Assembly (NCBI GenBank): GCA_031255525.1
Contig: JAIRSJ010000029.1
Coordinates: forward strand, 1 to 58,192
DNA: 58,192 bases
Source: Campylobacteraceae bacterium
Lineage (GTDB): Bacteria; Campylobacterota; Campylobacteria; Campylobacterales; Campylobacteraceae
Direction: 5' to 3'
Shown piece after piece: positions 1 to 58,192 of this stretch. The notes under the pieces were generated by a model. It was not told where the DNA came from, ran no database searches, and was given only the letters and a program-made list of their open reading frames with translations. The stretch's first letter is position 1, and each line of letters starts with the position of its first letter. The position numbers and the translations under genes are program-made.

Positions 1-914
1 AAATAGTGAGATGAATAGTGCGGCAAAAGATAATCTATCTCTTCGACTTTGATTTTTCTCTTTTCTATTATCTTTTTAAGTGGTTTTGAGATCGAATACT
101 CTCCGATATTTTCATTTAAAAGCCTCACATTCTGCTTGACGCTGAAAATTGACCGTTTATCTCTCTCTTCTTGCGAATATTCAAGCCAGCCTCTAAAGTT
201 CTCATTCTCATCGATGTCTGCTCCTGCGTACATACAAACCGGCATCTCTCCTGCATATGAAACCTGCTCAATCCATTTAATCTTGAAAGACAAACCTTTT
301 TCGTTCGGATTTGAAGAGAGCCATAAAGCTCCGGCTCCATCGGAGAGCATCCATCGCAAAAAATCTTTCTCAAAGGCAAGTTCGGGACATCTCTCAAGCT
401 CATCTGCTTTCGTTTTTGATTCGGCCTCAAAATTCTCTTTTTGTAAAAGCAGCGAAGCAACTTCCGAACCGGCAGCAACGGCATTTTGCACAAAACCTCC
501 GTAAATAGCCATAAAAGCGTACTTTAAAGCCATTACACCGCTAACGCAAATACCTGAAGTACAAACAACCTCCATAGGATGCGCTTTTAACTCGCCATGA
601 ACCATCAAAGCATGATTTGGCATAATTTGATCAGGAAGGCTCGTGCCGCATGAAAGCAGTTGCAATTCATCAAGAGGTGCTCCTTGTTTTGCAAGTTCAA
701 GAATAGCAAGCGATGTTAGTTTGGCATTTGTAAATACTATTTTTCCATCTTTTATCACATAATGTCTGGATTTTATGCCATTACTTTTGAGTACTATTTT
801 TCTGGCTCTGGAAGGCTTATCTCCGGCTTGCCCCAACACACTCTCCATCTCTTCGTTTGTAACGGCGTCATTCGGCAAAAACGCGCTCAAATAATTTATA
901 AATACTTCTCGCAT
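1..914 (-). CDS. 3-oxoacyl-ACP synthase III-like ketosynthase, DarB-like; partial, runs off the left edge
   Basis: Manual minus-strand translation MREVFINYLSAFLPNDAVTNEEMESVLGQ...LLSCGTSLPDQIMPNHALMVHGELKAHPMEVVCTSGICVSGVMALKYAFMAIYGG...; KASIII-like Cys context (VCTSGICVSG); adjacent to the DarA-like gene. Confidence 0.8.
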   Translation of the reverse strand, partial: MREVFINYLSAFLPNDAVTNEEMESVLGQAGDKPSRARKIVLKSNGIKSRHYVIKDGKIVFTNAKLTSLAILELAKQGAPLDELQLLSCGTSLPDQIMPNHALMVHGELKAHPMEVVCTSGICVSGVMALKYAFMAIYGGFVQNAVAAGSEVASLLLQKENFEAESKTKADELERCPELAFEKDFLRWMLSDGAGALWLSSNPNEKGLSFKIKWIEQVSYAGEMPVCMYAGADIDENENFRGWLEYSQEERDKRSIFSVKQNVRLLNENIGEYSISKPLKKIIEKRKIKVEEIDYLLPHYSSHY

Positions 915-916
915 CT

Positions 917-1852
917 CTACCCCTGCGCTATTATTTGTGAACCTGAGGGCTCTTCGTAATATGCTTTTTGCTTTTTAAGCGACTTTTTTAATAAAGGATA
1001 CAAAAGAGCTCTTAAGATGATAATTACGGGCAAACCCACGATGATCATACAAATCAAAAACACAAGATAAAAGCACAAAACGGCTTTTCTTATTTTGGAA
1101 TTTTTGATTTTCCTCAAAAGTCTGCCCCAAATCAAAAAGCCCCTATGTCCCATTTTTTCACTCATCATCAATTTTTCATCCACATGTACCGCACCAAGCC
1201 CCTTTAAAAGTGACTTTTTCTCTTTTTCTTTGTCGGCACGCAATGCATTTTTAATAGCTTCGCCGAATTTCGTACTCTCAGCTATTTTACGCTTATCGAC
1301 CCCAGGCGGAGAAAAAAACCAAAACTTCTCTTTGCTACCGGTCAGCAGCCAGCGCGGAGTTGTTATGAAAGTCTCGTAACTATTTCCGCCATCAACAAAA
1401 GCAACATTGTCGCACAAAACTCCGCTATTTTTTAAAATAAGTTTTTTCATCTTTTCTTGAGCCATAAGCCACATATTGCGGCAAGCTATGATAGTGATGA
1501 CCGGTTTATTTTTCAGCCAAATTTTGGCTTCATCGCTTTGAAGAAAACTTGATATCGGAAGTGACGGCGATAAAAACCAAACTTGATAAGCTATTATAAC
1601 TAAATCAAACTCAGCGCTTTTTTCCGCATTAAATTCGTTTAGCTCTATTTTGTCGCAATAAACGCTTTCCGGAAATACGTTTAAAAAATCCAAAACTTTC
1701 CATGGAAACGGAAATGGTGTTTTGGGTTCTAAATTCAAGAAGGTGACGCTCACGAGCTTATCTTTTATAAGCGGTGAAATGGAATATTTTAAAACTTCTT
1801 CAAGCTGTCCTGTTTGCGAATAAAAAACTGCTAAAACTTTTTTGCCTGCCAT
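917..1852 (-). CDS. Flavodoxin-like dialkylresorcinol condensing enzyme, DarA-like
   Basis: ORF 917..1864; MAGKKVLAVFYSQTGQLEEVL start, flavodoxin-like N-terminus, C-terminal TM/basic tail; next to DarB-like KASIII. Confidence 0.7.
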   Translation of the reverse strand: MAGKKVLAVFYSQTGQLEEVLKYSISPLIKDKLVSVTFLNLEPKTPFPFPWKVLDFLNVFPESVYCDKIELNEFNAEKSAEFDLVIIAYQVWFLSPSLPISSFLQSDEAKIWLKNKPVITIIACRNMWLMAQEKMKKLILKNSGVLCDNVAFVDGGNSYETFITTPRWLLTGSKEKFWFFSPPGVDKRKIAESTKFGEAIKNALRADKEKEKKSLLKGLGAVHVDEKLMMSEKMGHRGFLIWGRLLRKIKNSKIRKAVLCFYLVFLICMIIVGLPVIIILRALLYPLLKKSLKKQKAYYEEPSGSQIIAQG

Positions 1853-1950
1853 TAAAACGACCATTCCTTGTTTTTAAAAGTTTTATAGTATTGAAAAATT
1901 ACTTACTTTCTGATAAAATTAATATTTATTCTAAAATTTGCGAATATAAA

Positions 1951-2856
1951 ATGTTACAGATAAAAGCTATTAGTAAATCTTACAAAAACGTTGTCGCGTT
2001 AGATAACATATTTTTAAATATTCCAAGCGAAGGTATTTTTGCGCTCTTGGGTTTAAATGGAGCAGGCAAAACAACGCTTATATCTATACTTTGCAATATC
2101 ATAAAACCGGATAAGGGGGAGATTTTATACAAAGAAACGCCTTTTTTTGAAGTTTTAAAAAAAGACAAATCACTCTGTTCCTTAACGCCTCAAGAGTTCG
2201 CTTTCTATCCTGCTTTGAGCATATATGAAAATATAAAATTTTTCTCTCAAATCAATGATTTATCGCAAAAAAAACGTGAAAATAACATCGATTTTGCACT
2301 TAATGTTACAAAACTTGAAAAATATTTACCGATAAAAGCGTATAAGCTCTCGGGAGGCTTAAAAAGAAGATTAAATCTTGCCATATCGCTTTTAAACGAT
2401 CCGAAAATCCTCTTTTTAGATGAACCTACTATAGGAATAGACCCGCACACAAGAGAGTTTATATTAAAAGCCGTGAAAGAGATTGGAAATAGTAAAAAAC
2501 TTGTTTTTTACACATCTCATTATATGAACGAGGTTGATTTTTTGGCTGATAGTATCGCTATTATCGACAAAGGGAAAGTGCTTTTATCATATAAAGTTAA
2601 AAATAAAGAGAGTGTTTTGACACTTGAGATAAACGACGGCACAGATGAAAAAAAACTTGAGAGATTAAACTCTTTTATGCCGTTTACAAAAATAAAAAAC
2701 TCCCTTCAAAGCAATGTTTTAAGTGAACAAAAAGCCATTGAATTTTTAAATTTTGCGCATGAAATCGGGGTTAACTTCAAAAAAATATCTTTTGCGCCAA
2801 TTTCTGCGGAAACATTATTTTTAAATCTAACCGCTGATGAAAAGGCGTTTTTATGA
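1951..2856 (+). CDS. ABC transporter ATP-binding protein (ABC-2 type exporter)
   Basis: Walker A GLNGAGKTT, signature LSGGLKRRL, Walker B ILFLDEPTIGIDP; ATG at 1951. Confidence 0.92.
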   Translation: MLQIKAISKSYKNVVALDNIFLNIPSEGIFALLGLNGAGKTTLISILCNIIKPDKGEILYKETPFFEVLKKDKSLCSLTPQEFAFYPALSIYENIKFFSQINDLSQKKRENNIDFALNVTKLEKYLPIKAYKLSGGLKRRLNLAISLLNDPKILFLDEPTIGIDPHTREFILKAVKEIGNSKKLVFYTSHYMNEVDFLADSIAIIDKGKVLLSYKVKNKESVLTLEINDGTDEKKLERLNSFMPFTKIKNSLQSNVLSEQKAIEFLNFAHEIGVNFKKISFAPISAETLFLNLTADEKAFL

Positions 2857-3974
2857 GACTTTTTTTTGCTCTTTTAAAAAAAGAAGGGTTGATAGTTTTA
2901 AGAGATATGCATGCTTTGATTGCGCTTTTCGTATTGCCGTGCATTTTTATTATTATCATGTCTTATGCGCTAAAAGATGTAACGCAAAGCGGAAAAAATT
3001 TGCGTTGTTCATATCATATAAGCGAAGATAATGACGCTTTAGCGCAAGATTTTCAAAAAAGCATGCAAGATATGGAGGGTTTTTCGTGCAAAAAAGGTGA
3101 TTTTACGGAACAAAGCGATATTTTTATATCCATACCGCCAAAGTTTTTTGAAAATTTCGGCAGTAACGAAAACAGCTCTTTAAGCGTAGAGCTTAGATAT
3201 GCACCGCTGCTAAATCAAACTGCTCTTTATTTGTTTGAAGCACTTTTGAAAGAAAAAATCATTTTGCTTTATACAAAAGATATGGGCGAATATGCGCCGC
3301 CTTTTGTATCAAATATCTTAAAACCGTTTATAACAAAAACTCCCTCAAACAAGAAAATTCCCAACAGCGTGGAACAAAGCGTACCATCGTGGATAGTGTT
3401 TTCCATGTTTTTTGTGCTGATTCCGCTCTCAACGGTTTTCATCGTTGAAAGAGAACAGGGAACTCTTCAGAGATTAAAGAGTATGCGTCTTCCGACATTT
3501 TCGTTTTTTGCGGCAAAAACATTTACTTACAACATTCTAAATCTATCTCAAGGATTTGTTTTGCTTTTCGTGGGAATATATATAATCCCGCTCTTTGGGC
3601 TTGGAGCATTGAATATTGGGAATTTTACCGCCGTTTTTGTTCTGCTTTATTCGCTCTCTTTTGCAGCTGTCGGTTTCGCTCTTTTTATCGCAACTCTTTG
3701 CAAAAGCGCTTCACAAGCTGTAATTGTCGGCGGACTTTGCAATATCTTGCTCGGAGCCATCGGAGGTATAATGGTACCAAAGTATGTTATGCCTCAATTA
3801 ATGCAGCAGATTAGCATGATATCGCCTATGTCATGGGGATTTGATGCATTTTCCGACATAATATTATACGAAGCGTCGCTTTTTGATATATCACCCAAAG
3901 TGCTTTTTTTGTTGCTTTTTGGTTCTATTATGTTTATAATATCGCTATTTATTTTTAAAAAAGGCCGTCAATGA
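2853..3974 (+). CDS. ABC-2 type transporter permease
   Basis: 4-bp overlap with the ATPase gene; multiple TM helices; ABC-2 permease-like C-terminus. Confidence 0.88.
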   Translation: MRLFFALLKKEGLIVLRDMHALIALFVLPCIFIIIMSYALKDVTQSGKNLRCSYHISEDNDALAQDFQKSMQDMEGFSCKKGDFTEQSDIFISIPPKFFENFGSNENSSLSVELRYAPLLNQTALYLFEALLKEKIILLYTKDMGEYAPPFVSNILKPFITKTPSNKKIPNSVEQSVPSWIVFSMFFVLIPLSTVFIVEREQGTLQRLKSMRLPTFSFFAAKTFTYNILNLSQGFVLLFVGIYIIPLFGLGALNIGNFTAVFVLLYSLSFAAVGFALFIATLCKSASQAVIVGGLCNILLGAIGGIMVPKYVMPQLMQQISMISPMSWGFDAFSDIILYEASLFDISPKVLFLLLFGSIMFIISLFIFKKGRQ

Positions 3975-4231
3975 GCTTAAACGACATCAAGCGTGAATTA
4001 AAAATTTTAATCGTACAAGAGAGCGGACGCGATATATCTCCCGATAAAATTGATGATAAAGAGCCGCTTTTCGGAAGTGAAAGCAAACTGGCTCTTGACT
4101 CTTTGGATGCTCTTCAAATATCTATGGCATTGCACCACAAATACGGCAAAAAGTTGAACGACAGCAAAGAGGCTATGAGGATTTTAATCAATATAGATAC
4201 GCTGGCGAAATTTATAACAAAAGTTGATTGA
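3971..4231 (+). CDS. Acyl carrier protein
   Basis: ~86 aa, phosphopantetheine site LALDSLDALQIS. Confidence 0.88.
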   Translation: MSLNDIKRELKILIVQESGRDISPDKIDDKEPLFGSESKLALDSLDALQISMALHHKYGKKLNDSKEAMRILINIDTLAKFITKVD

Positions 4232-5299
4232 TTGAATAGAGTTTTTATAGAACGTTTTGGAGTATGCAGCGCTTTTGGGGAGAATTTGGCTTCGCATGTA
4301 AAAGCTTTAGAGAGCGAAGTTCAAAATGCGCCGATTTCAAAAATCAGCATAAAAGAGGGTGCTGATGAATATGAGCTGCCGTATTACAGAGCAAAAACAG
4401 ATTTTGATGCATTTTTAAAACAGATAGGCAAAATTCATGAAAATACTGCGCTGTTTATCGGCTCTTCCTCTTTGGGAATTGAACTAAATGAAAAAGAGTA
4501 TGCGTTAAGCGGTATAAAAACATTAGGTTATGATACGCAAATACCAAAAATATGTGAAAAGTTAAATATTAAAAGTTATAACCGTTATCTTTTTTGCACA
4601 GCTTGTACTTCAAGCGCAAATGCTCTAATTTATGCGGCAAAAATGATTAAAAAAGGGATTATAAAAAATGCTTTGGTGCTTGGCATTGAAGTTTCCAATA
4701 AATTAAGTTTATACGGTTTTATGTCGCTCGGACTTTTAAGCAAACACGCTATTTTGCCGTTTGATAAAAGACGGGACGGGATAGTTTTAGGAGAAGGGTA
4801 CGGATTTGTGCTTTTATCAAATGAAAAAAGCGAATGGGAATTCATGGGCGGCGAGAGTCAAAATGATATTGCCAGCATAACTTCGCCCTCCACCGATGGG
4901 AAAACACTCTCAAACGTTATAGCAAAAACCCTCAAAAATGCCAAATTGAGCCCTAAACAAATAGACCTTATTAAACTGCACGCAACAGCCAGCGACAGTA
5001 ATGACATATCCGAAAATGCCGGTGTTTGCAAAATATTCAAATCAACTCAAACAGTAGCTCTAAAGGGTTATATGGGGCACACTTTGGGAGCTTGCGGAGT
5101 ATGCGAGCTGTCTTTTTTGCTTGGGGCGCTTGAAAAAGGCATTGTGCCAAAATCCGTAGGATTTAGTCAAAAAGATGAACTTTTCGGCATAAGTCCGACC
5201 GTAAAAAATGAACTTTGGAACGGTTCTTACGTGCTTTTGAACTATTTGGCTTTCGGTGGAAATACCACATCTATTTTGATAAAAAAGAATAAATCATGA
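4232..5299 (+). CDS. Beta-ketoacyl-ACP synthase (KAS II family)
   Basis: FCTACTSSANAL active-site Cys, LHATAS and GHTLGACG His motifs; TTG start. Confidence 0.88.
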   Translation: MNRVFIERFGVCSAFGENLASHVKALESEVQNAPISKISIKEGADEYELPYYRAKTDFDAFLKQIGKIHENTALFIGSSSLGIELNEKEYALSGIKTLGYDTQIPKICEKLNIKSYNRYLFCTACTSSANALIYAAKMIKKGIIKNALVLGIEVSNKLSLYGFMSLGLLSKHAILPFDKRRDGIVLGEGYGFVLLSNEKSEWEFMGGESQNDIASITSPSTDGKTLSNVIAKTLKNAKLSPKQIDLIKLHATASDSNDISENAGVCKIFKSTQTVALKGYMGHTLGACGVCELSFLLGALEKGIVPKSVGFSQKDELFGISPTVKNELWNGSYVLLNYLAFGGNTTSILIKKNKS

Positions 5300-6099
5300 T
5301 ACTATCATCATCTTTATTGGCTTTTGAAGCAAAAGACGGATTTGTAGATTGGAATATAGCTTTGCAACAAGCAACAGATACAAAATTTAGGCGCGCAAGC
5401 AGATTTTCATCAGCAGTGCTCGCCGGCGCTCTTACATGCCTTAAGGGTACTGATGAAAAAAGATTTGGAGTCTATTTCGGCACGGCAAACGGCGATGTTC
5501 AAACTGTAGCAGACGCACAAAATAGCATATTTTTAGAGCAGAGATTTCCGCTGCCTCTCTCGTTTATTAACACTTTGAGCGGAACCTCTTCATTTTTGCT
5601 GATGCAACATTTAAGACAAGAGGCTTTGGCTCTTAACGTAACACACTCTCATTTTGCATTTGAAGAGGCTCTAATCTTGGCTCTGATAGAACAAGATGAC
5701 AAAGAGTGCGCTCTTGTAGGAGTATGCGACACATGGTATCAACCCTTTGAAAAAGCAAGCAAATTATTAGATAAAAGTGCTTTGGAATTTTCATCGTGGT
5801 TACTGTTAAAAAAAGATGAAAAAAGTTACGTAAAATTTTTCGCCGATTTTGGCGAACTTATAAATGAGATAAAAAACTCCTATTGCAAAAACTTGTATTT
5901 CTCGCCGCATTTTACGGATAAAGAGATAGCTTCTTTGAAAAAAACGGCGACTCTTATCGTCTCAAACGCTCCAAAAACCATAACAAACCAATCTGCCGCT
6001 ATAATATGCGAACACTTTTTGCACCAAAAAAACAGCTCTTTGTTTTATGTCGGAAAAGATATAAGGGGTGGGTATTCTTTTGTATATATATGTGCATAA
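5296..6099 (+). CDS. Beta-ketoacyl synthase-like protein lacking catalytic Cys (chain-length-factor-like)
   Basis: Overlaps the KASII stop; KS-like N-terminal layout (FGVYFGTANGDVQT), no TACTS-type motif at the expected place (LNVTHSHFAFEEAL). Confidence 0.65.
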   Translation: MILSSSLLAFEAKDGFVDWNIALQQATDTKFRRASRFSSAVLAGALTCLKGTDEKRFGVYFGTANGDVQTVADAQNSIFLEQRFPLPLSFINTLSGTSSFLLMQHLRQEALALNVTHSHFAFEEALILALIEQDDKECALVGVCDTWYQPFEKASKLLDKSALEFSSWLLLKKDEKSYVKFFADFGELINEIKNSYCKNLYFSPHFTDKEIASLKKTATLIVSNAPKTITNQSAAIICEHFLHQKNSSLFYVGKDIRGGYSFVYICA

Positions 6100-6160
6100 A
6101 AAAATTAATTTTCAGTTTGCTTATGGTAGTATTTTAAAAAATTCTCTAAAAGGAAACCTT

Positions 6161-6562
6161 ATGAAAAAAAAGCTTTTACTTGCTTCTTTGGTTGTTGCAG
6201 GTACTCTTTTTTATGGTGGTTGTTCTGCAACTCAGCAACCTTTATATAATGTGCAAAACTCTTCGGTACAAACTTTTGACGGAAGAAAGCTAACGGCTGC
6301 CCAAGTCGAAAAAGCTATTTTGCAAGCTGGCGTTCAACGCGGCTGGAGAATGCAAAAAGTCAAAGACGGTTTAATTACAGGAACACTGGTTGTGCGTACT
6401 CATAGCGCTGTAATTGAGGTCAAATACAACTCTTCATCATACAGTATTACGTACAAAAACAGTACGGATTTGAACTATGACGGTGTAAATATACATAAAA
6501 ACTATAATAGTTGGGTAAGAAATCTGGACAACTCCATTCAGTTATATCTAAATAACAACTAA
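6161..6562 (+). CDS. Small lipoprotein
   Basis: MKKKLLLASLVVAGTLFYGGCSATQQ signal peptide with lipobox; RBS aggaaacc. Confidence 0.75.
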   Translation: MKKKLLLASLVVAGTLFYGGCSATQQPLYNVQNSSVQTFDGRKLTAAQVEKAILQAGVQRGWRMQKVKDGLITGTLVVRTHSAVIEVKYNSSSYSITYKNSTDLNYDGVNIHKNYNSWVRNLDNSIQLYLNNN

Positions 6563-6592
6563 CAAAAAGGCTTCTTTATGGAGCCTTTTAAC
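6563..6592. terminator. Possible bidirectional terminator hairpin between convergent genes
   Basis: AAAAAGGCT-tctttatgg-AGCCTTTT. Confidence 0.6.
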
Positions 6593-7436
6593 TCTCTGCC
6601 CAAAAATCATATAAATTAAACCACTGATCCGGATTCTTTTTTATAATGTCTTCGTATGCTTTTGTGTATTGTTTTAACATATCTTCAATGCTCTCTTCAG
6701 GATTTATCTTCAAAAAGTCAGCTTTATAAACACGCGGTTTTATATAAGTTGAGAAAAAGACCACTATAGGCAATTTTGATTTTTTGGATATCTCAAAAGG
6801 TGTTTTATTAAATTCGGCTTCACGCCCGAAAAACTCTGCTTTAATGGCATGTTTGGGATTATTGGCTCTATCTCCCATCATAGCTATAATCTCTTTGTTT
6901 AAAATCGCTTTTGCTATTATCACGGATGCGTCGATAACGGATGTCTGAGTTAAGTCAACAATTTTTACATTTGTTGTATTCTGGCATAGTTTGGCTTCTA
7001 CGGCTTTAATGTCACTTTTTATAACTTCTTTCATTATAACCGTTACGCGCAAATTTGTTTCCTGTGAAAATTCAGCCGCCACAGACCACCCGCCAAAATG
7101 CGAAAATATCATTATCGCACCGTCTTTCACATGTTTTATCGCTTCTTGTCTATCTATGATGATACTATAGCTTTGCGGATCACATTTTGAGATAAACCTG
7201 TCGGTCATAACAACGGCAAACTTTCTTAAATGTTCAAAATATCGCCATCTTGTGTATTTAACACCTATTTGTTTATAATAAAGCTTCAGTGCGCGTTTAA
7301 CATTTGCAGCTTTTATGTAATATATAAATGTTATAGGATATAACAAAATGAAAAATGAAAAATATCCGAAAGTTCTATAAAACCAAAGTGCGAGACGAAT
7401 AACCCGACCGCTGCCTCTTTGCTTAGTTTTCTGCAC
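6588..7436 (-). CDS. LpxL/HtrB-like lipid acyltransferase
   Basis: FSHFGGWSVAAEF (HX4-like) and MMGDRANNPKH motifs; GTG start at 7434-7436 overlapping the GT2 stop (TAGTG). Confidence 0.8.
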   Translation of the reverse strand: MQKTKQRGSGRVIRLALWFYRTFGYFSFFILLYPITFIYYIKAANVKRALKLYYKQIGVKYTRWRYFEHLRKFAVVMTDRFISKCDPQSYSIIIDRQEAIKHVKDGAIMIFSHFGGWSVAAEFSQETNLRVTVIMKEVIKSDIKAVEAKLCQNTTNVKIVDLTQTSVIDASVIIAKAILNKEIIAMMGDRANNPKHAIKAEFFGREAEFNKTPFEISKKSKLPIVVFFSTYIKPRVYKADFLKINPEESIEDMLKQYTKAYEDIIKKNPDQWFNLYDFWAES

Positions 7437-8137
7437 TAAATAAATCCTTTGAAAAACAAGAGACGAAACGGCAAAAGCTTCACATGCAACAGCACTATAG
7501 AGACAGTATCGCGCCATTTTCTAAAATGGCTTACTCTCTCTTCGGCTTTGGGATAATAACACTGCACGGCAGTTTCGGCGATCTGCTTTTTGAGCCACGC
7601 ATGTTTTACAAGTACTTCCATCTCCCAATCAAATTTATCGCTCTTTGTGCTTAATTCTAATATGCTGATAGGATAGAGTCTAAATCCGGACAGTGAGTCC
7701 ATAATTTTACAAGAAGTATCCAAAATAGCCCAAAAGTTGCTGATGGAACGCCCTATTTTTGAACCTTTCGGAACATTATCTATCTCAAAATCCCTCGCGC
7801 CTATCACGATAGTATCATCTCCATAATCTATAACATCTGTTAGTTTGCAAATCTCGCAGGCCAAATGCTGACCGTCTGCATCCATGCTGACAAAATAAGA
7901 GTAACCAAGCTCTTTTGCCTTTTTAGCACCGCTTTTCAAGGCGGCTCCCTTGCCAAGATTACAAGAATGTGTAATTACATGTATCTTTTCATCAATTTCA
8001 GGTTTGACAACGGGCGGATTTGAACCATCGTCCACCACTATAACTTCATACCCCAAATCTCTGACGCTTTTTATGACATCAAAAACAGTATCATTATTTA
8101 AGGTAGGTATAACAACAACAGCGCAATATTTATCCAT
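7436..8137 (-). CDS. Glycosyltransferase family 2
   Basis: CAVVVIPTLNNDTVFDVIKSVRDLGYEVIVVDDGSNPP...GKGAALKSGAKKAKELGYSYFVSMDADGQH. Confidence 0.9.
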   Translation of the reverse strand: MDKYCAVVVIPTLNNDTVFDVIKSVRDLGYEVIVVDDGSNPPVVKPEIDEKIHVITHSCNLGKGAALKSGAKKAKELGYSYFVSMDADGQHLACEICKLTDVIDYGDDTIVIGARDFEIDNVPKGSKIGRSISNFWAILDTSCKIMDSLSGFRLYPISILELSTKSDKFDWEMEVLVKHAWLKKQIAETAVQCYYPKAEERVSHFRKWRDTVSIVLLHVKLLPFRLLFFKGFI

Positions 8138-8294
8138 TATAAATCCATGCTAAATTTAGAACATAATACTACCACTTTTAAGATAAATTATTAATTGCAA
8201 AATAAAAACAAGTGTTATATCAGCTAACTTATTTTACAATTCATAATTTACTATTTTAAATAAAGTTTCTACAATAAAATTAAAAGGAAACGAC

Positions 8295-9380
8295 TTGCAT
8301 TTTGATTTTAAACCAAAAGAGATGAGTGCACTTGATGCTCAGCTTGAAGCTCAAAAAATAGCTTTCTCGCCGATTGTCTTTCAATGTGTCAGGGTTTTGA
8401 AAGAATGGGGAGTGTTAGAACTTTTGCATGTGAGCGGCAAAAAGGGGCTTTGTATTGAAAAAATCTGCAAACAGACAAAAAAAAGCCGTTACGCCGTTTC
8501 GCTTCTATTAGAAAGCGCTCTTAGTGCATATGTGGTTGAACAAAAAAATAATAAGTTTTTACTTACAAAAATCGGTTATTTTTTGCAAAATGACAATATG
8601 ACGACAATAAATCTAAACTACAACCATTATGTCAATTATCTTGGGATGTACCATTTAGACGAGGCTTTGAGCGAACAAAAACCGATAGGATTAAAATATC
8701 ACGGGAAATGGAGCACTATTTACCCCGCTCTTTCAAAACTGCCCGAAAAAGCCAAAGAGGCATGGTTTGCGTTTGATCATTTTTATTCGGACAACACTTT
8801 TGAAGGTGCCATTGAAGAGTTAAAAAAGTTCTCTCCGACATCTGTTTTGGATATAGGCGGCAATACCGGCAAGTTTTCACTTCTTTGTGCGGCAACAATC
8901 CCTCAAGTAAACATTTGCATAGCTGATTTGCCCGAACAGATAAATTTAGCAAAAAAGGTTATAAAAACAGCAAATATGCAAAATCGTATCACCACACACG
9001 CTATAGATATTTTAAGCGACGAAAGTTTGCCTAAAAATTATGACATTGTGTGGATGAGCCAATTTTTGGATTGTTTTGGCGAAGAAGACGTGCTTTTTAT
9101 ATTGAAAAAAGTACACGAAAGTTGCGGTAAAAATACGAAAATTTGCATATTGGAACCAATTTGGGATAAACAAAGATTTGAGACGTCTGCTTTTTGTATC
9201 GTTAATACTTCTCCTTATTTTACCGCTATCGCAAACGGAAAAAGCAAAATGTTCAAAAGCGAAGTTTTGGAAAAATTGATAAATGAAGCTTCCTTTGAAA
9301 TTGAACGTGCTATTGACGGGCTCGGACATGGGCACACCCTTTATATCTGCAAACAAAAACCAAAAAAAGGAACAAGATGA
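8295..9380 (+). CDS. SAM-dependent O-methyltransferase-like protein
   Basis: N-terminal winged-helix dimerisation-like region; SAM motif VLDIGGNTGKFS. Confidence 0.85.
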   Translation: MHFDFKPKEMSALDAQLEAQKIAFSPIVFQCVRVLKEWGVLELLHVSGKKGLCIEKICKQTKKSRYAVSLLLESALSAYVVEQKNNKFLLTKIGYFLQNDNMTTINLNYNHYVNYLGMYHLDEALSEQKPIGLKYHGKWSTIYPALSKLPEKAKEAWFAFDHFYSDNTFEGAIEELKKFSPTSVLDIGGNTGKFSLLCAATIPQVNICIADLPEQINLAKKVIKTANMQNRITTHAIDILSDESLPKNYDIVWMSQFLDCFGEEDVLFILKKVHESCGKNTKICILEPIWDKQRFETSAFCIVNTSPYFTAIANGKSKMFKSEVLEKLINEASFEIERAIDGLGHGHTLYICKQKPKKGTR

Positions 9381-9631
9381 AAATATCTGCACAAGATTTA
9401 AAAAATTTGCTTATCAAAAGCTTGAAATTAGAGGATATAAATCCTGAAGATATAAACGATAATGCGCCGCTTTTCGGAGAAGAGGGACTTGGGCTTGATT
9501 CGGTAGATTCTATTGAGCTTGTACTCACGCTTGAGCGCGAATACGGTATAAAAATCGGCAAAAGCGAAAATTATCAGGAGATATTTGCTTCCGTCTCATC
9601 ACTGCTTAATCATATCAATACGAATGCATAA
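9377..9631 (+). CDS. Acyl carrier protein
   Basis: GLGLDSVDSIELVL phosphopantetheine site. Confidence 0.9.
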   Translation: MKISAQDLKNLLIKSLKLEDINPEDINDNAPLFGEEGLGLDSVDSIELVLTLEREYGIKIGKSENYQEIFASVSSLLNHINTNA

Positions 9632-10718
9632 ACAAGCTTTTATCACCCATATGGAAGTTTCTGCAAGTGGCAGCAATGATTTGCAGAGTTTATGGAAAAA
9701 TATACTAAATCAAAAAAGCGGTATTTGTCTGTGCGAAGGGTTTTTGCCGGAGCGAAAAGCTGCGATAGGTAAATTAAACGACCCTTTTGAGCAGTTGCTT
9801 TTAAGCTGTGTTAAAAAAATAGTAGATAAAAGCAAAAAAGAGCCAAAAGAGATTGCGCTGTTTATAGGCTCATCTGTAGGCGGCATGCAAAATACCGAAA
9901 AAAAATTAAAAAGCGGCTGTTCCTATAATGATATTAATCCCGATTTCCACACTATAGGGACAATCAAAAATCTTATCCTGCCTCACTATCAATTTAAAAA
10001 AACTTACGCTTTTTCGACTGCTTGCACTTCCGGTGCAAACGCTCTTGGTTTTGCGTACGAATGTATCACGAAAGGGATATATTCCGATATTTTGGTAATT
10101 GGCGCTGACGCCATATCTCTTACGACGGTAAACGGCTTTGATGCGCTTGGCGTTTTATCAGCGTCTACATGCAAACCTTTTTGCGCAAAAAGTACAGGAA
10201 TGAATGTCGGCGAAGGGATAGGCGCTCTTTTAATATCAAATGCAAAAACGCAAGATTGTGTAGAGTTTTTGGGAGTTGGCTATAGTTCTGACGCTTATCA
10301 TATGACGCATCCAAAACCGGATGGAGGAGGAGCTAAGATAGCAATGCAAAATGCGTTAAATGTGGCTAAAGTCCCACAACTTGATTATATAAACGCTCAT
10401 GGAACAGGCACAAAAGCCAACGATAATGCGGAAGCAGCTGCCGTTTCGTCACTTTTTGGCTCTTCGCCACATATGAGTTCCACAAAAAATATCACCGGAC
10501 ATACATTGGGAGCTGCCGGCGCAATTGAAGCGGCTATCGCATGTAAAGCTATACTGGAAAATACGGTGCCACCAAACGGCATAATTGAAGAACCGCTGGA
10601 ACACAATTGCAAAATAGCCCAATCCTCCCCCATAAAAAAAGAGATAAAATATGCCATGAGCAATTCATTTGCGTTCGGCGGCAATAATGTCTCTTTGGTT
10701 TTTGGGAAAAGTGTATGA
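9624..10718 (+). CDS. Beta-ketoacyl-ACP synthase (KAS II family)
   Basis: FSTACTSGANALG, NAHGTGTKANDNAE, NITGHTLGAAGAIEA; start MHKQAF at 9624. Confidence 0.92.
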   Translation: MHKQAFITHMEVSASGSNDLQSLWKNILNQKSGICLCEGFLPERKAAIGKLNDPFEQLLLSCVKKIVDKSKKEPKEIALFIGSSVGGMQNTEKKLKSGCSYNDINPDFHTIGTIKNLILPHYQFKKTYAFSTACTSGANALGFAYECITKGIYSDILVIGADAISLTTVNGFDALGVLSASTCKPFCAKSTGMNVGEGIGALLISNAKTQDCVEFLGVGYSSDAYHMTHPKPDGGGAKIAMQNALNVAKVPQLDYINAHGTGTKANDNAEAAAVSSLFGSSPHMSSTKNITGHTLGAAGAIEAAIACKAILENTVPPNGIIEEPLEHNCKIAQSSPIKKEIKYAMSNSFAFGGNNVSLVFGKSV

Positions 10719-11125
10719 AAATAGAAAATATCCCGCAAGAAGGCAATAAAACACATGCGGGGGCAAAAAAAGCTTTGTATGCACAAGATGAAACGGGAGA
10801 GTACAAAATTACATCCTCTTTTGGCTGGGAGGCTGAGGAGATAGCAACTCTAACCGCCATTGAAGAGCTGAAACGAAAAGAAGAAGAGGCTAAAGAGTCT
10901 TATTTTGCAGGCAAACTTTCTCCGCTTCCTTTTTACATGTATCAAAAAAGAATGGATTTGACAATACTCTCATGCGCTTCCGGCATATGCAAATGGCGCA
11001 TAAAAAGACATTTTAAACCATCAATCTTCGCTAAACTTTGTGACAAAACTCTCTTATCGTATGCAAAAGCATTGGATATAGATATAAAAACTCTTCGAGA
11101 GATAAAAAAGGATAATATTGAATAA
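10715..11125 (+). CDS. Conserved-looking hypothetical protein in pigment cluster
   Basis: ORF overlaps both flanking genes (translationally coupled); no family recognised. Confidence 0.65.
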   Translation: MKIENIPQEGNKTHAGAKKALYAQDETGEYKITSSFGWEAEEIATLTAIEELKRKEEEAKESYFAGKLSPLPFYMYQKRMDLTILSCASGICKWRIKRHFKPSIFAKLCDKTLLSYAKALDIDIKTLREIKKDNIE

Positions 11126-12116
11126 TTTTACACACCAACACGCAGCTCATTGCGAAAGCGGCGTGATATCCTCTATGCTCACGAATAAAGGCTTTAAGAT
11201 AAGCGAGGCTATGTGTTTTGGAATTTCAAGCGCTCTTACTTTTGCCTATTTTCCGTTTATCAAAGTAAATTCTATGCCGCTTATAGCCTACAGAATGCCA
11301 CCAAGACATATATTAAAAGGTATCAGCAAACGCTTAAACGTAAAATTTGAGATAAAAACTTTCGGCAATGACCAAAAAAACGCAGCAAAAATCCTTGATG
11401 AGACACTTCAAAACGGCGACATTGCCGGCATTCAAACAAGCGTCTACTATCTGCCGTATTTTCCGAAAGACATGCGGTTTCACTTCAACGCACACAACCT
11501 GATAGTGTTCAAAAAAGAGAAAGATATCTATTATGTAAGCGATCCTGTGTTTGATTATGTAAATACTATAAAAGAAGAGGATTTGCTAAAAGCGCGTTTT
11601 GCTAAAGGTGCATTATCACCAAAAGGTGCGATGTATACGCTAAAATCTATTCCGCAAAATATTGATTTTGAAAAAGCTATCAGAAAAGCGTTGAAAAAAA
11701 CCGCGCACATAATGTTAAAAACTCCACTACCTCTTATCGGCATTTGGGGAATGAAAACGATAGCCAAGAAACTTGGCTCTTTAAAAACGGCGGATAAAAG
11801 CGATTTGAGATATGCAAGGCTTTTTGTCAGCCAAATCATCAGAATGCAAGAAGAGATAGGCACAGGCGGAGGAGGATTTAGATTTATGTACGCTTCGTTT
11901 TTGCAAGAGAGCGCTTGCGTGTTAAATAAACCTATCTTGCGCGAAGCTTCGCAAATGATAAGTGATGCGGGTGATAAATTAAGATTTTTCGCGCTGATGG
12001 GAGCTAAAATGTTAAAAGACAAAGAGAGTTTTGACGTTAGAGCATTAGAGAAGATATTTCGTGAATGCGCCGAAGAGGAGGAGAGAGTGTACAGGATATT
12101 GGAGCAGATTAAATAA
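11118..12116 (+). CDS. BtrH N-terminal domain / papain-like-fold protein
   Basis: FTHQHAAHCESGVISSMLTNKG N-terminus typical of BtrH_N; C-terminal DUF4872-like region. Confidence 0.65.
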   Translation: MNNFTHQHAAHCESGVISSMLTNKGFKISEAMCFGISSALTFAYFPFIKVNSMPLIAYRMPPRHILKGISKRLNVKFEIKTFGNDQKNAAKILDETLQNGDIAGIQTSVYYLPYFPKDMRFHFNAHNLIVFKKEKDIYYVSDPVFDYVNTIKEEDLLKARFAKGALSPKGAMYTLKSIPQNIDFEKAIRKALKKTAHIMLKTPLPLIGIWGMKTIAKKLGSLKTADKSDLRYARLFVSQIIRMQEEIGTGGGGFRFMYASFLQESACVLNKPILREASQMISDAGDKLRFFALMGAKMLKDKESFDVRALEKIFRECAEEEERVYRILEQIK

Positions 12117-12540
12117 CAATCTTTGCGCTAAATTAAATTTGTCTGAAATACTGCGGTAATGTATTTTGGCAAATCACAGCAATTGCGATATTTTATGCCT
12201 TTAGTCGTTTATCACGAAAGATAAAAAGACTGATATGGTTTTTAACTTTGGCGTCGGCGGTTATTATTTTGGATTTTTATATTACAAAATACCTCATCTT
12301 TTGCCAACTTCTGCCTTTTATCTGCCGTGCCGATATAAATCCGTCTTCTAAAAAATTTGCAATTCATAAAGATAAAAATCTCTGCAAAATTTTCGCAAAT
12401 AATCATAAAATACTATTTTCTTCCTCTTTTTGAAAAATTTTACCTTGCATATAAAATATTTCATATAAATTGTTAAAAAACATTTTTCAAGCATAGTTTT
12501 GATAAAATTGCAGCTAAATTTATAGCATTAGGAATATAAG

Positions 12541-13284
12541 ATGAGAAAATTATTACTTTGTTTGGTGCTTATCGGAGGATTTAGCGCAGTCTCTTGCGAT
12601 GATATTAAAAAAACTTCAGCGGATAATGCAAAAAAGATTTTTCAAGAAGATGTGGAAGTAGTAAGCATAGATAAACTAAAAAGTATTACAGGCTTGAGTG
12701 TTGCGATTTTCAAAAACAAGCAAGGACAGGCTATGCCTATGTATATATCCGATGATGGAAAATCATTTTTGCCTATAGCAAATTTTTACCATTTCGGAGA
12801 GCAGGAGGATTTTGCACTATTATCAAAAACGCTTGAAAGTGTTGAAAATATAAATAAGCAGCTCGTCTCAAACAATATAGATGCACTTTTTGATTCATTA
12901 CCAAAAGAGGCATTTGTATTCATTAACTCCAAAGAAAAAACGGACAAACTTTTAACTATAGTAACAGACCCTGATTGCCCGTATTGCCGCAGCGAATTAA
13001 AAGGCATTAAAGACCGCTTGAAAACTTCGCATGTCAGAATGATATTTGCTCCTGTGCATGATGAAAAGGCGTATATAAAAAGTGCGCTTATTTTGGAAGA
13101 GACGAAAAAATTCAAACCCTCTGATACCGATAAGATAATAGCTGTTTTTGAAAAATATTATAAAGATATAGATGTCGGCGATAAAAGCATAGACACAGAA
13201 TTTGTACATAGCAGCGCTAATGAAATTTTTAAATCCGGTTTTATCCGCGGAGTGCCTTATATACACGAAGGAAAGCTAAAATAG
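12541..13284 (+). CDS. DsbC/DsbG-like thiol:disulfide interchange protein
   Basis: Signal peptide; thioredoxin-fold motif VTDPDCPYCRSEL. Confidence 0.8.
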   Translation: MRKLLLCLVLIGGFSAVSCDDIKKTSADNAKKIFQEDVEVVSIDKLKSITGLSVAIFKNKQGQAMPMYISDDGKSFLPIANFYHFGEQEDFALLSKTLESVENINKQLVSNNIDALFDSLPKEAFVFINSKEKTDKLLTIVTDPDCPYCRSELKGIKDRLKTSHVRMIFAPVHDEKAYIKSALILEETKKFKPSDTDKIIAVFEKYYKDIDVGDKSIDTEFVHSSANEIFKSGFIRGVPYIHEGKLK

Positions 13285-13314
13285 CTTTTTGAACTAACTT
13301 AAGGAAAAAATACT

Positions 13315-14481
13315 TTGGAAATCGGCGCGGTCATAATCTTTCTTGCATTTTTACTCATAGCCGCACCGTTTCTTTCAGCTTTCGCAAAAATACCCGTTGT
13401 TGTAGTAGAAATGCTTTTGGGAGTTTTTGGAGCATATATCGGACTTTTAAAAGGATTTGAAGTTTTTGATATGCTCGCCCACTTTGGCTTTTTGTATCTG
13501 ATGTTTTTGGTGGGCATGGAAGTAGACTTGAGAGAGTTTCGTTTCGGCAAAACGTCATTGCTGAAAAGAACTGCTCTTTTTTTCGTAACGCTTTATCTGC
13601 TTTCTATCGCCGCAACTTTGTATTTCAATCTAAATATGATTTACATAGCGGTATTTTCAATCTTCTCCCTTGGTGTTTTGATGGCATTGGTCAAAGAGTA
13701 CGGCAAAAAAGAGGCTTGGTTGATACTTGCCGTAAATGTCGGCGTTATAGGCGAGCTTTTAAGTATTATTCTGATGATAGTGTTAAGTAGCGGACTCAAA
13801 AGCGGATTTAACCTGCAATTTCTTGTCACTATTTCAATACTTTTAGGATTTTTGGTTTTATTTGTGTTTGTATTTAAAATGGCGAAGGTTCTCTTTTGGT
13901 GGTTCCCCGAACTTAAAATTATACTAATGCCCCATAAAGACAATAAAGATATTGATATAAGACTCTCTATGGCTTTAATGTTTATCTTGATCGCTTTGAT
14001 GATAATAGTCGGTATAGATCAGGTTTTGGGAGCATTTTTAGCGGGACTTTTTATCGTGTCGTTTTTTAAACACAAAACCGAACTTCCGGAAAAACTTTCA
14101 TCTTTCGGATTTGGTTTTTTAGTACCTCTGTTTTTTATACATGTAGGCTCTACTTTGCCGCTTGATGTGTTTACCGACAAAGAGGTTTTAAAACAAGCCT
14201 TCTTTATTTTTGCCTCAATCGTGTCAATTCGCCTTATCAGTTCCGTAGTAGCATACTCAGGACATTTTGGTCTTAAAAATGCAACACTGTTTTCTCTTGG
14301 CAACTCCATGCCGCTTACATTTTTAGTCGCCATAGCAACTTTGGCACACAATACGCAAAACATAAGCGATAAAGAGTATTATGCTATAGTCGTCGCCAGT
14401 ATGATAAGCGCTGTTGTGCTGATGATAGTGATAAAAATACTTCATCAATATTTTTTTAAAAAACATAAGGTTCAGCTGTGA
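13315..14481 (+). CDS. Cation:proton antiporter (CPA2/Kef-like)
   Basis: Polytopic; [10 protein letters not shown] and [11 protein letters not shown] motifs; TTG start. Confidence 0.85.
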
Positions 14482-15464
14482 TTTTAAGTATTGAGAGTAG
14501 TTGTGATGATAGTTCCATAGCTATAACAAGAATAGATGATTTAAAGCTTGTTTTTCACAAAAAAATTTCACAAGAGAGAGAACATAGCGGTTTTGGAGGA
14601 GTTGTGCCCGAACTTGCCGCAAGACTTCATGCTATAGCCTTGCCGAATATTTTGGAAGAGGCAAAAGAGTATCTGCCCGGATTAAAAGCTGTCGCCGTGA
14701 CAAATGAACCGGGACTTTCCGTAACGTTGATAGAAGGTGTGATGATAGCAAAAGCTCTTTGCTTGTGCCTTGACATTCCCCTGCTGCCTATAAACCATTT
14801 AAAAGGGCATATTTATTCGCTTTTCATTGAAAAAGAAGCGCACTTTCCGCTTGACGTTTTGTTAGTCTCAGGCGGACATACTCAAGTTTTGCATGTGAAA
14901 AGTTACGAGGATATAAAACTTCTTGCTTCAACGCTGGACGATAGTTTTGGCGAAAGTTTTGACAAGGTGGCAAAAATGCTGCATCTTGGATATCCCGGAG
15001 GTGCTATTGTGGAATCTTATGCAAAAGAGGGCGAGGATAGATTTGGTTTTACGGTGCCTTTAAAAAATTCGAAAAACGTAGCTTTTAGTTACTCCGGGCT
15101 TAAAAATCAAACAAGGCTTGCAATTGAAAACCTTAAAGACAAAATGACGCAAAAAGATAGAAACGATATATGCGCTTCGTTTCAAAAAACCGCTATATTG
15201 CATATAATAACGCAGCTAAAAAAAATATTCAAATACAGCGGCTTTAAAGACTTTGCCGTGGTAGGCGGAGCGAGTGCGAATAATGCTTTGCGAAGAGAGC
15301 TTTTTGAATTTTGCAAAAAATTTGGAGCGACTCTTCATTTTGCTCCTTTTGAGTTTTGTTCGGATAACGCTGCGATGATAGGAAGAGCTGCGGTGGAAGC
15401 ATACAAGCTAAAAAAATTTGCAGATATAGACAATGTTTTGATAAATCCAAAATCTACTTTTTAA
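14478..15464 (+). CDS. tsaD: tRNA N6-adenosine threonylcarbamoyltransferase
   Basis: [69 protein letters not shown] start. Confidence 0.95.
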
Positions 15465-15741
15465 ATCATTCGTTTGTGTATGGTGCTTTTGATATAAATA
15501 ATACGCGTATGAATCTTTTATTTCGAGAGAATTTACGGATAAATTCCCTCTCCTGTGACTATCTTGGATTTGCGATAGTTTTAGCGACAAAGTTATTTCA
15601 TAACCTTAAACCATATTTGTTGCCACGCAAAGCTCTTTTGGTTTTATGTCGTTCCCTTTATAGTGCATGATAAGTGTATCATATAAATTTGCTAAAACCG
15701 CGACGAATATTGATTTTGAACGATTCGAATTATTGAACTTT

Positions 15742-16050
15742 TTAGATTGGTGTAGAGTTATTTATGTGCACACTTAACCAGTGAGTATTGTCCGAACAAC
15801 TTAAAACACGATGTTTAGTATGTGCTTTGATAAATATATGCTCGCCTTTTTTAAGGCGAATCTCTCTTTGCTCTATCTCTAAAACAGCTTCGCCTTCAAG
15901 CACAACAACAAACTCATCTTCACTTTGATCATACCAATTGTCGGATAATTTCGACGAGCTTATGATATGAGTTATTTTAATATCTTTTTGTTCGTGTAAA
16001 ATTTCAAAAATTTCATCTCTATCCGGCGGCCTTTTATCAAATATACCCAT
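15742..16050 (-). CDS. Cupin-domain protein
   Basis: DEFVVVLEGEAVLEIEQREIRLKKGEHIFIKAHTKHRV. Confidence 0.82.
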   Translation of the reverse strand: MGIFDKRPPDRDEIFEILHEQKDIKITHIISSSKLSDNWYDQSEDEFVVVLEGEAVLEIEQREIRLKKGEHIFIKAHTKHRVLSCSDNTHWLSVHINNSTPI

Positions 16051-16061
16051 TTTAATCCGCT

Positions 16062-16775
16062 TTATCGTATTTTTACGGCTGTAACAAATCTCCCACATAA
16101 CCCTTCGCGCCTGTGCGAAAAATACTTTTTATCGCAACACGTGCAAATATTTTCATGCAAAATATCTACGATGCCATTTTTATTTAACTGTGATTTGATA
16201 ATTTTTTGCAAATCCAAAAAATATTTCTCACCTCTTTTTTCAAGTGCAAAAGCAAATTTCTCGCTCGCCTTTTGCATAACCTCACCTTTTATCTCATAGC
16301 AGCAAACCCCTATGGAGGCGCCGATAAACGCTCTTATATCCTGCTCTTGAGTTTTGAAGTTATGACGCATAGCTTGTGTAGTGTCTGTTATGATATCCAA
16401 AAAAGCTCCTTTTCGCCCTGCGTGTATAGCAGCAGCAATGCTATTTTTTGCATCAAATAATATGACCGGCGCGCAATCTGCCGTCATAACACACAAAATC
16501 AAGCCTTTGTTTTTGGTAATCATCGCATCGGCTTTTGGTGTATTATTTGTTTTGATAAGAACGACATTATTGCTGTGCACCTGCTCCATAAAGCAAAGAT
16601 TTTTGATATCAAATCCAAAAAAAGAGGCAAAACTCTCCCTGTTTTTCTCCACATGCAAAGGGTTATCTCCCACATGCATTCCCATATTTAAACTCTCATA
16701 CCTGCCTTCGCTTATCCCGCCGAATCTATCGCTTTGTACTATCTTGACATTATCGTGTAAAAAAATCTCTCTCAT
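16062..16775 (-). CDS. pgeF: YfiH/PgeF (LACC1-type) multicopper oxidase-like protein
   Basis: MEQVHSNNV, MTADCAPVILFD, AAIHAGRKG, GVCCYEI, CTCCDKKYFSHRREGLCGRF. Confidence 0.9.
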   Translation of the reverse strand: MREIFLHDNVKIVQSDRFGGISEGRYESLNMGMHVGDNPLHVEKNRESFASFFGFDIKNLCFMEQVHSNNVVLIKTNNTPKADAMITKNKGLILCVMTADCAPVILFDAKNSIAAAIHAGRKGAFLDIITDTTQAMRHNFKTQEQDIRAFIGASIGVCCYEIKGEVMQKASEKFAFALEKRGEKYFLDLQKIIKSQLNKNGIVDILHENICTCCDKKYFSHRREGLCGRFVTAVKIR

Positions 16776-17383
16776 TAATAAATAGCTGTTATCCTATCTA
16801 TTTGTGCCCAGCCATCAAGCTTTTTTTGTGTCGTCATGCGGTACAGATATCGAGCTATCATATCGGATTCTAAATTTACAAGCCGCCCTATTTTGTATGT
16901 GTGAAAAAGTGTCTCTTTCATAGTATGCGAAATTATAGTTAATCTTATAAAATTTTCACTCACTTCGTTTATCGTAAGACTTATACCATCAACCGCTATG
17001 CTGCCCTTTTGCACCATAAACATATGAATATTTTGCGGAACAGATATATAAAAATCAACGCTGTTTTCGTGGCGCTCTATCTTTATAATTTTACCCACTC
17101 CGTCTATATGACCTTGAACAAGATGCCCTTCCAATCCATCTTCTAATTTTAAAGAGGGTTCTATATGAACGCTGTCTTTGAAATTTTCCAACGCCAAAAC
17201 AGCCCTACTTTCAAATGATAACTCTACTTTAAAAACTTCTTCGCCTACAAGTATGACCGTTAAACATGCACCGTTTACGCAGATACTGTCGCCGATTTTG
17301 GGTTTATGTTTTGCTTTGAGGGTTAATATATTGTCGCTAAAATCCAATACTTGAGCTATCTCTCTCACAAGTCCCGTAAACAT
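16775..17383 (-). CDS. ribE: Riboflavin synthase alpha subunit
   Basis: MFTGLVREIAQV, two lumazine-binding repeats (CVNGACLTV, AVDGISLTI). Confidence 0.95.
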   Translation of the reverse strand: MFTGLVREIAQVLDFSDNILTLKAKHKPKIGDSICVNGACLTVILVGEEVFKVELSFESRAVLALENFKDSVHIEPSLKLEDGLEGHLVQGHIDGVGKIIKIERHENSVDFYISVPQNIHMFMVQKGSIAVDGISLTINEVSENFIRLTIISHTMKETLFHTYKIGRLVNLESDMIARYLYRMTTQKKLDGWAQIDRITAIY

Positions 17384-17522
17384 CAGTCCGCCTTTTAATC
17401 AAAAATGGATTAAAAATTATAACACAGCAATATAAAATACAAATTGGACAAAGAGGTTGTTATTTGTGGTAAAATAGCCGCGAATTTTTAGTTTGCGCAA
17501 AAAATCAAAAGGTTTATATCGA

Positions 17523-19394
17523 ATGAAATATGATATTATCGTCATAGGCGGCGGACACGCTGGTATCGAAGCATCTCTTGCGAGTGCCAGAATGGGCAAA
17601 AAAACTCTTCTTATAACTGTTTTGGCAGAACAAATCGGAGCCGCCAGCTGTAATCCTGCCATAGGAGGGCTTGGCAAAGGACACCTTGTAAAAGAACTTG
17701 ATGCACTTGGCGGTCAAATGGGACTCGCTACCGATGCTGCCGGCATCCAATTTCGCATCTTGAACGAATCAAAAGGACCTGCCGTAAGAGGTACTAGAGC
17801 GCAAATTGATATGGACAGGTATCGTATTTTTATGCGAAACACCGTATTAAACACCCAAAATTTACATGTGACGCAAGAGATAGTGGAAGAAATACTCACA
17901 AAAAATGGCAAAGTGGACGGCGTTTTAACGCATATTAAAAATCGCTATTATGCCAAAAAGGTCATTATAACAACAGGAACTTTTCTAAAAGGGCTTATAC
18001 ACGTAGGAGAATTTCGTCAAAATGCCGGTAGAACGGGAGAGTTTGCCTCGAATGCCCTGTCTGACTCTTTAAAAAACTTAGGACTTGCGTTGGGCAGACT
18101 AAAAACAGGAACTTGTCCGAGAATCGATGCGAAAAGTATAGATTTTACAAAAATGCAGATGCAAGGAGGCGATGAAAAACCGTCTCCACTTAGTTTTAGA
18201 ACCGATAAAAGCAATTTTAATCCATATCAACTCCCCTGTTTTATAACATATACAAATACAAAAACTCATGATATAATCAAAGACAATTTTCACAGAGCGC
18301 CGCTTTTTACGGGGCAGATAGAGGGCATAGGGCCGAGATATTGTCCGAGTATTGAAGATAAAATAAACCGTTTTAGAGACAAAGAACGTCATCATCTTTT
18401 TGTAGAACCCCAAACAAAAGAGGCTACGGAGTATTATATAAACGGATTGTCCACATCTTTACCTCCGGATGTTCAAATAAGCCTTCTTCGCACAATTCCC
18501 GGACTTGAAAACGCTAATATTGTCCGCTTCGGCTATGCTATAGAGTATGACTACATAGACCCAACCGAGTTAATTCACACATTAGAGACAAAAAAGATAC
18601 AAGGACTCTATTGTGCCGGTCAGATAAACGGCACTACGGGTTACGAAGAAGCTGCGGCTTTGGGCATCATCGCCGGCATCAATGCCGTTTTATCACTTGA
18701 TGAAAAGAAGCCGCTCGTATTCAGAAGAGACGAAGCATATATAGGTGTTTTGATAGACGATTTAACTACAAAAGGAACAAAAGAGCCTTACAGAATGTTC
18801 ACCTCTCGTGCAGAATTTAGACTATTGCTAAGAGAAGATAATGCCGACATCAGACTTATGGAATATGGTCATAAAATGGGGCTTATTGATGATAAAACCT
18901 TCGCAAAACTGGAGTTGAAAAAAGAGCAGTTAAAAAACGGCTTGGAATTTTTAGAGAACAACTTTTTAACTCCATCGCGTGAAAATATCGCATTTTTGGA
19001 AAATATAGAAGAAGATGTGATAAATGATAAAACGCCTTACCAAAAAATAGCGGCGAGAAAAAGTTTCACCGCTGAAAAATTGGATAAGTTGTCGGATATA
19101 TTTAAAGACTATTCAAGCGACGCAAAAGAGCAAATATTAATATTTTCAAAGTACAAAAGCTACATACAAAAGCAGGAAGAACAGATAAAAGCTATGAAAA
19201 AAATGATGGAAATTAAGATACCAAAAGAGATAGATTTTAGTAAAGTAAGCGGGCTTGGGAATGAAGCTGCCGAAAAACTCAGGCGTTTCAATCCCCCTAC
19301 TCTTTTTGAAGCAAGCGAAATAAGCGGTATAACTCCTGCTGCTATTGATGCGTTGCATATTTATATAACGGTATTGCAAAAGAATAAAAATTAA
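17523..19394 (+). CDS. mnmG: tRNA uridine-5-carboxymethylaminomethyl modification enzyme
   Basis: [50 protein letters not shown]. Confidence 0.97.
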
Positions 19395-19476
19395 ATTTTA
19401 GATACAAAGAGTTTTGTCAAAAATTTATATTAATCAAAAACTGTTATAATTTATCTTATTTTTTTAAGGATTTTGT

Positions 19477-20097
19477 ATGTTAAAAAGGGTTGCTTTTTCA
19501 GCTGTTTTACTTTTATCCGCTTTCTCTTTCGCCGATGATGAGGTTACTATAAGGGCGACGGGCGATTTTGCCAAAGAATTAAAAGAACTCATAGAAAAAT
19601 ATCAACGAAGCGACATAAACGGAAGTATTGAAGTGATAGACAGCAGTAGCCCGAAAAGCGAGAAAGAGAGGCTTGAAAGTTCTCCCATAGAGCAAGCTAT
19701 GCAAGAAGAGATAAAAAATAGCGAAGGCAATACAAACGTTTCGCATGAAACTTACGATCAATATTTTTCCGATGAAAAAAAGGGCGGCAAAGGGATATTG
19801 GATTCTATTTTTAACTCAAGTGATGAAAAAACAAATATCGCGGAAGGAAAAGCCGTATATGATAAAAACTGCTCCTCCTGTCATGGAGAAAATGCTCAAA
19901 AAAGCTCATATCCCAACGCCAGAAATCTAATAACACTCTCAAAAGACGAAATTGAGTTGCAAGTTAAAAGTTACAGGGGAGACTCCGGATATGGCAAAGG
20001 TACCGGCTTTATAATGCGTTCTCAGGCAATTATGGTAAATGACCGTCAAGTGAGAAATATAGCCGAATATATAGACTATTTAAGAAAATCCGAGTAG
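19477..20097 (+). CDS. c-type cytochrome, monoheme
   Basis: Signal peptide; YDKNCSSCHGENAQ heme site; distal GTGFIMRSQAIMV. Confidence 0.85.
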   Translation: MLKRVAFSAVLLLSAFSFADDEVTIRATGDFAKELKELIEKYQRSDINGSIEVIDSSSPKSEKERLESSPIEQAMQEEIKNSEGNTNVSHETYDQYFSDEKKGGKGILDSIFNSSDEKTNIAEGKAVYDKNCSSCHGENAQKSSYPNARNLITLSKDEIELQVKSYRGDSGYGKGTGFIMRSQAIMVNDRQVRNIAEYIDYLRKSE

Positions 20098-20175
20098 TTT
20101 CATCGCTATATCTGTATTAAGCGCTTTAAAGTAGAATTTTTGTAATATAAAAACAACTTAAATCAAGGAGCAAAT

Positions 20176-21291
20176 ATGAAAAAATATTATCTGTTGCCCA
20201 TAGCAATTGCCGTACTTTGTTCGGTATCGGCAAAAGAGATAAAAATAGGCGCTATAATGCCGATGAGCGGTTCTATAGCTGCTTACGGACAAACAGCGTA
20301 CGAAGGTCTGTCTCTAGCCAACAAATTGGAGCCGACACTCAAAAACGGCGATAGTATCAAAATAGTTCTGATAGATACAAAAGGCGAGAAAGTCGAATCT
20401 GCCAACGCAGCTTCAAGACTGATTTCAGCTGAAAAAGTAGCGGCGATAGTAGGCGAACTTATCAGCACAAACACGGAACAAGTGGTATCAATAGCCGAAA
20501 AAGCAAAAATCACCGTAGTAGCTCCGGCGGCCACAAACGATAAACTTACCCAAAGAAATAATTTTATAAATCGCGTATGTTTCACGGATTCGTTTCAAGG
20601 CGCTGTAGTGGCAAATTATGCTTATCAGACGCTCGGTCTTAAAAAAGCTGTTGTGCTGGTTGACCAAGCGCAAGTGTATTCTTTAGGATTGGCAAAAACG
20701 TTTGAAGAAATTTTTACCAAAAACGGCGGTACCATCATGAAAAAAATCGCTATAAGTTCAGGAAATAAAGATTTTAGAGCACTTGTTTCGCAAATCAAAT
20801 CAATCAATCCCGACATGATTTTCCTACCCGTCTATCACCCCGAAGCATCCATGTTTGCAAGACAGGCAAAAGAGATAGGATTAAACAAACCGATGTTTTC
20901 CGGCGAAGGTGTGGCAAATCCGACATTTTTAGAGTTAGGCGGAGCTGCGGTAGAAGGTTATATGTTTACCGATACGTTTGATTATGAAGCCCCACCAACG
21001 CAACGTTCACGTGATTTTATAGCCGCATATGAAAAAACCAGCGGCAAAAAAGACATGGCTTCATTTACAGCTCTTGGGGCAGATGCATACTTTTTGATAA
21101 TAGATGCAATGAACAATTGTGAAAATCCCGAGGATAGTGTGTGTATAAATGACCGCGTAAAAGCAACTAAAAATTTTGAAGGGGTTTCCGGCGTTATCAA
21201 CATGTCTCCAAGTGGAGATCCTGTCCGTTCCGCAGTTATAAAAGAGGTTAAAGACGGTAAATTTACCTATAAAGCTACCGTAAATCCTTAA
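20176..21291 (+). CDS. livJ: Branched-chain amino acid ABC transporter substrate-binding protein
   Basis: Signal peptide, IKIGAIMPMSGSIAAYGQTAYEGLSLAN. Confidence 0.9.
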   Translation: MKKYYLLPIAIAVLCSVSAKEIKIGAIMPMSGSIAAYGQTAYEGLSLANKLEPTLKNGDSIKIVLIDTKGEKVESANAASRLISAEKVAAIVGELISTNTEQVVSIAEKAKITVVAPAATNDKLTQRNNFINRVCFTDSFQGAVVANYAYQTLGLKKAVVLVDQAQVYSLGLAKTFEEIFTKNGGTIMKKIAISSGNKDFRALVSQIKSINPDMIFLPVYHPEASMFARQAKEIGLNKPMFSGEGVANPTFLELGGAAVEGYMFTDTFDYEAPPTQRSRDFIAAYEKTSGKKDMASFTALGADAYFLIIDAMNNCENPEDSVCINDRVKATKNFEGVSGVINMSPSGDPVRSAVIKEVKDGKFTYKATVNP

Positions 21292-21300
21292 TTTTTTTAT

Positions 21301-21337
21301 TTTAAAGGACGTACATTTATCATTTGCGTCCTTTAAA
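21301..21337 (+). terminator. Hairpin between livJ and livH (attenuator-like)
   Basis: TTTAAAGGACG ... CGTCCTTTAAA, 11-bp perfect stem followed by aaaaatttg. Confidence 0.6.
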
Positions 21338-21497
21338 AAATTTGTTTTCGTGAAAAATATGATCTTTTTATCTAATTGCACCGCAAAACTTATTGCGTGC
21401 CGATTGGTATTTAAATTTCAAAAATTATCAGTATAATTACGGCGATTACGTGCAATAACAATCAAAGTACAGTTTAAAAGAGTTTACAGGAGATTTT

Positions 21498-22394
21498 TTG
21501 GATTTTACAACATTTATGCAGCAAATGCTAAACGGTTTTAGTCTTGGTAGTATGTATGCTCTTATTGCCGTCGGATACACTATGGTTTATGGTGTTTTGA
21601 GACTTATAAATTTTGCGCACGGCGATATTATGATGGTAGGTGCATTTTTGTGTTATTTCGGAATATCGGCATTCGGACTTCCGTTTTCGGCAGCAGTGCT
21701 TTTGGCCATAATAGGGGCGTCGGCTCTTGGTATTTTGACTGATAAGGTCGCGTACAAACCACTGCGCGAAGCTCCAAAAATATCTCTTCTGATAACAGCA
21801 ATAGGTATTAGCTACTTCCTCGAAAATCTGTTCAATTTACTTTTCGGCGGCGTACCGAAAGCGTTTCCCGTACCTGAATATATGAGTTCGCTTATTAATG
21901 TTTTCGGACTTACATTTTCCGTTTCGACATTGATGGTTCCGATACTAACAATTTTGCTTCTTTTGATAATATTGTTCATACTGTTCAAAACAAAATACGG
22001 AGTAGCTATACGAGCTTTGGCGTTCGATATACAAACGGTAAATCTAATGGGTATAGACGCCAATAAAATAATAATGCTGGTATTTGCGATGGGTTCGGCT
22101 TTAGCGGCTGTAGGCGGAGTGTTTTGGGCATTAAACTATCCTGCAATTGACCCCATAATGGGTGTAATGATAGGTCTTAAGGCTTTTGCCGCAGCGGTGG
22201 TTGGAGGTATAGGCAGCGTAACAGGCGCCGTTCTCGGCGGATTTATCATAGGTTTCACAGAGGTTGTCGTAGTGGCTTTTTTCCCTGAACTGAGCGGCTA
22301 CAAAGACGCATTTGCATTTGTATTTTTGATTTTGGTGCTGCTATTTAAGCCTTCCGGGATTTTGGGCTACAATTTTGAAAGAAGCAGGTTTTAA
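21498..22394 (+). CDS. livH: Branched-chain amino acid ABC permease
   Basis: LNGFSLGSMYALIAVGYTMVYGVLRLINFAHGDI. Confidence 0.95.
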   Translation: MDFTTFMQQMLNGFSLGSMYALIAVGYTMVYGVLRLINFAHGDIMMVGAFLCYFGISAFGLPFSAAVLLAIIGASALGILTDKVAYKPLREAPKISLLITAIGISYFLENLFNLLFGGVPKAFPVPEYMSSLINVFGLTFSVSTLMVPILTILLLLIILFILFKTKYGVAIRALAFDIQTVNLMGIDANKIIMLVFAMGSALAAVGGVFWALNYPAIDPIMGVMIGLKAFAAAVVGGIGSVTGAVLGGFIIGFTEVVVVAFFPELSGYKDAFAFVFLILVLLFKPSGILGYNFERSRF

Positions 22395-22402
22395 GGATTT
22401 TT

Positions 22403-23428
22403 ATGACAAAAGAGAGAATAATAACCGCTATTTTAATACTATTTTCAATCGCATTTATATGTATAGCCGAAAATTTTTTCAATCCGTATACGGTAAGAAT
22501 TCTAAACAATATCGCTATTTTTATCATTTTAGCCGCAAGCTATAATCTTATCAATGGAGTTACGGGACAGTTCTCATTGGAACCAAACGGATTTGTTGCG
22601 ATAGGAGCATATATTACCGCACTGCTCTTGATAAACGCAGAAGAAAAAATATTTCAATTTGCCATTGAAGAACCAAACGCATTTATTTTGGCAATACACT
22701 CAAATTTTATCACGGCTCTTCTGATATCGGGTATAGTTTCGTCTGTTGTAGCGCTTTGTCTGGCATTTCCTGTTTTTAGAGTAAGGGGGGATTATCTTGC
22801 TATCGTAACACTCGGATTTGGTTTTATCATACAAATTTTTGCTACAAACAATCCGCAAGTTACAAACGGCTCTTTAGGACTTATCAATATTCCGGAGTTT
22901 GCAAACTTTTACTGGACAGGTATTTTAGCCATAATAACCATACTTCTTATCTTAAATATAGTCAAATCAAAATACGGCAGAGCCATGAAGGCTATAAGAG
23001 ATGATGAAGATGCGGCAGGAGCAATGGGAATAAACACTTTCAAGATAAAAACATCGGCTTTTTGCACAAGCGCGTTTTTTGAAGGAGTCGGCGGAGGGCT
23101 TTTAGCAGTTCTTCTAACAACCGTCTCACCGGATCAGTTTACTTTTTTTCTTACTTTTCAGCTGCTTATCATTATCGTTTTGGGCGGACTTGGAAGTACT
23201 TCAGGCGCTATTTTGGGAACATTTTTGGTCGTGGGAGGCAGCGAAATTTTGAGGTTTTTAGATGAACCGATGACTATATTTTCATATACTACCCCCGCCA
23301 TGCCCGGACTTCGCATGGTTGTGTTTTCCGTTATACTGATTTTAGTTATGCTGTTTGCCAGAAAAGGCATCATGGGAGATGGAGAAATTGGCGAACTATT
23401 GAAAAAATTAAAAAGCGGGAAAAAGTGA
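22403..23428 (+). CDS. livM: Branched-chain amino acid ABC permease
   Basis: GQFSLEPNGFVAIGAYITALL; gene order. Confidence 0.93.
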   Translation: MTKERIITAILILFSIAFICIAENFFNPYTVRILNNIAIFIILAASYNLINGVTGQFSLEPNGFVAIGAYITALLLINAEEKIFQFAIEEPNAFILAIHSNFITALLISGIVSSVVALCLAFPVFRVRGDYLAIVTLGFGFIIQIFATNNPQVTNGSLGLINIPEFANFYWTGILAIITILLILNIVKSKYGRAMKAIRDDEDAAGAMGINTFKIKTSAFCTSAFFEGVGGGLLAVLLTTVSPDQFTFFLTFQLLIIIVLGGLGSTSGAILGTFLVVGGSEILRFLDEPMTIFSYTTPAMPGLRMVVFSVILILVMLFARKGIMGDGEIGELLKKLKSGKK

Positions 23429-24192
23429 TACTTAAAGTAGATAACATAACCAAAAAATTCGGCGGAGTAAGCGCTATAACCGATACCTCTTTTAGTGTTG
23501 GGGATGGCGATATATATGCTCTCATAGGACCAAACGGCGCCGGCAAAACCACGATGTTTAATATCATCACGGGAAATTATAAACCCACCATCGGAAACAT
23601 AGAGTTTAAAGGTGAGATTATATCCGGACTTAAACCGTATGAAATTGTAAGAAAAGGCATTGCCAGAACTTTTCAGAATATAAGACTTTTCAAATCAATG
23701 AGTGTTTTAGATAACGTGCTGATAGGCTTTGATCATTACGCTAAATACACATTTTTAGAAGGAATGTTTAGACTTCCACGGTTTTTTAGCGCAGAAAAAA
23801 AGATAAAAGAAGAGGCTCTTTTGATACTCAAATATCTCAATTTGGAAAAATTCAGCAATGACAAAGCGACCGACTTGAGTTACGGACAGCAAAGAAAGGT
23901 AGAGATAGCAAGAGCGCTTGCCACATCTCCCAAGCTTCTGCTTTTGGATGAACCTGCCGCGGGAATGAATCCTGCCGAGACAAAAGAGTTGGCGCTGCTT
24001 TTAAATAAAGCTAAAAAGGATTTTGATTTGAGCATACTTTTAATAGAGCACGATATGAAATTTGTAAATCAACTCTGCAATAAAGTGCTTGTGCTTGATT
24101 ATGGCAAAAGCATATTTGAAGGAAGCCCGAGCGACGCTATACGAGACAAAGAGGTTGTGGCGGCATATTTGGGAGATTTTAATCATGATTGA
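23425..24192 (+). CDS. livG: Branched-chain amino acid ABC ATP-binding protein
   Basis: GPNGAGKTTMFN, LSYGQQRKVEIARAL, LLLLDEPAAGMNP. Confidence 0.95.
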   Translation: MILKVDNITKKFGGVSAITDTSFSVGDGDIYALIGPNGAGKTTMFNIITGNYKPTIGNIEFKGEIISGLKPYEIVRKGIARTFQNIRLFKSMSVLDNVLIGFDHYAKYTFLEGMFRLPRFFSAEKKIKEEALLILKYLNLEKFSNDKATDLSYGQQRKVEIARALATSPKLLLLDEPAAGMNPAETKELALLLNKAKKDFDLSILLIEHDMKFVNQLCNKVLVLDYGKSIFEGSPSDAIRDKEVVAAYLGDFNHD

Positions 24193-24880
24193 AGTCAAAG
24201 ATTTACATGTATATTACGGACTCATAGAGGCAGTTAAAGGCATAAGTTTCAAAGTAGAAGGAGGTTCTATAGTCTCTCTTATAGGCTCAAATGGCGCCGG
24301 CAAAACATCAACACTAAACGCGCTTTTAAATAGCGTAAAAAGAAAAGGTGAAGTAAATTTCGGCGGATATGAGACAAGGCGTCATAAAACGCATACTTTG
24401 GTTAAAAACGGAATGGCTTTGGTGCCTGAGGGTAGAAGAATATTTATCAACTTGAGCGTCGAAGAAAATTTACGCATAGGCTCATTTAATAATGATGATA
24501 ATTACGAAGAGCTAAGAGAAGTTATGTATAATCTGTTTCCCCGCATTAAAGATAAACGACATCAATTGGCCGGTACCTTAAGCGGAGGCGAACAGCAAAT
24601 GTTAGCTATATCGCGCGCCTTGATGAGTGAGCCCAAACTTTTGATGTTAGATGAACCAAGCTTGGGACTTGCACCTAAAATTGTAGGCGAAGTGTTCGAT
24701 ACGATAGTGAGACTGAAAAACGAAGGCATAACTATCCTTTTGGTTGAGCAAAATGCTTTTGCCGCACTTAAAATCAGCGATTATGCTTACGTACTTGAGA
24801 ATGGTAAAATCGCAATGGAAGGAGTGGCATCTTCCATGATAGGAGACGATACCATAAGACAAAAATATCTCGGCGGATAA
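24185..24880 (+). CDS. livF: Branched-chain amino acid ABC ATP-binding protein
   Basis: MIEVKDLHVYYGLIEAVKG, LSGGEQQMLAISRAL, LLMLDEPSLGLAP; start at 24185. Confidence 0.95.
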   Translation: MIEVKDLHVYYGLIEAVKGISFKVEGGSIVSLIGSNGAGKTSTLNALLNSVKRKGEVNFGGYETRRHKTHTLVKNGMALVPEGRRIFINLSVEENLRIGSFNNDDNYEELREVMYNLFPRIKDKRHQLAGTLSGGEQQMLAISRALMSEPKLLMLDEPSLGLAPKIVGEVFDTIVRLKNEGITILLVEQNAFAALKISDYAYVLENGKIAMEGVASSMIGDDTIRQKYLGG

Positions 24881-24969
24881 TTTTTTTTGATTTGTATCAT
24901 ACAAAAAATTAGATTATTTCGTTACAATATTCAAGTTTTTTATGATTTTTTTATAAACGGACAATTCAT

Positions 24970-27900
24970 ATGAGTATAATTACAAAATATCTCTTTTCAA
25001 TGCAAGCAATGGCTGTTTTGCTTATATTATTTGCACTCTCTTGCGCAGTCGCTACTTTTATAGAAAATGATTTTGGTACGCAAAGCGCTTGGGCTGTTAT
25101 TTACGCTTCATGGTGGTTTGAGTTTATTCAAGTGCTGCTGGGAGCAAATCTGTTTTACAATATCTTGTCCTTCAAACTCTATAAAAAAGAGAAGTTTCCC
25201 GCACTTATATTTCACATAAGTTTGCTGTTTATATTGATAGGTGCCGGACTTACAAGGTATTTGGGATATGAAGGAAGCTTGCATATAAGAGAAAACGAAA
25301 GCAATAATATAGTAGTGTCAAGTGACCCGTATATCCTGGTAAAAGCCTACAGAGACGGGGTTATTTATAGTGCCGATTATAAAAAATTCATATCAAAAAT
25401 AGGCAAAAACGATTTTGAATTCTCTTTTGACTTAAAAGACAAAAAGGCTGACATAAAGCTCAAAGAGTATGTTCCAAACGCAATAACTTCAATCGTAGAC
25501 GATCCGAACGGCGAACCTTTGATAGCACTTGTCGTCTCAAATGACGATAAAGCCGATGAGATAATATTAAAAGACGGGGATGTCGTAGAACTTGAGGATA
25601 TTGTATTTTTATTCAACAAAAAATACGAGACAGACGACAAAACATACGTTAGATTTGTTTTACAGGATAATCAATTTTCTGTTTTATCAAATCAAAATAT
25701 TGGCTGGTTTAAGATGAGCGAAGGCACTAAGGGCGAATACGAGAAAGATCTCAAACAGAGTTTTGACGATAAGCATCTTTATACCGTTGATGGCATAAAT
25801 TTCGCAGCAGATTATATCGGTGCCAAAGGAAAGCAAAAGGTGATAAGCGCGGATGGAGATACTCGCTATAAAGACGCTCTTGTGATATCTGTCACTTATA
25901 ACGATATCGCTCAAGAAGCCGTACTTTTCGGAATAGGACGCGGATACAAAGGAACTCCGGCGAGCTTGATGATAGACGATGCGGCATTCATGATGGAGTG
26001 GGGCTCTAAAGAGATCGAATTGCCTTTTTCAATCAAGTTAGACGACTTTCAGCTTGAAAGATATCCCGGTTCCAACTCGCCTTCTTCGTATGCCAGTGAA
26101 ATTACCCTGATAGACAAGTTTGAAAATGTTCAAATGCCTTATAGAATCTACATGAACCATGTGCTTGATTATAAAGGGTACAGATTTTTCCAGGCATCTT
26201 ATGACAAAGACGAGCAAGGAAGCACGCTATCTGTAAATAAAGACCCCGGCAAAATACCGACATATATAGGATATTTTTTACTCTCTTTGGGACTTTTACT
26301 AAATATTTTCAATCCTAAAAGCAGATTTAGAAAACTCTCATCGCAAATAAATGTGGCAAGAAACCGTGAAACTGCTCCAAAAGAGGAGACCAAAACAACG
26401 AAAGAGGATAAAAAAATTATCAAAAAAACATCACTTTTGCTATGTGCATTGATATTTCTCTCATTTGCGCCTTCATTAAAAGCACAAAATGATACGGCAG
26501 ATAGTTATGATAATGCGATAGAAATGAGAGATTATTTTGATGGTGAAGAGTATGCCTCAAATAGTATTGATAAATACACAACCTCATCGGAAGCCAAAGA
26601 GCATGTGAAGCTTTTTGCTGCTATTTTAGCTCAAAGTATGGATGGACGCATATATCCTATGGACACTCTCGCAAGAGATGTATTAAATAAAGTTTATAGA
26701 AACGACAGTTACAAAGGAATGAGCGCGAATGAAGTTTTATTCAATATTATAAATAATCCGAAAGTTTGGCAAGACGAGCCCATTGTTCGCATATCTCATC
26801 CGGAGTTAAAAAAATTGCTAAATATCGACGGCTCTTATGCAACATTTAAAGATTTTTTCGACACAAAGACAAACAGCTATAAACTCCAAAAAATTATAGA
26901 AACGGCGGAACGCAAAAAAGAGTCTGAAAGAAATCAATTCGACAAAGATATTATAAAAGTAGATGAGAGGATTAATATACTATTTTTGACATTTACTATG
27001 GATATTTTCAGAATAGTACCGAAGATAGGTGATGAAAACCATCGATGGCACTCTTTGAATTCAGCCTTGTACTCATTTCCGGAAGATGAAGCATCAAACA
27101 TCAGAATGTTATTTAGCATATACTTTGAAAGTATAGATGAAGCCATAAAAAACGGCAACTGGACAAATGCCGATAAAGTTGCGGAAACAATTAAAAAATA
27201 TCAACAAAAATATAGCGGCGAAATTATGCCGACACAGACAAAAATCAAAGCCGAAATATTTTTTAACGAAGCAAAGATATTTGATAGAATATATATAATA
27301 TATCTATTGAGCGGTTTTATTCTGCTTGTATCTATTTTCATCAAAATGACATCGTCAAAGTTTAATATGCATGTAACTGTAAAAATGCTTTTTTTCATAA
27401 ATCTACTCGCATTTGCAGTTCACACAGGCGGTCTTGCACTTCGCTGGTATATAGCCGAACATGCCCCTTGGAGCAACAGTTATGAAAGTATGATATATAT
27501 CGCGTGGGCAATAGCGCTCTCTGGGCTATTTTTCGCGCGCACATCTGCCATATCCATGTCTCTTGCATATATAATGGCAGGTATTACGCTGTTCACCGCT
27601 CATCTTAGTTGGATGGATCCTCAGATTACGAATCTTATGCCGGTTTTAAAATCGCATTGGCTCACGATACACGTGTCGGTCATTACGGCAAGTTACGGCT
27701 TTTTAGGACTTTGCGCACTTTTGGGATTTTTCACGCTCATCTTACAAATCATAAAAGGTCTCAGCGGCAGCAACGCACACAAAATAGAGATAGAAAAAAA
27801 TATCACCGAAGCTATTAAGATAAACGAGATGTCAATGATATTGGGTCTTTCGCTTTTGGTTGTAGGAAACTTTTTGGGAGGGGTTTGGGCTAACGAGTCG

Positions 27901-28233
27901 TGGGGAAGATACTGGGGGTGGGATCCAAAAGAGACATGGGCGCTTATCTCCATACTAATCTACGCCGCAATAGTTCATTTTAGATTTATTCCGAACCTAA
28001 ACAATCAATTCGCCTTTGCCATCGCATCCGTATTGGCATATTTTTCTATTATCATGACCTATTTTGGCGTCAATTTTTACCTCTCCGGAATGCACTCGTA
28101 CGCTTCCGGTGATACCATACCGGTACCAATGTTTATATGGGTCGCCATAGCCATTATCATGATAGCTATAGCCATCGCAGCTATTTTTGCGATAAAAGAG
28201 AAGCAAAACGGCAAAGAGTTAAAAAGGCTCTAG
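24970..28233 (+). CDS. Fused cytochrome c biogenesis protein CcsBA (ResB + CcsA)
   Basis: ResB-like N-terminus; WGRYWGWDPKETWALI heme-handling WWD motif in C-terminus; 1087 aa. Confidence 0.95.
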   Translation: MSIITKYLFSMQAMAVLLILFALSCAVATFIENDFGTQSAWAVIYASWWFEFIQVLLGANLFYNILSFKLYKKEKFPALIFHISLLFILIGAGLTRYLGYEGSLHIRENESNNIVVSSDPYILVKAYRDGVIYSADYKKFISKIGKNDFEFSFDLKDKKADIKLKEYVPNAITSIVDDPNGEPLIALVVSNDDKADEIILKDGDVVELEDIVFLFNKKYETDDKTYVRFVLQDNQFSVLSNQNIGWFKMSEGTKGEYEKDLKQSFDDKHLYTVDGINFAADYIGAKGKQKVISADGDTRYKDALVISVTYNDIAQEAVLFGIGRGYKGTPASLMIDDAAFMMEWGSKEIELPFSIKLDDFQLERYPGSNSPSSYASEITLIDKFENVQMPYRIYMNHVLDYKGYRFFQASYDKDEQGSTLSVNKDPGKIPTYIGYFLLSLGLLLNIFNPKSRFRKLSSQINVARNRETAPKEETKTTKEDKKIIKKTSLLLCALIFLSFAPSLKAQNDTADSYDNAIEMRDYFDGEEYASNSIDKYTTSSEAKEHVKLFAAILAQSMDGRIYPMDTLARDVLNKVYRNDSYKGMSANEVLFNIINNPKVWQDEPIVRISHPELKKLLNIDGSYATFKDFFDTKTNSYKLQKIIETAERKKESERNQFDKDIIKVDERINILFLTFTMDIFRIVPKIGDENHRWHSLNSALYSFPEDEASNIRMLFSIYFESIDEAIKNGNWTNADKVAETIKKYQQKYSGEIMPTQTKIKAEIFFNEAKIFDRIYIIYLLSGFILLVSIFIKMTSSKFNMHVTVKMLFFINLLAFAVHTGGLALRWYIAEHAPWSNSYESMIYIAWAIALSGLFFARTSAISMSLAYIMAGITLFTAHLSWMDPQITNLMPVLKSHWLTIHVSVITASYGFLGLCALLGFFTLILQIIKGLSGSNAHKIEIEKNITEAIKINEMSMILGLSLLVVGNFLGGVWANESWGRYWGWDPKETWALISILIYAAIVHFRFIPNLNNQFAFAIASVLAYFSIIMTYFGVNFYLSGMHSYASGDTIPVPMFIWVAIAIIMIAIAIAAIFAIKEKQNGKELKRL

Positions 28234-28548
28234 GCTGCTTGCTCGGTTTATTTTAGCATGAGTCCCATGAGACTGCATGAATAAAGATTTTGACATAGGT
28301 GCGGCGCACATAAGCGCTTCGACAAAATGCACTTGATAATTTGGTAGCGCTAAGTTTTGATAATTTTGGATCATGCCGGAATTTGTCATTGATGCGCACT
28401 TCGCCCAATTTGTAGACAATTTCAAAAAATTCTTTCTCCTCTGCTGCCGTTACAATATCAGTAAATTAAACTACTCATTTTAAAACATTGCTATTTCATA
28501 TACTTTATGTTAAAATACTGACATTTTAATATTGATATAAATAAGGAC

Positions 28549-29356
28549 ATGCATAAAACAGATATTTACATTCCTCCTGGTAGCTCTATTGTTAGCTTTG
28601 GCTTTTAGTGGCTGTAGCGATCAAAAATCAAGCCCTTCCGGCAATTCAACCGATCAAAATATCTCAATAGGCAACACAACATCAACTGGTGGCAATAATA
28701 CAAACACTTCAATGCCGGACGATAATACAACCTTAACCGACAAAGACAACACTCAAAAGTATATTTGCGCAGGAGGAGGCAAAGTCATGAACGATTATCA
28801 GCTTCCTCCGTGTCCGGATTCGGTTGAAAATGATAAAACACTTCTTGGCATTGACTCAAACAATAACGGCGTCAGAGACGATGTAGAGATATGGATATAT
28901 CATACTTACGATACGTACACTCCTTGTGTGGAAGAAGAGATAAATGTTACGCTTCCTGACGGTGAAACGGTTCAGGCACTCAAGGATGTATGTGAAAATA
29001 CAACAAAGCCTTATCATCAAATAGTAAGAGAGATAGCTATGCAGTATGCAAGGGCTTATCAGATAGTTATTCAAGAACCTGAAAAGGCGAGGGAGAACGT
29101 AGAGCTTGTTCATAATGCTATTGATTGCGAATGGTATTTTAAAAATAATGCAAAATATCTCAATGAACCTATACTGATTAATGATAACTATCTTTATAAA
29201 GCGCTTGACGATATCCAATTCAACACTATTCAAAGAGCAAGAGCTTATCATGAATATAATTTTCATTTGAGCGGCGGAGCATATTCGAGTCATGATTTAC
29301 CAGAAGAAGAACGTGCTTCTTGTGACTTTAGTGTAGATACCCTATTGGGGAAATAA
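28549..29356 (+). CDS. Putative lipoprotein; ATG and signal peptide are in different frames (apparent 1-nt frameshift)
   Basis: ORF called from 28589; upstream in-frame residues IKQIFTFLLVALLLALAFSGCS form a signal peptide with lipobox, but the only good ATG (28549, after aagga) is out of frame by 1 nt across an A4 run. Confidence 0.6.
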
Positions 29357-29357
29357 C

Positions 29358-29681
29358 ATGAAAAAACTACTATTTATATTACTACCCGTATTTCTTTTTT
29401 GCGTTCCTCCAAACTATGTTATGGAGGAGTTAAGTGTTAACGAATGCATGAATGACATCTACTATATCAACGATATGTTTGTGTTGGAAAGCGAAGCCAT
29501 TGAGCATAGAAAAACCTTATATAATGCTATCCTCCATGAAAAATACAACAGCGATCAAGAGTTGATGAGCTCCGTTGTCAACATAGAGCTCTTATACAAC
29601 TACTCCGCCAAAGAGAAATTCGGAGATACTTTTATTGCCGAGTTATCTGATACCATAGAAAAAATAGATTTGTCTACATGA
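29358..29681 (+). CDS. Hypothetical exported protein
   Basis: MKKLLFILLPVFLFCVPPNY signal peptide; directly downstream of the lipoprotein. Confidence 0.55.
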   Translation: MKKLLFILLPVFLFCVPPNYVMEELSVNECMNDIYYINDMFVLESEAIEHRKTLYNAILHEKYNSDQELMSSVVNIELLYNYSAKEKFGDTFIAELSDTIEKIDLST

Positions 29682-29782
29682 GATGGCAGAATAAAAATGC
29701 CATTCACGGATGAAGAAAAACATTTAGAGAGCAATTACCCTCCATCCATGTATGCATGCCAAAACCCTTGAATTTTACACGC

Positions 29783-30556
29783 TTAAACGATCTTTATCTC
29801 AAGCTCCAGTTTCACGTCAAATTTTTCCAAAACTGCTTTTTGCGCCTCTTTGATAAGAGTTATCGCATCATCATAAGTTCCGCCGCCAAGATTTACCAAA
29901 AAATTTGAATGAACATCGCTAAAAGCCACATTGCCGATCTTTTTTCCCTTAAAGCCGACAAGTTCTAAGAGTCTGCCCGCATAATCATTTTGCGGATTTT
30001 TAAAACAACTTCCGGCACTTGGTTTTGAGGGTTGATTTTTTCTCATATTTTTAAAAATTTCCAATTTTTTATAATCAAACCCTACTCTTTTTTCAAATAA
30101 AATCTCGTAAATAACTCCCCCTATATTACTGTTTCTGTAAGAAAAATCGATATCTTTTTTCTCTAACCACCCTTTGCGCGTAAGTACGCTTTTTAGATTG
30201 TCCGATATACAAAACTCTTTTAAGCCGGCATTCATTTTGACAATGCCACCCAAAGTGCCGGGAAGTTTGTACAACAACTCAAAACCACCGATATTATGCT
30301 TTTTGGCATATGATAAAAGCTTGCCGCTCAAAGTCGCCGCACCTACGTGTAAAGTGTCGCTATTCTCTTTTATAAAATCGAATTTTTTAGAGAGCATAGC
30401 CAAAGGCGGAGGATTTGGAGATATCAAAAGATTATTTCCGCCGCCGATTAAAAAAATATCTTTTTGCAAGATTTCTATGTTTTCTATCAAACGAACATTT
30501 TTTACAGGACCTATTTTTATACTTGTGTAGCATGAAAAATCTATCTCTTTTTCCAT
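29783..30556 (-). CDS. murB: UDP-N-acetylenolpyruvoylglucosamine reductase
   Basis: YTSIKIGP, IGGGNNLLIS, LPGTLGGIVKMNAG, SYRNSN, KPSAGSCFKNP. Confidence 0.95.
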   Translation of the reverse strand: MEKEIDFSCYTSIKIGPVKNVRLIENIEILQKDIFLIGGGNNLLISPNPPPLAMLSKKFDFIKENSDTLHVGAATLSGKLLSYAKKHNIGGFELLYKLPGTLGGIVKMNAGLKEFCISDNLKSVLTRKGWLEKKDIDFSYRNSNIGGVIYEILFEKRVGFDYKKLEIFKNMRKNQPSKPSAGSCFKNPQNDYAGRLLELVGFKGKKIGNVAFSDVHSNFLVNLGGGTYDDAITLIKEAQKAVLEKFDVKLELEIKIV

Positions 30557-31440
30557 TATGAGAGCCTGTCTTGCATATATCCTTCCGGTATCAAAAAATC
30601 ATTCGCTTCTATTTTTTTATCATAAAAACCGTGATTGTAGCCGATTTCAAACAGTTTATCTATGGCAATTAACTGCTTTTCGTCCATACGTACGGATTTG
30701 TCGTTTGCGTAAAGATTTAAGTATCTATCCAGCATCTTATCGTCCACACGCACCAAACCTCTCTCCAAAAGCATGGAAGAGAGCTGTTTTTTGCAATTTA
30801 CCGCAACCTTTACGGCTTTTATCAAAATCTCTTCACATTCGCACGCGCGTTTTAGCGGCATTGAACGTCTTAGCGCCATTCCGCCGAGCGGCAAAGGCAA
30901 TCCGCCTCCCGACAACTCTTCCCAAATACTCCAAATCTCTCTTTCAACTTCCAAAGTGCTGTCATAATTTAAAATACTCTCATGTATAAGCACTCCTGCG
31001 TCTGTTTCGCCATCTAAAACAGCTCTTTCTATCTCCAGAAAATTTTTATAAACTATCCTTGCATCGGGATAAGCTGTCTTAAATAACAGTGCATTTGTGG
31101 TATGAGCACCGCTTAGGGCGACTTTAAAATTTTTCTTTAATTTTGAACCTTTTTTCCTGATTAGCTTAGGACCGTAGCCTTCACCGAAACTAACGGCTGT
31201 TCTTAAAAGCGCATAATCATGACATATCAATGGATAGAGTGCAAAACTTATTGCGCTTATATCATATGTTCCTTTTAGCGCTTCATCATTTAATGTTTGT
31301 ATATCAAGGGCAATATTTTCAAACTTTATATCAGCTCCTATCCATCCGAATTTAATAGCATAATACATAAAAATATCATCGGCGTCGGGTGAATGAGAAA
31401 TTTGCAATGTTTTCAAAAATATCCTTTTTATCCGCTGCAA
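30556..31440 (-). CDS. mqnD: 1,4-dihydroxy-6-naphthoate synthase (futalosine menaquinone pathway)
   Basis: LQISHSPDADDIFMYYAIKFGW, GGGLPLPLGGMALRR; true start may be TTG at 31416. Confidence 0.88.
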   Translation of the reverse strand: MQRIKRIFLKTLQISHSPDADDIFMYYAIKFGWIGADIKFENIALDIQTLNDEALKGTYDISAISFALYPLICHDYALLRTAVSFGEGYGPKLIRKKGSKLKKNFKVALSGAHTTNALLFKTAYPDARIVYKNFLEIERAVLDGETDAGVLIHESILNYDSTLEVEREIWSIWEELSGGGLPLPLGGMALRRSMPLKRACECEEILIKAVKVAVNCKKQLSSMLLERGLVRVDDKMLDRYLNLYANDKSVRMDEKQLIAIDKLFEIGYNHGFYDKKIEANDFLIPEGYMQDRLS

Positions 31441-31541
31441 AAATTACTTTTTTGTCTTGAAATAGAATAAAATTATAGACAAACTTGTTATAAATAAACT
31501 TAATGTATGATATCAATAAAATTTTTGATGGGGAGAGAAAA

Positions 31542-32009
31542 ATGGCTTACTGGAATTGGGATAGGTCATACGAACTTGGCATTAGTACTATAGATAAACA
31601 ACATCAAAAAATTGTCCAATATATTAATGATTTGCATGATGCTCTAAAAACGCGCGAAAAAGAAACTATAGCATATACGATCGAAAACATCACAGACTAT
31701 ACTATTTCGCATTTTGCGTATGAAGAATCTCTTATGGAAAGAGCAGACTATCCTTTGATAAAAGAGCACAAAAAATCTCATGAGGATTTTATAAAAACTA
31801 TTGAAAAATATCGATTAAGTTTTAGAGAAGGACGCGATATAGCCGGACAATTGATGGCAGAACTTCAGATATGGCTCACTTATCACATACTAAATGAAGA
31901 TAAAAGTTATAGTGCAAGCATCAAGCAGATGCTTGAAAAAGTTTCTCGAAAAGAAGAGTTCAAAAAAATAGAGAAAAAGAGTTGGTTTGCCAGATTATTC
32001 GGCAAATAA
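31542..32009 (+). CDS. Bacteriohemerythrin
   Basis: MAYWNWDRSYELGISTIDKQHQKIV, HFAYEESLMERADYPLIKEHKKSHEDF di-iron ligands. Confidence 0.92.
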   Translation: MAYWNWDRSYELGISTIDKQHQKIVQYINDLHDALKTREKETIAYTIENITDYTISHFAYEESLMERADYPLIKEHKKSHEDFIKTIEKYRLSFREGRDIAGQLMAELQIWLTYHILNEDKSYSASIKQMLEKVSRKEEFKKIEKKSWFARLFGK

Positions 32010-32126
32010 ATTTGAAATTTGCCTTGACTTTTTTGCATATAAAAGATATTTACTTTTTTATGCCGCAATCAAGGCTTTTTAAAAACCAAAATGATAAAAT
32101 ATCCTATTTTTTAACAAGGACTTTTG

Positions 32127-33170
32127 ATGGCAACAATGGATGAAAACAAAAAAAAGGCTCTTGAACTTACGCTCAAACAGATAGATAAAGCTTTTGGAAA
32201 AGGGGCTATGGTACGCCTTGGGGATAAAGAGATAGAACCTATCGACGCAATAAGCACCGGTTCTATAGGCCTTGACATTGCGCTTGGAATAGGCGGAGTT
32301 CCTAAAGGCAGAGTCATAGAAATTTATGGACCCGAGAGTTCCGGTAAAACAACACTTGCCCTTCAAATCATAGCTCAGTCTCAAAAAAACGGCGGAATTT
32401 GCGCTTTTGTGGACGCAGAACATGCGCTTGATGTTAAATATGCAAAAAATTTGGGAGTCGACACCGAAAATCTGCTCGTATCGCAGCCTGATTTTGGCGA
32501 ACAGGCATTAGATATCGTAGAAACTGTCGCCAGAAGCGGCGCGGTCGATGTGATAGTTATAGACTCCGTAGCGGCGCTAACCCCAAAAAGCGAGATAGAA
32601 GGCGATATGGGAGACCAACATATGGGACTTCAAGCAAGATTAATGAGTCAGGCTCTTAGAAAATTGACTGGTATTTTGCATAAAATGAACACAACCGTTA
32701 TTTTTATAAATCAAATTCGTATGAAAATCGGCACTATGGGGTACGGCAGTCCCGAAACGACAACCGGTGGAAATGCGCTTAAGTTTTACGCTTCCGTTAG
32801 AATAGATGTCAGAAAAATGGCAACTTTAAAACAAGGTGAAGAGCAGATAGGAAACAGAGTCAAAGCAAAAGTTATCAAAAACAAAGTAGCCCCGCCGTTT
32901 AGACAAGCCGAATTTGACATAATGTTCGGAGAAGGGATAAGCAAAGAGGGCGAACTTGTAGATTATGGCGTAAAACTCGACATTATAGATAAAAGCGGCG
33001 CATGGTTTAGTTATAAAGAGACAAAAATCGGACAAGGAAGAGAGAATGTCAAGGCTTTCTTGAAAGAGAATAAAAATATTGCCGAACAGATAGAAGATGC
33101 TATCAAACAAAGCATGGGTGCAGATGTTTCATTGATAGCTATAGATGATGATTCGGAGAGTGGAGAATGA
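32127..33170 (+). CDS. recA: Recombinase RecA
   Basis: [33 protein letters not shown]. Confidence 0.98.
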
Positions 33171-34441
33171 CACTGTTTATTGATGATATATATGCGGACG
33201 AAGTGCTTGACAGCAGAGGCAATCCTACCGTAAAAGCAACAGTTTTATTGAGCGATGGAACAAAAGCTTGCGCAATAGTTCCAAGCGGTGCCAGTACAGG
33301 AAAAAAAGAGGCTCTGGAACTTCGCGATAAAGATGAGAGATATATGGGCAAAGGCGTGCGAAAAGCATGCGAAAACGTTACAAAAATAGCAGATGAGCTT
33401 ATCGGCTTAAATCCGCTAAATCAAGCTCTGATAGATAGTCTTATAAAAGAGATGGACGGTACGAATAATTATTCAAATCTCGGAGCAAACGCGGCTCTTG
33501 GCGTATCTATGGCCATAGCTCGCGCTGCAGCAAAAAGTTTTGATACTCCTCTTTACCGCTATCTTGGCGGAGCAAACGCTTTGACGCTTCCTGTTCCTAT
33601 GTTTAATATTATAAACGGCGGAAGCCATGCGGATAATAGCGTTGATTTTCAAGAATATATGATAATGCCTCTTAATTTTAAAAATTTTAGCGAGGCTTTG
33701 CGCGCGGCAACAGAAGTTTATCACAATCTGAAAAACATCCTGCATGCAAACGGTCACTCCGTTTCACTTGGAGATGAAGGTGGATTTGCGCCGAATTTAA
33801 AAGATAACGAAGAGCCTATAAAAATCATTTTGGAAGCCGTCAAAAAAGCCGGATATACAGCGGGCAAAGATATCGCGATAGCTCTTGATGTGGCAAGCAG
33901 CGAATTTTACAGCGAGAAAGGATACAACTTAAAAGGCGAGGGCAGAACTCTCAAAAGCAGCGAGCTTGTGGAGTATTATGTAGCTTTGTGCAAAAAATAT
34001 CCGATAGTCTCCATTGAGGACGGACTTAGCGAAGATGATTGGGACGGATGGAAACTCTTGAGCGAAAAACTAAGCAAAATTCAACTTGTAGGCGACGACT
34101 TATTTGTAACGAACAAGGCGATTTTGCAGCAAGGTATTGATAAAAGCATAGCAAACGCCATTTTGATAAAACCAAATCAGATCGGCACGATAAGCGAAAC
34201 AATGCAAACAGTGCGTTTGGCTCAGCGAAACAACTATAAATGCATTATGAGTCATAGAAGCGGAGAAAGCGAAGATGCATTCATCGCCGATTTTGCGGTT
34301 GCGCTGAACACGGGCGAAATAAAAACAGGTGCGATGGCAAGAGGAGAGAGGAGCGCCAAATACAACCGTCTGCTTGAAATCGAAAGAGAGCTTGAATTTG
34401 GAGAGTATTTGGGAAAAAATCTCTTTAAAAAAAATGGTTGA
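33167..34441 (+). CDS. eno: Enolase
   Basis: [44 protein letters not shown]. Confidence 0.98.
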
Positions 34442-34700
34442 AAAATTTTTACAAAATATAGACAAGAAAAAGTTTATCTCTTACGGAAACAAAGGTTTAA
34501 TCTGTTTTCTTGTCATTATTTTCGGAATATATGTCGGAAATATTCTATTTGGCAAAAGTTCGTTTGAAGTGTTGTGGAGTCTGAAAAATGATAAATACAG
34601 GCTTGAAAAACGCATTGATGAACTCAAAAAAGAGAATTCCGACCTTCAAAAAAGACTTTTTGAACTTCAACAATTAGACCCTGATACAAGAAAAGAGTAG
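34434..34700 (+). CDS. FtsB/DivIC-like septum-formation initiator protein
   Basis: Single TM then coiled coil [37 protein letters not shown]; start MVEKF at 34434. Confidence 0.7.
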
Positions 34701-34735
34701 AGTGTAAATATTTTATTTTGTGTGCGGACAAATAA

Positions 34736-34831
34736 AGACCTCCCCTCAGATATCTGCGGCACATATGAAGCAAAAGTGCTCTGCTGTGTTCCCACCCTGA
34801 AGCGTTGTTTTTGAATATATTGCACAGGTCT
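34736..34831 (-). ncRNA. ffs: Signal recognition particle RNA (bacterial small SRP / 4.5S)
   Basis: Minus strand AGACCU...CUUCAGG-GUG-GGAA-CAC-AGCAGAG...AGGUCU: conserved CAGG/AGCA internal loop, GGAA tetraloop, closing terminal helix AGACCU/AGGUCU. Confidence 0.88.
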
Positions 34832-35294
34832 AAGGAAAGGCGAATGATATAGTAGCCGTTTTTGACTTAAATTTTAATTTTAAAACAAAATCTCTTACGT
34901 ATAAAGATTGGCTCATATGACAATTATTTTGTATCCGCCAAAACCCTTTTGGACAAAATAGAAAAAGAGTGATAAATATTAACAGCGCGACATTTGATAT
35001 CAAAAATATTTGGACAACTGCGGTCGAACAAAAACCGAAATTGATGCGCAACTTAATGTCTTGCTTCAACTCTTTATGACGGTACGTAACACGAAGTCTC
35101 CTTTTATCAATCATCTTACTTATAGATAAAAGAATGGCCACTTTATGATAAATGTTAAAAATTTGAAATTTTTCGCATATACGTTTCGGATTGAAAAAAG
35201 TTGCTCTCTGCTCCAAACCCACAATCATATTAAAATAATATTTTTTCAGTTTACACTTCTTTAAAATTATAATATTTATAGAGTTAAAACGCAT
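34830..35294 (-). CDS. Hypothetical ORF (low support)
   Basis: ORF track only; AT-rich region, no recognisable domain. Confidence 0.2.
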   Translation of the reverse strand: MRFNSINIIILKKCKLKKYYFNMIVGLEQRATFFNPKRICEKFQIFNIYHKVAILLSISKMIDKRRLRVTYRHKELKQDIKLRINFGFCSTAVVQIFLISNVALLIFITLFLFCPKGFWRIQNNCHMSQSLYVRDFVLKLKFKSKTATISFAFP

Positions 35295-35369
35295 ATATAT
35301 ATTTAAAAAATTATAGATTTTGTTTTTATATGTTATACTTTATAAATTTTTCACAAAGGAATTTGCAAA

Positions 35370-36086
35370 ATGAAAAAATTGTTTTTTATCGTTATTTTTG
35401 CAATAGCAGGATCTTTATTTGTTGGTTGCGGCGGTGGAGGTGGAGGCAGTTCCGATAACACCCAAAATGGTGGTCCTGGTGGAGGAGATGATAATTTAGC
35501 TCCTTTGACATTTGCTTTGGTAGAAGAAGGGTTTCCTGTTTTTAATGAGAGCGGATATAGCGTGACAGCCACACAAAGTCTAAAATTGTATAGAAGCTCA
35601 GAAGCTGATATGGCAGCTCTTGTCGCAACCCTTGCAGGAAAAGGTTGGCAGGAATATCCGGATCGAAATTTAACTAGGAAACATATTTCGTATCCGAATA
35701 TATCTTCTGCAGTTACGTTTGTACCTTTTGTACCTGATGAATATATGCAAGCGGAAATTTTAAGCCTTGATACAGACTTTGCGAGTGCATATAACGACGA
35801 GTATTTTGACGAGGTATTTAGTGATATTAAAAGCAATGCTTTTCTTGCTTTTATCCAGAAGGTATATGGTCGAAACACACCGGGTAATTTGAGAGATGAT
35901 GTTGATGATTATATTAATGCTCTTAAATCTTGGGGGTTTGAATGTCGGGATGAATTCGAGCAGCATAATATTATGTGCGAAAGATATGGTGACAATGGTA
36001 TACATTATGTGTGGACAGTTGAAGCTCACTTCTGGGAACAATCGCCCACACTTATGGGTTTTGTTCGTCAGATAGCAAGATATTAA
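35370..36086 (+). CDS. Gly-rich-tether lipoprotein (paralog A)
   Basis: MKKLFFIVIFAIAGSLFVGCGGGGGGSSDN lipobox; RBS; C-terminal Cys pair; resembles the next gene. Confidence 0.8.
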   Translation: MKKLFFIVIFAIAGSLFVGCGGGGGGSSDNTQNGGPGGGDDNLAPLTFALVEEGFPVFNESGYSVTATQSLKLYRSSEADMAALVATLAGKGWQEYPDRNLTRKHISYPNISSAVTFVPFVPDEYMQAEILSLDTDFASAYNDEYFDEVFSDIKSNAFLAFIQKVYGRNTPGNLRDDVDDYINALKSWGFECRDEFEQHNIMCERYGDNGIHYVWTVEAHFWEQSPTLMGFVRQIARY

Positions 36087-36087
36087 A

Positions 36088-36145
36088 AAAGAGCAGAAGA
36101 TCGCTCTTTGATCTTATAAAACCTCTTATCAGCTGATAAGAGGTT
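36088..36145 (+). terminator. Hairpin AAAGAGC...GCTCTTT followed by a 26-bp perfect palindrome
   Basis: 36088-36109 stem; 36120-36145 AACCTCTTATCAGCTGATAAGAGGTT. Confidence 0.7.
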
Positions 36146-36169
36146 AATAAATTTTTACAAGAAGTGAAT

Positions 36170-36847
36170 ATGAAAAAGATAGTTAAGTTGTTCGCAATAG
36201 CTTTAGCTTGCGGACTATTGTTGGTTGGCTGTGGAGGAGGTGGTAGTTCCAACACTCAAAATAGTGATCCCATGGGAGACAATTTAGCTCCTATGTCGTT
36301 TGCCTCGATAGAAGAAAAATTTCCTCCTTTTGCTCATTCTGCTGATGAGATTGAATACGCAACAAGCGTTAGAACATATAAAGTCTCGGAAGAGTATATG
36401 GCAAATGTTAAATCAAATCTTACAGCGCAGCAGGATTTCAATGAACAATATGATAACTACTGGGCAAATACGGATATTTCGGTTCCCGGCATAAGTGCTG
36501 CGGTCGAGCTTTATTTCGATAGAAATGAAATGAAAACGTATCTTTACTTTTCAGCTGAAGGTTTAAGTGTAGAAGCGATTGCGGAAGCGAGTACAAAAAT
36601 GCTTCGAGACGACTTTTTTAATGGAATATTTGACTTTGTTGATGGTAATATTACTGAGGTTTACATCGACAGGTCTTATAACTTCCAAAATGCATTGGAT
36701 AGAAATGATGAGTATGTTCTGAGCCTTAAAGAATTTGAATTTGTTTGTGATGAATACGGAACATCATGCACAAGAGAAAATGACGACATGATATATTACT
36801 GGGTTAGCTACTCCGGCTTTCATTATTATGGCGTATTCTATAAGTAA
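36170..36847 (+). CDS. Gly-rich-tether lipoprotein (paralog B)
   Basis: MKKIVKLFAIALACGLLLVGCGGGGSSNTQN; shares NLAPxxFAxxEExFPxF with paralog A. Confidence 0.8.
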   Translation: MKKIVKLFAIALACGLLLVGCGGGGSSNTQNSDPMGDNLAPMSFASIEEKFPPFAHSADEIEYATSVRTYKVSEEYMANVKSNLTAQQDFNEQYDNYWANTDISVPGISAAVELYFDRNEMKTYLYFSAEGLSVEAIAEASTKMLRDDFFNGIFDFVDGNITEVYIDRSYNFQNALDRNDEYVLSLKEFEFVCDEYGTSCTRENDDMIYYWVSYSGFHYYGVFYK

Positions 36848-36852
36848 AACGC

Positions 36853-36899
36853 AAGAGCAGAAAACTGCTCTTATGCCTCTTATCAGCTGACAGGAAACC
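36853..36899 (+). terminator. Hairpin AAGAGCAG-AAAA-CTGCTCTT plus degenerate copy of the CCTCTTATCAGCTGA element
   Basis: 8-bp perfect stem; downstream gcctcttatcagctgacaggaaacc. Confidence 0.65.
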
Positions 36900-37239
36900 A
36901 ACAAGCATAAAAGCAAAAGATTTACTTTCCAAACAAAATGCCGCAAATAAGGCAAACTCTCATGAAAGCTGTGCAAGCAATTGTCGAGGTTTTGTTTAAA
37001 GAGGCTAAAAACTTTAAGATAAACGATAAAAACACTATAAACCAACAAAATAGATATTGTAAAAAATCAAACAACGATAAAATCGTGACGAGGTAAAAAC
37101 AATGCGATTTTATTAAAATTTTTTGATATATAGATAAAACAAAAAAGAGGAGGAATTGTTCAAATTTTTGATATTTTGATTCAAACAATTCTCTCAAACA
37201 AAGTGCGGTAAAAAGCTTAAATTGCTTTAATCATTTATA

Positions 37240-37887
37240 CTAAAAACGGACAGAAACACCTGCTATTACTGAGTTGCTAAATTCATGCCATGAAGTTTCG
37301 CGCTCATTTCTGAACGACATTCCTTTCTGATTGTATTTGATTTTGTATCTATCCCATCTTGGCATGTAAGCAACATTTATCGCAAAATGTTTTGAAATCT
37401 CCCATTCAATTCCAAATTTAAGCGCACTACTGTCAAACCTTGTATCTTCCGTAAGATATATCATCGTAGGTGCACCGCTATTTATCGCTGAAACGGTGAC
37501 ATTTCGCTCTTCAAACACATCATCTCCGATACCAATCTTTTCATCAAATCCAACAAAAAGTGCAATAGGGACGGATGGAAAAGGTTTGTATTTACCTTCA
37601 ATGCCAAAGCCAAGACCATATTGGTCTGCGTTGCCAAACCATACAGAACCATATAACTTAGCTCCCATTCTGCTATCTTGCAAATAAATTCCCAAATCAA
37701 GTTCATTGATACTTTTGCGTTTGCCTGTAAGTTCTTTAGCGCTTTGTGTGCCACCTATCTTTTTGTCTTTGTTTTCAGCGAAGTTAAAGTTGGTTTCTAC
37801 ATAGAAGCCACCGTCAGATTTTTGCGTATTTTCACCATACATTGCCGTGAGCATGAAAATTATTAAGAAAAACACTTTTTTCATCAC
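37240..37887 (-). CDS. Outer-membrane beta-barrel-like protein
   Basis: Signal peptide MMKKVFFLIIFMLTAMYG; alternating beta-strand pattern, C-terminal aromatic ...AGVSVRF. Confidence 0.7.
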   Translation of the reverse strand: MMKKVFFLIIFMLTAMYGENTQKSDGGFYVETNFNFAENKDKKIGGTQSAKELTGKRKSINELDLGIYLQDSRMGAKLYGSVWFGNADQYGLGFGIEGKYKPFPSVPIALFVGFDEKIGIGDDVFEERNVTVSAINSGAPTMIYLTEDTRFDSSALKFGIEWEISKHFAINVAYMPRWDRYKIKYNQKGMSFRNERETSWHEFSNSVIAGVSVRF

Positions 37888-38108
37888 AAACCCCCTTTTT
37901 GGTTCTTTGCAAAAATTATATATTTTTTTATTGATTTATGCAAATTTCGCTTAGGTCTATTTTAAGTCCGTGATTTTTGCAAAATCCATCAGATGAAAAA
38001 ATGGACGAACCTTATGAATCAAGACAACGAGGACGTTTTTATCTGAATATTTAAAGTTTCCAAAAAATCGTACTTCAACAACAAACAGGCAGATGAAAAA
38101 CGCAAAAA

Positions 38109-38270
38109 TCAAGCATATATAATCGCTGCTTTATTTTGAAATAAATCATAAATTAAGATATTTATGGAAAGTTCAAGATGTCTTCTCTTATGTTTATAGT
38201 GTCTATCAAATATAAGCAATAGCAAAAGAGCAAGAGATGTTCTTTTATCGACTTGGTCAATATCGCGCAT
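38109..38270 (-). CDS. Small ORF (53 aa), hypothetical
   Basis: Manual translation MRDIDQVDKRTSLALLLLLIFDRHYKHKRRHLELSINILIYDLFQNKAAIIYA*; resembles ORF 53528..53758 (FDRHYK / LDKHYR). Confidence 0.3.
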   Translation of the reverse strand: MRDIDQVDKRTSLALLLLLIFDRHYKHKRRHLELSINILIYDLFQNKAAIIYA

Positions 38271-38405
38271 TTATATTATGTAAAATCGTGCGATAAACAG
38301 TTTGAACTTTTGACGCTTTTTTTGCTTATTTCGGATTGGATAAAAATAGACCGACTTGATTTTGAGACTTAGACATTTCTTTTGGTTTTTATATCTGTTG
38401 CACTC

Positions 38406-39608
38406 TCAGGTCTCGTAAAACTTCTCTATATCGCCGGCTAATTTATAAAAATCTACCTCTTTTGCGGCATTCTCTCTTAATTTCTCTTTTGTACTATCTT
38501 TGCCACTTATAAGTTCTCTTGACTTGATCCCGTAAGAGATTGATATGACGGCTACGAGAAATGCTGCCAATCTATCACAGTTTTTCAATATTTTGCCATC
38601 TACCGTCCCAAAACTATTTTCATTATAAACAGAAGTCTCTTCTACTGCTATAAGTTCTCCGTTTTTGCAAATTCTGTTTTGAAACTCATTTTTTTTACCG
38701 TCTTTTATGCCGAGCAGATATAAAAACTCATTTTGCATATGACGAGGGATATACGGCATTATCTCTTTTTCAATCTTTTGAATCTCAAATTCGTTTATTA
38801 TCTCATCAAGTCCGCTTACGGAATATTTTACGGGACTTATGATATCTCTTGTCAAAGCCTCAGGAAGATCGTGAAAAAGGGCGCTGAAAAAGTTGTTTTC
38901 AAGCCTTCTTGGGCAAGCTTTGATCTCAAGCGAGTAAAAATAACTCAAAACAGCCACTATCAACATATGCCCCAAAACAGATGTGCGCGGAATACGTTGC
39001 GTCTGCGCCCACCGTTTTTGAAAACGAAGTCTGCCGCTCAAGTCTACAATACGAGCAAGCGCTTTATTGAATGCGATCTGTCGCACGCCGCTTAAAGAGA
39101 GATACTCTTCTAACTCTTCTTCTACGTCATTTCTCACCGTCTCTATATCGTTCAAAAATTTACTTGTTTGATAGATAATGGAAAATTCCCATCTGGTAGC
39201 AATATATGAAGCCGCTTTTAAAATAAAACGCTCTTTTGGGTACAAGCTTTTATCGTTCAAATATTGTTTGAAACGCTCATAAAATTTCCCGTCCTCTATC
39301 TCATCCAAAGACTCTTTTAGTTTTTCCAAAACCCAAATATTTATCTCTTGCGTCTTTTTTTCAAGAGCTTGATGAAAAACATCGGGGCGAATGTCCGTAA
39401 CAACAACCCTTCTTAAAAACTCAAAAATCCCCGCTTCAATGAGAGAAGACATATCTATATCTTTTTCATCTTTAGCCAAAAAGAAAGCTATAATAAACTT
39501 ATGAGCCTGTTTATCAAGTTCGGTTAATTCCACCATTCTGGGATAATCATTCCATCTTTCTATAGATGCGGCTGAGAAAAGTTTATCTATGAGTTCGGCG
39601 CTTATCAA
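38406..39608 (-). CDS. HD-domain phosphohydrolase-like protein
   Basis: LGHMLIVAVLSYFYSLE...FSALFHDLPEALTRDIISPVK. Confidence 0.85.
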   Translation of the reverse strand: MISAELIDKLFSAASIERWNDYPRMVELTELDKQAHKFIIAFFLAKDEKDIDMSSLIEAGIFEFLRRVVVTDIRPDVFHQALEKKTQEINIWVLEKLKESLDEIEDGKFYERFKQYLNDKSLYPKERFILKAASYIATRWEFSIIYQTSKFLNDIETVRNDVEEELEEYLSLSGVRQIAFNKALARIVDLSGRLRFQKRWAQTQRIPRTSVLGHMLIVAVLSYFYSLEIKACPRRLENNFFSALFHDLPEALTRDIISPVKYSVSGLDEIINEFEIQKIEKEIMPYIPRHMQNEFLYLLGIKDGKKNEFQNRICKNGELIAVEETSVYNENSFGTVDGKILKNCDRLAAFLVAVISISYGIKSRELISGKDSTKEKLRENAAKEVDFYKLAGDIEKFYET

Positions 39609-39994
39609 GAAAGTTTCTCTATTTTTTGCGAATCTATCTCAATTACTGTGTGAACATTTCCGCGCGGATTAAAATCAGCCGTAATTTTCAGCCATTTTGG
39701 CTTTAGTTTGGTATATAAAGTATCGTAAATCTCATTTGCGCTTGCTTCATGGGAGATATTTCTTGTCATAAAACTGTTTATGTAAAGCTTTAAAGCTTTC
39801 AGCTCTACCACCCATTTATCGGGAATATATTCAAGATAAATGACTGCGAAATCAGGGTATCCGCTTCTTGGACAAAGGCAGACAAACTCCGGTAAAGTTA
39901 TTTTTACAAGATAATTTTTTTCGTGTTTATTTTCCCAAATTTCCAAATCTTTTTCTATATCAAACTCTTTTATAATCTTTTCACCGTATCTCAT
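39605..39994 (-). CDS. queF: NADPH-dependent preQ0 reductase
   Basis: PEFVCLCPRSGYPDFAVIYLEYIPDKWVVELKALKLYINSFMTRNISHE. Confidence 0.95.
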   Translation of the reverse strand: MRYGEKIIKEFDIEKDLEIWENKHEKNYLVKITLPEFVCLCPRSGYPDFAVIYLEYIPDKWVVELKALKLYINSFMTRNISHEASANEIYDTLYTKLKPKWLKITADFNPRGNVHTVIEIDSQKIEKLS

Positions 39995-40003
39995 ATATTT
40001 TTC

Positions 40004-41431
40004 CTAAAATTCATTTATATCAATTGGTTTATCAAATAAAAATCCCTGCACAAAATCCGGCTTAAAATCGCTTAAAGCACTCATTGTAGACTCTTTATCC
40101 ACAAATCTTACAAATGTCTTTGCGCCGAATGTTTTAGCTAAATCGGCAAGTGCTTTTAATATCTGAAAATAGTTTTTGTTTTCAATGTTTTTTACAAATT
40201 CCAAATCAAAGCTTACCATGTCAAATTTTATATTATGTTTCAGATACTCCACGCCCGTATTTCCGAACGCACCGAAATGATCAAACATTACTCCAAAACC
40301 CAACTCTTTGTACTCATCTACTATAGCTCTAAATCTATCAAATTCATCATAAATTTTGTTTTCACGAAACGAAAAACAGATAACGGAAGAGTCTAACTCC
40401 ATATCTTTTAAAAGCTCTTTTACAAAGATTAAAAAACCTCTATTTCTAAAAGAAACGGGGGATATTTTTATGATAAATTTTAAGTTCTTGTATCTGCTTA
40501 ATATCACTTTCATGTCTTTTGAAAGTGCACTTAGCATCAATTGATCAAACTTTATCTCGTATCCGTTTTTTTTGACCGAAGGTAAAAATTGAGAGTACGG
40601 CAAAACGCCGTAATTATCTATTGAAAGTTTAACATTTACGCTGAAAATCTTAGGCAATTCAAAATAATTTGCAAAATTATGAAATGCATGATATAAAAAT
40701 GTAAAATTTTGAGAATTAACGGCATTTCTTATCAAAATATCAAGCTCTGTGGGCTTTAAAATATCTTGCAGATCGTTTTCAATATTATCGGTAATATTCA
40801 TTAGTTTTGCTATGATGTTTTTAACGTTATTATCGTAAGTTTTTTCTATTATGGCCTTGGCTGTTTCTATCTCTATCTTGAAAATTCCATCTGTTTTTAT
40901 CTCTTTGCAAAACCCGGTTAGCATATGATTTAAAGATTTTTTGCTTTTAATATTTTCAAATATCAGCAGAAATATCCCTGATTGATATCTACCTATAGGG
41001 ACATTTTTAAATCCGCAAGTTGTGAGATATCCGTCTAATTTTTCAACAAATTTTTTTAAGACTTGATTTCTTGTCCAAATTCCATATTGTTCTTCTATAT
41101 AAAATATATTGGTTACATTTATCATGACTATAAAGCCGTCTTTAACGCTTTTCTTGTGAATTATTTTCTCTATCTCTTTTATAATCGTATATGAACTAAA
41201 TGCATTTGTATGTCTGTCTATCAAAGATGTTTGAAAGCCTTTATAAATCATGTAAAAAATATAATATATATATACAAAGATAAAAAGTAATAGTAGAACG
41301 AAATTGCGATCTTTTATCTCAAAAAGAGAAAAAACGCTTATGTAAACAATAATGAGCCCCAAAAACGGAGCTCCTATTTGTAAAGCTGTGGAAAACCTGT
41401 TTTGTCTCTCTTTAAATTCGGAATAGAGCAT
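40004..41431 (-). CDS. Membrane protein with degenerate GGDEF and EAL domains
   Basis: Two N-terminal TM segments; GGDEF- and EAL-like folds with substituted motifs (GRYQSGIF; DHFGAFGNTGVEYLKH; PDFVQGFLFDKPI). Confidence 0.8.
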   Translation of the reverse strand: MLYSEFKERQNRFSTALQIGAPFLGLIIVYISVFSLFEIKDRNFVLLLLFIFVYIYYIFYMIYKGFQTSLIDRHTNAFSSYTIIKEIEKIIHKKSVKDGFIVMINVTNIFYIEEQYGIWTRNQVLKKFVEKLDGYLTTCGFKNVPIGRYQSGIFLLIFENIKSKKSLNHMLTGFCKEIKTDGIFKIEIETAKAIIEKTYDNNVKNIIAKLMNITDNIENDLQDILKPTELDILIRNAVNSQNFTFLYHAFHNFANYFELPKIFSVNVKLSIDNYGVLPYSQFLPSVKKNGYEIKFDQLMLSALSKDMKVILSRYKNLKFIIKISPVSFRNRGFLIFVKELLKDMELDSSVICFSFRENKIYDEFDRFRAIVDEYKELGFGVMFDHFGAFGNTGVEYLKHNIKFDMVSFDLEFVKNIENKNYFQILKALADLAKTFGAKTFVRFVDKESTMSALSDFKPDFVQGFLFDKPIDINEF

Positions 41432-44831
<3,400 letters not shown>

Positions 44832-44966
44832 TTTTACTCCTTTTATTTTAAAATATTTAGTAATAGTAGTAAGTTATGTTGAAAATGTGAAAAGTCCGGA
44901 TTTTGTTCTATTAGAAGGGCTTTTCTTGATGTGAATAAGTTTACTTGTTTTTTCACGCTTTTTCAC
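44832..44966. promoter_or_regulatory. oriC: Putative replication origin (dnaN-dnaA intergenic): DnaA boxes and DnaA-trio-like run
   Basis: TAGTAATAGTAGTAA 44858-44872; TGTGAAAA 44886-44893; TGTGAATAA 44930-44938; TTTTCACG 44950-44957; TTTTCACT 44959-44966. Confidence 0.8.
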
Positions 44967-46282
44967 TCCTCTTTTGTCAAAATTTTATTTTTTAACTCAT
45001 CTACTTTTAATCTAAAGTCTTCATTATTTTGAATTAATTCGTTTATTTTTTTCATGTTGTGTGATACCGCAGTGTGGTCTTTCATTCCGAAAAATGATGC
45101 TAAAGACGGCATAGAATTTGGTGTCAATTCTCTTGCTAAATATATGCCTATTCTCCTCGCTTCTACTATATTGATAGAACGCTTCTTTGATTTTATTTCA
45201 CTTGGTTTTATATTGAGCTCTTTTGACACGACTTTAATGATATTTTCCAAAGTTATATTTTTATATCTCTCTTTTAGTTGATCTTTTAGTACGTTTTTTG
45301 CAAAATCAAGTGTTATATTTTGTCTTGTTAACATAGCAAAAGCATTTAAATTTATAATCGCACTTTCTATCTCTCTTATATTATCTCCCATATTCGATGC
45401 TATATAATCAACTATATCTTTGTTAAGATTTATACCGTCAAGTTCGCATTTTTTATTTATTATGGCTATTTTTGTTTCAAGTTCAGGATATCCTATATCT
45501 GCTATCAAACCCCATTCGAATCTGCTTTTTAATCTCTCTTCAATACCATCTATCACTTTAGGTGGCTTATCTGAAGTTAATACAATCTGTTTTTTAATAG
45601 TATGAAGTTCATTAAATGTATGAAAAAATTCCTCTTGAGTTTGTATCTTGTTTGATAAAAACTGTATGTCATCAATCAGTAAAAAATCACATTTTCTGTA
45701 TTTTTCTCTGAATCTATCCATAATTTTATTCATAGAGTGGTGTATATAATCGTTTAAAAACTGCTCGCTTGTAGCATATATAACAAGTTTATCGTGATTT
45801 TGTGCGTAATTTCCTATCGCGTGTATAAGATGAGTTTTTCCTATTCCGGTTGGTCCGTAGATAAATATAGGATTGTAAACCATACCCGGTTTCGAAGCTG
45901 CAGCCTTTGCTACGGTATATGCGTAATTATTTGAACTTCCGACTACAAAATTATTAAAGTTATACGAAGGATTTAAAATGCTGTTTTTAAACTCTTTCTC
46001 TTTTTGTATAATTTTATTAGATGTTTTTTTGTTGTTTTCTATTGTATTTTTAAGTATAAACTCCACAGAATATTTTATACCTGTCTCTTGTTCAAACAGA
46101 TGAGATATTTTTTCCGTGTATTTTGTTTTTACCCAATTTAATATCAAAAGATTCGGTACATCAAATACTACCGTGCCGGACTTTGACTCTTTTTCATTGT
46201 AGCTTAGTTGTTTAATATATCTGTCATATTCGCCAAAAGGTATCTCATTTTTTAGAAGTTCAAATACATTATCAGATAACAA
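44963..46282 (-). CDS. dnaA: Chromosomal replication initiator DnaA
   Basis: NPIFIYGPTGIGKTHLIHAIGN, FLLIDDIQFL, DHTAVSHNMKKI. Confidence 0.98.
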   Translation of the reverse strand: MLSDNVFELLKNEIPFGEYDRYIKQLSYNEKESKSGTVVFDVPNLLILNWVKTKYTEKISHLFEQETGIKYSVEFILKNTIENNKKTSNKIIQKEKEFKNSILNPSYNFNNFVVGSSNNYAYTVAKAAASKPGMVYNPIFIYGPTGIGKTHLIHAIGNYAQNHDKLVIYATSEQFLNDYIHHSMNKIMDRFREKYRKCDFLLIDDIQFLSNKIQTQEEFFHTFNELHTIKKQIVLTSDKPPKVIDGIEERLKSRFEWGLIADIGYPELETKIAIINKKCELDGINLNKDIVDYIASNMGDNIREIESAIINLNAFAMLTRQNITLDFAKNVLKDQLKERYKNITLENIIKVVSKELNIKPSEIKSKKRSINIVEARRIGIYLARELTPNSMPSLASFFGMKDHTAVSHNMKKINELIQNNEDFRLKVDELKNKILTKEE

Positions 46283-46390
46283 AGCGCACCCTTAAAAACA
46301 TAAATAACTTATATTTTATCCAATTTTCGTTGAATTGTATGTTAAATAAAAGAGTGTTACAATTGCGAAAATAAGATATAAAGGACTTCT

Positions 46391-46861
46391 TTGATCATTT
46401 TAGGGATAGATCCCGGAAGCAAAAATTGCGGATACGCGTTGATAGAAAAAAATTTTAACAGACTCAAACTTGTAGAAGCAGGACTAATAAAAATAAAATC
46501 AAGTGAATTACAATATCAAATAACAGAACTTGTAGAGGGAATGGATATTATATTTAAAAACAATAAGATAGATGAAGTTGCCATCGAGGATATCTTTTAT
46601 GCGTACAATCCGAAAACCGTTTTAAAATTGGCGCAATTTAGAGGGGCTTTGAGTCTTAAGATTTTGCAAGTTTTTGGAAATTTTAACGAATATACTCCCT
46701 TGCAGGTTAAAAAATCCGTCACAGGAAAAGCGAAAGCGAAAAAAGAGCAAGTGGCTTTTATGGTTAAAAGGATCCTTGGCATCAATCAAGAGATAAAACC
46801 GCTTGATATCACGGACGCTATCGCTGTTGCCCTGACCCATGCACAAAGGATAAAGGCGTAG
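46391..46861 (+). CDS. ruvC: Holliday junction resolvase RuvC
   Basis: [43 protein letters not shown] start. Confidence 0.96.
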
Positions 46862-46913
46862 AAATAATACATACAAACTTCATTTTTCTTCCGCCATTTC
46901 CGTTTTTCTTTTT

Positions 46914-46942
46914 GTCATTCCCGCGCAGACTGAAATCCAAAC
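46914..46942. repeat. GTCATTCCCGCG-type intergenic repeat, copy 1
   Basis: gtcattcccgcgcagactgaaatcc; compare copy at 48859. Confidence 0.5.
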
Positions 46943-47474
46943 AAGCGAAGTGTTTTCGTTTTATCAAAATATTTCATCGAAAAACTATAAGAAAATATTA
47001 GGATACAAAAGAAATACGAAAAGCTTCACTTAATAAAAATTTTTGTAAAATAGTATAAATCTTTTTTAAAGAATATAAAATGATTAAGATTAATTTAAGA
47101 ATTTTTGCGCAGAGAGAGAGAGAGAGTATCTTAAAAGAAGCTTAAATTATTCATTTCAAAAATATAACCGATTTTCTTTAATATCACAAAATTTCCCCCA
47201 AATTTCAAAATGCCCTCCGTCAAATAAAACATCTATCTTTAAGCGTGCGCGAGCTTGTTTAAAATATACAAACCTCTCAATTTTTGTCAAAAAACAACCA
47301 TTCATCTTTCCATTATCAATAATCTCAAATATTTCTCATTGTATGTCAAACCGTTTCTCTTTGTTATTTCCGTGCTCAAATAAAATGTATTTCTGCAAAA
47401 ATGACGGAAAGAAGACAATTTATCACTGCTATTTTTCACTCAACAATCACAAAATTTCCCATAAGGAGTTTCAC

Positions 47475-48740
47475 ATGAAAGATTTATTAAAGGCTGGGCT
47501 ATTGGCTCTTACACTTTTATTTTTAACAGGCTGCGGTGGAGGAGGCGGAAGTTCCGGCGGTGGTACCCAAGGTGGCGGTACTCCGGGCGGTGATACTCCC
47601 GAATACACCATCTCATTTTACGATGACAGTCTTGACCTTATAGATTCTACAGTTGAACAAAGAGGCAATGTCAATATCACAAGTTTAGCTGATGATCTTG
47701 GTATCATTTCAGCGATATACCCTGCAAACAGCAGTACGGATATCACAGGCGACAGCGCTTATGAAGAGTACAATCTGATCAAAGATGTCAATTTCTACAC
47801 TGTCCAAAATGTTCAGGAGGTAACCGACCAAGCGGGACTTAACTCCGTTAGAGATAATCTAATAGGTAAATATATACTGCTTGAGGATATTCCTCTAAAT
47901 GATGGAGATGGGGTTGATGCAACTGAAGGCTGGCTTCCGATAGGCGATAATTTAAATATGTTTACGGGCATCTTTAATGGAAACGGTTATAAAATAACAA
48001 ATCTTTGGATTGATAGATCATCAACTAATTATGTTGGTCTTTTTGGTTTTATTAGAAATGCTCAGATAAAAAATCTTGGAGTTGAGATAGCAGAGGGCAA
48101 GAGTGTAACGGGACTAAACTTTGTCGGCGGTATAGCGGGAAATGTTTTTAACAGCGCTACAATCCAAAATAGTTATGCAACGGGAAGCGTTAGTGGAAAT
48201 AGTCGGGTCGGCGGTATCGCCGGAAGCGTTGAAACCGGCTCCGCGATTACAAACAGCTATACAATGGGAAGCATTAGCGGAAACAGCTTTGTCGGTGGTA
48301 TAGCGGGAAATGTTTATAACAGCGCTACAATCCAAAATAGTTATGCAGCGGGAAGCATTAGCGGCACATACCAATATGTCGGCGGTATAGCGGGATATCT
48401 TTTCGACGGCTCTACAATCCAAAACAGCGCCGCTATTAATCCGTCGGTTACGGGGACAGATAATGTAAATCGCGTGGTCGGTTATATTCGCAATGACTAT
48501 GGCGTAAATATCGTTTCAAATAATTTCGCGCTTGATACGATGAGTGTAACAGGGACAATTAGTGGCAACGCGGGAACGAGTAAAACCGACGCGGAGCTAA
48601 AAACGCAGACAACCTATGAAGATGTAATAAACGGCGATGGATTAGGCGGTCTTGACTGGAGTTTTGGAGAGGACAAAGATAACCCTTGGAAGATAGACGA
48701 GGGCAGTGGTTATCCATATCTCTATTGGCAGGATTTGTAG
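47475..48740 (+). CDS. GLUG-repeat lipoprotein with Gly-rich tether
   Basis: MKDLLKAGLLALTLLFLTGCGGGGGSSGGG; four VGGIAG...IxNSYAxGSxSG repeats; start at 47475. Confidence 0.85.
   Translation: MKDLLKAGLLALTLLFLTGCGGGGGSSGGGTQGGGTPGGDTPEYTISFYDDSLDLIDSTVEQRGNVNITSLADDLGIISAIYPANSSTDITGDSAYEEYNLIKDVNFYTVQNVQEVTDQAGLNSVRDNLIGKYILLEDIPLNDGDGVDATEGWLPIGDNLNMFTGIFNGNGYKITNLWIDRSSTNYVGLFGFIRNAQIKNLGVEIAEGKSVTGLNFVGGIAGNVFNSATIQNSYATGSVSGNSRVGGIAGSVETGSAITNSYTMGSISGNSFVGGIAGNVYNSATIQNSYAAGSISGTYQYVGGIAGYLFDGSTIQNSAAINPSVTGTDNVNRVVGYIRNDYGVNIVSNNFALDTMSVTGTISGNAGTSKTDAELKTQTTYEDVINGDGLGGLDWSFGEDKDNPWKIDEGSGYPYLYWQDL
48123..48430 (+). repeat. ~84-bp tandem repeats encoding GLUG units (4 copies)
   Basis: gtcggcggtat-type starts at 48123, 48207, 48291, 48378 (spacing 84, 84, 87). 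Confidence 0.85.
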
Positions 48741-48780
48741 AGAGTTGAAATTAATCAGACTTTGAATATTTGAGAGTATC

Positions 48781-48806
48781 AAGGCGGGATAAACCCCGCC
48801 TTTTTT
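48781..48806 (+). terminator. Rho-independent terminator of the GLUG gene
   Basis: AAGGCGGG-ataaa-CCCCGCCTTTTTTG. Confidence 0.85.
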
Positions 48807-48858
48807 GTTTTTACTCTGTTTTGTCATTCACATTTTCCTTTGTCCCCCATACTCTTTT

Positions 48859-48886
48859 GTCATTCTTGCGTAGGTGGGAATAACGG
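48859..48886. repeat. GTCATTCCCGCG-type intergenic repeat, copy 2
   Basis: gtcattcttgcgtaggtgggaataacgg. Confidence 0.5.
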
Positions 48887-48893
48887 AGATAGC

Positions 48894-49050
48894 GTCATTG
48901 CAAGCATAGCGAAGCAATCTATCAACACAAAGTGTTTAATATTTTAGGTTTTTAAATTAGAAGTTTTTATTTTTTAACAATCAAGACAGCCAACATTTTT
49001 TGTACTTCCTCCGGATTGCTTTGCCCAGCTTCGCACTTTTCGCAATGACA
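48894..49050. repeat. Inverted pair of GTCATTGCRAGC...GAAGCAATC elements (REP/MITE-like)
   Basis: Left gtcattgcaagcatagcgaagcaatc 48894-48919; right ggattgctttgcccagcttcgcacttttcgcaatgac 49012-49049 in opposite orientation. Confidence 0.65.
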
Positions 49051-49104
49051 GAAAGGGTATTTTATTATAAGCCTAAAGTCTATCGAGCGCAAAAGTTGTT
49101 TAAA

Positions 49105-50270
49105 AAAGAGTCGAAAAAATTGTCATTTTATCTTTACCTCGCCAGATAACAATCAGCATGGAAGTCCCAAATGCCCAGCCTGAAAGTGCACTCGCATGCG
49201 TACCCAAGAACAATGTCCCGATAATGTAACCAAGCGCGCTTATCGCATCTCAGCCAAGCATTGTCCCGCCACCGAGTCCTGTCAAAGCTTCTTTGATAGA
49301 TGGTTTTTGAAATTCAAACCTTTTTTCTGCAAAAGAGGATACAAAAGCACCGCCGATAAGCCCAAACACCGATAAAGCGTTTTGATTTAGCCAAAATCTT
49401 GTGGCAGATCGCCGCACACTGCAAATGTGTCAAGTCCGTTCAGGCGTGAGAGTGTTGGATCAAACATGTTTGATACGGTGCGAACCCATGAAGCGATTGT
49501 AACAGTTACTTCCAAAGGTTTCATCTATATGATGGCAAAGATGCCGATAATTCCTATTAAACACCGCCGCTTCGGCAGTTCTACCGTTTTGTCAAAACTC
49601 TTTTTAACGCTTCTAAAAGGGCGGTGCGGGATTTGTGTACTTTTTTGCTGCCTGCAAGCCACACCATAAGATAACGCCAAGAAGTAAAATCGCACCAAGC
49701 TACCTCCTTCAGATACGAAGGTAGCCAATACTCGCATCCGCTATGTTAGAGTCGGAGCATCCCATGTATTAAAACCGATAAAAAATGCGATAACCGTTCA
49801 GATAAGAACAAAAAGTGAGATAAACGAACCCTTTGAGAGATGATACGGATGCGCACTTGTGCATGATTTCGCAACAACCATTCCAAACCCGAAAACAAAC
49901 CCGCCCGCCAAAAGTACCTCATTCACGTACCCTACATAAATATCAGGTGATATATCTGCGCCAAGCGGATTTGACTGCCAGCCTCCTATAACCAAGGTAT
50001 ATCCTATGATTCCCGCCGCGATAGACAAGTAGCAGTTGCCAGCGCTCCTATCGGGTCGTTATTTTCAAGTCAATCTCTTAAATGACAGTAAAAGCAAAAT
50101 CTACTTTTTTGTATGACAAAGCCAAGCGACAAGCCGCACAAAAGAGGGTATTTTGCTGTTTTTTGGAACAGTTGAGAGGCAACATGCAAAGATGAGCATA
50201 AAAAGAGATAATACAATGGCCGCTTTTTACTGCATACTTTTCCCCGAAAAAGCCCGCCATTTTAAGCGGA
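49105..50270 (-). pseudogene. Decayed YeeE/YedE-family (sulfur-compound) transporter
   Basis: Fragments in shifting frames: GLSLGFVIQKSRFCF..RD*LENNDPIGALATA; GYTLVIGGWQSNPLGADISPDIYVGYVNEVLLAGGFVFGFGMVVAKSCTSAHPYHLSKGSFISLFVLI*TVIAFFIGFNTWD; FGLIGGAFVSSFAEKRFEFQKPSIKEALTGLGGGTMLG*DAISALGYIIGTLFLGTHASALSGWAFG. Confidence 0.8.
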
Positions 50271-50279
50271 CTTGAAAGT

Positions 50280-51195
50280 TTACTTTGCAGACCAAATGGT
50301 GCCTGCGTGGTTGTTTATAGGAATTTTTACCGCATCGCCTACTCTGTTCATGAGCCGTCACAATTTTTTGTATCGCAGTCAAAGATCTTGCTTAGTGCAA
50401 ACCATATGCAGCTTGAACGCTCGCCGACTCGGCAATATGTTATGACGAGTTTTTGAGCTGTCTACACCGACATTGATGTATGGTTTTTAAGCTCTTTGAT
50501 GGGATTGACAGCCTGTCCTCAAGAGACATTAACGGTTGTTGGGGTGCCCGTACGGACAACTCTTGAATACATGCAGGTGCGAAAACTTTGCGCATACTCA
50601 TCAGCAGAGCGGATATCAAGCAGTTTTATCTTCGAGTCACCTTTCGCAACAACAAAGCATCATTCAGTCTTACCCGCAAGATAGAATCCACCTTGTCAAC
50701 CTTAAAGTTTGTAGTTTTTAAACTGTGGCGTTTTGTTGTTTGGTTCGTGCTTTTCGACCACCCCGTTTCACGTGCTCCCCGTTTAAAATCTTGGTGTTAG
50801 GAGCTCCGTATATATCAAACACTCGAGCTTCCCATGCGGCAAAGCAATTGTTAGTATTATCGTGCAAGATGACGATAATATCTTTTCTCATGCCGACTTT
50901 TGAGAGCAATTTTTTTAAAATCCTCCTTGCTTGCGACATCTCGTTTGATTTTATCGTTCAAGCTGGTATGCCGTGAGAAGTTAAGCGCATCCGGGATATG
51001 TCCGAGCTTATATACGCCGGGATTTAGGCTCACCTCTATAGTCCTCATTTTCGGATCATTCAAGTTTTTTACAAGTCACTTTGTGGACACAAGCGAATCA
51101 GTCGCGCTTGCAGCAGTCGTAAAGATAGCCGACAGATCCAATACAAACGTAATGCGCAGCAAAGATCTACGGTTTAAAAATACTACAGTTTTCAT
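50280..51195 (-). pseudogene. Decayed exported rhodanese / thiosulfate sulfurtransferase
   Basis: NDPKMRTIEVSLNPGVYKLGHIPDALNFSRHT..DKIKRDVASKEDFKK / LLSKVGMRKDIIVILHDNTNNCFAAWEARVFDIYGAPNTKILNG / KGDSKIKLLDIRSADEYAQSF / TVNVS*GQAVNP / LVITYCRVGERSS; several frames and stops. Confidence 0.85.
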
Positions 51196-51300
51196 GTTTA
51201 CATTCTAATGTAGTTTTGCAGTAGGACGATTTTGGTGCAAAATTCTTATATATTAAACCTATCAATAAATTATATTTGAAACCTGCGGAGCTATTTTTTA

Positions 51301-51340
51301 TGTGAAAAACTTTTCAACACAACATGTGAAAATGTGAAAA
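51301..51340 (+). promoter_or_regulatory. Cluster of three TGTGAAAA (TTTTCACA) DnaA-box-like octamers upstream of typA
   Basis: 51301-51308, 51325-51332, 51333-51340; plus imperfect inverted TTTTCAACA 51311-51319. Confidence 0.65.
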
Positions 51341-51420
51341 TATATACAAATTTCACGCTTAATACCATTTATAGTATATTTTGGATAGAATACTGCCCTT
51401 ATTAAAATTAGGAGTATTAT

Positions 51421-53223
51421 TTGAGTATGATAAGAAATATTGCTGTTATCGCTCACGTTGACCATGGTAAAACGACTTTAGTAGACGAACTTTTGAAACA
51501 ATCGGGAACTTTTGCCGAGCATCAGAGCGCAGGCGAACGAATGATGGACAGCAATGATATTGAAAAAGAAAGAGGCATAACAATCCTCTCTAAAAACACT
51601 TCCATCGCTTATAAAGGCTATAAGATCAATATCATAGACACTCCGGGACACGCTGATTTTGGCGGCGAAGTGGAACGTGTGTTGAAGATGGTTGACGGCG
51701 TTTTACTCTTGGTAGATGCACAAGAAGGTGTTATGCCTCAAACCAAATTTGTTGTTAAAAAAGCTTTGGGATTCGGATTAAAACCTATAGTTGTTATAAA
51801 TAAAATAGACAAACCGGCAGCCGATTCCGAGCGTGTGATAAACGAGATATTTGATTTGTTTGTAGCACTTGATGCAAATGATGAACAGCTCGATTTTCCT
51901 ATAATTTACGCCGCAGCGCGCGATGGATATGCTAAAAAAAATTTAAATGATAAAAATGAAAATCTTGAACCGTTGTTTGAGGTGATAACTACGCATATTC
52001 CAAGTCCGAGCGGCAAAGATGAAAACCCTGTGCAAGTGCAGATTTTTACACTTGATTATGATAATTACGTAGGTAAGATAGGAATAGCGCGTGTGTTTAA
52101 CGGTTCCATCAAAAAAAATCAAACCGTTATGCTTGCCAAAGCAAGCGGTGAGAGAATAAACGGACGCATTAGTAAACTTATAGGTTTTAAAGGTTTGGAA
52201 AGACTTGATATAAACGAGGCCGGTTCGGGGGATATTATTGCTATAGCTGGTTTCGACGCGCTTGATGTAGGAGATAGTATAGTAGATCCTTCAGATCCCA
52301 TGCCGCTTGATCCTTTGCATATCGAAGAACCTACCTTGAGCGTTGTTTTTGCCGTAAACGACAGTCCGTTAGCCGGACTTGAGGGAAAATATGTAACTTC
52401 AAACAAACTTTCCGAAAGACTTGAAAACGAAGTCAAGACAAATATCGCCATGAAATACGAAAGCATAGGCGAGGGCAAGTTTAAAGTGTCGGGTAGAGGA
52501 GAACTGCAAATAACCATTCTGGCTGAAAATATGAGAAGAGAGGGATTTGAATTTTCTCTTGGAAGACCGGAAGTTATCGTTAAGGAAGAAGACGGCGTGA
52601 AATTAGAGCCGTTTGAACATTTGGTCATAGATGTTCCGGATGATTGTACTGGAGCCGTGATAGAGAAGCTTGGGAAACGAAAAGCCGAAATGACCGCTAT
52701 GAATCCCACAGGAGACGGACAAACAAGGATAGAGTTTGAGATACCTGCCCGCGGACTTATAGGTTTTAGAAGTCAATTTTTGACCGATACAAGAGGCGAG
52801 GGCGTGATGAACCACTCATTTTTGGATTTTCGTCCTTTAAGCGGCAACGTGGAGCATCGCTCAAACGGCTCGCTTGTATCTATGGAAAACGGCGTGGCTC
52901 TTGGATACTCTTTGTGGAATTTGCAAGATAGGGGTGTGCTGTTTATAGATCCGCAGACAAAAGTTTATGTGGGTATGATCATCGGCGAACATTCGCGCCC
53001 CAATGATCTTGACGTAAATCCCATAAAAGGCAAAAATTTAACAAATGTAAGAGCTTCGGGAAGCGACGAGGCTATAAAACTGGTTCCGCCGCGAAGATTA
53101 AATTTGGAGCGCGCGCTTGAGTGGATAGAAGATGATGAAGTAGTAGAAGTAACGCCGAAAAATATCCGCGTCAGAAAAAAATATCTTGACCCGACAACGA
53201 GAAAAAGAATGTCAAAGGCATAA
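51421..53223 (+). CDS. typA: Ribosome-associated GTPase TypA/BipA
   Basis: [54 protein letters not shown]; start may be ATG 51427. Confidence 0.97.
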
Positions 53224-53285
53224 GATAAAAGCACAGGCTCGCAAAAGTTAGTTTTTATGAGCCATATCTTTTGCCGCAAAAATAT

Positions 53286-53323
53286 AAAAAACGATAAAGC
53301 AAAAATAGCTTTTTATCGTTTTT
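53286..53323 (+). terminator. Hairpin downstream of typA
   Basis: AAAAACGATAAA ... TTTATCGTTTTT. Confidence 0.6.
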
Positions 53324-53527
53324 GCACGCAAAAAATAAGATATCCATATTACTCAAATTTGCACCGTCCGTGTTTTGCAAATAGATTCTAGTGCAAGAGT
53401 TTTTGCTTTTATGCCGCAACGCAAGCCCTCAAAAAAACCATAAATACAAAAAGTCGCTATTTAAACTTGCTTTGCTATACGCAAAATAGCTTGCAGTACA
53501 TTTTTTTATCTGCTTTTCGCGCTTTTA

Positions 53528-53758
53528 TCATTTAAAGTGTCTTAGCGCTTTTGAAAAACAGAAAAACAATAGAAAAAATATCAGATCGCTGTAGTTGCTT
53601 CTATAGTGTTTATCAAGATAATAAGCCAAGCGGTTTGATAACAAAGCAGCTTTAAAGACTCTGCTTTTATTTTCATATGTCCAAGTTTTGCCTGTTACAA
53701 GCATGTAAATGACATTTAAAATGCTCTGCGGTATTTCAAGTTTTACCAAAATTTTCAA
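53528..53758 (-). CDS. Small hypothetical ORF
   Basis: MKILVKLEIPQSILNVIYMLVTGKTWTYENKSRVFKAALLSNRLAYYLDKHYRSNYSDLIFFLLFF; resembles sORF 38109..38270. Confidence 0.3.
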   Translation of the reverse strand: MKILVKLEIPQSILNVIYMLVTGKTWTYENKSRVFKAALLSNRLAYYLDKHYRSNYSDLIFFLLFFCFSKALRHFK

Positions 53759-54163
53759 AAATTATGACCTCTTTTTATCGTTATATTGTGCGGTTTAGTA
53801 CGAAGTGATACGGCATTGATATACAAAAATATTTCACATGATATTTGATTTTGCCGCAATAAGCTTTATTTTTCACGCCAACATATACTGCACCTAACAT
53901 TAGCCGTATTTGCTGTTAAATCATATTAACATGAAATAACAGATTGCTCTATTTCAAAGAAAATTTTTCTATTTTTTTTATAACAAAAATATTTATCAGA
54001 GTTTTTACATTGCCAAGATAAAAGTATTAGATACATGATAAACGTATATTAAATAGCAAATAAGATAATTATTTATTAAATATAAAGCATTACCGTATTT
54101 GATTTAACTTATTTTTATAAATACAGTTATACAATATTTACAATATTTTACGAAGGAGTAACA

Positions 54164-54886
54164 ATGAGTACATTGATTAAGCCATTTGGCATAGCTTTGA
54201 TTCTGGCTTTTTTAATTGGTTGCGGAGGAGGCGGAGACGGCTCTAATACATACACTTTCATTGACGACGGTACAGACGATGCGCAGAGTATTTTGTCTGA
54301 TTATTTGGCTGAAATCTTTCCACCGTTTGATAACTCTTTATATGTTCGCGATGTTATTAAGTTTCACAAGGCTGTAGAGTATATAGGGGTCTCTAGAGCC
54401 GCTGCCGGAAACTTCAACGCTTCCATGTATAGCAGAGGGTTTCGTGTGGATAGTGTTTATGGAAAAGGTTCTCCCAATTGTTCATATTATTTTTTAGGTG
54501 CATCACTTGAAGAATATAAAGGATTTGATCTTTGTCAAGATGGTAATAGTTGGCGCATCGGATTGAATTTGGTGAGTAGAAGTTTTCAGAGCAATATTGA
54601 TTTTAACAATGCTTTTGGTCGACCAAGTGACGGTACTATTCATGCCGAAGAGGTTACAATAGAATACGGCAATGTTGTTGATAGCATGTTGTCCAAATTT
54701 GAGAATTATTTTGGCAAACTGGGCTCAAGAGGCAAATTTGAGAGAGGTGAGTGCACAAAAGGCTGGCATGGTCCGACAAGCTGGAAATGCGTGAGCGGCG
54801 GTATACACTCCGGCTATCACTGGGATAGTTATTATGATGAAAGCGTAATTGAAAAGGGGCACGTGTTTTTTAAAAGAGTGCAATAG
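54164..54886 (+). CDS. Gly-rich-tether lipoprotein (possible paralog C)
   Basis: MSTLIKPFGIALILAFLIGCGGGGDGSN lipobox; FPPFDNS motif as in paralogs A/B; C-terminal Cys pair. Confidence 0.75.
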   Translation: MSTLIKPFGIALILAFLIGCGGGGDGSNTYTFIDDGTDDAQSILSDYLAEIFPPFDNSLYVRDVIKFHKAVEYIGVSRAAAGNFNASMYSRGFRVDSVYGKGSPNCSYYFLGASLEEYKGFDLCQDGNSWRIGLNLVSRSFQSNIDFNNAFGRPSDGTIHAEEVTIEYGNVVDSMLSKFENYFGKLGSRGKFERGECTKGWHGPTSWKCVSGGIHSGYHWDSYYDESVIEKGHVFFKRVQ

Positions 54887-55002
54887 TCTTCGCCGAAAAA
54901 GTTCATTAAAGAGTTTGAAGCGATAAGGTGAAGAGTGTTTTTCTATATAGCTTCACAAACGACGGTCTCATTGCGGTACAAAATGTGCCTTTTTATAACA
55001 AA

Positions 55003-55029
55003 CTAAAGCTGCAAAACCCGCAGCTTTAG
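55003..55029 (+). terminator. Perfect 10-bp stem hairpin downstream of the lipoprotein
   Basis: CTAAAGCTGC-aaaaccc-GCAGCTTTAG; no long T run. Confidence 0.5.
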
Positions 55030-55996
55030 CTCTACAGTCAAATAAAACTTTTTACAATAATCTTAATTTTTTTAGAAATTGTCGTATTTGTAAGTGCGAT
55101 CAAATCATATATCCGATAAAACGGTATTTTATAGGAAGCAGACAGTTTGTGCGAATGACAACAAGAGCAATATAATTATATTTGTAATAAGCGGTTTTTA
55201 TATGCGACAAGACTTTGGTTTTTAAAAATTTGCTTTACAGATAAAAGCGTATTGCGATCTTAGGATATTGAATCTAAAAAGTTTTAAAGGTGTACATAAA
55301 AGATTTTATATCGCAAGCCATTGTTTTGACTCTATCCGTAAAATACCGCAACTTTCAAAATATGGAGGTTTCATAATTCAATATTTGGGCAGTATAAAAT
55401 AACTAAGCAAAAATGCGAACGCAATAACGCTTTTAAATTAAAAGATTTGATAATTTTAAAAGAATAAATATCCATTTGCATGAAATCCAAGAAGTTTTAC
55501 ATGCAAAATGATATTAATATTGACACAGTCATTGGTGTTAAAAGTGACATTGGTGATGAATGGCCGCTTATGGAATGTGCAGAGACGTTATCAAGTGTTT
55601 TGGTTGCTTGTTTATCTCTTGGAAGATGAAAGCATAAATGCTTTTGTTGCACTTGTATGACGCCGCAGTTACAAGAGTAACGAAAAGAGCTATTTGGTTT
55701 TTACAAAGAGATGAACTTCAAGGAGTATCGCTCATAAATTCGGTCATATATTTAACGGTGATATGACTAAATATCCGCTCAATCGGCATACTAAACGGTA
55801 TTATGGGTTTGATCGGCAAATTTATTATCGATACAAGTCGCGCGTGAAACGCAATCAAAGTATTTTATTGCCTGCATGGGCTAAGTTTGTTTGCAAAGAC
55901 GTTTTTAAGTGCGATTTATGTGTAATTTTGATAGATAGTACTCTTGTAGGTGCATTTTTGTACATCGTGCAAAGTTTTTAAAGGATAAAATGCCAC

Positions 55997-56530
55997 TTAG
56001 CTTATGTGTTCTGTTAAGATTTTAATCCCTATGCCTATTAGTATAACTCCACCCAAAACTTCTGCCGCGCTTCCAAGCCAACTGCCGCTTCTGGCCCCCA
56101 TTTTTACTCCGATAAATGAAAATATAAAAGTAACTGCAGCGATAACCAAAATACTCGCGTACAAGTTAAAATCTAAAAAAATGAGTGTAAAACCGGCTGC
56201 TAAAGCATCAAGACTTGTGGCAATCGAGAGTAAAATTAGCGTTTTGTGTGTCAAAGAAAAGTTACTGTTTTCATCTTTTTTAAAACTTTCATATATCATT
56301 TTAAGTCCTAAAAACACTAAAAGCGCAAAAGCTATCCAATGGTCAAAACTATTTATATATTCCGAACTTTTTTTGCCAAGCATAAAACCAAGCAAGGGCA
56401 TAATGCCTTGAAAAGCTCCGAAATAAAGAGCTGTTTTGATAGCTGCATTTTTATTTTTTGAGCCTATCCCCAAAGATACGGCAAAAGCGTCTAAAGAGAG
56501 CGCAAAAGATAATAGTAACAGTTCAATCAT
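55997..56530 (-). CDS. mntP: Manganese efflux pump MntP
   Basis: LLLLSFALSLDAFAVSLGIG, ATSLDALAAGFTL repeat architecture. Confidence 0.92.
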   Translation of the reverse strand: MIELLLLSFALSLDAFAVSLGIGSKNKNAAIKTALYFGAFQGIMPLLGFMLGKKSSEYINSFDHWIAFALLVFLGLKMIYESFKKDENSNFSLTHKTLILLSIATSLDALAAGFTLIFLDFNLYASILVIAAVTFIFSFIGVKMGARSGSWLGSAAEVLGGVILIGIGIKILTEHIS

Positions 56531-56548
56531 TTGATATTTCGCGACTCT

Positions 56549-58192
56549 TTATTGACACCCGTCGCACTCAATGCTTCTATCAGCTATATCGACAGAGGTT
56601 GTTTCCGGAGATTGACTTCTTAGATAATAGACCGATTTTAATCCGAGTTTCCAGCCCAACATGTAGATATCGTTTAAATATTTTCCGCTCGCTTTATCAA
56701 GCGTGATAAAGATATTTAAACTTTGTCCCTGATCTATCCATTTTTGACGGATAGCGCCCGCTTGTATCAAAAGTTTTTGATCAAGTTCATATGCGGGAGT
56801 ATAAAAATTCCAAGTGTCAAGTGAAAGCTTAGGAGCAGTTACAGGTATCATGCCTGAGAGATTTTCTTCAAACCATTTTCTTTTGTAGACCGGTTCTATC
56901 GTCTGCGTTGTACCGACCAAAATAGATATAGAGCTTGTGGGCGCGATGGCCATCAAATACCCGTTTCTCATGCCGTCTGTTTTGACTTTTTCTCTCAATT
57001 TTTCCCAATCGTATGTGTAGCTGAAAAGTCCGCCTCTATCTACGAGCTTTTTTGCGTTTTCATTAGCTATATCTATAGGAAAAATCCCTTTGCTCCATTT
57101 TGAGCCTTCAAATTCGGGATATACACCTTTTTCCAAGCCTAAATTGCTTGAGGCTTTTATGGCGTTGTAGCTTATCGCTTCCATTATCTCATCTATCTTT
57201 GCCAAATGTTCATATCCGCCCCATGGTATTTTATTTTCCGCCAACATCTGCGCCTCTCCCATTATTCCAAGACCTATAGAGCGCGATAATAGATTGGTAT
57301 GTTTAACTTTGGCGTGCGGATAAAAATTGAGGTCTATAACGTTATCAAGCATTCTGATTGCTACTGGTACAACTCTCTCTATGTCATCTTTCGTATTTAT
57401 TTTGGAGAGGTTTATGCTGGCCAAATTGCAAACTGCGGTTTTTCCCTCCTTCACAGCTTTCTCCACAATAAATATCTCTTTACCTCCTATAACGTCAAGC
57501 GCGGTTATCTTTTTGGCTTTTTTGGTTACTCCGCCGTCCGTTTTTATAATCTCGTTTTCTTCAAATAGGCTTTCGCTACCGTCGCTATATACGACTTTTG
57601 TCATATAGTGATTTGTTTGAGTATTTTGAAATATCTCAGTGCATAAGTTTGAACTTCTGATAATTCCTTTATGATTGTTCGGATTTGCTCTGTTTGCACC
57701 GTCTTTAAAGCACAAAAACGGGCTTCCGGATTCGAAATAGTTAGTCAGTATTTTTTTCCACAGCTCTTTTGCTTTGATAAACTCTTTTGGTATGTCCGGA
57801 TTTTTTTCATACTCCTCATACCTTTTATCAAACTCTTCACCGTACAGTTCGCAAAGATCAGGCGTATCTACAGGGTCAAAAAGCGTCCACATGGCGTCTT
57901 GCTCTATTCTTTTCATGAAAAGGTCGTTTATCCAAAGAGCAGGGAACAGTTCATGCGTGCGGCGTCTCTCTTCGCCGGAATTTTTTTTCAAATCCAAAAA
58001 ATCAGATACGTCCATATGCCACGGCTCTATATATACGGCGATTGCACCCTTTCTTGTTCCGAGCTGATCAACTGCAACAGCAATATCATTTGTGATTTTC
58101 AAAAATGGAATTATACCGCCTGCCGCATTTTTGTGACCGTCTATCATGCTGCCCATAGCACGCACCAAGCTCCAATCCCAGCCGATACCGCC
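56549..58192 (-). CDS. nrdA: Ribonucleoside-diphosphate reductase alpha subunit, C-terminal part (5' end off right edge)
   Basis: GGIGWDWSLVRAMGSMIDG, YIEPWHMDVSDFLDLKKNSGEERRRTHELFPALWI, C-terminal ECDGCQ; in frame to the window edge. Confidence 0.95.
   Translation of the reverse strand, partial: GGIGWDWSLVRAMGSMIDGHKNAAGGIIPFLKITNDIAVAVDQLGTRKGAIAVYIEPWHMDVSDFLDLKKNSGEERRRTHELFPALWINDLFMKRIEQDAMWTLFDPVDTPDLCELYGEEFDKRYEEYEKNPDIPKEFIKAKELWKKILTNYFESGSPFLCFKDGANRANPNNHKGIIRSSNLCTEIFQNTQTNHYMTKVVYSDGSESLFEENEIIKTDGGVTKKAKKITALDVIGGKEIFIVEKAVKEGKTAVCNLASINLSKINTKDDIERVVPVAIRMLDNVIDLNFYPHAKVKHTNLLSRSIGLGIMGEAQMLAENKIPWGGYEHLAKIDEIMEAISYNAIKASSNLGLEKGVYPEFEGSKWSKGIFPIDIANENAKKLVDRGGLFSYTYDWEKLREKVKTDGMRNGYLMAIAPTSSISILVGTTQTIEPVYKRKWFEENLSGMIPVTAPKLSLDTWNFYTPAYELDQKLLIQAGAIRQKWIDQGQSLNIFITLDKASGKYLNDIYMLGWKLGLKSVYYLRSQSPETTSVDIADRSIECDGCQ

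Follow-up and report, generated by a model that had tools for sequence, protein, structure and literature searches.

A cluster of three identical octamers was found upstream of typA, and there is close to an even chance that this extra-oriC group of DnaA boxes replaced oriC1 as the second DnaA platform. The window, i.e., the whole stretch of 58,192 nucleotides that was analyzed, carries TGTGAAAA on the forward strand as box 1 (51301-51308), box 2 (51325-51332), and box 3 (51333-51340), which read TTTTCACA on the other strand. Re-reading of the sequence confirmed the positions and strand given by the first-pass annotation exactly, including the contiguity of the last two copies. Box 2 lies 24 bp from the genus-invariant box 1 (23 bp in most relatives), and box 3 follows box 2 head-to-tail at an 8-bp pitch. 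Box 1 is extended by ACTTT (51309-51313, forward strand), and all three conserved boxes point in the same direction, forming direct repeats. The inverted TTTTCAACA that had also been reported exists on the reverse strand (51311-51319); relatives do not conserve it, which ruled out a CRP-like TGTGA-N6-TCACA dyad. An additional ATTTCACGC at 51350 is likewise not kept in relatives. The triple lies 81-120 bp 5' of the TTG start of typA (51421-53223, forward strand), which encodes the BipA GTPase, and a promoter predicted from the sequence (TTTTGG followed by a -10 element TAGAAT at 51386; 51379-51391, forward strand) is placed between cluster and gene.

The 13 copies of TGTGAAAA in the window represent a mild enrichment over the 5.3 expected, and it is the clustering rather than the octamer count that stands out. 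A GTGAAAA/TTTTCAC triple within 40 bp occurred once in the real window and never in 300 windows simulated with first- and third-order Markov models (17.5 Mb in total). Genome-wide counts were obtained by pattern searches of the draft assembly to which the window belongs (1.53 Mb, 117 contigs, 89% complete). The density of clusters across the genome had been proposed as a check by the first-pass annotation, and the outcome was favorable, with TGTGAAAA-N0-30-TGTGAAAA occurring solely at the typA locus. The same-strand pattern GTGAAAA-N0-30-GTGAAAA-N0-30-GTGAAAA gave 10 matches in 14 genus genomes, nine of them at typA, and none in the reversed-pattern control. Looser GTGAAAA-N0-30-GTGAAAA pairs in the same draft genome showed no excess (5 vs. 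5 in the control); the argument therefore depends on the triple and on how well it is conserved, not on pairs.

All 10 genus genomes having typA and its upstream DNA carry the cluster, arranged as ATGTGAAAAACTTT, 8-9 variable bases, and ATGTGAAAATGTGAAAA. The middle box is slightly changed in two of them, to CGTGAAAA in G009 and TGTGAATA in G010. Invariant columns accounted for 22 of 24 positions in the boxes, 1 of 60 in the flanks, and 0 of 11 in the spacer past ACTTT; the conserved parts are the three octamers and the ACTTT directly after the first one. Assemblies without the cluster are no counter-examples, because they are incomplete and typA is missing there (typA is missing from G002, G003, G008, G011, and G013, of which G003 keeps the first codons together with the cluster). 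Several genus members (loci L062-L064, L066, and L110) have a fourth GTGAAAA some 56-59 bp 5' of box 1, which the window genome lacks. The closest named records are metagenome-assembled Campylobacteraceae (JAIRXG, JAISAU, JAISNU, JAITAB, JAISNG, JAITNC, and JAISGD), and none of the record matches is a cultured member of the genus. We take its habitat to be the termite gut, judging by the accession series and sample codes of the relatives.

In the sister genus (G023), TGTGAAT boxes occur at the same 24/8-bp geometry. A search of 81 family genomes returned this pattern only here, with no match at other loci or in other genera (control 0). The cluster was ruled out as a general typA trait of Campylobacterales, as the other fetched typA upstream regions lack it; L006-L011 and other minus-strand loci, being in the wrong orientation, were left out of this comparison. 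Upstream of typA, Campylobacter spp. (L074-L090) have a conserved AAAGCAAnnnnnGTTCCA, which the termite-gut genus lacks; read in reverse complement, it is similar to a sigma-54 promoter that would serve the divergent flagellar operon. Ancestral boxes just 3' of ruvC were also ruled out, being mostly missing in other genera, and for this reason the cluster seems to have originated in this clade.

The gene ruvC (46391-46861, forward strand) is directly followed by the cluster and typA in G004, G012, and G023. The first two show the order gyrB-dnaN-dnaA/ruvC-cluster-typA with a ruvC-typA spacing of 270-385 bp, the sister genus has a ruvC-typA gap of about 154 bp, and in all three genomes 12 bp to 0.2 kb separate the cluster from ruvC. 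The distance to ruvC is 4-5 kb in the window, G001, G006, and G009, and typA and the cluster are inverted together in G007; despite insertions and this one inversion, the cluster is never more than about 5.2 kb away from ruvC where the assemblies let linkage be seen. The synteny comparison that had been recommended at the outset shows ruvC, cluster, and typA adjacent in three genomes and separated by about 4.4 kb in the window. The early statement that dnaA lies some 5 kb away across accessory or decayed DNA also holds, its start being 5.0 kb from the cluster. This segment (46862-51250, right limit approximate) is absent from G004, G012, and G023. It contains a GLUG-motif lipoprotein-like gene with a glycine-rich start (47343-48740, forward strand), inserted between ruvC and typA, and decayed reverse-strand genes (48740-51250) for rhodanese-like and YeeE/YedE-type sulphur transport proteins with many stops and frame changes. 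The rhodanese-like remnant scores just below the Pfam cut-off, and a REP-like repeat near 48.9 kb is no commoner than chance. A family relative (L106) has a thyX-like gene and a flgE-flgE-flgD-fliK block between ruvC and typA (names read from ORFs), so that loss of such a block probably placed typA beside ruvC.

Footprinted DnaA boxes of epsilonproteobacteria have a TTCAC core (PMC5043019), and those of the C. jejuni oriC mostly follow WWHTTCACW (PMC6052347). All three typA boxes contain the TTCAC core on the reverse strand. The match to this core, put forward in the first-pass annotation, is further borne out by the strong conservation of the boxes and by their resemblance to oriC2, where a tandem pair next to TAG trios, TTGAAAA followed by TGTGAAAA, is arranged head-to-tail at the same 8-bp pitch as boxes 2 and 3. 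The dnaA gene (44963-46282, reverse strand) encodes Bac_DnaA and Bac_DnaA_C domains, and its helix-turn-helix is conserved with the recognition helix MKDHTAVSHN. Since sequence, pitch, and recognition helix match the genus's own oriC2, DnaA very probably binds the typA cluster. DnaA is about 69-71% identical between genus sublineages (window 44963-46282 vs. L145-L153), RuvC mostly 86-93%, and TypA 94-96%; the low DnaA identity suggests fast evolution or DnaA replacement.

In the dnaA-dnaN gap (44832-44962), oriC2 comprises TAG trios at 44858-44872, TTGAAAA at 44879, TGTGAAAA at 44886, TGTGAAT at 44930, and TTTTCAC at 44950 and 44960, the last of which runs into the dnaA 3' end. Trios and oriC2 boxes are located at dnaA-dnaN in every genus member. 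At the canonical oriC1 position, the dnaA-ruvC gap (46283-46390), TTCAC boxes are absent. The count in this gap was zero for 12 genus genomes as well as for the sister genus, whereas 3-7 were counted in 17 of 17 other Campylobacterales.

The reading preferred here is that the typA cluster, three direct-repeat DnaA boxes outside oriC (box, 23/24 bp, box, 8 bp, box), would have arisen in the common ancestor of the termite-gut genus and its sister genus. It sits between ruvC and typA, on the ruvC side of dnaA, in a lineage whose oriC1 has been emptied, and its likeliest function is to stand in for the missing oriC1 as a further platform for DnaA that has no unwinding element. DnaA would assemble at the cluster, loop to the DnaA complex on oriC2, and tune initiation; in the window, accessory DNA would later have pushed the cluster about 4.4 kb from ruvC. 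Loops formed by DnaA between oriC1 and oriC2 were observed in relatives by electron microscopy (PMC5043019), and in C. jejuni DnaA reaches over ruvC to IGR2, with oriC-IGR2 complexes seen by the same method (PMC6052347). If DnaA binds the cluster, an oriC1-like role has slightly better than even prospects. The three boxes in trio-free surroundings correspond to the several boxes without an unwinding element that characterize oriC1, but they are found past ruvC rather than in the gap that separates it from dnaA. The cluster was gained and oriC1 lost in one and the same clade, which is suggestive and not proof, as both probably were one evolutionary event. Several points speak against the replacement of oriC1. 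In G007 the cluster was rearranged along with the typA promoter, which is the behavior expected of a typA operator; the gene itself is origin-near in several other genera, so that proximity to oriC could be passive; the box pattern is unlike that of a typical oriC1, which turns up at tRNA-Pro; and oriC1 may be dispensable in some species, the origin of C. jejuni having been described as monopartite (PMC6052347).

A second cluster is located upstream of tRNA-Pro(GGG) (G000:C11:5615-5660, L189 4117-4161; also L196-L208), is DnaA-box-like, and occurs genus-wide. In the window genome, ATGTGAAAAACTT is restricted to typA and this tRNA-Pro site. Conservation of the module TTCAC-N3-GTGAAAAAGATGTGAAAA extends over 12 genus genomes, with a looser form in three more genera (G021, G022, and G024), and the module equals the oriC1 box grammar of other genera, e.g., TTCACCGCGTGAAAAAAACGTGAAAAACTATTG in G016. 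This grammar matched 52 of 286 fetched loci, and those that were placed are oriC1 or tRNA-Pro; in the window it had no match anywhere. The two clusters have the box core, the orientation, and the ACTT extension in common, while that of typA lacks the oriC1 grammar.

The main rival to oriC1 replacement is DnaA control of typA. DnaA sitting some 60-100 bp 5' of the typA transcription start would couple typA, and tRNA-Pro(GGG) through the second cluster, to replication or growth state. The cluster stays with typA when the upstream neighbor changes or the gene is inverted, both clusters keep their downstream promoters through rearrangement, the tRNA-Pro cluster is similarly placed and its boxes face their gene the same way, and ATGTGAAAAACTT is shared exclusively by these two sites in the window genome, all in keeping with an operator. 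The distance between cluster and promoter is not fixed, however, amounting to about 29, 40, and 75 bp at typA among relatives, and some genomes have 45-55 bp extra at tRNA-Pro. Moreover, an operator leaves the loss of the oriC1 boxes unexplained, and other Campylobacterales express typA without a cluster. As the main role, an operator function is considered unlikely, though it keeps real weight. The roles weighed in this study are not mutually exclusive, and the confidence expressed in each divides the question of the main role. In a combined form, which is tentative and on balance doubtful, oriC1 would have been dismantled and its DnaA-binding duty moved to promoter-linked clusters at typA and tRNA-Pro(GGG), which would serve initiation control as well as translation-gene expression.

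A titration or reset site similar to datA, DARS, or the B. subtilis DnaA-box clusters (DBCs), which would bind DnaA so as to restrain renewed initiation or change the nucleotide state of DnaA while oriC2 remains untouched, is decidedly improbable. Both clusters are conserved, intergenic, and outside oriC, and wherever the assemblies show linkage the typA cluster is close to oriC. Next to the second cluster is a tRNA gene, and the G022 contig with this module also has oriC1, 21 kb away; in E. coli, datA is situated 3' of the glyVXY tRNA operon (PMC5742627). The DARS core of E. coli, however, consists of three boxes with I and II head-to-head (PMC5742627), and the typA cluster has only three boxes that all run in one direction. 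The datA/DARS-like locus considered in the first-pass annotation is in its strict sense unsupported for this reason. In addition, datA, which stimulates DnaA-ATP hydrolysis, needs an IHF site (PMC5742627), and C. jejuni is reported to have neither IHF nor Fis (PMC6052347).

Chances are slim that another transcription factor with a TGTGAAAA-like motif controls translation-related genes from these sites. The motif extended by ACTTT exceeds a DnaA box, and both genus-wide sites precede translation genes. Against this, the box core, the 8 or 11 bp pitch, and a near-identical module occur in oriC1 and oriC2 of the genus or of relatives, and the typA cluster has no conserved dyad. A displaced second origin able to unwind DNA was ruled out. 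It had been raised as a module separated by insertions, and an AT-rich DnaA-box cluster near dnaA speaks for it. The position in the ruvC-typA gap of two genus members and the sister genus and the clade-wide loss of oriC1 boxes partly uphold the displaced module; the origin part fails, as no DnaA-trios occur next to the typA boxes, all genus members have a complete oriC2 at dnaA-dnaN, and the GC skew changes sign at about 45-47 kb, at dnaA-ruvC and away from typA. A chance cluster in AT-rich DNA, in which TGTGAAAA is mildly common, was ruled out by the simulations, the genome-wide uniqueness, and the conservation across the genus.

Neither bipartite origins nor DnaA-box clusters outside the origin are new. 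Deletion of oriC1 was reported to be lethal in H. pylori (PMC5043019), and the clade bears on the purpose of oriC1 and on the possibility of replacing it, its lost oriC1 boxes and conserved nearby cluster constituting a natural experiment. In four genera the tRNA-Pro cluster has the box arrangement of oriC1, and it would make a concrete candidate for a locus that regulates DnaA from outside oriC in Campylobacterota; the open-access literature searched contained no datA-, DARS-, or DBC-like locus for this phylum. A search for datA or DARS in Campylobacter or Helicobacter, which also matched the word "data", returned nothing specific in this literature. If the duty of oriC1 did move to typA and tRNA-Pro, the two clusters would form a regulatory circuit outside oriC, and both are short and amenable to in vitro work with purified DnaA.

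Among known systems, oriC1 of H. pylori, A. butzleri, S. denitrificans, and W. succinogenes (PMC5043019) resembles the typA cluster in its TTCAC core, intergenic location on the ruvC side of dnaA, lack of a DUE, and small number of boxes. It differs in lying between ruvC and dnaA, in its usual TTCAC-N3-GTGAA-11/12-GTGAA grammar as opposed to three direct repeats spaced 24/8 bp, and in the looping to oriC2 seen there, the typA cluster being known from its sequence. C. jejuni IGR2 (PMC6052347) likewise has DnaA boxes 3' of ruvC and near oriC, which were footprinted in that species, but these are two scattered boxes 104 bp apart by flgE and not a tight triple by typA, and no sign of homology between the two was detected. 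The DBCs of B. subtilis (Okumura 2012, as cited in PMC5295017) are intergenic DnaA-box clusters outside the origin with several per genome, and as a conserved intergenic cluster outside oriC the typA cluster falls under the same description. They belong to another phylum and number six, with a known effect on initiation, whereas the typA cluster is described here from DNA sequence. The E. coli loci datA, DARS1, and DARS2 (PMC5742627) are also conserved DnaA-box clusters outside oriC, and both datA and the second cluster have tRNA genes as neighbors, an operon in the case of datA; the typA cluster differs in having no head-to-head core, and dependence on IHF or Fis is not expected. The typA cluster is a new form of the known bipartite or extra-oriC DnaA-box arrangements.
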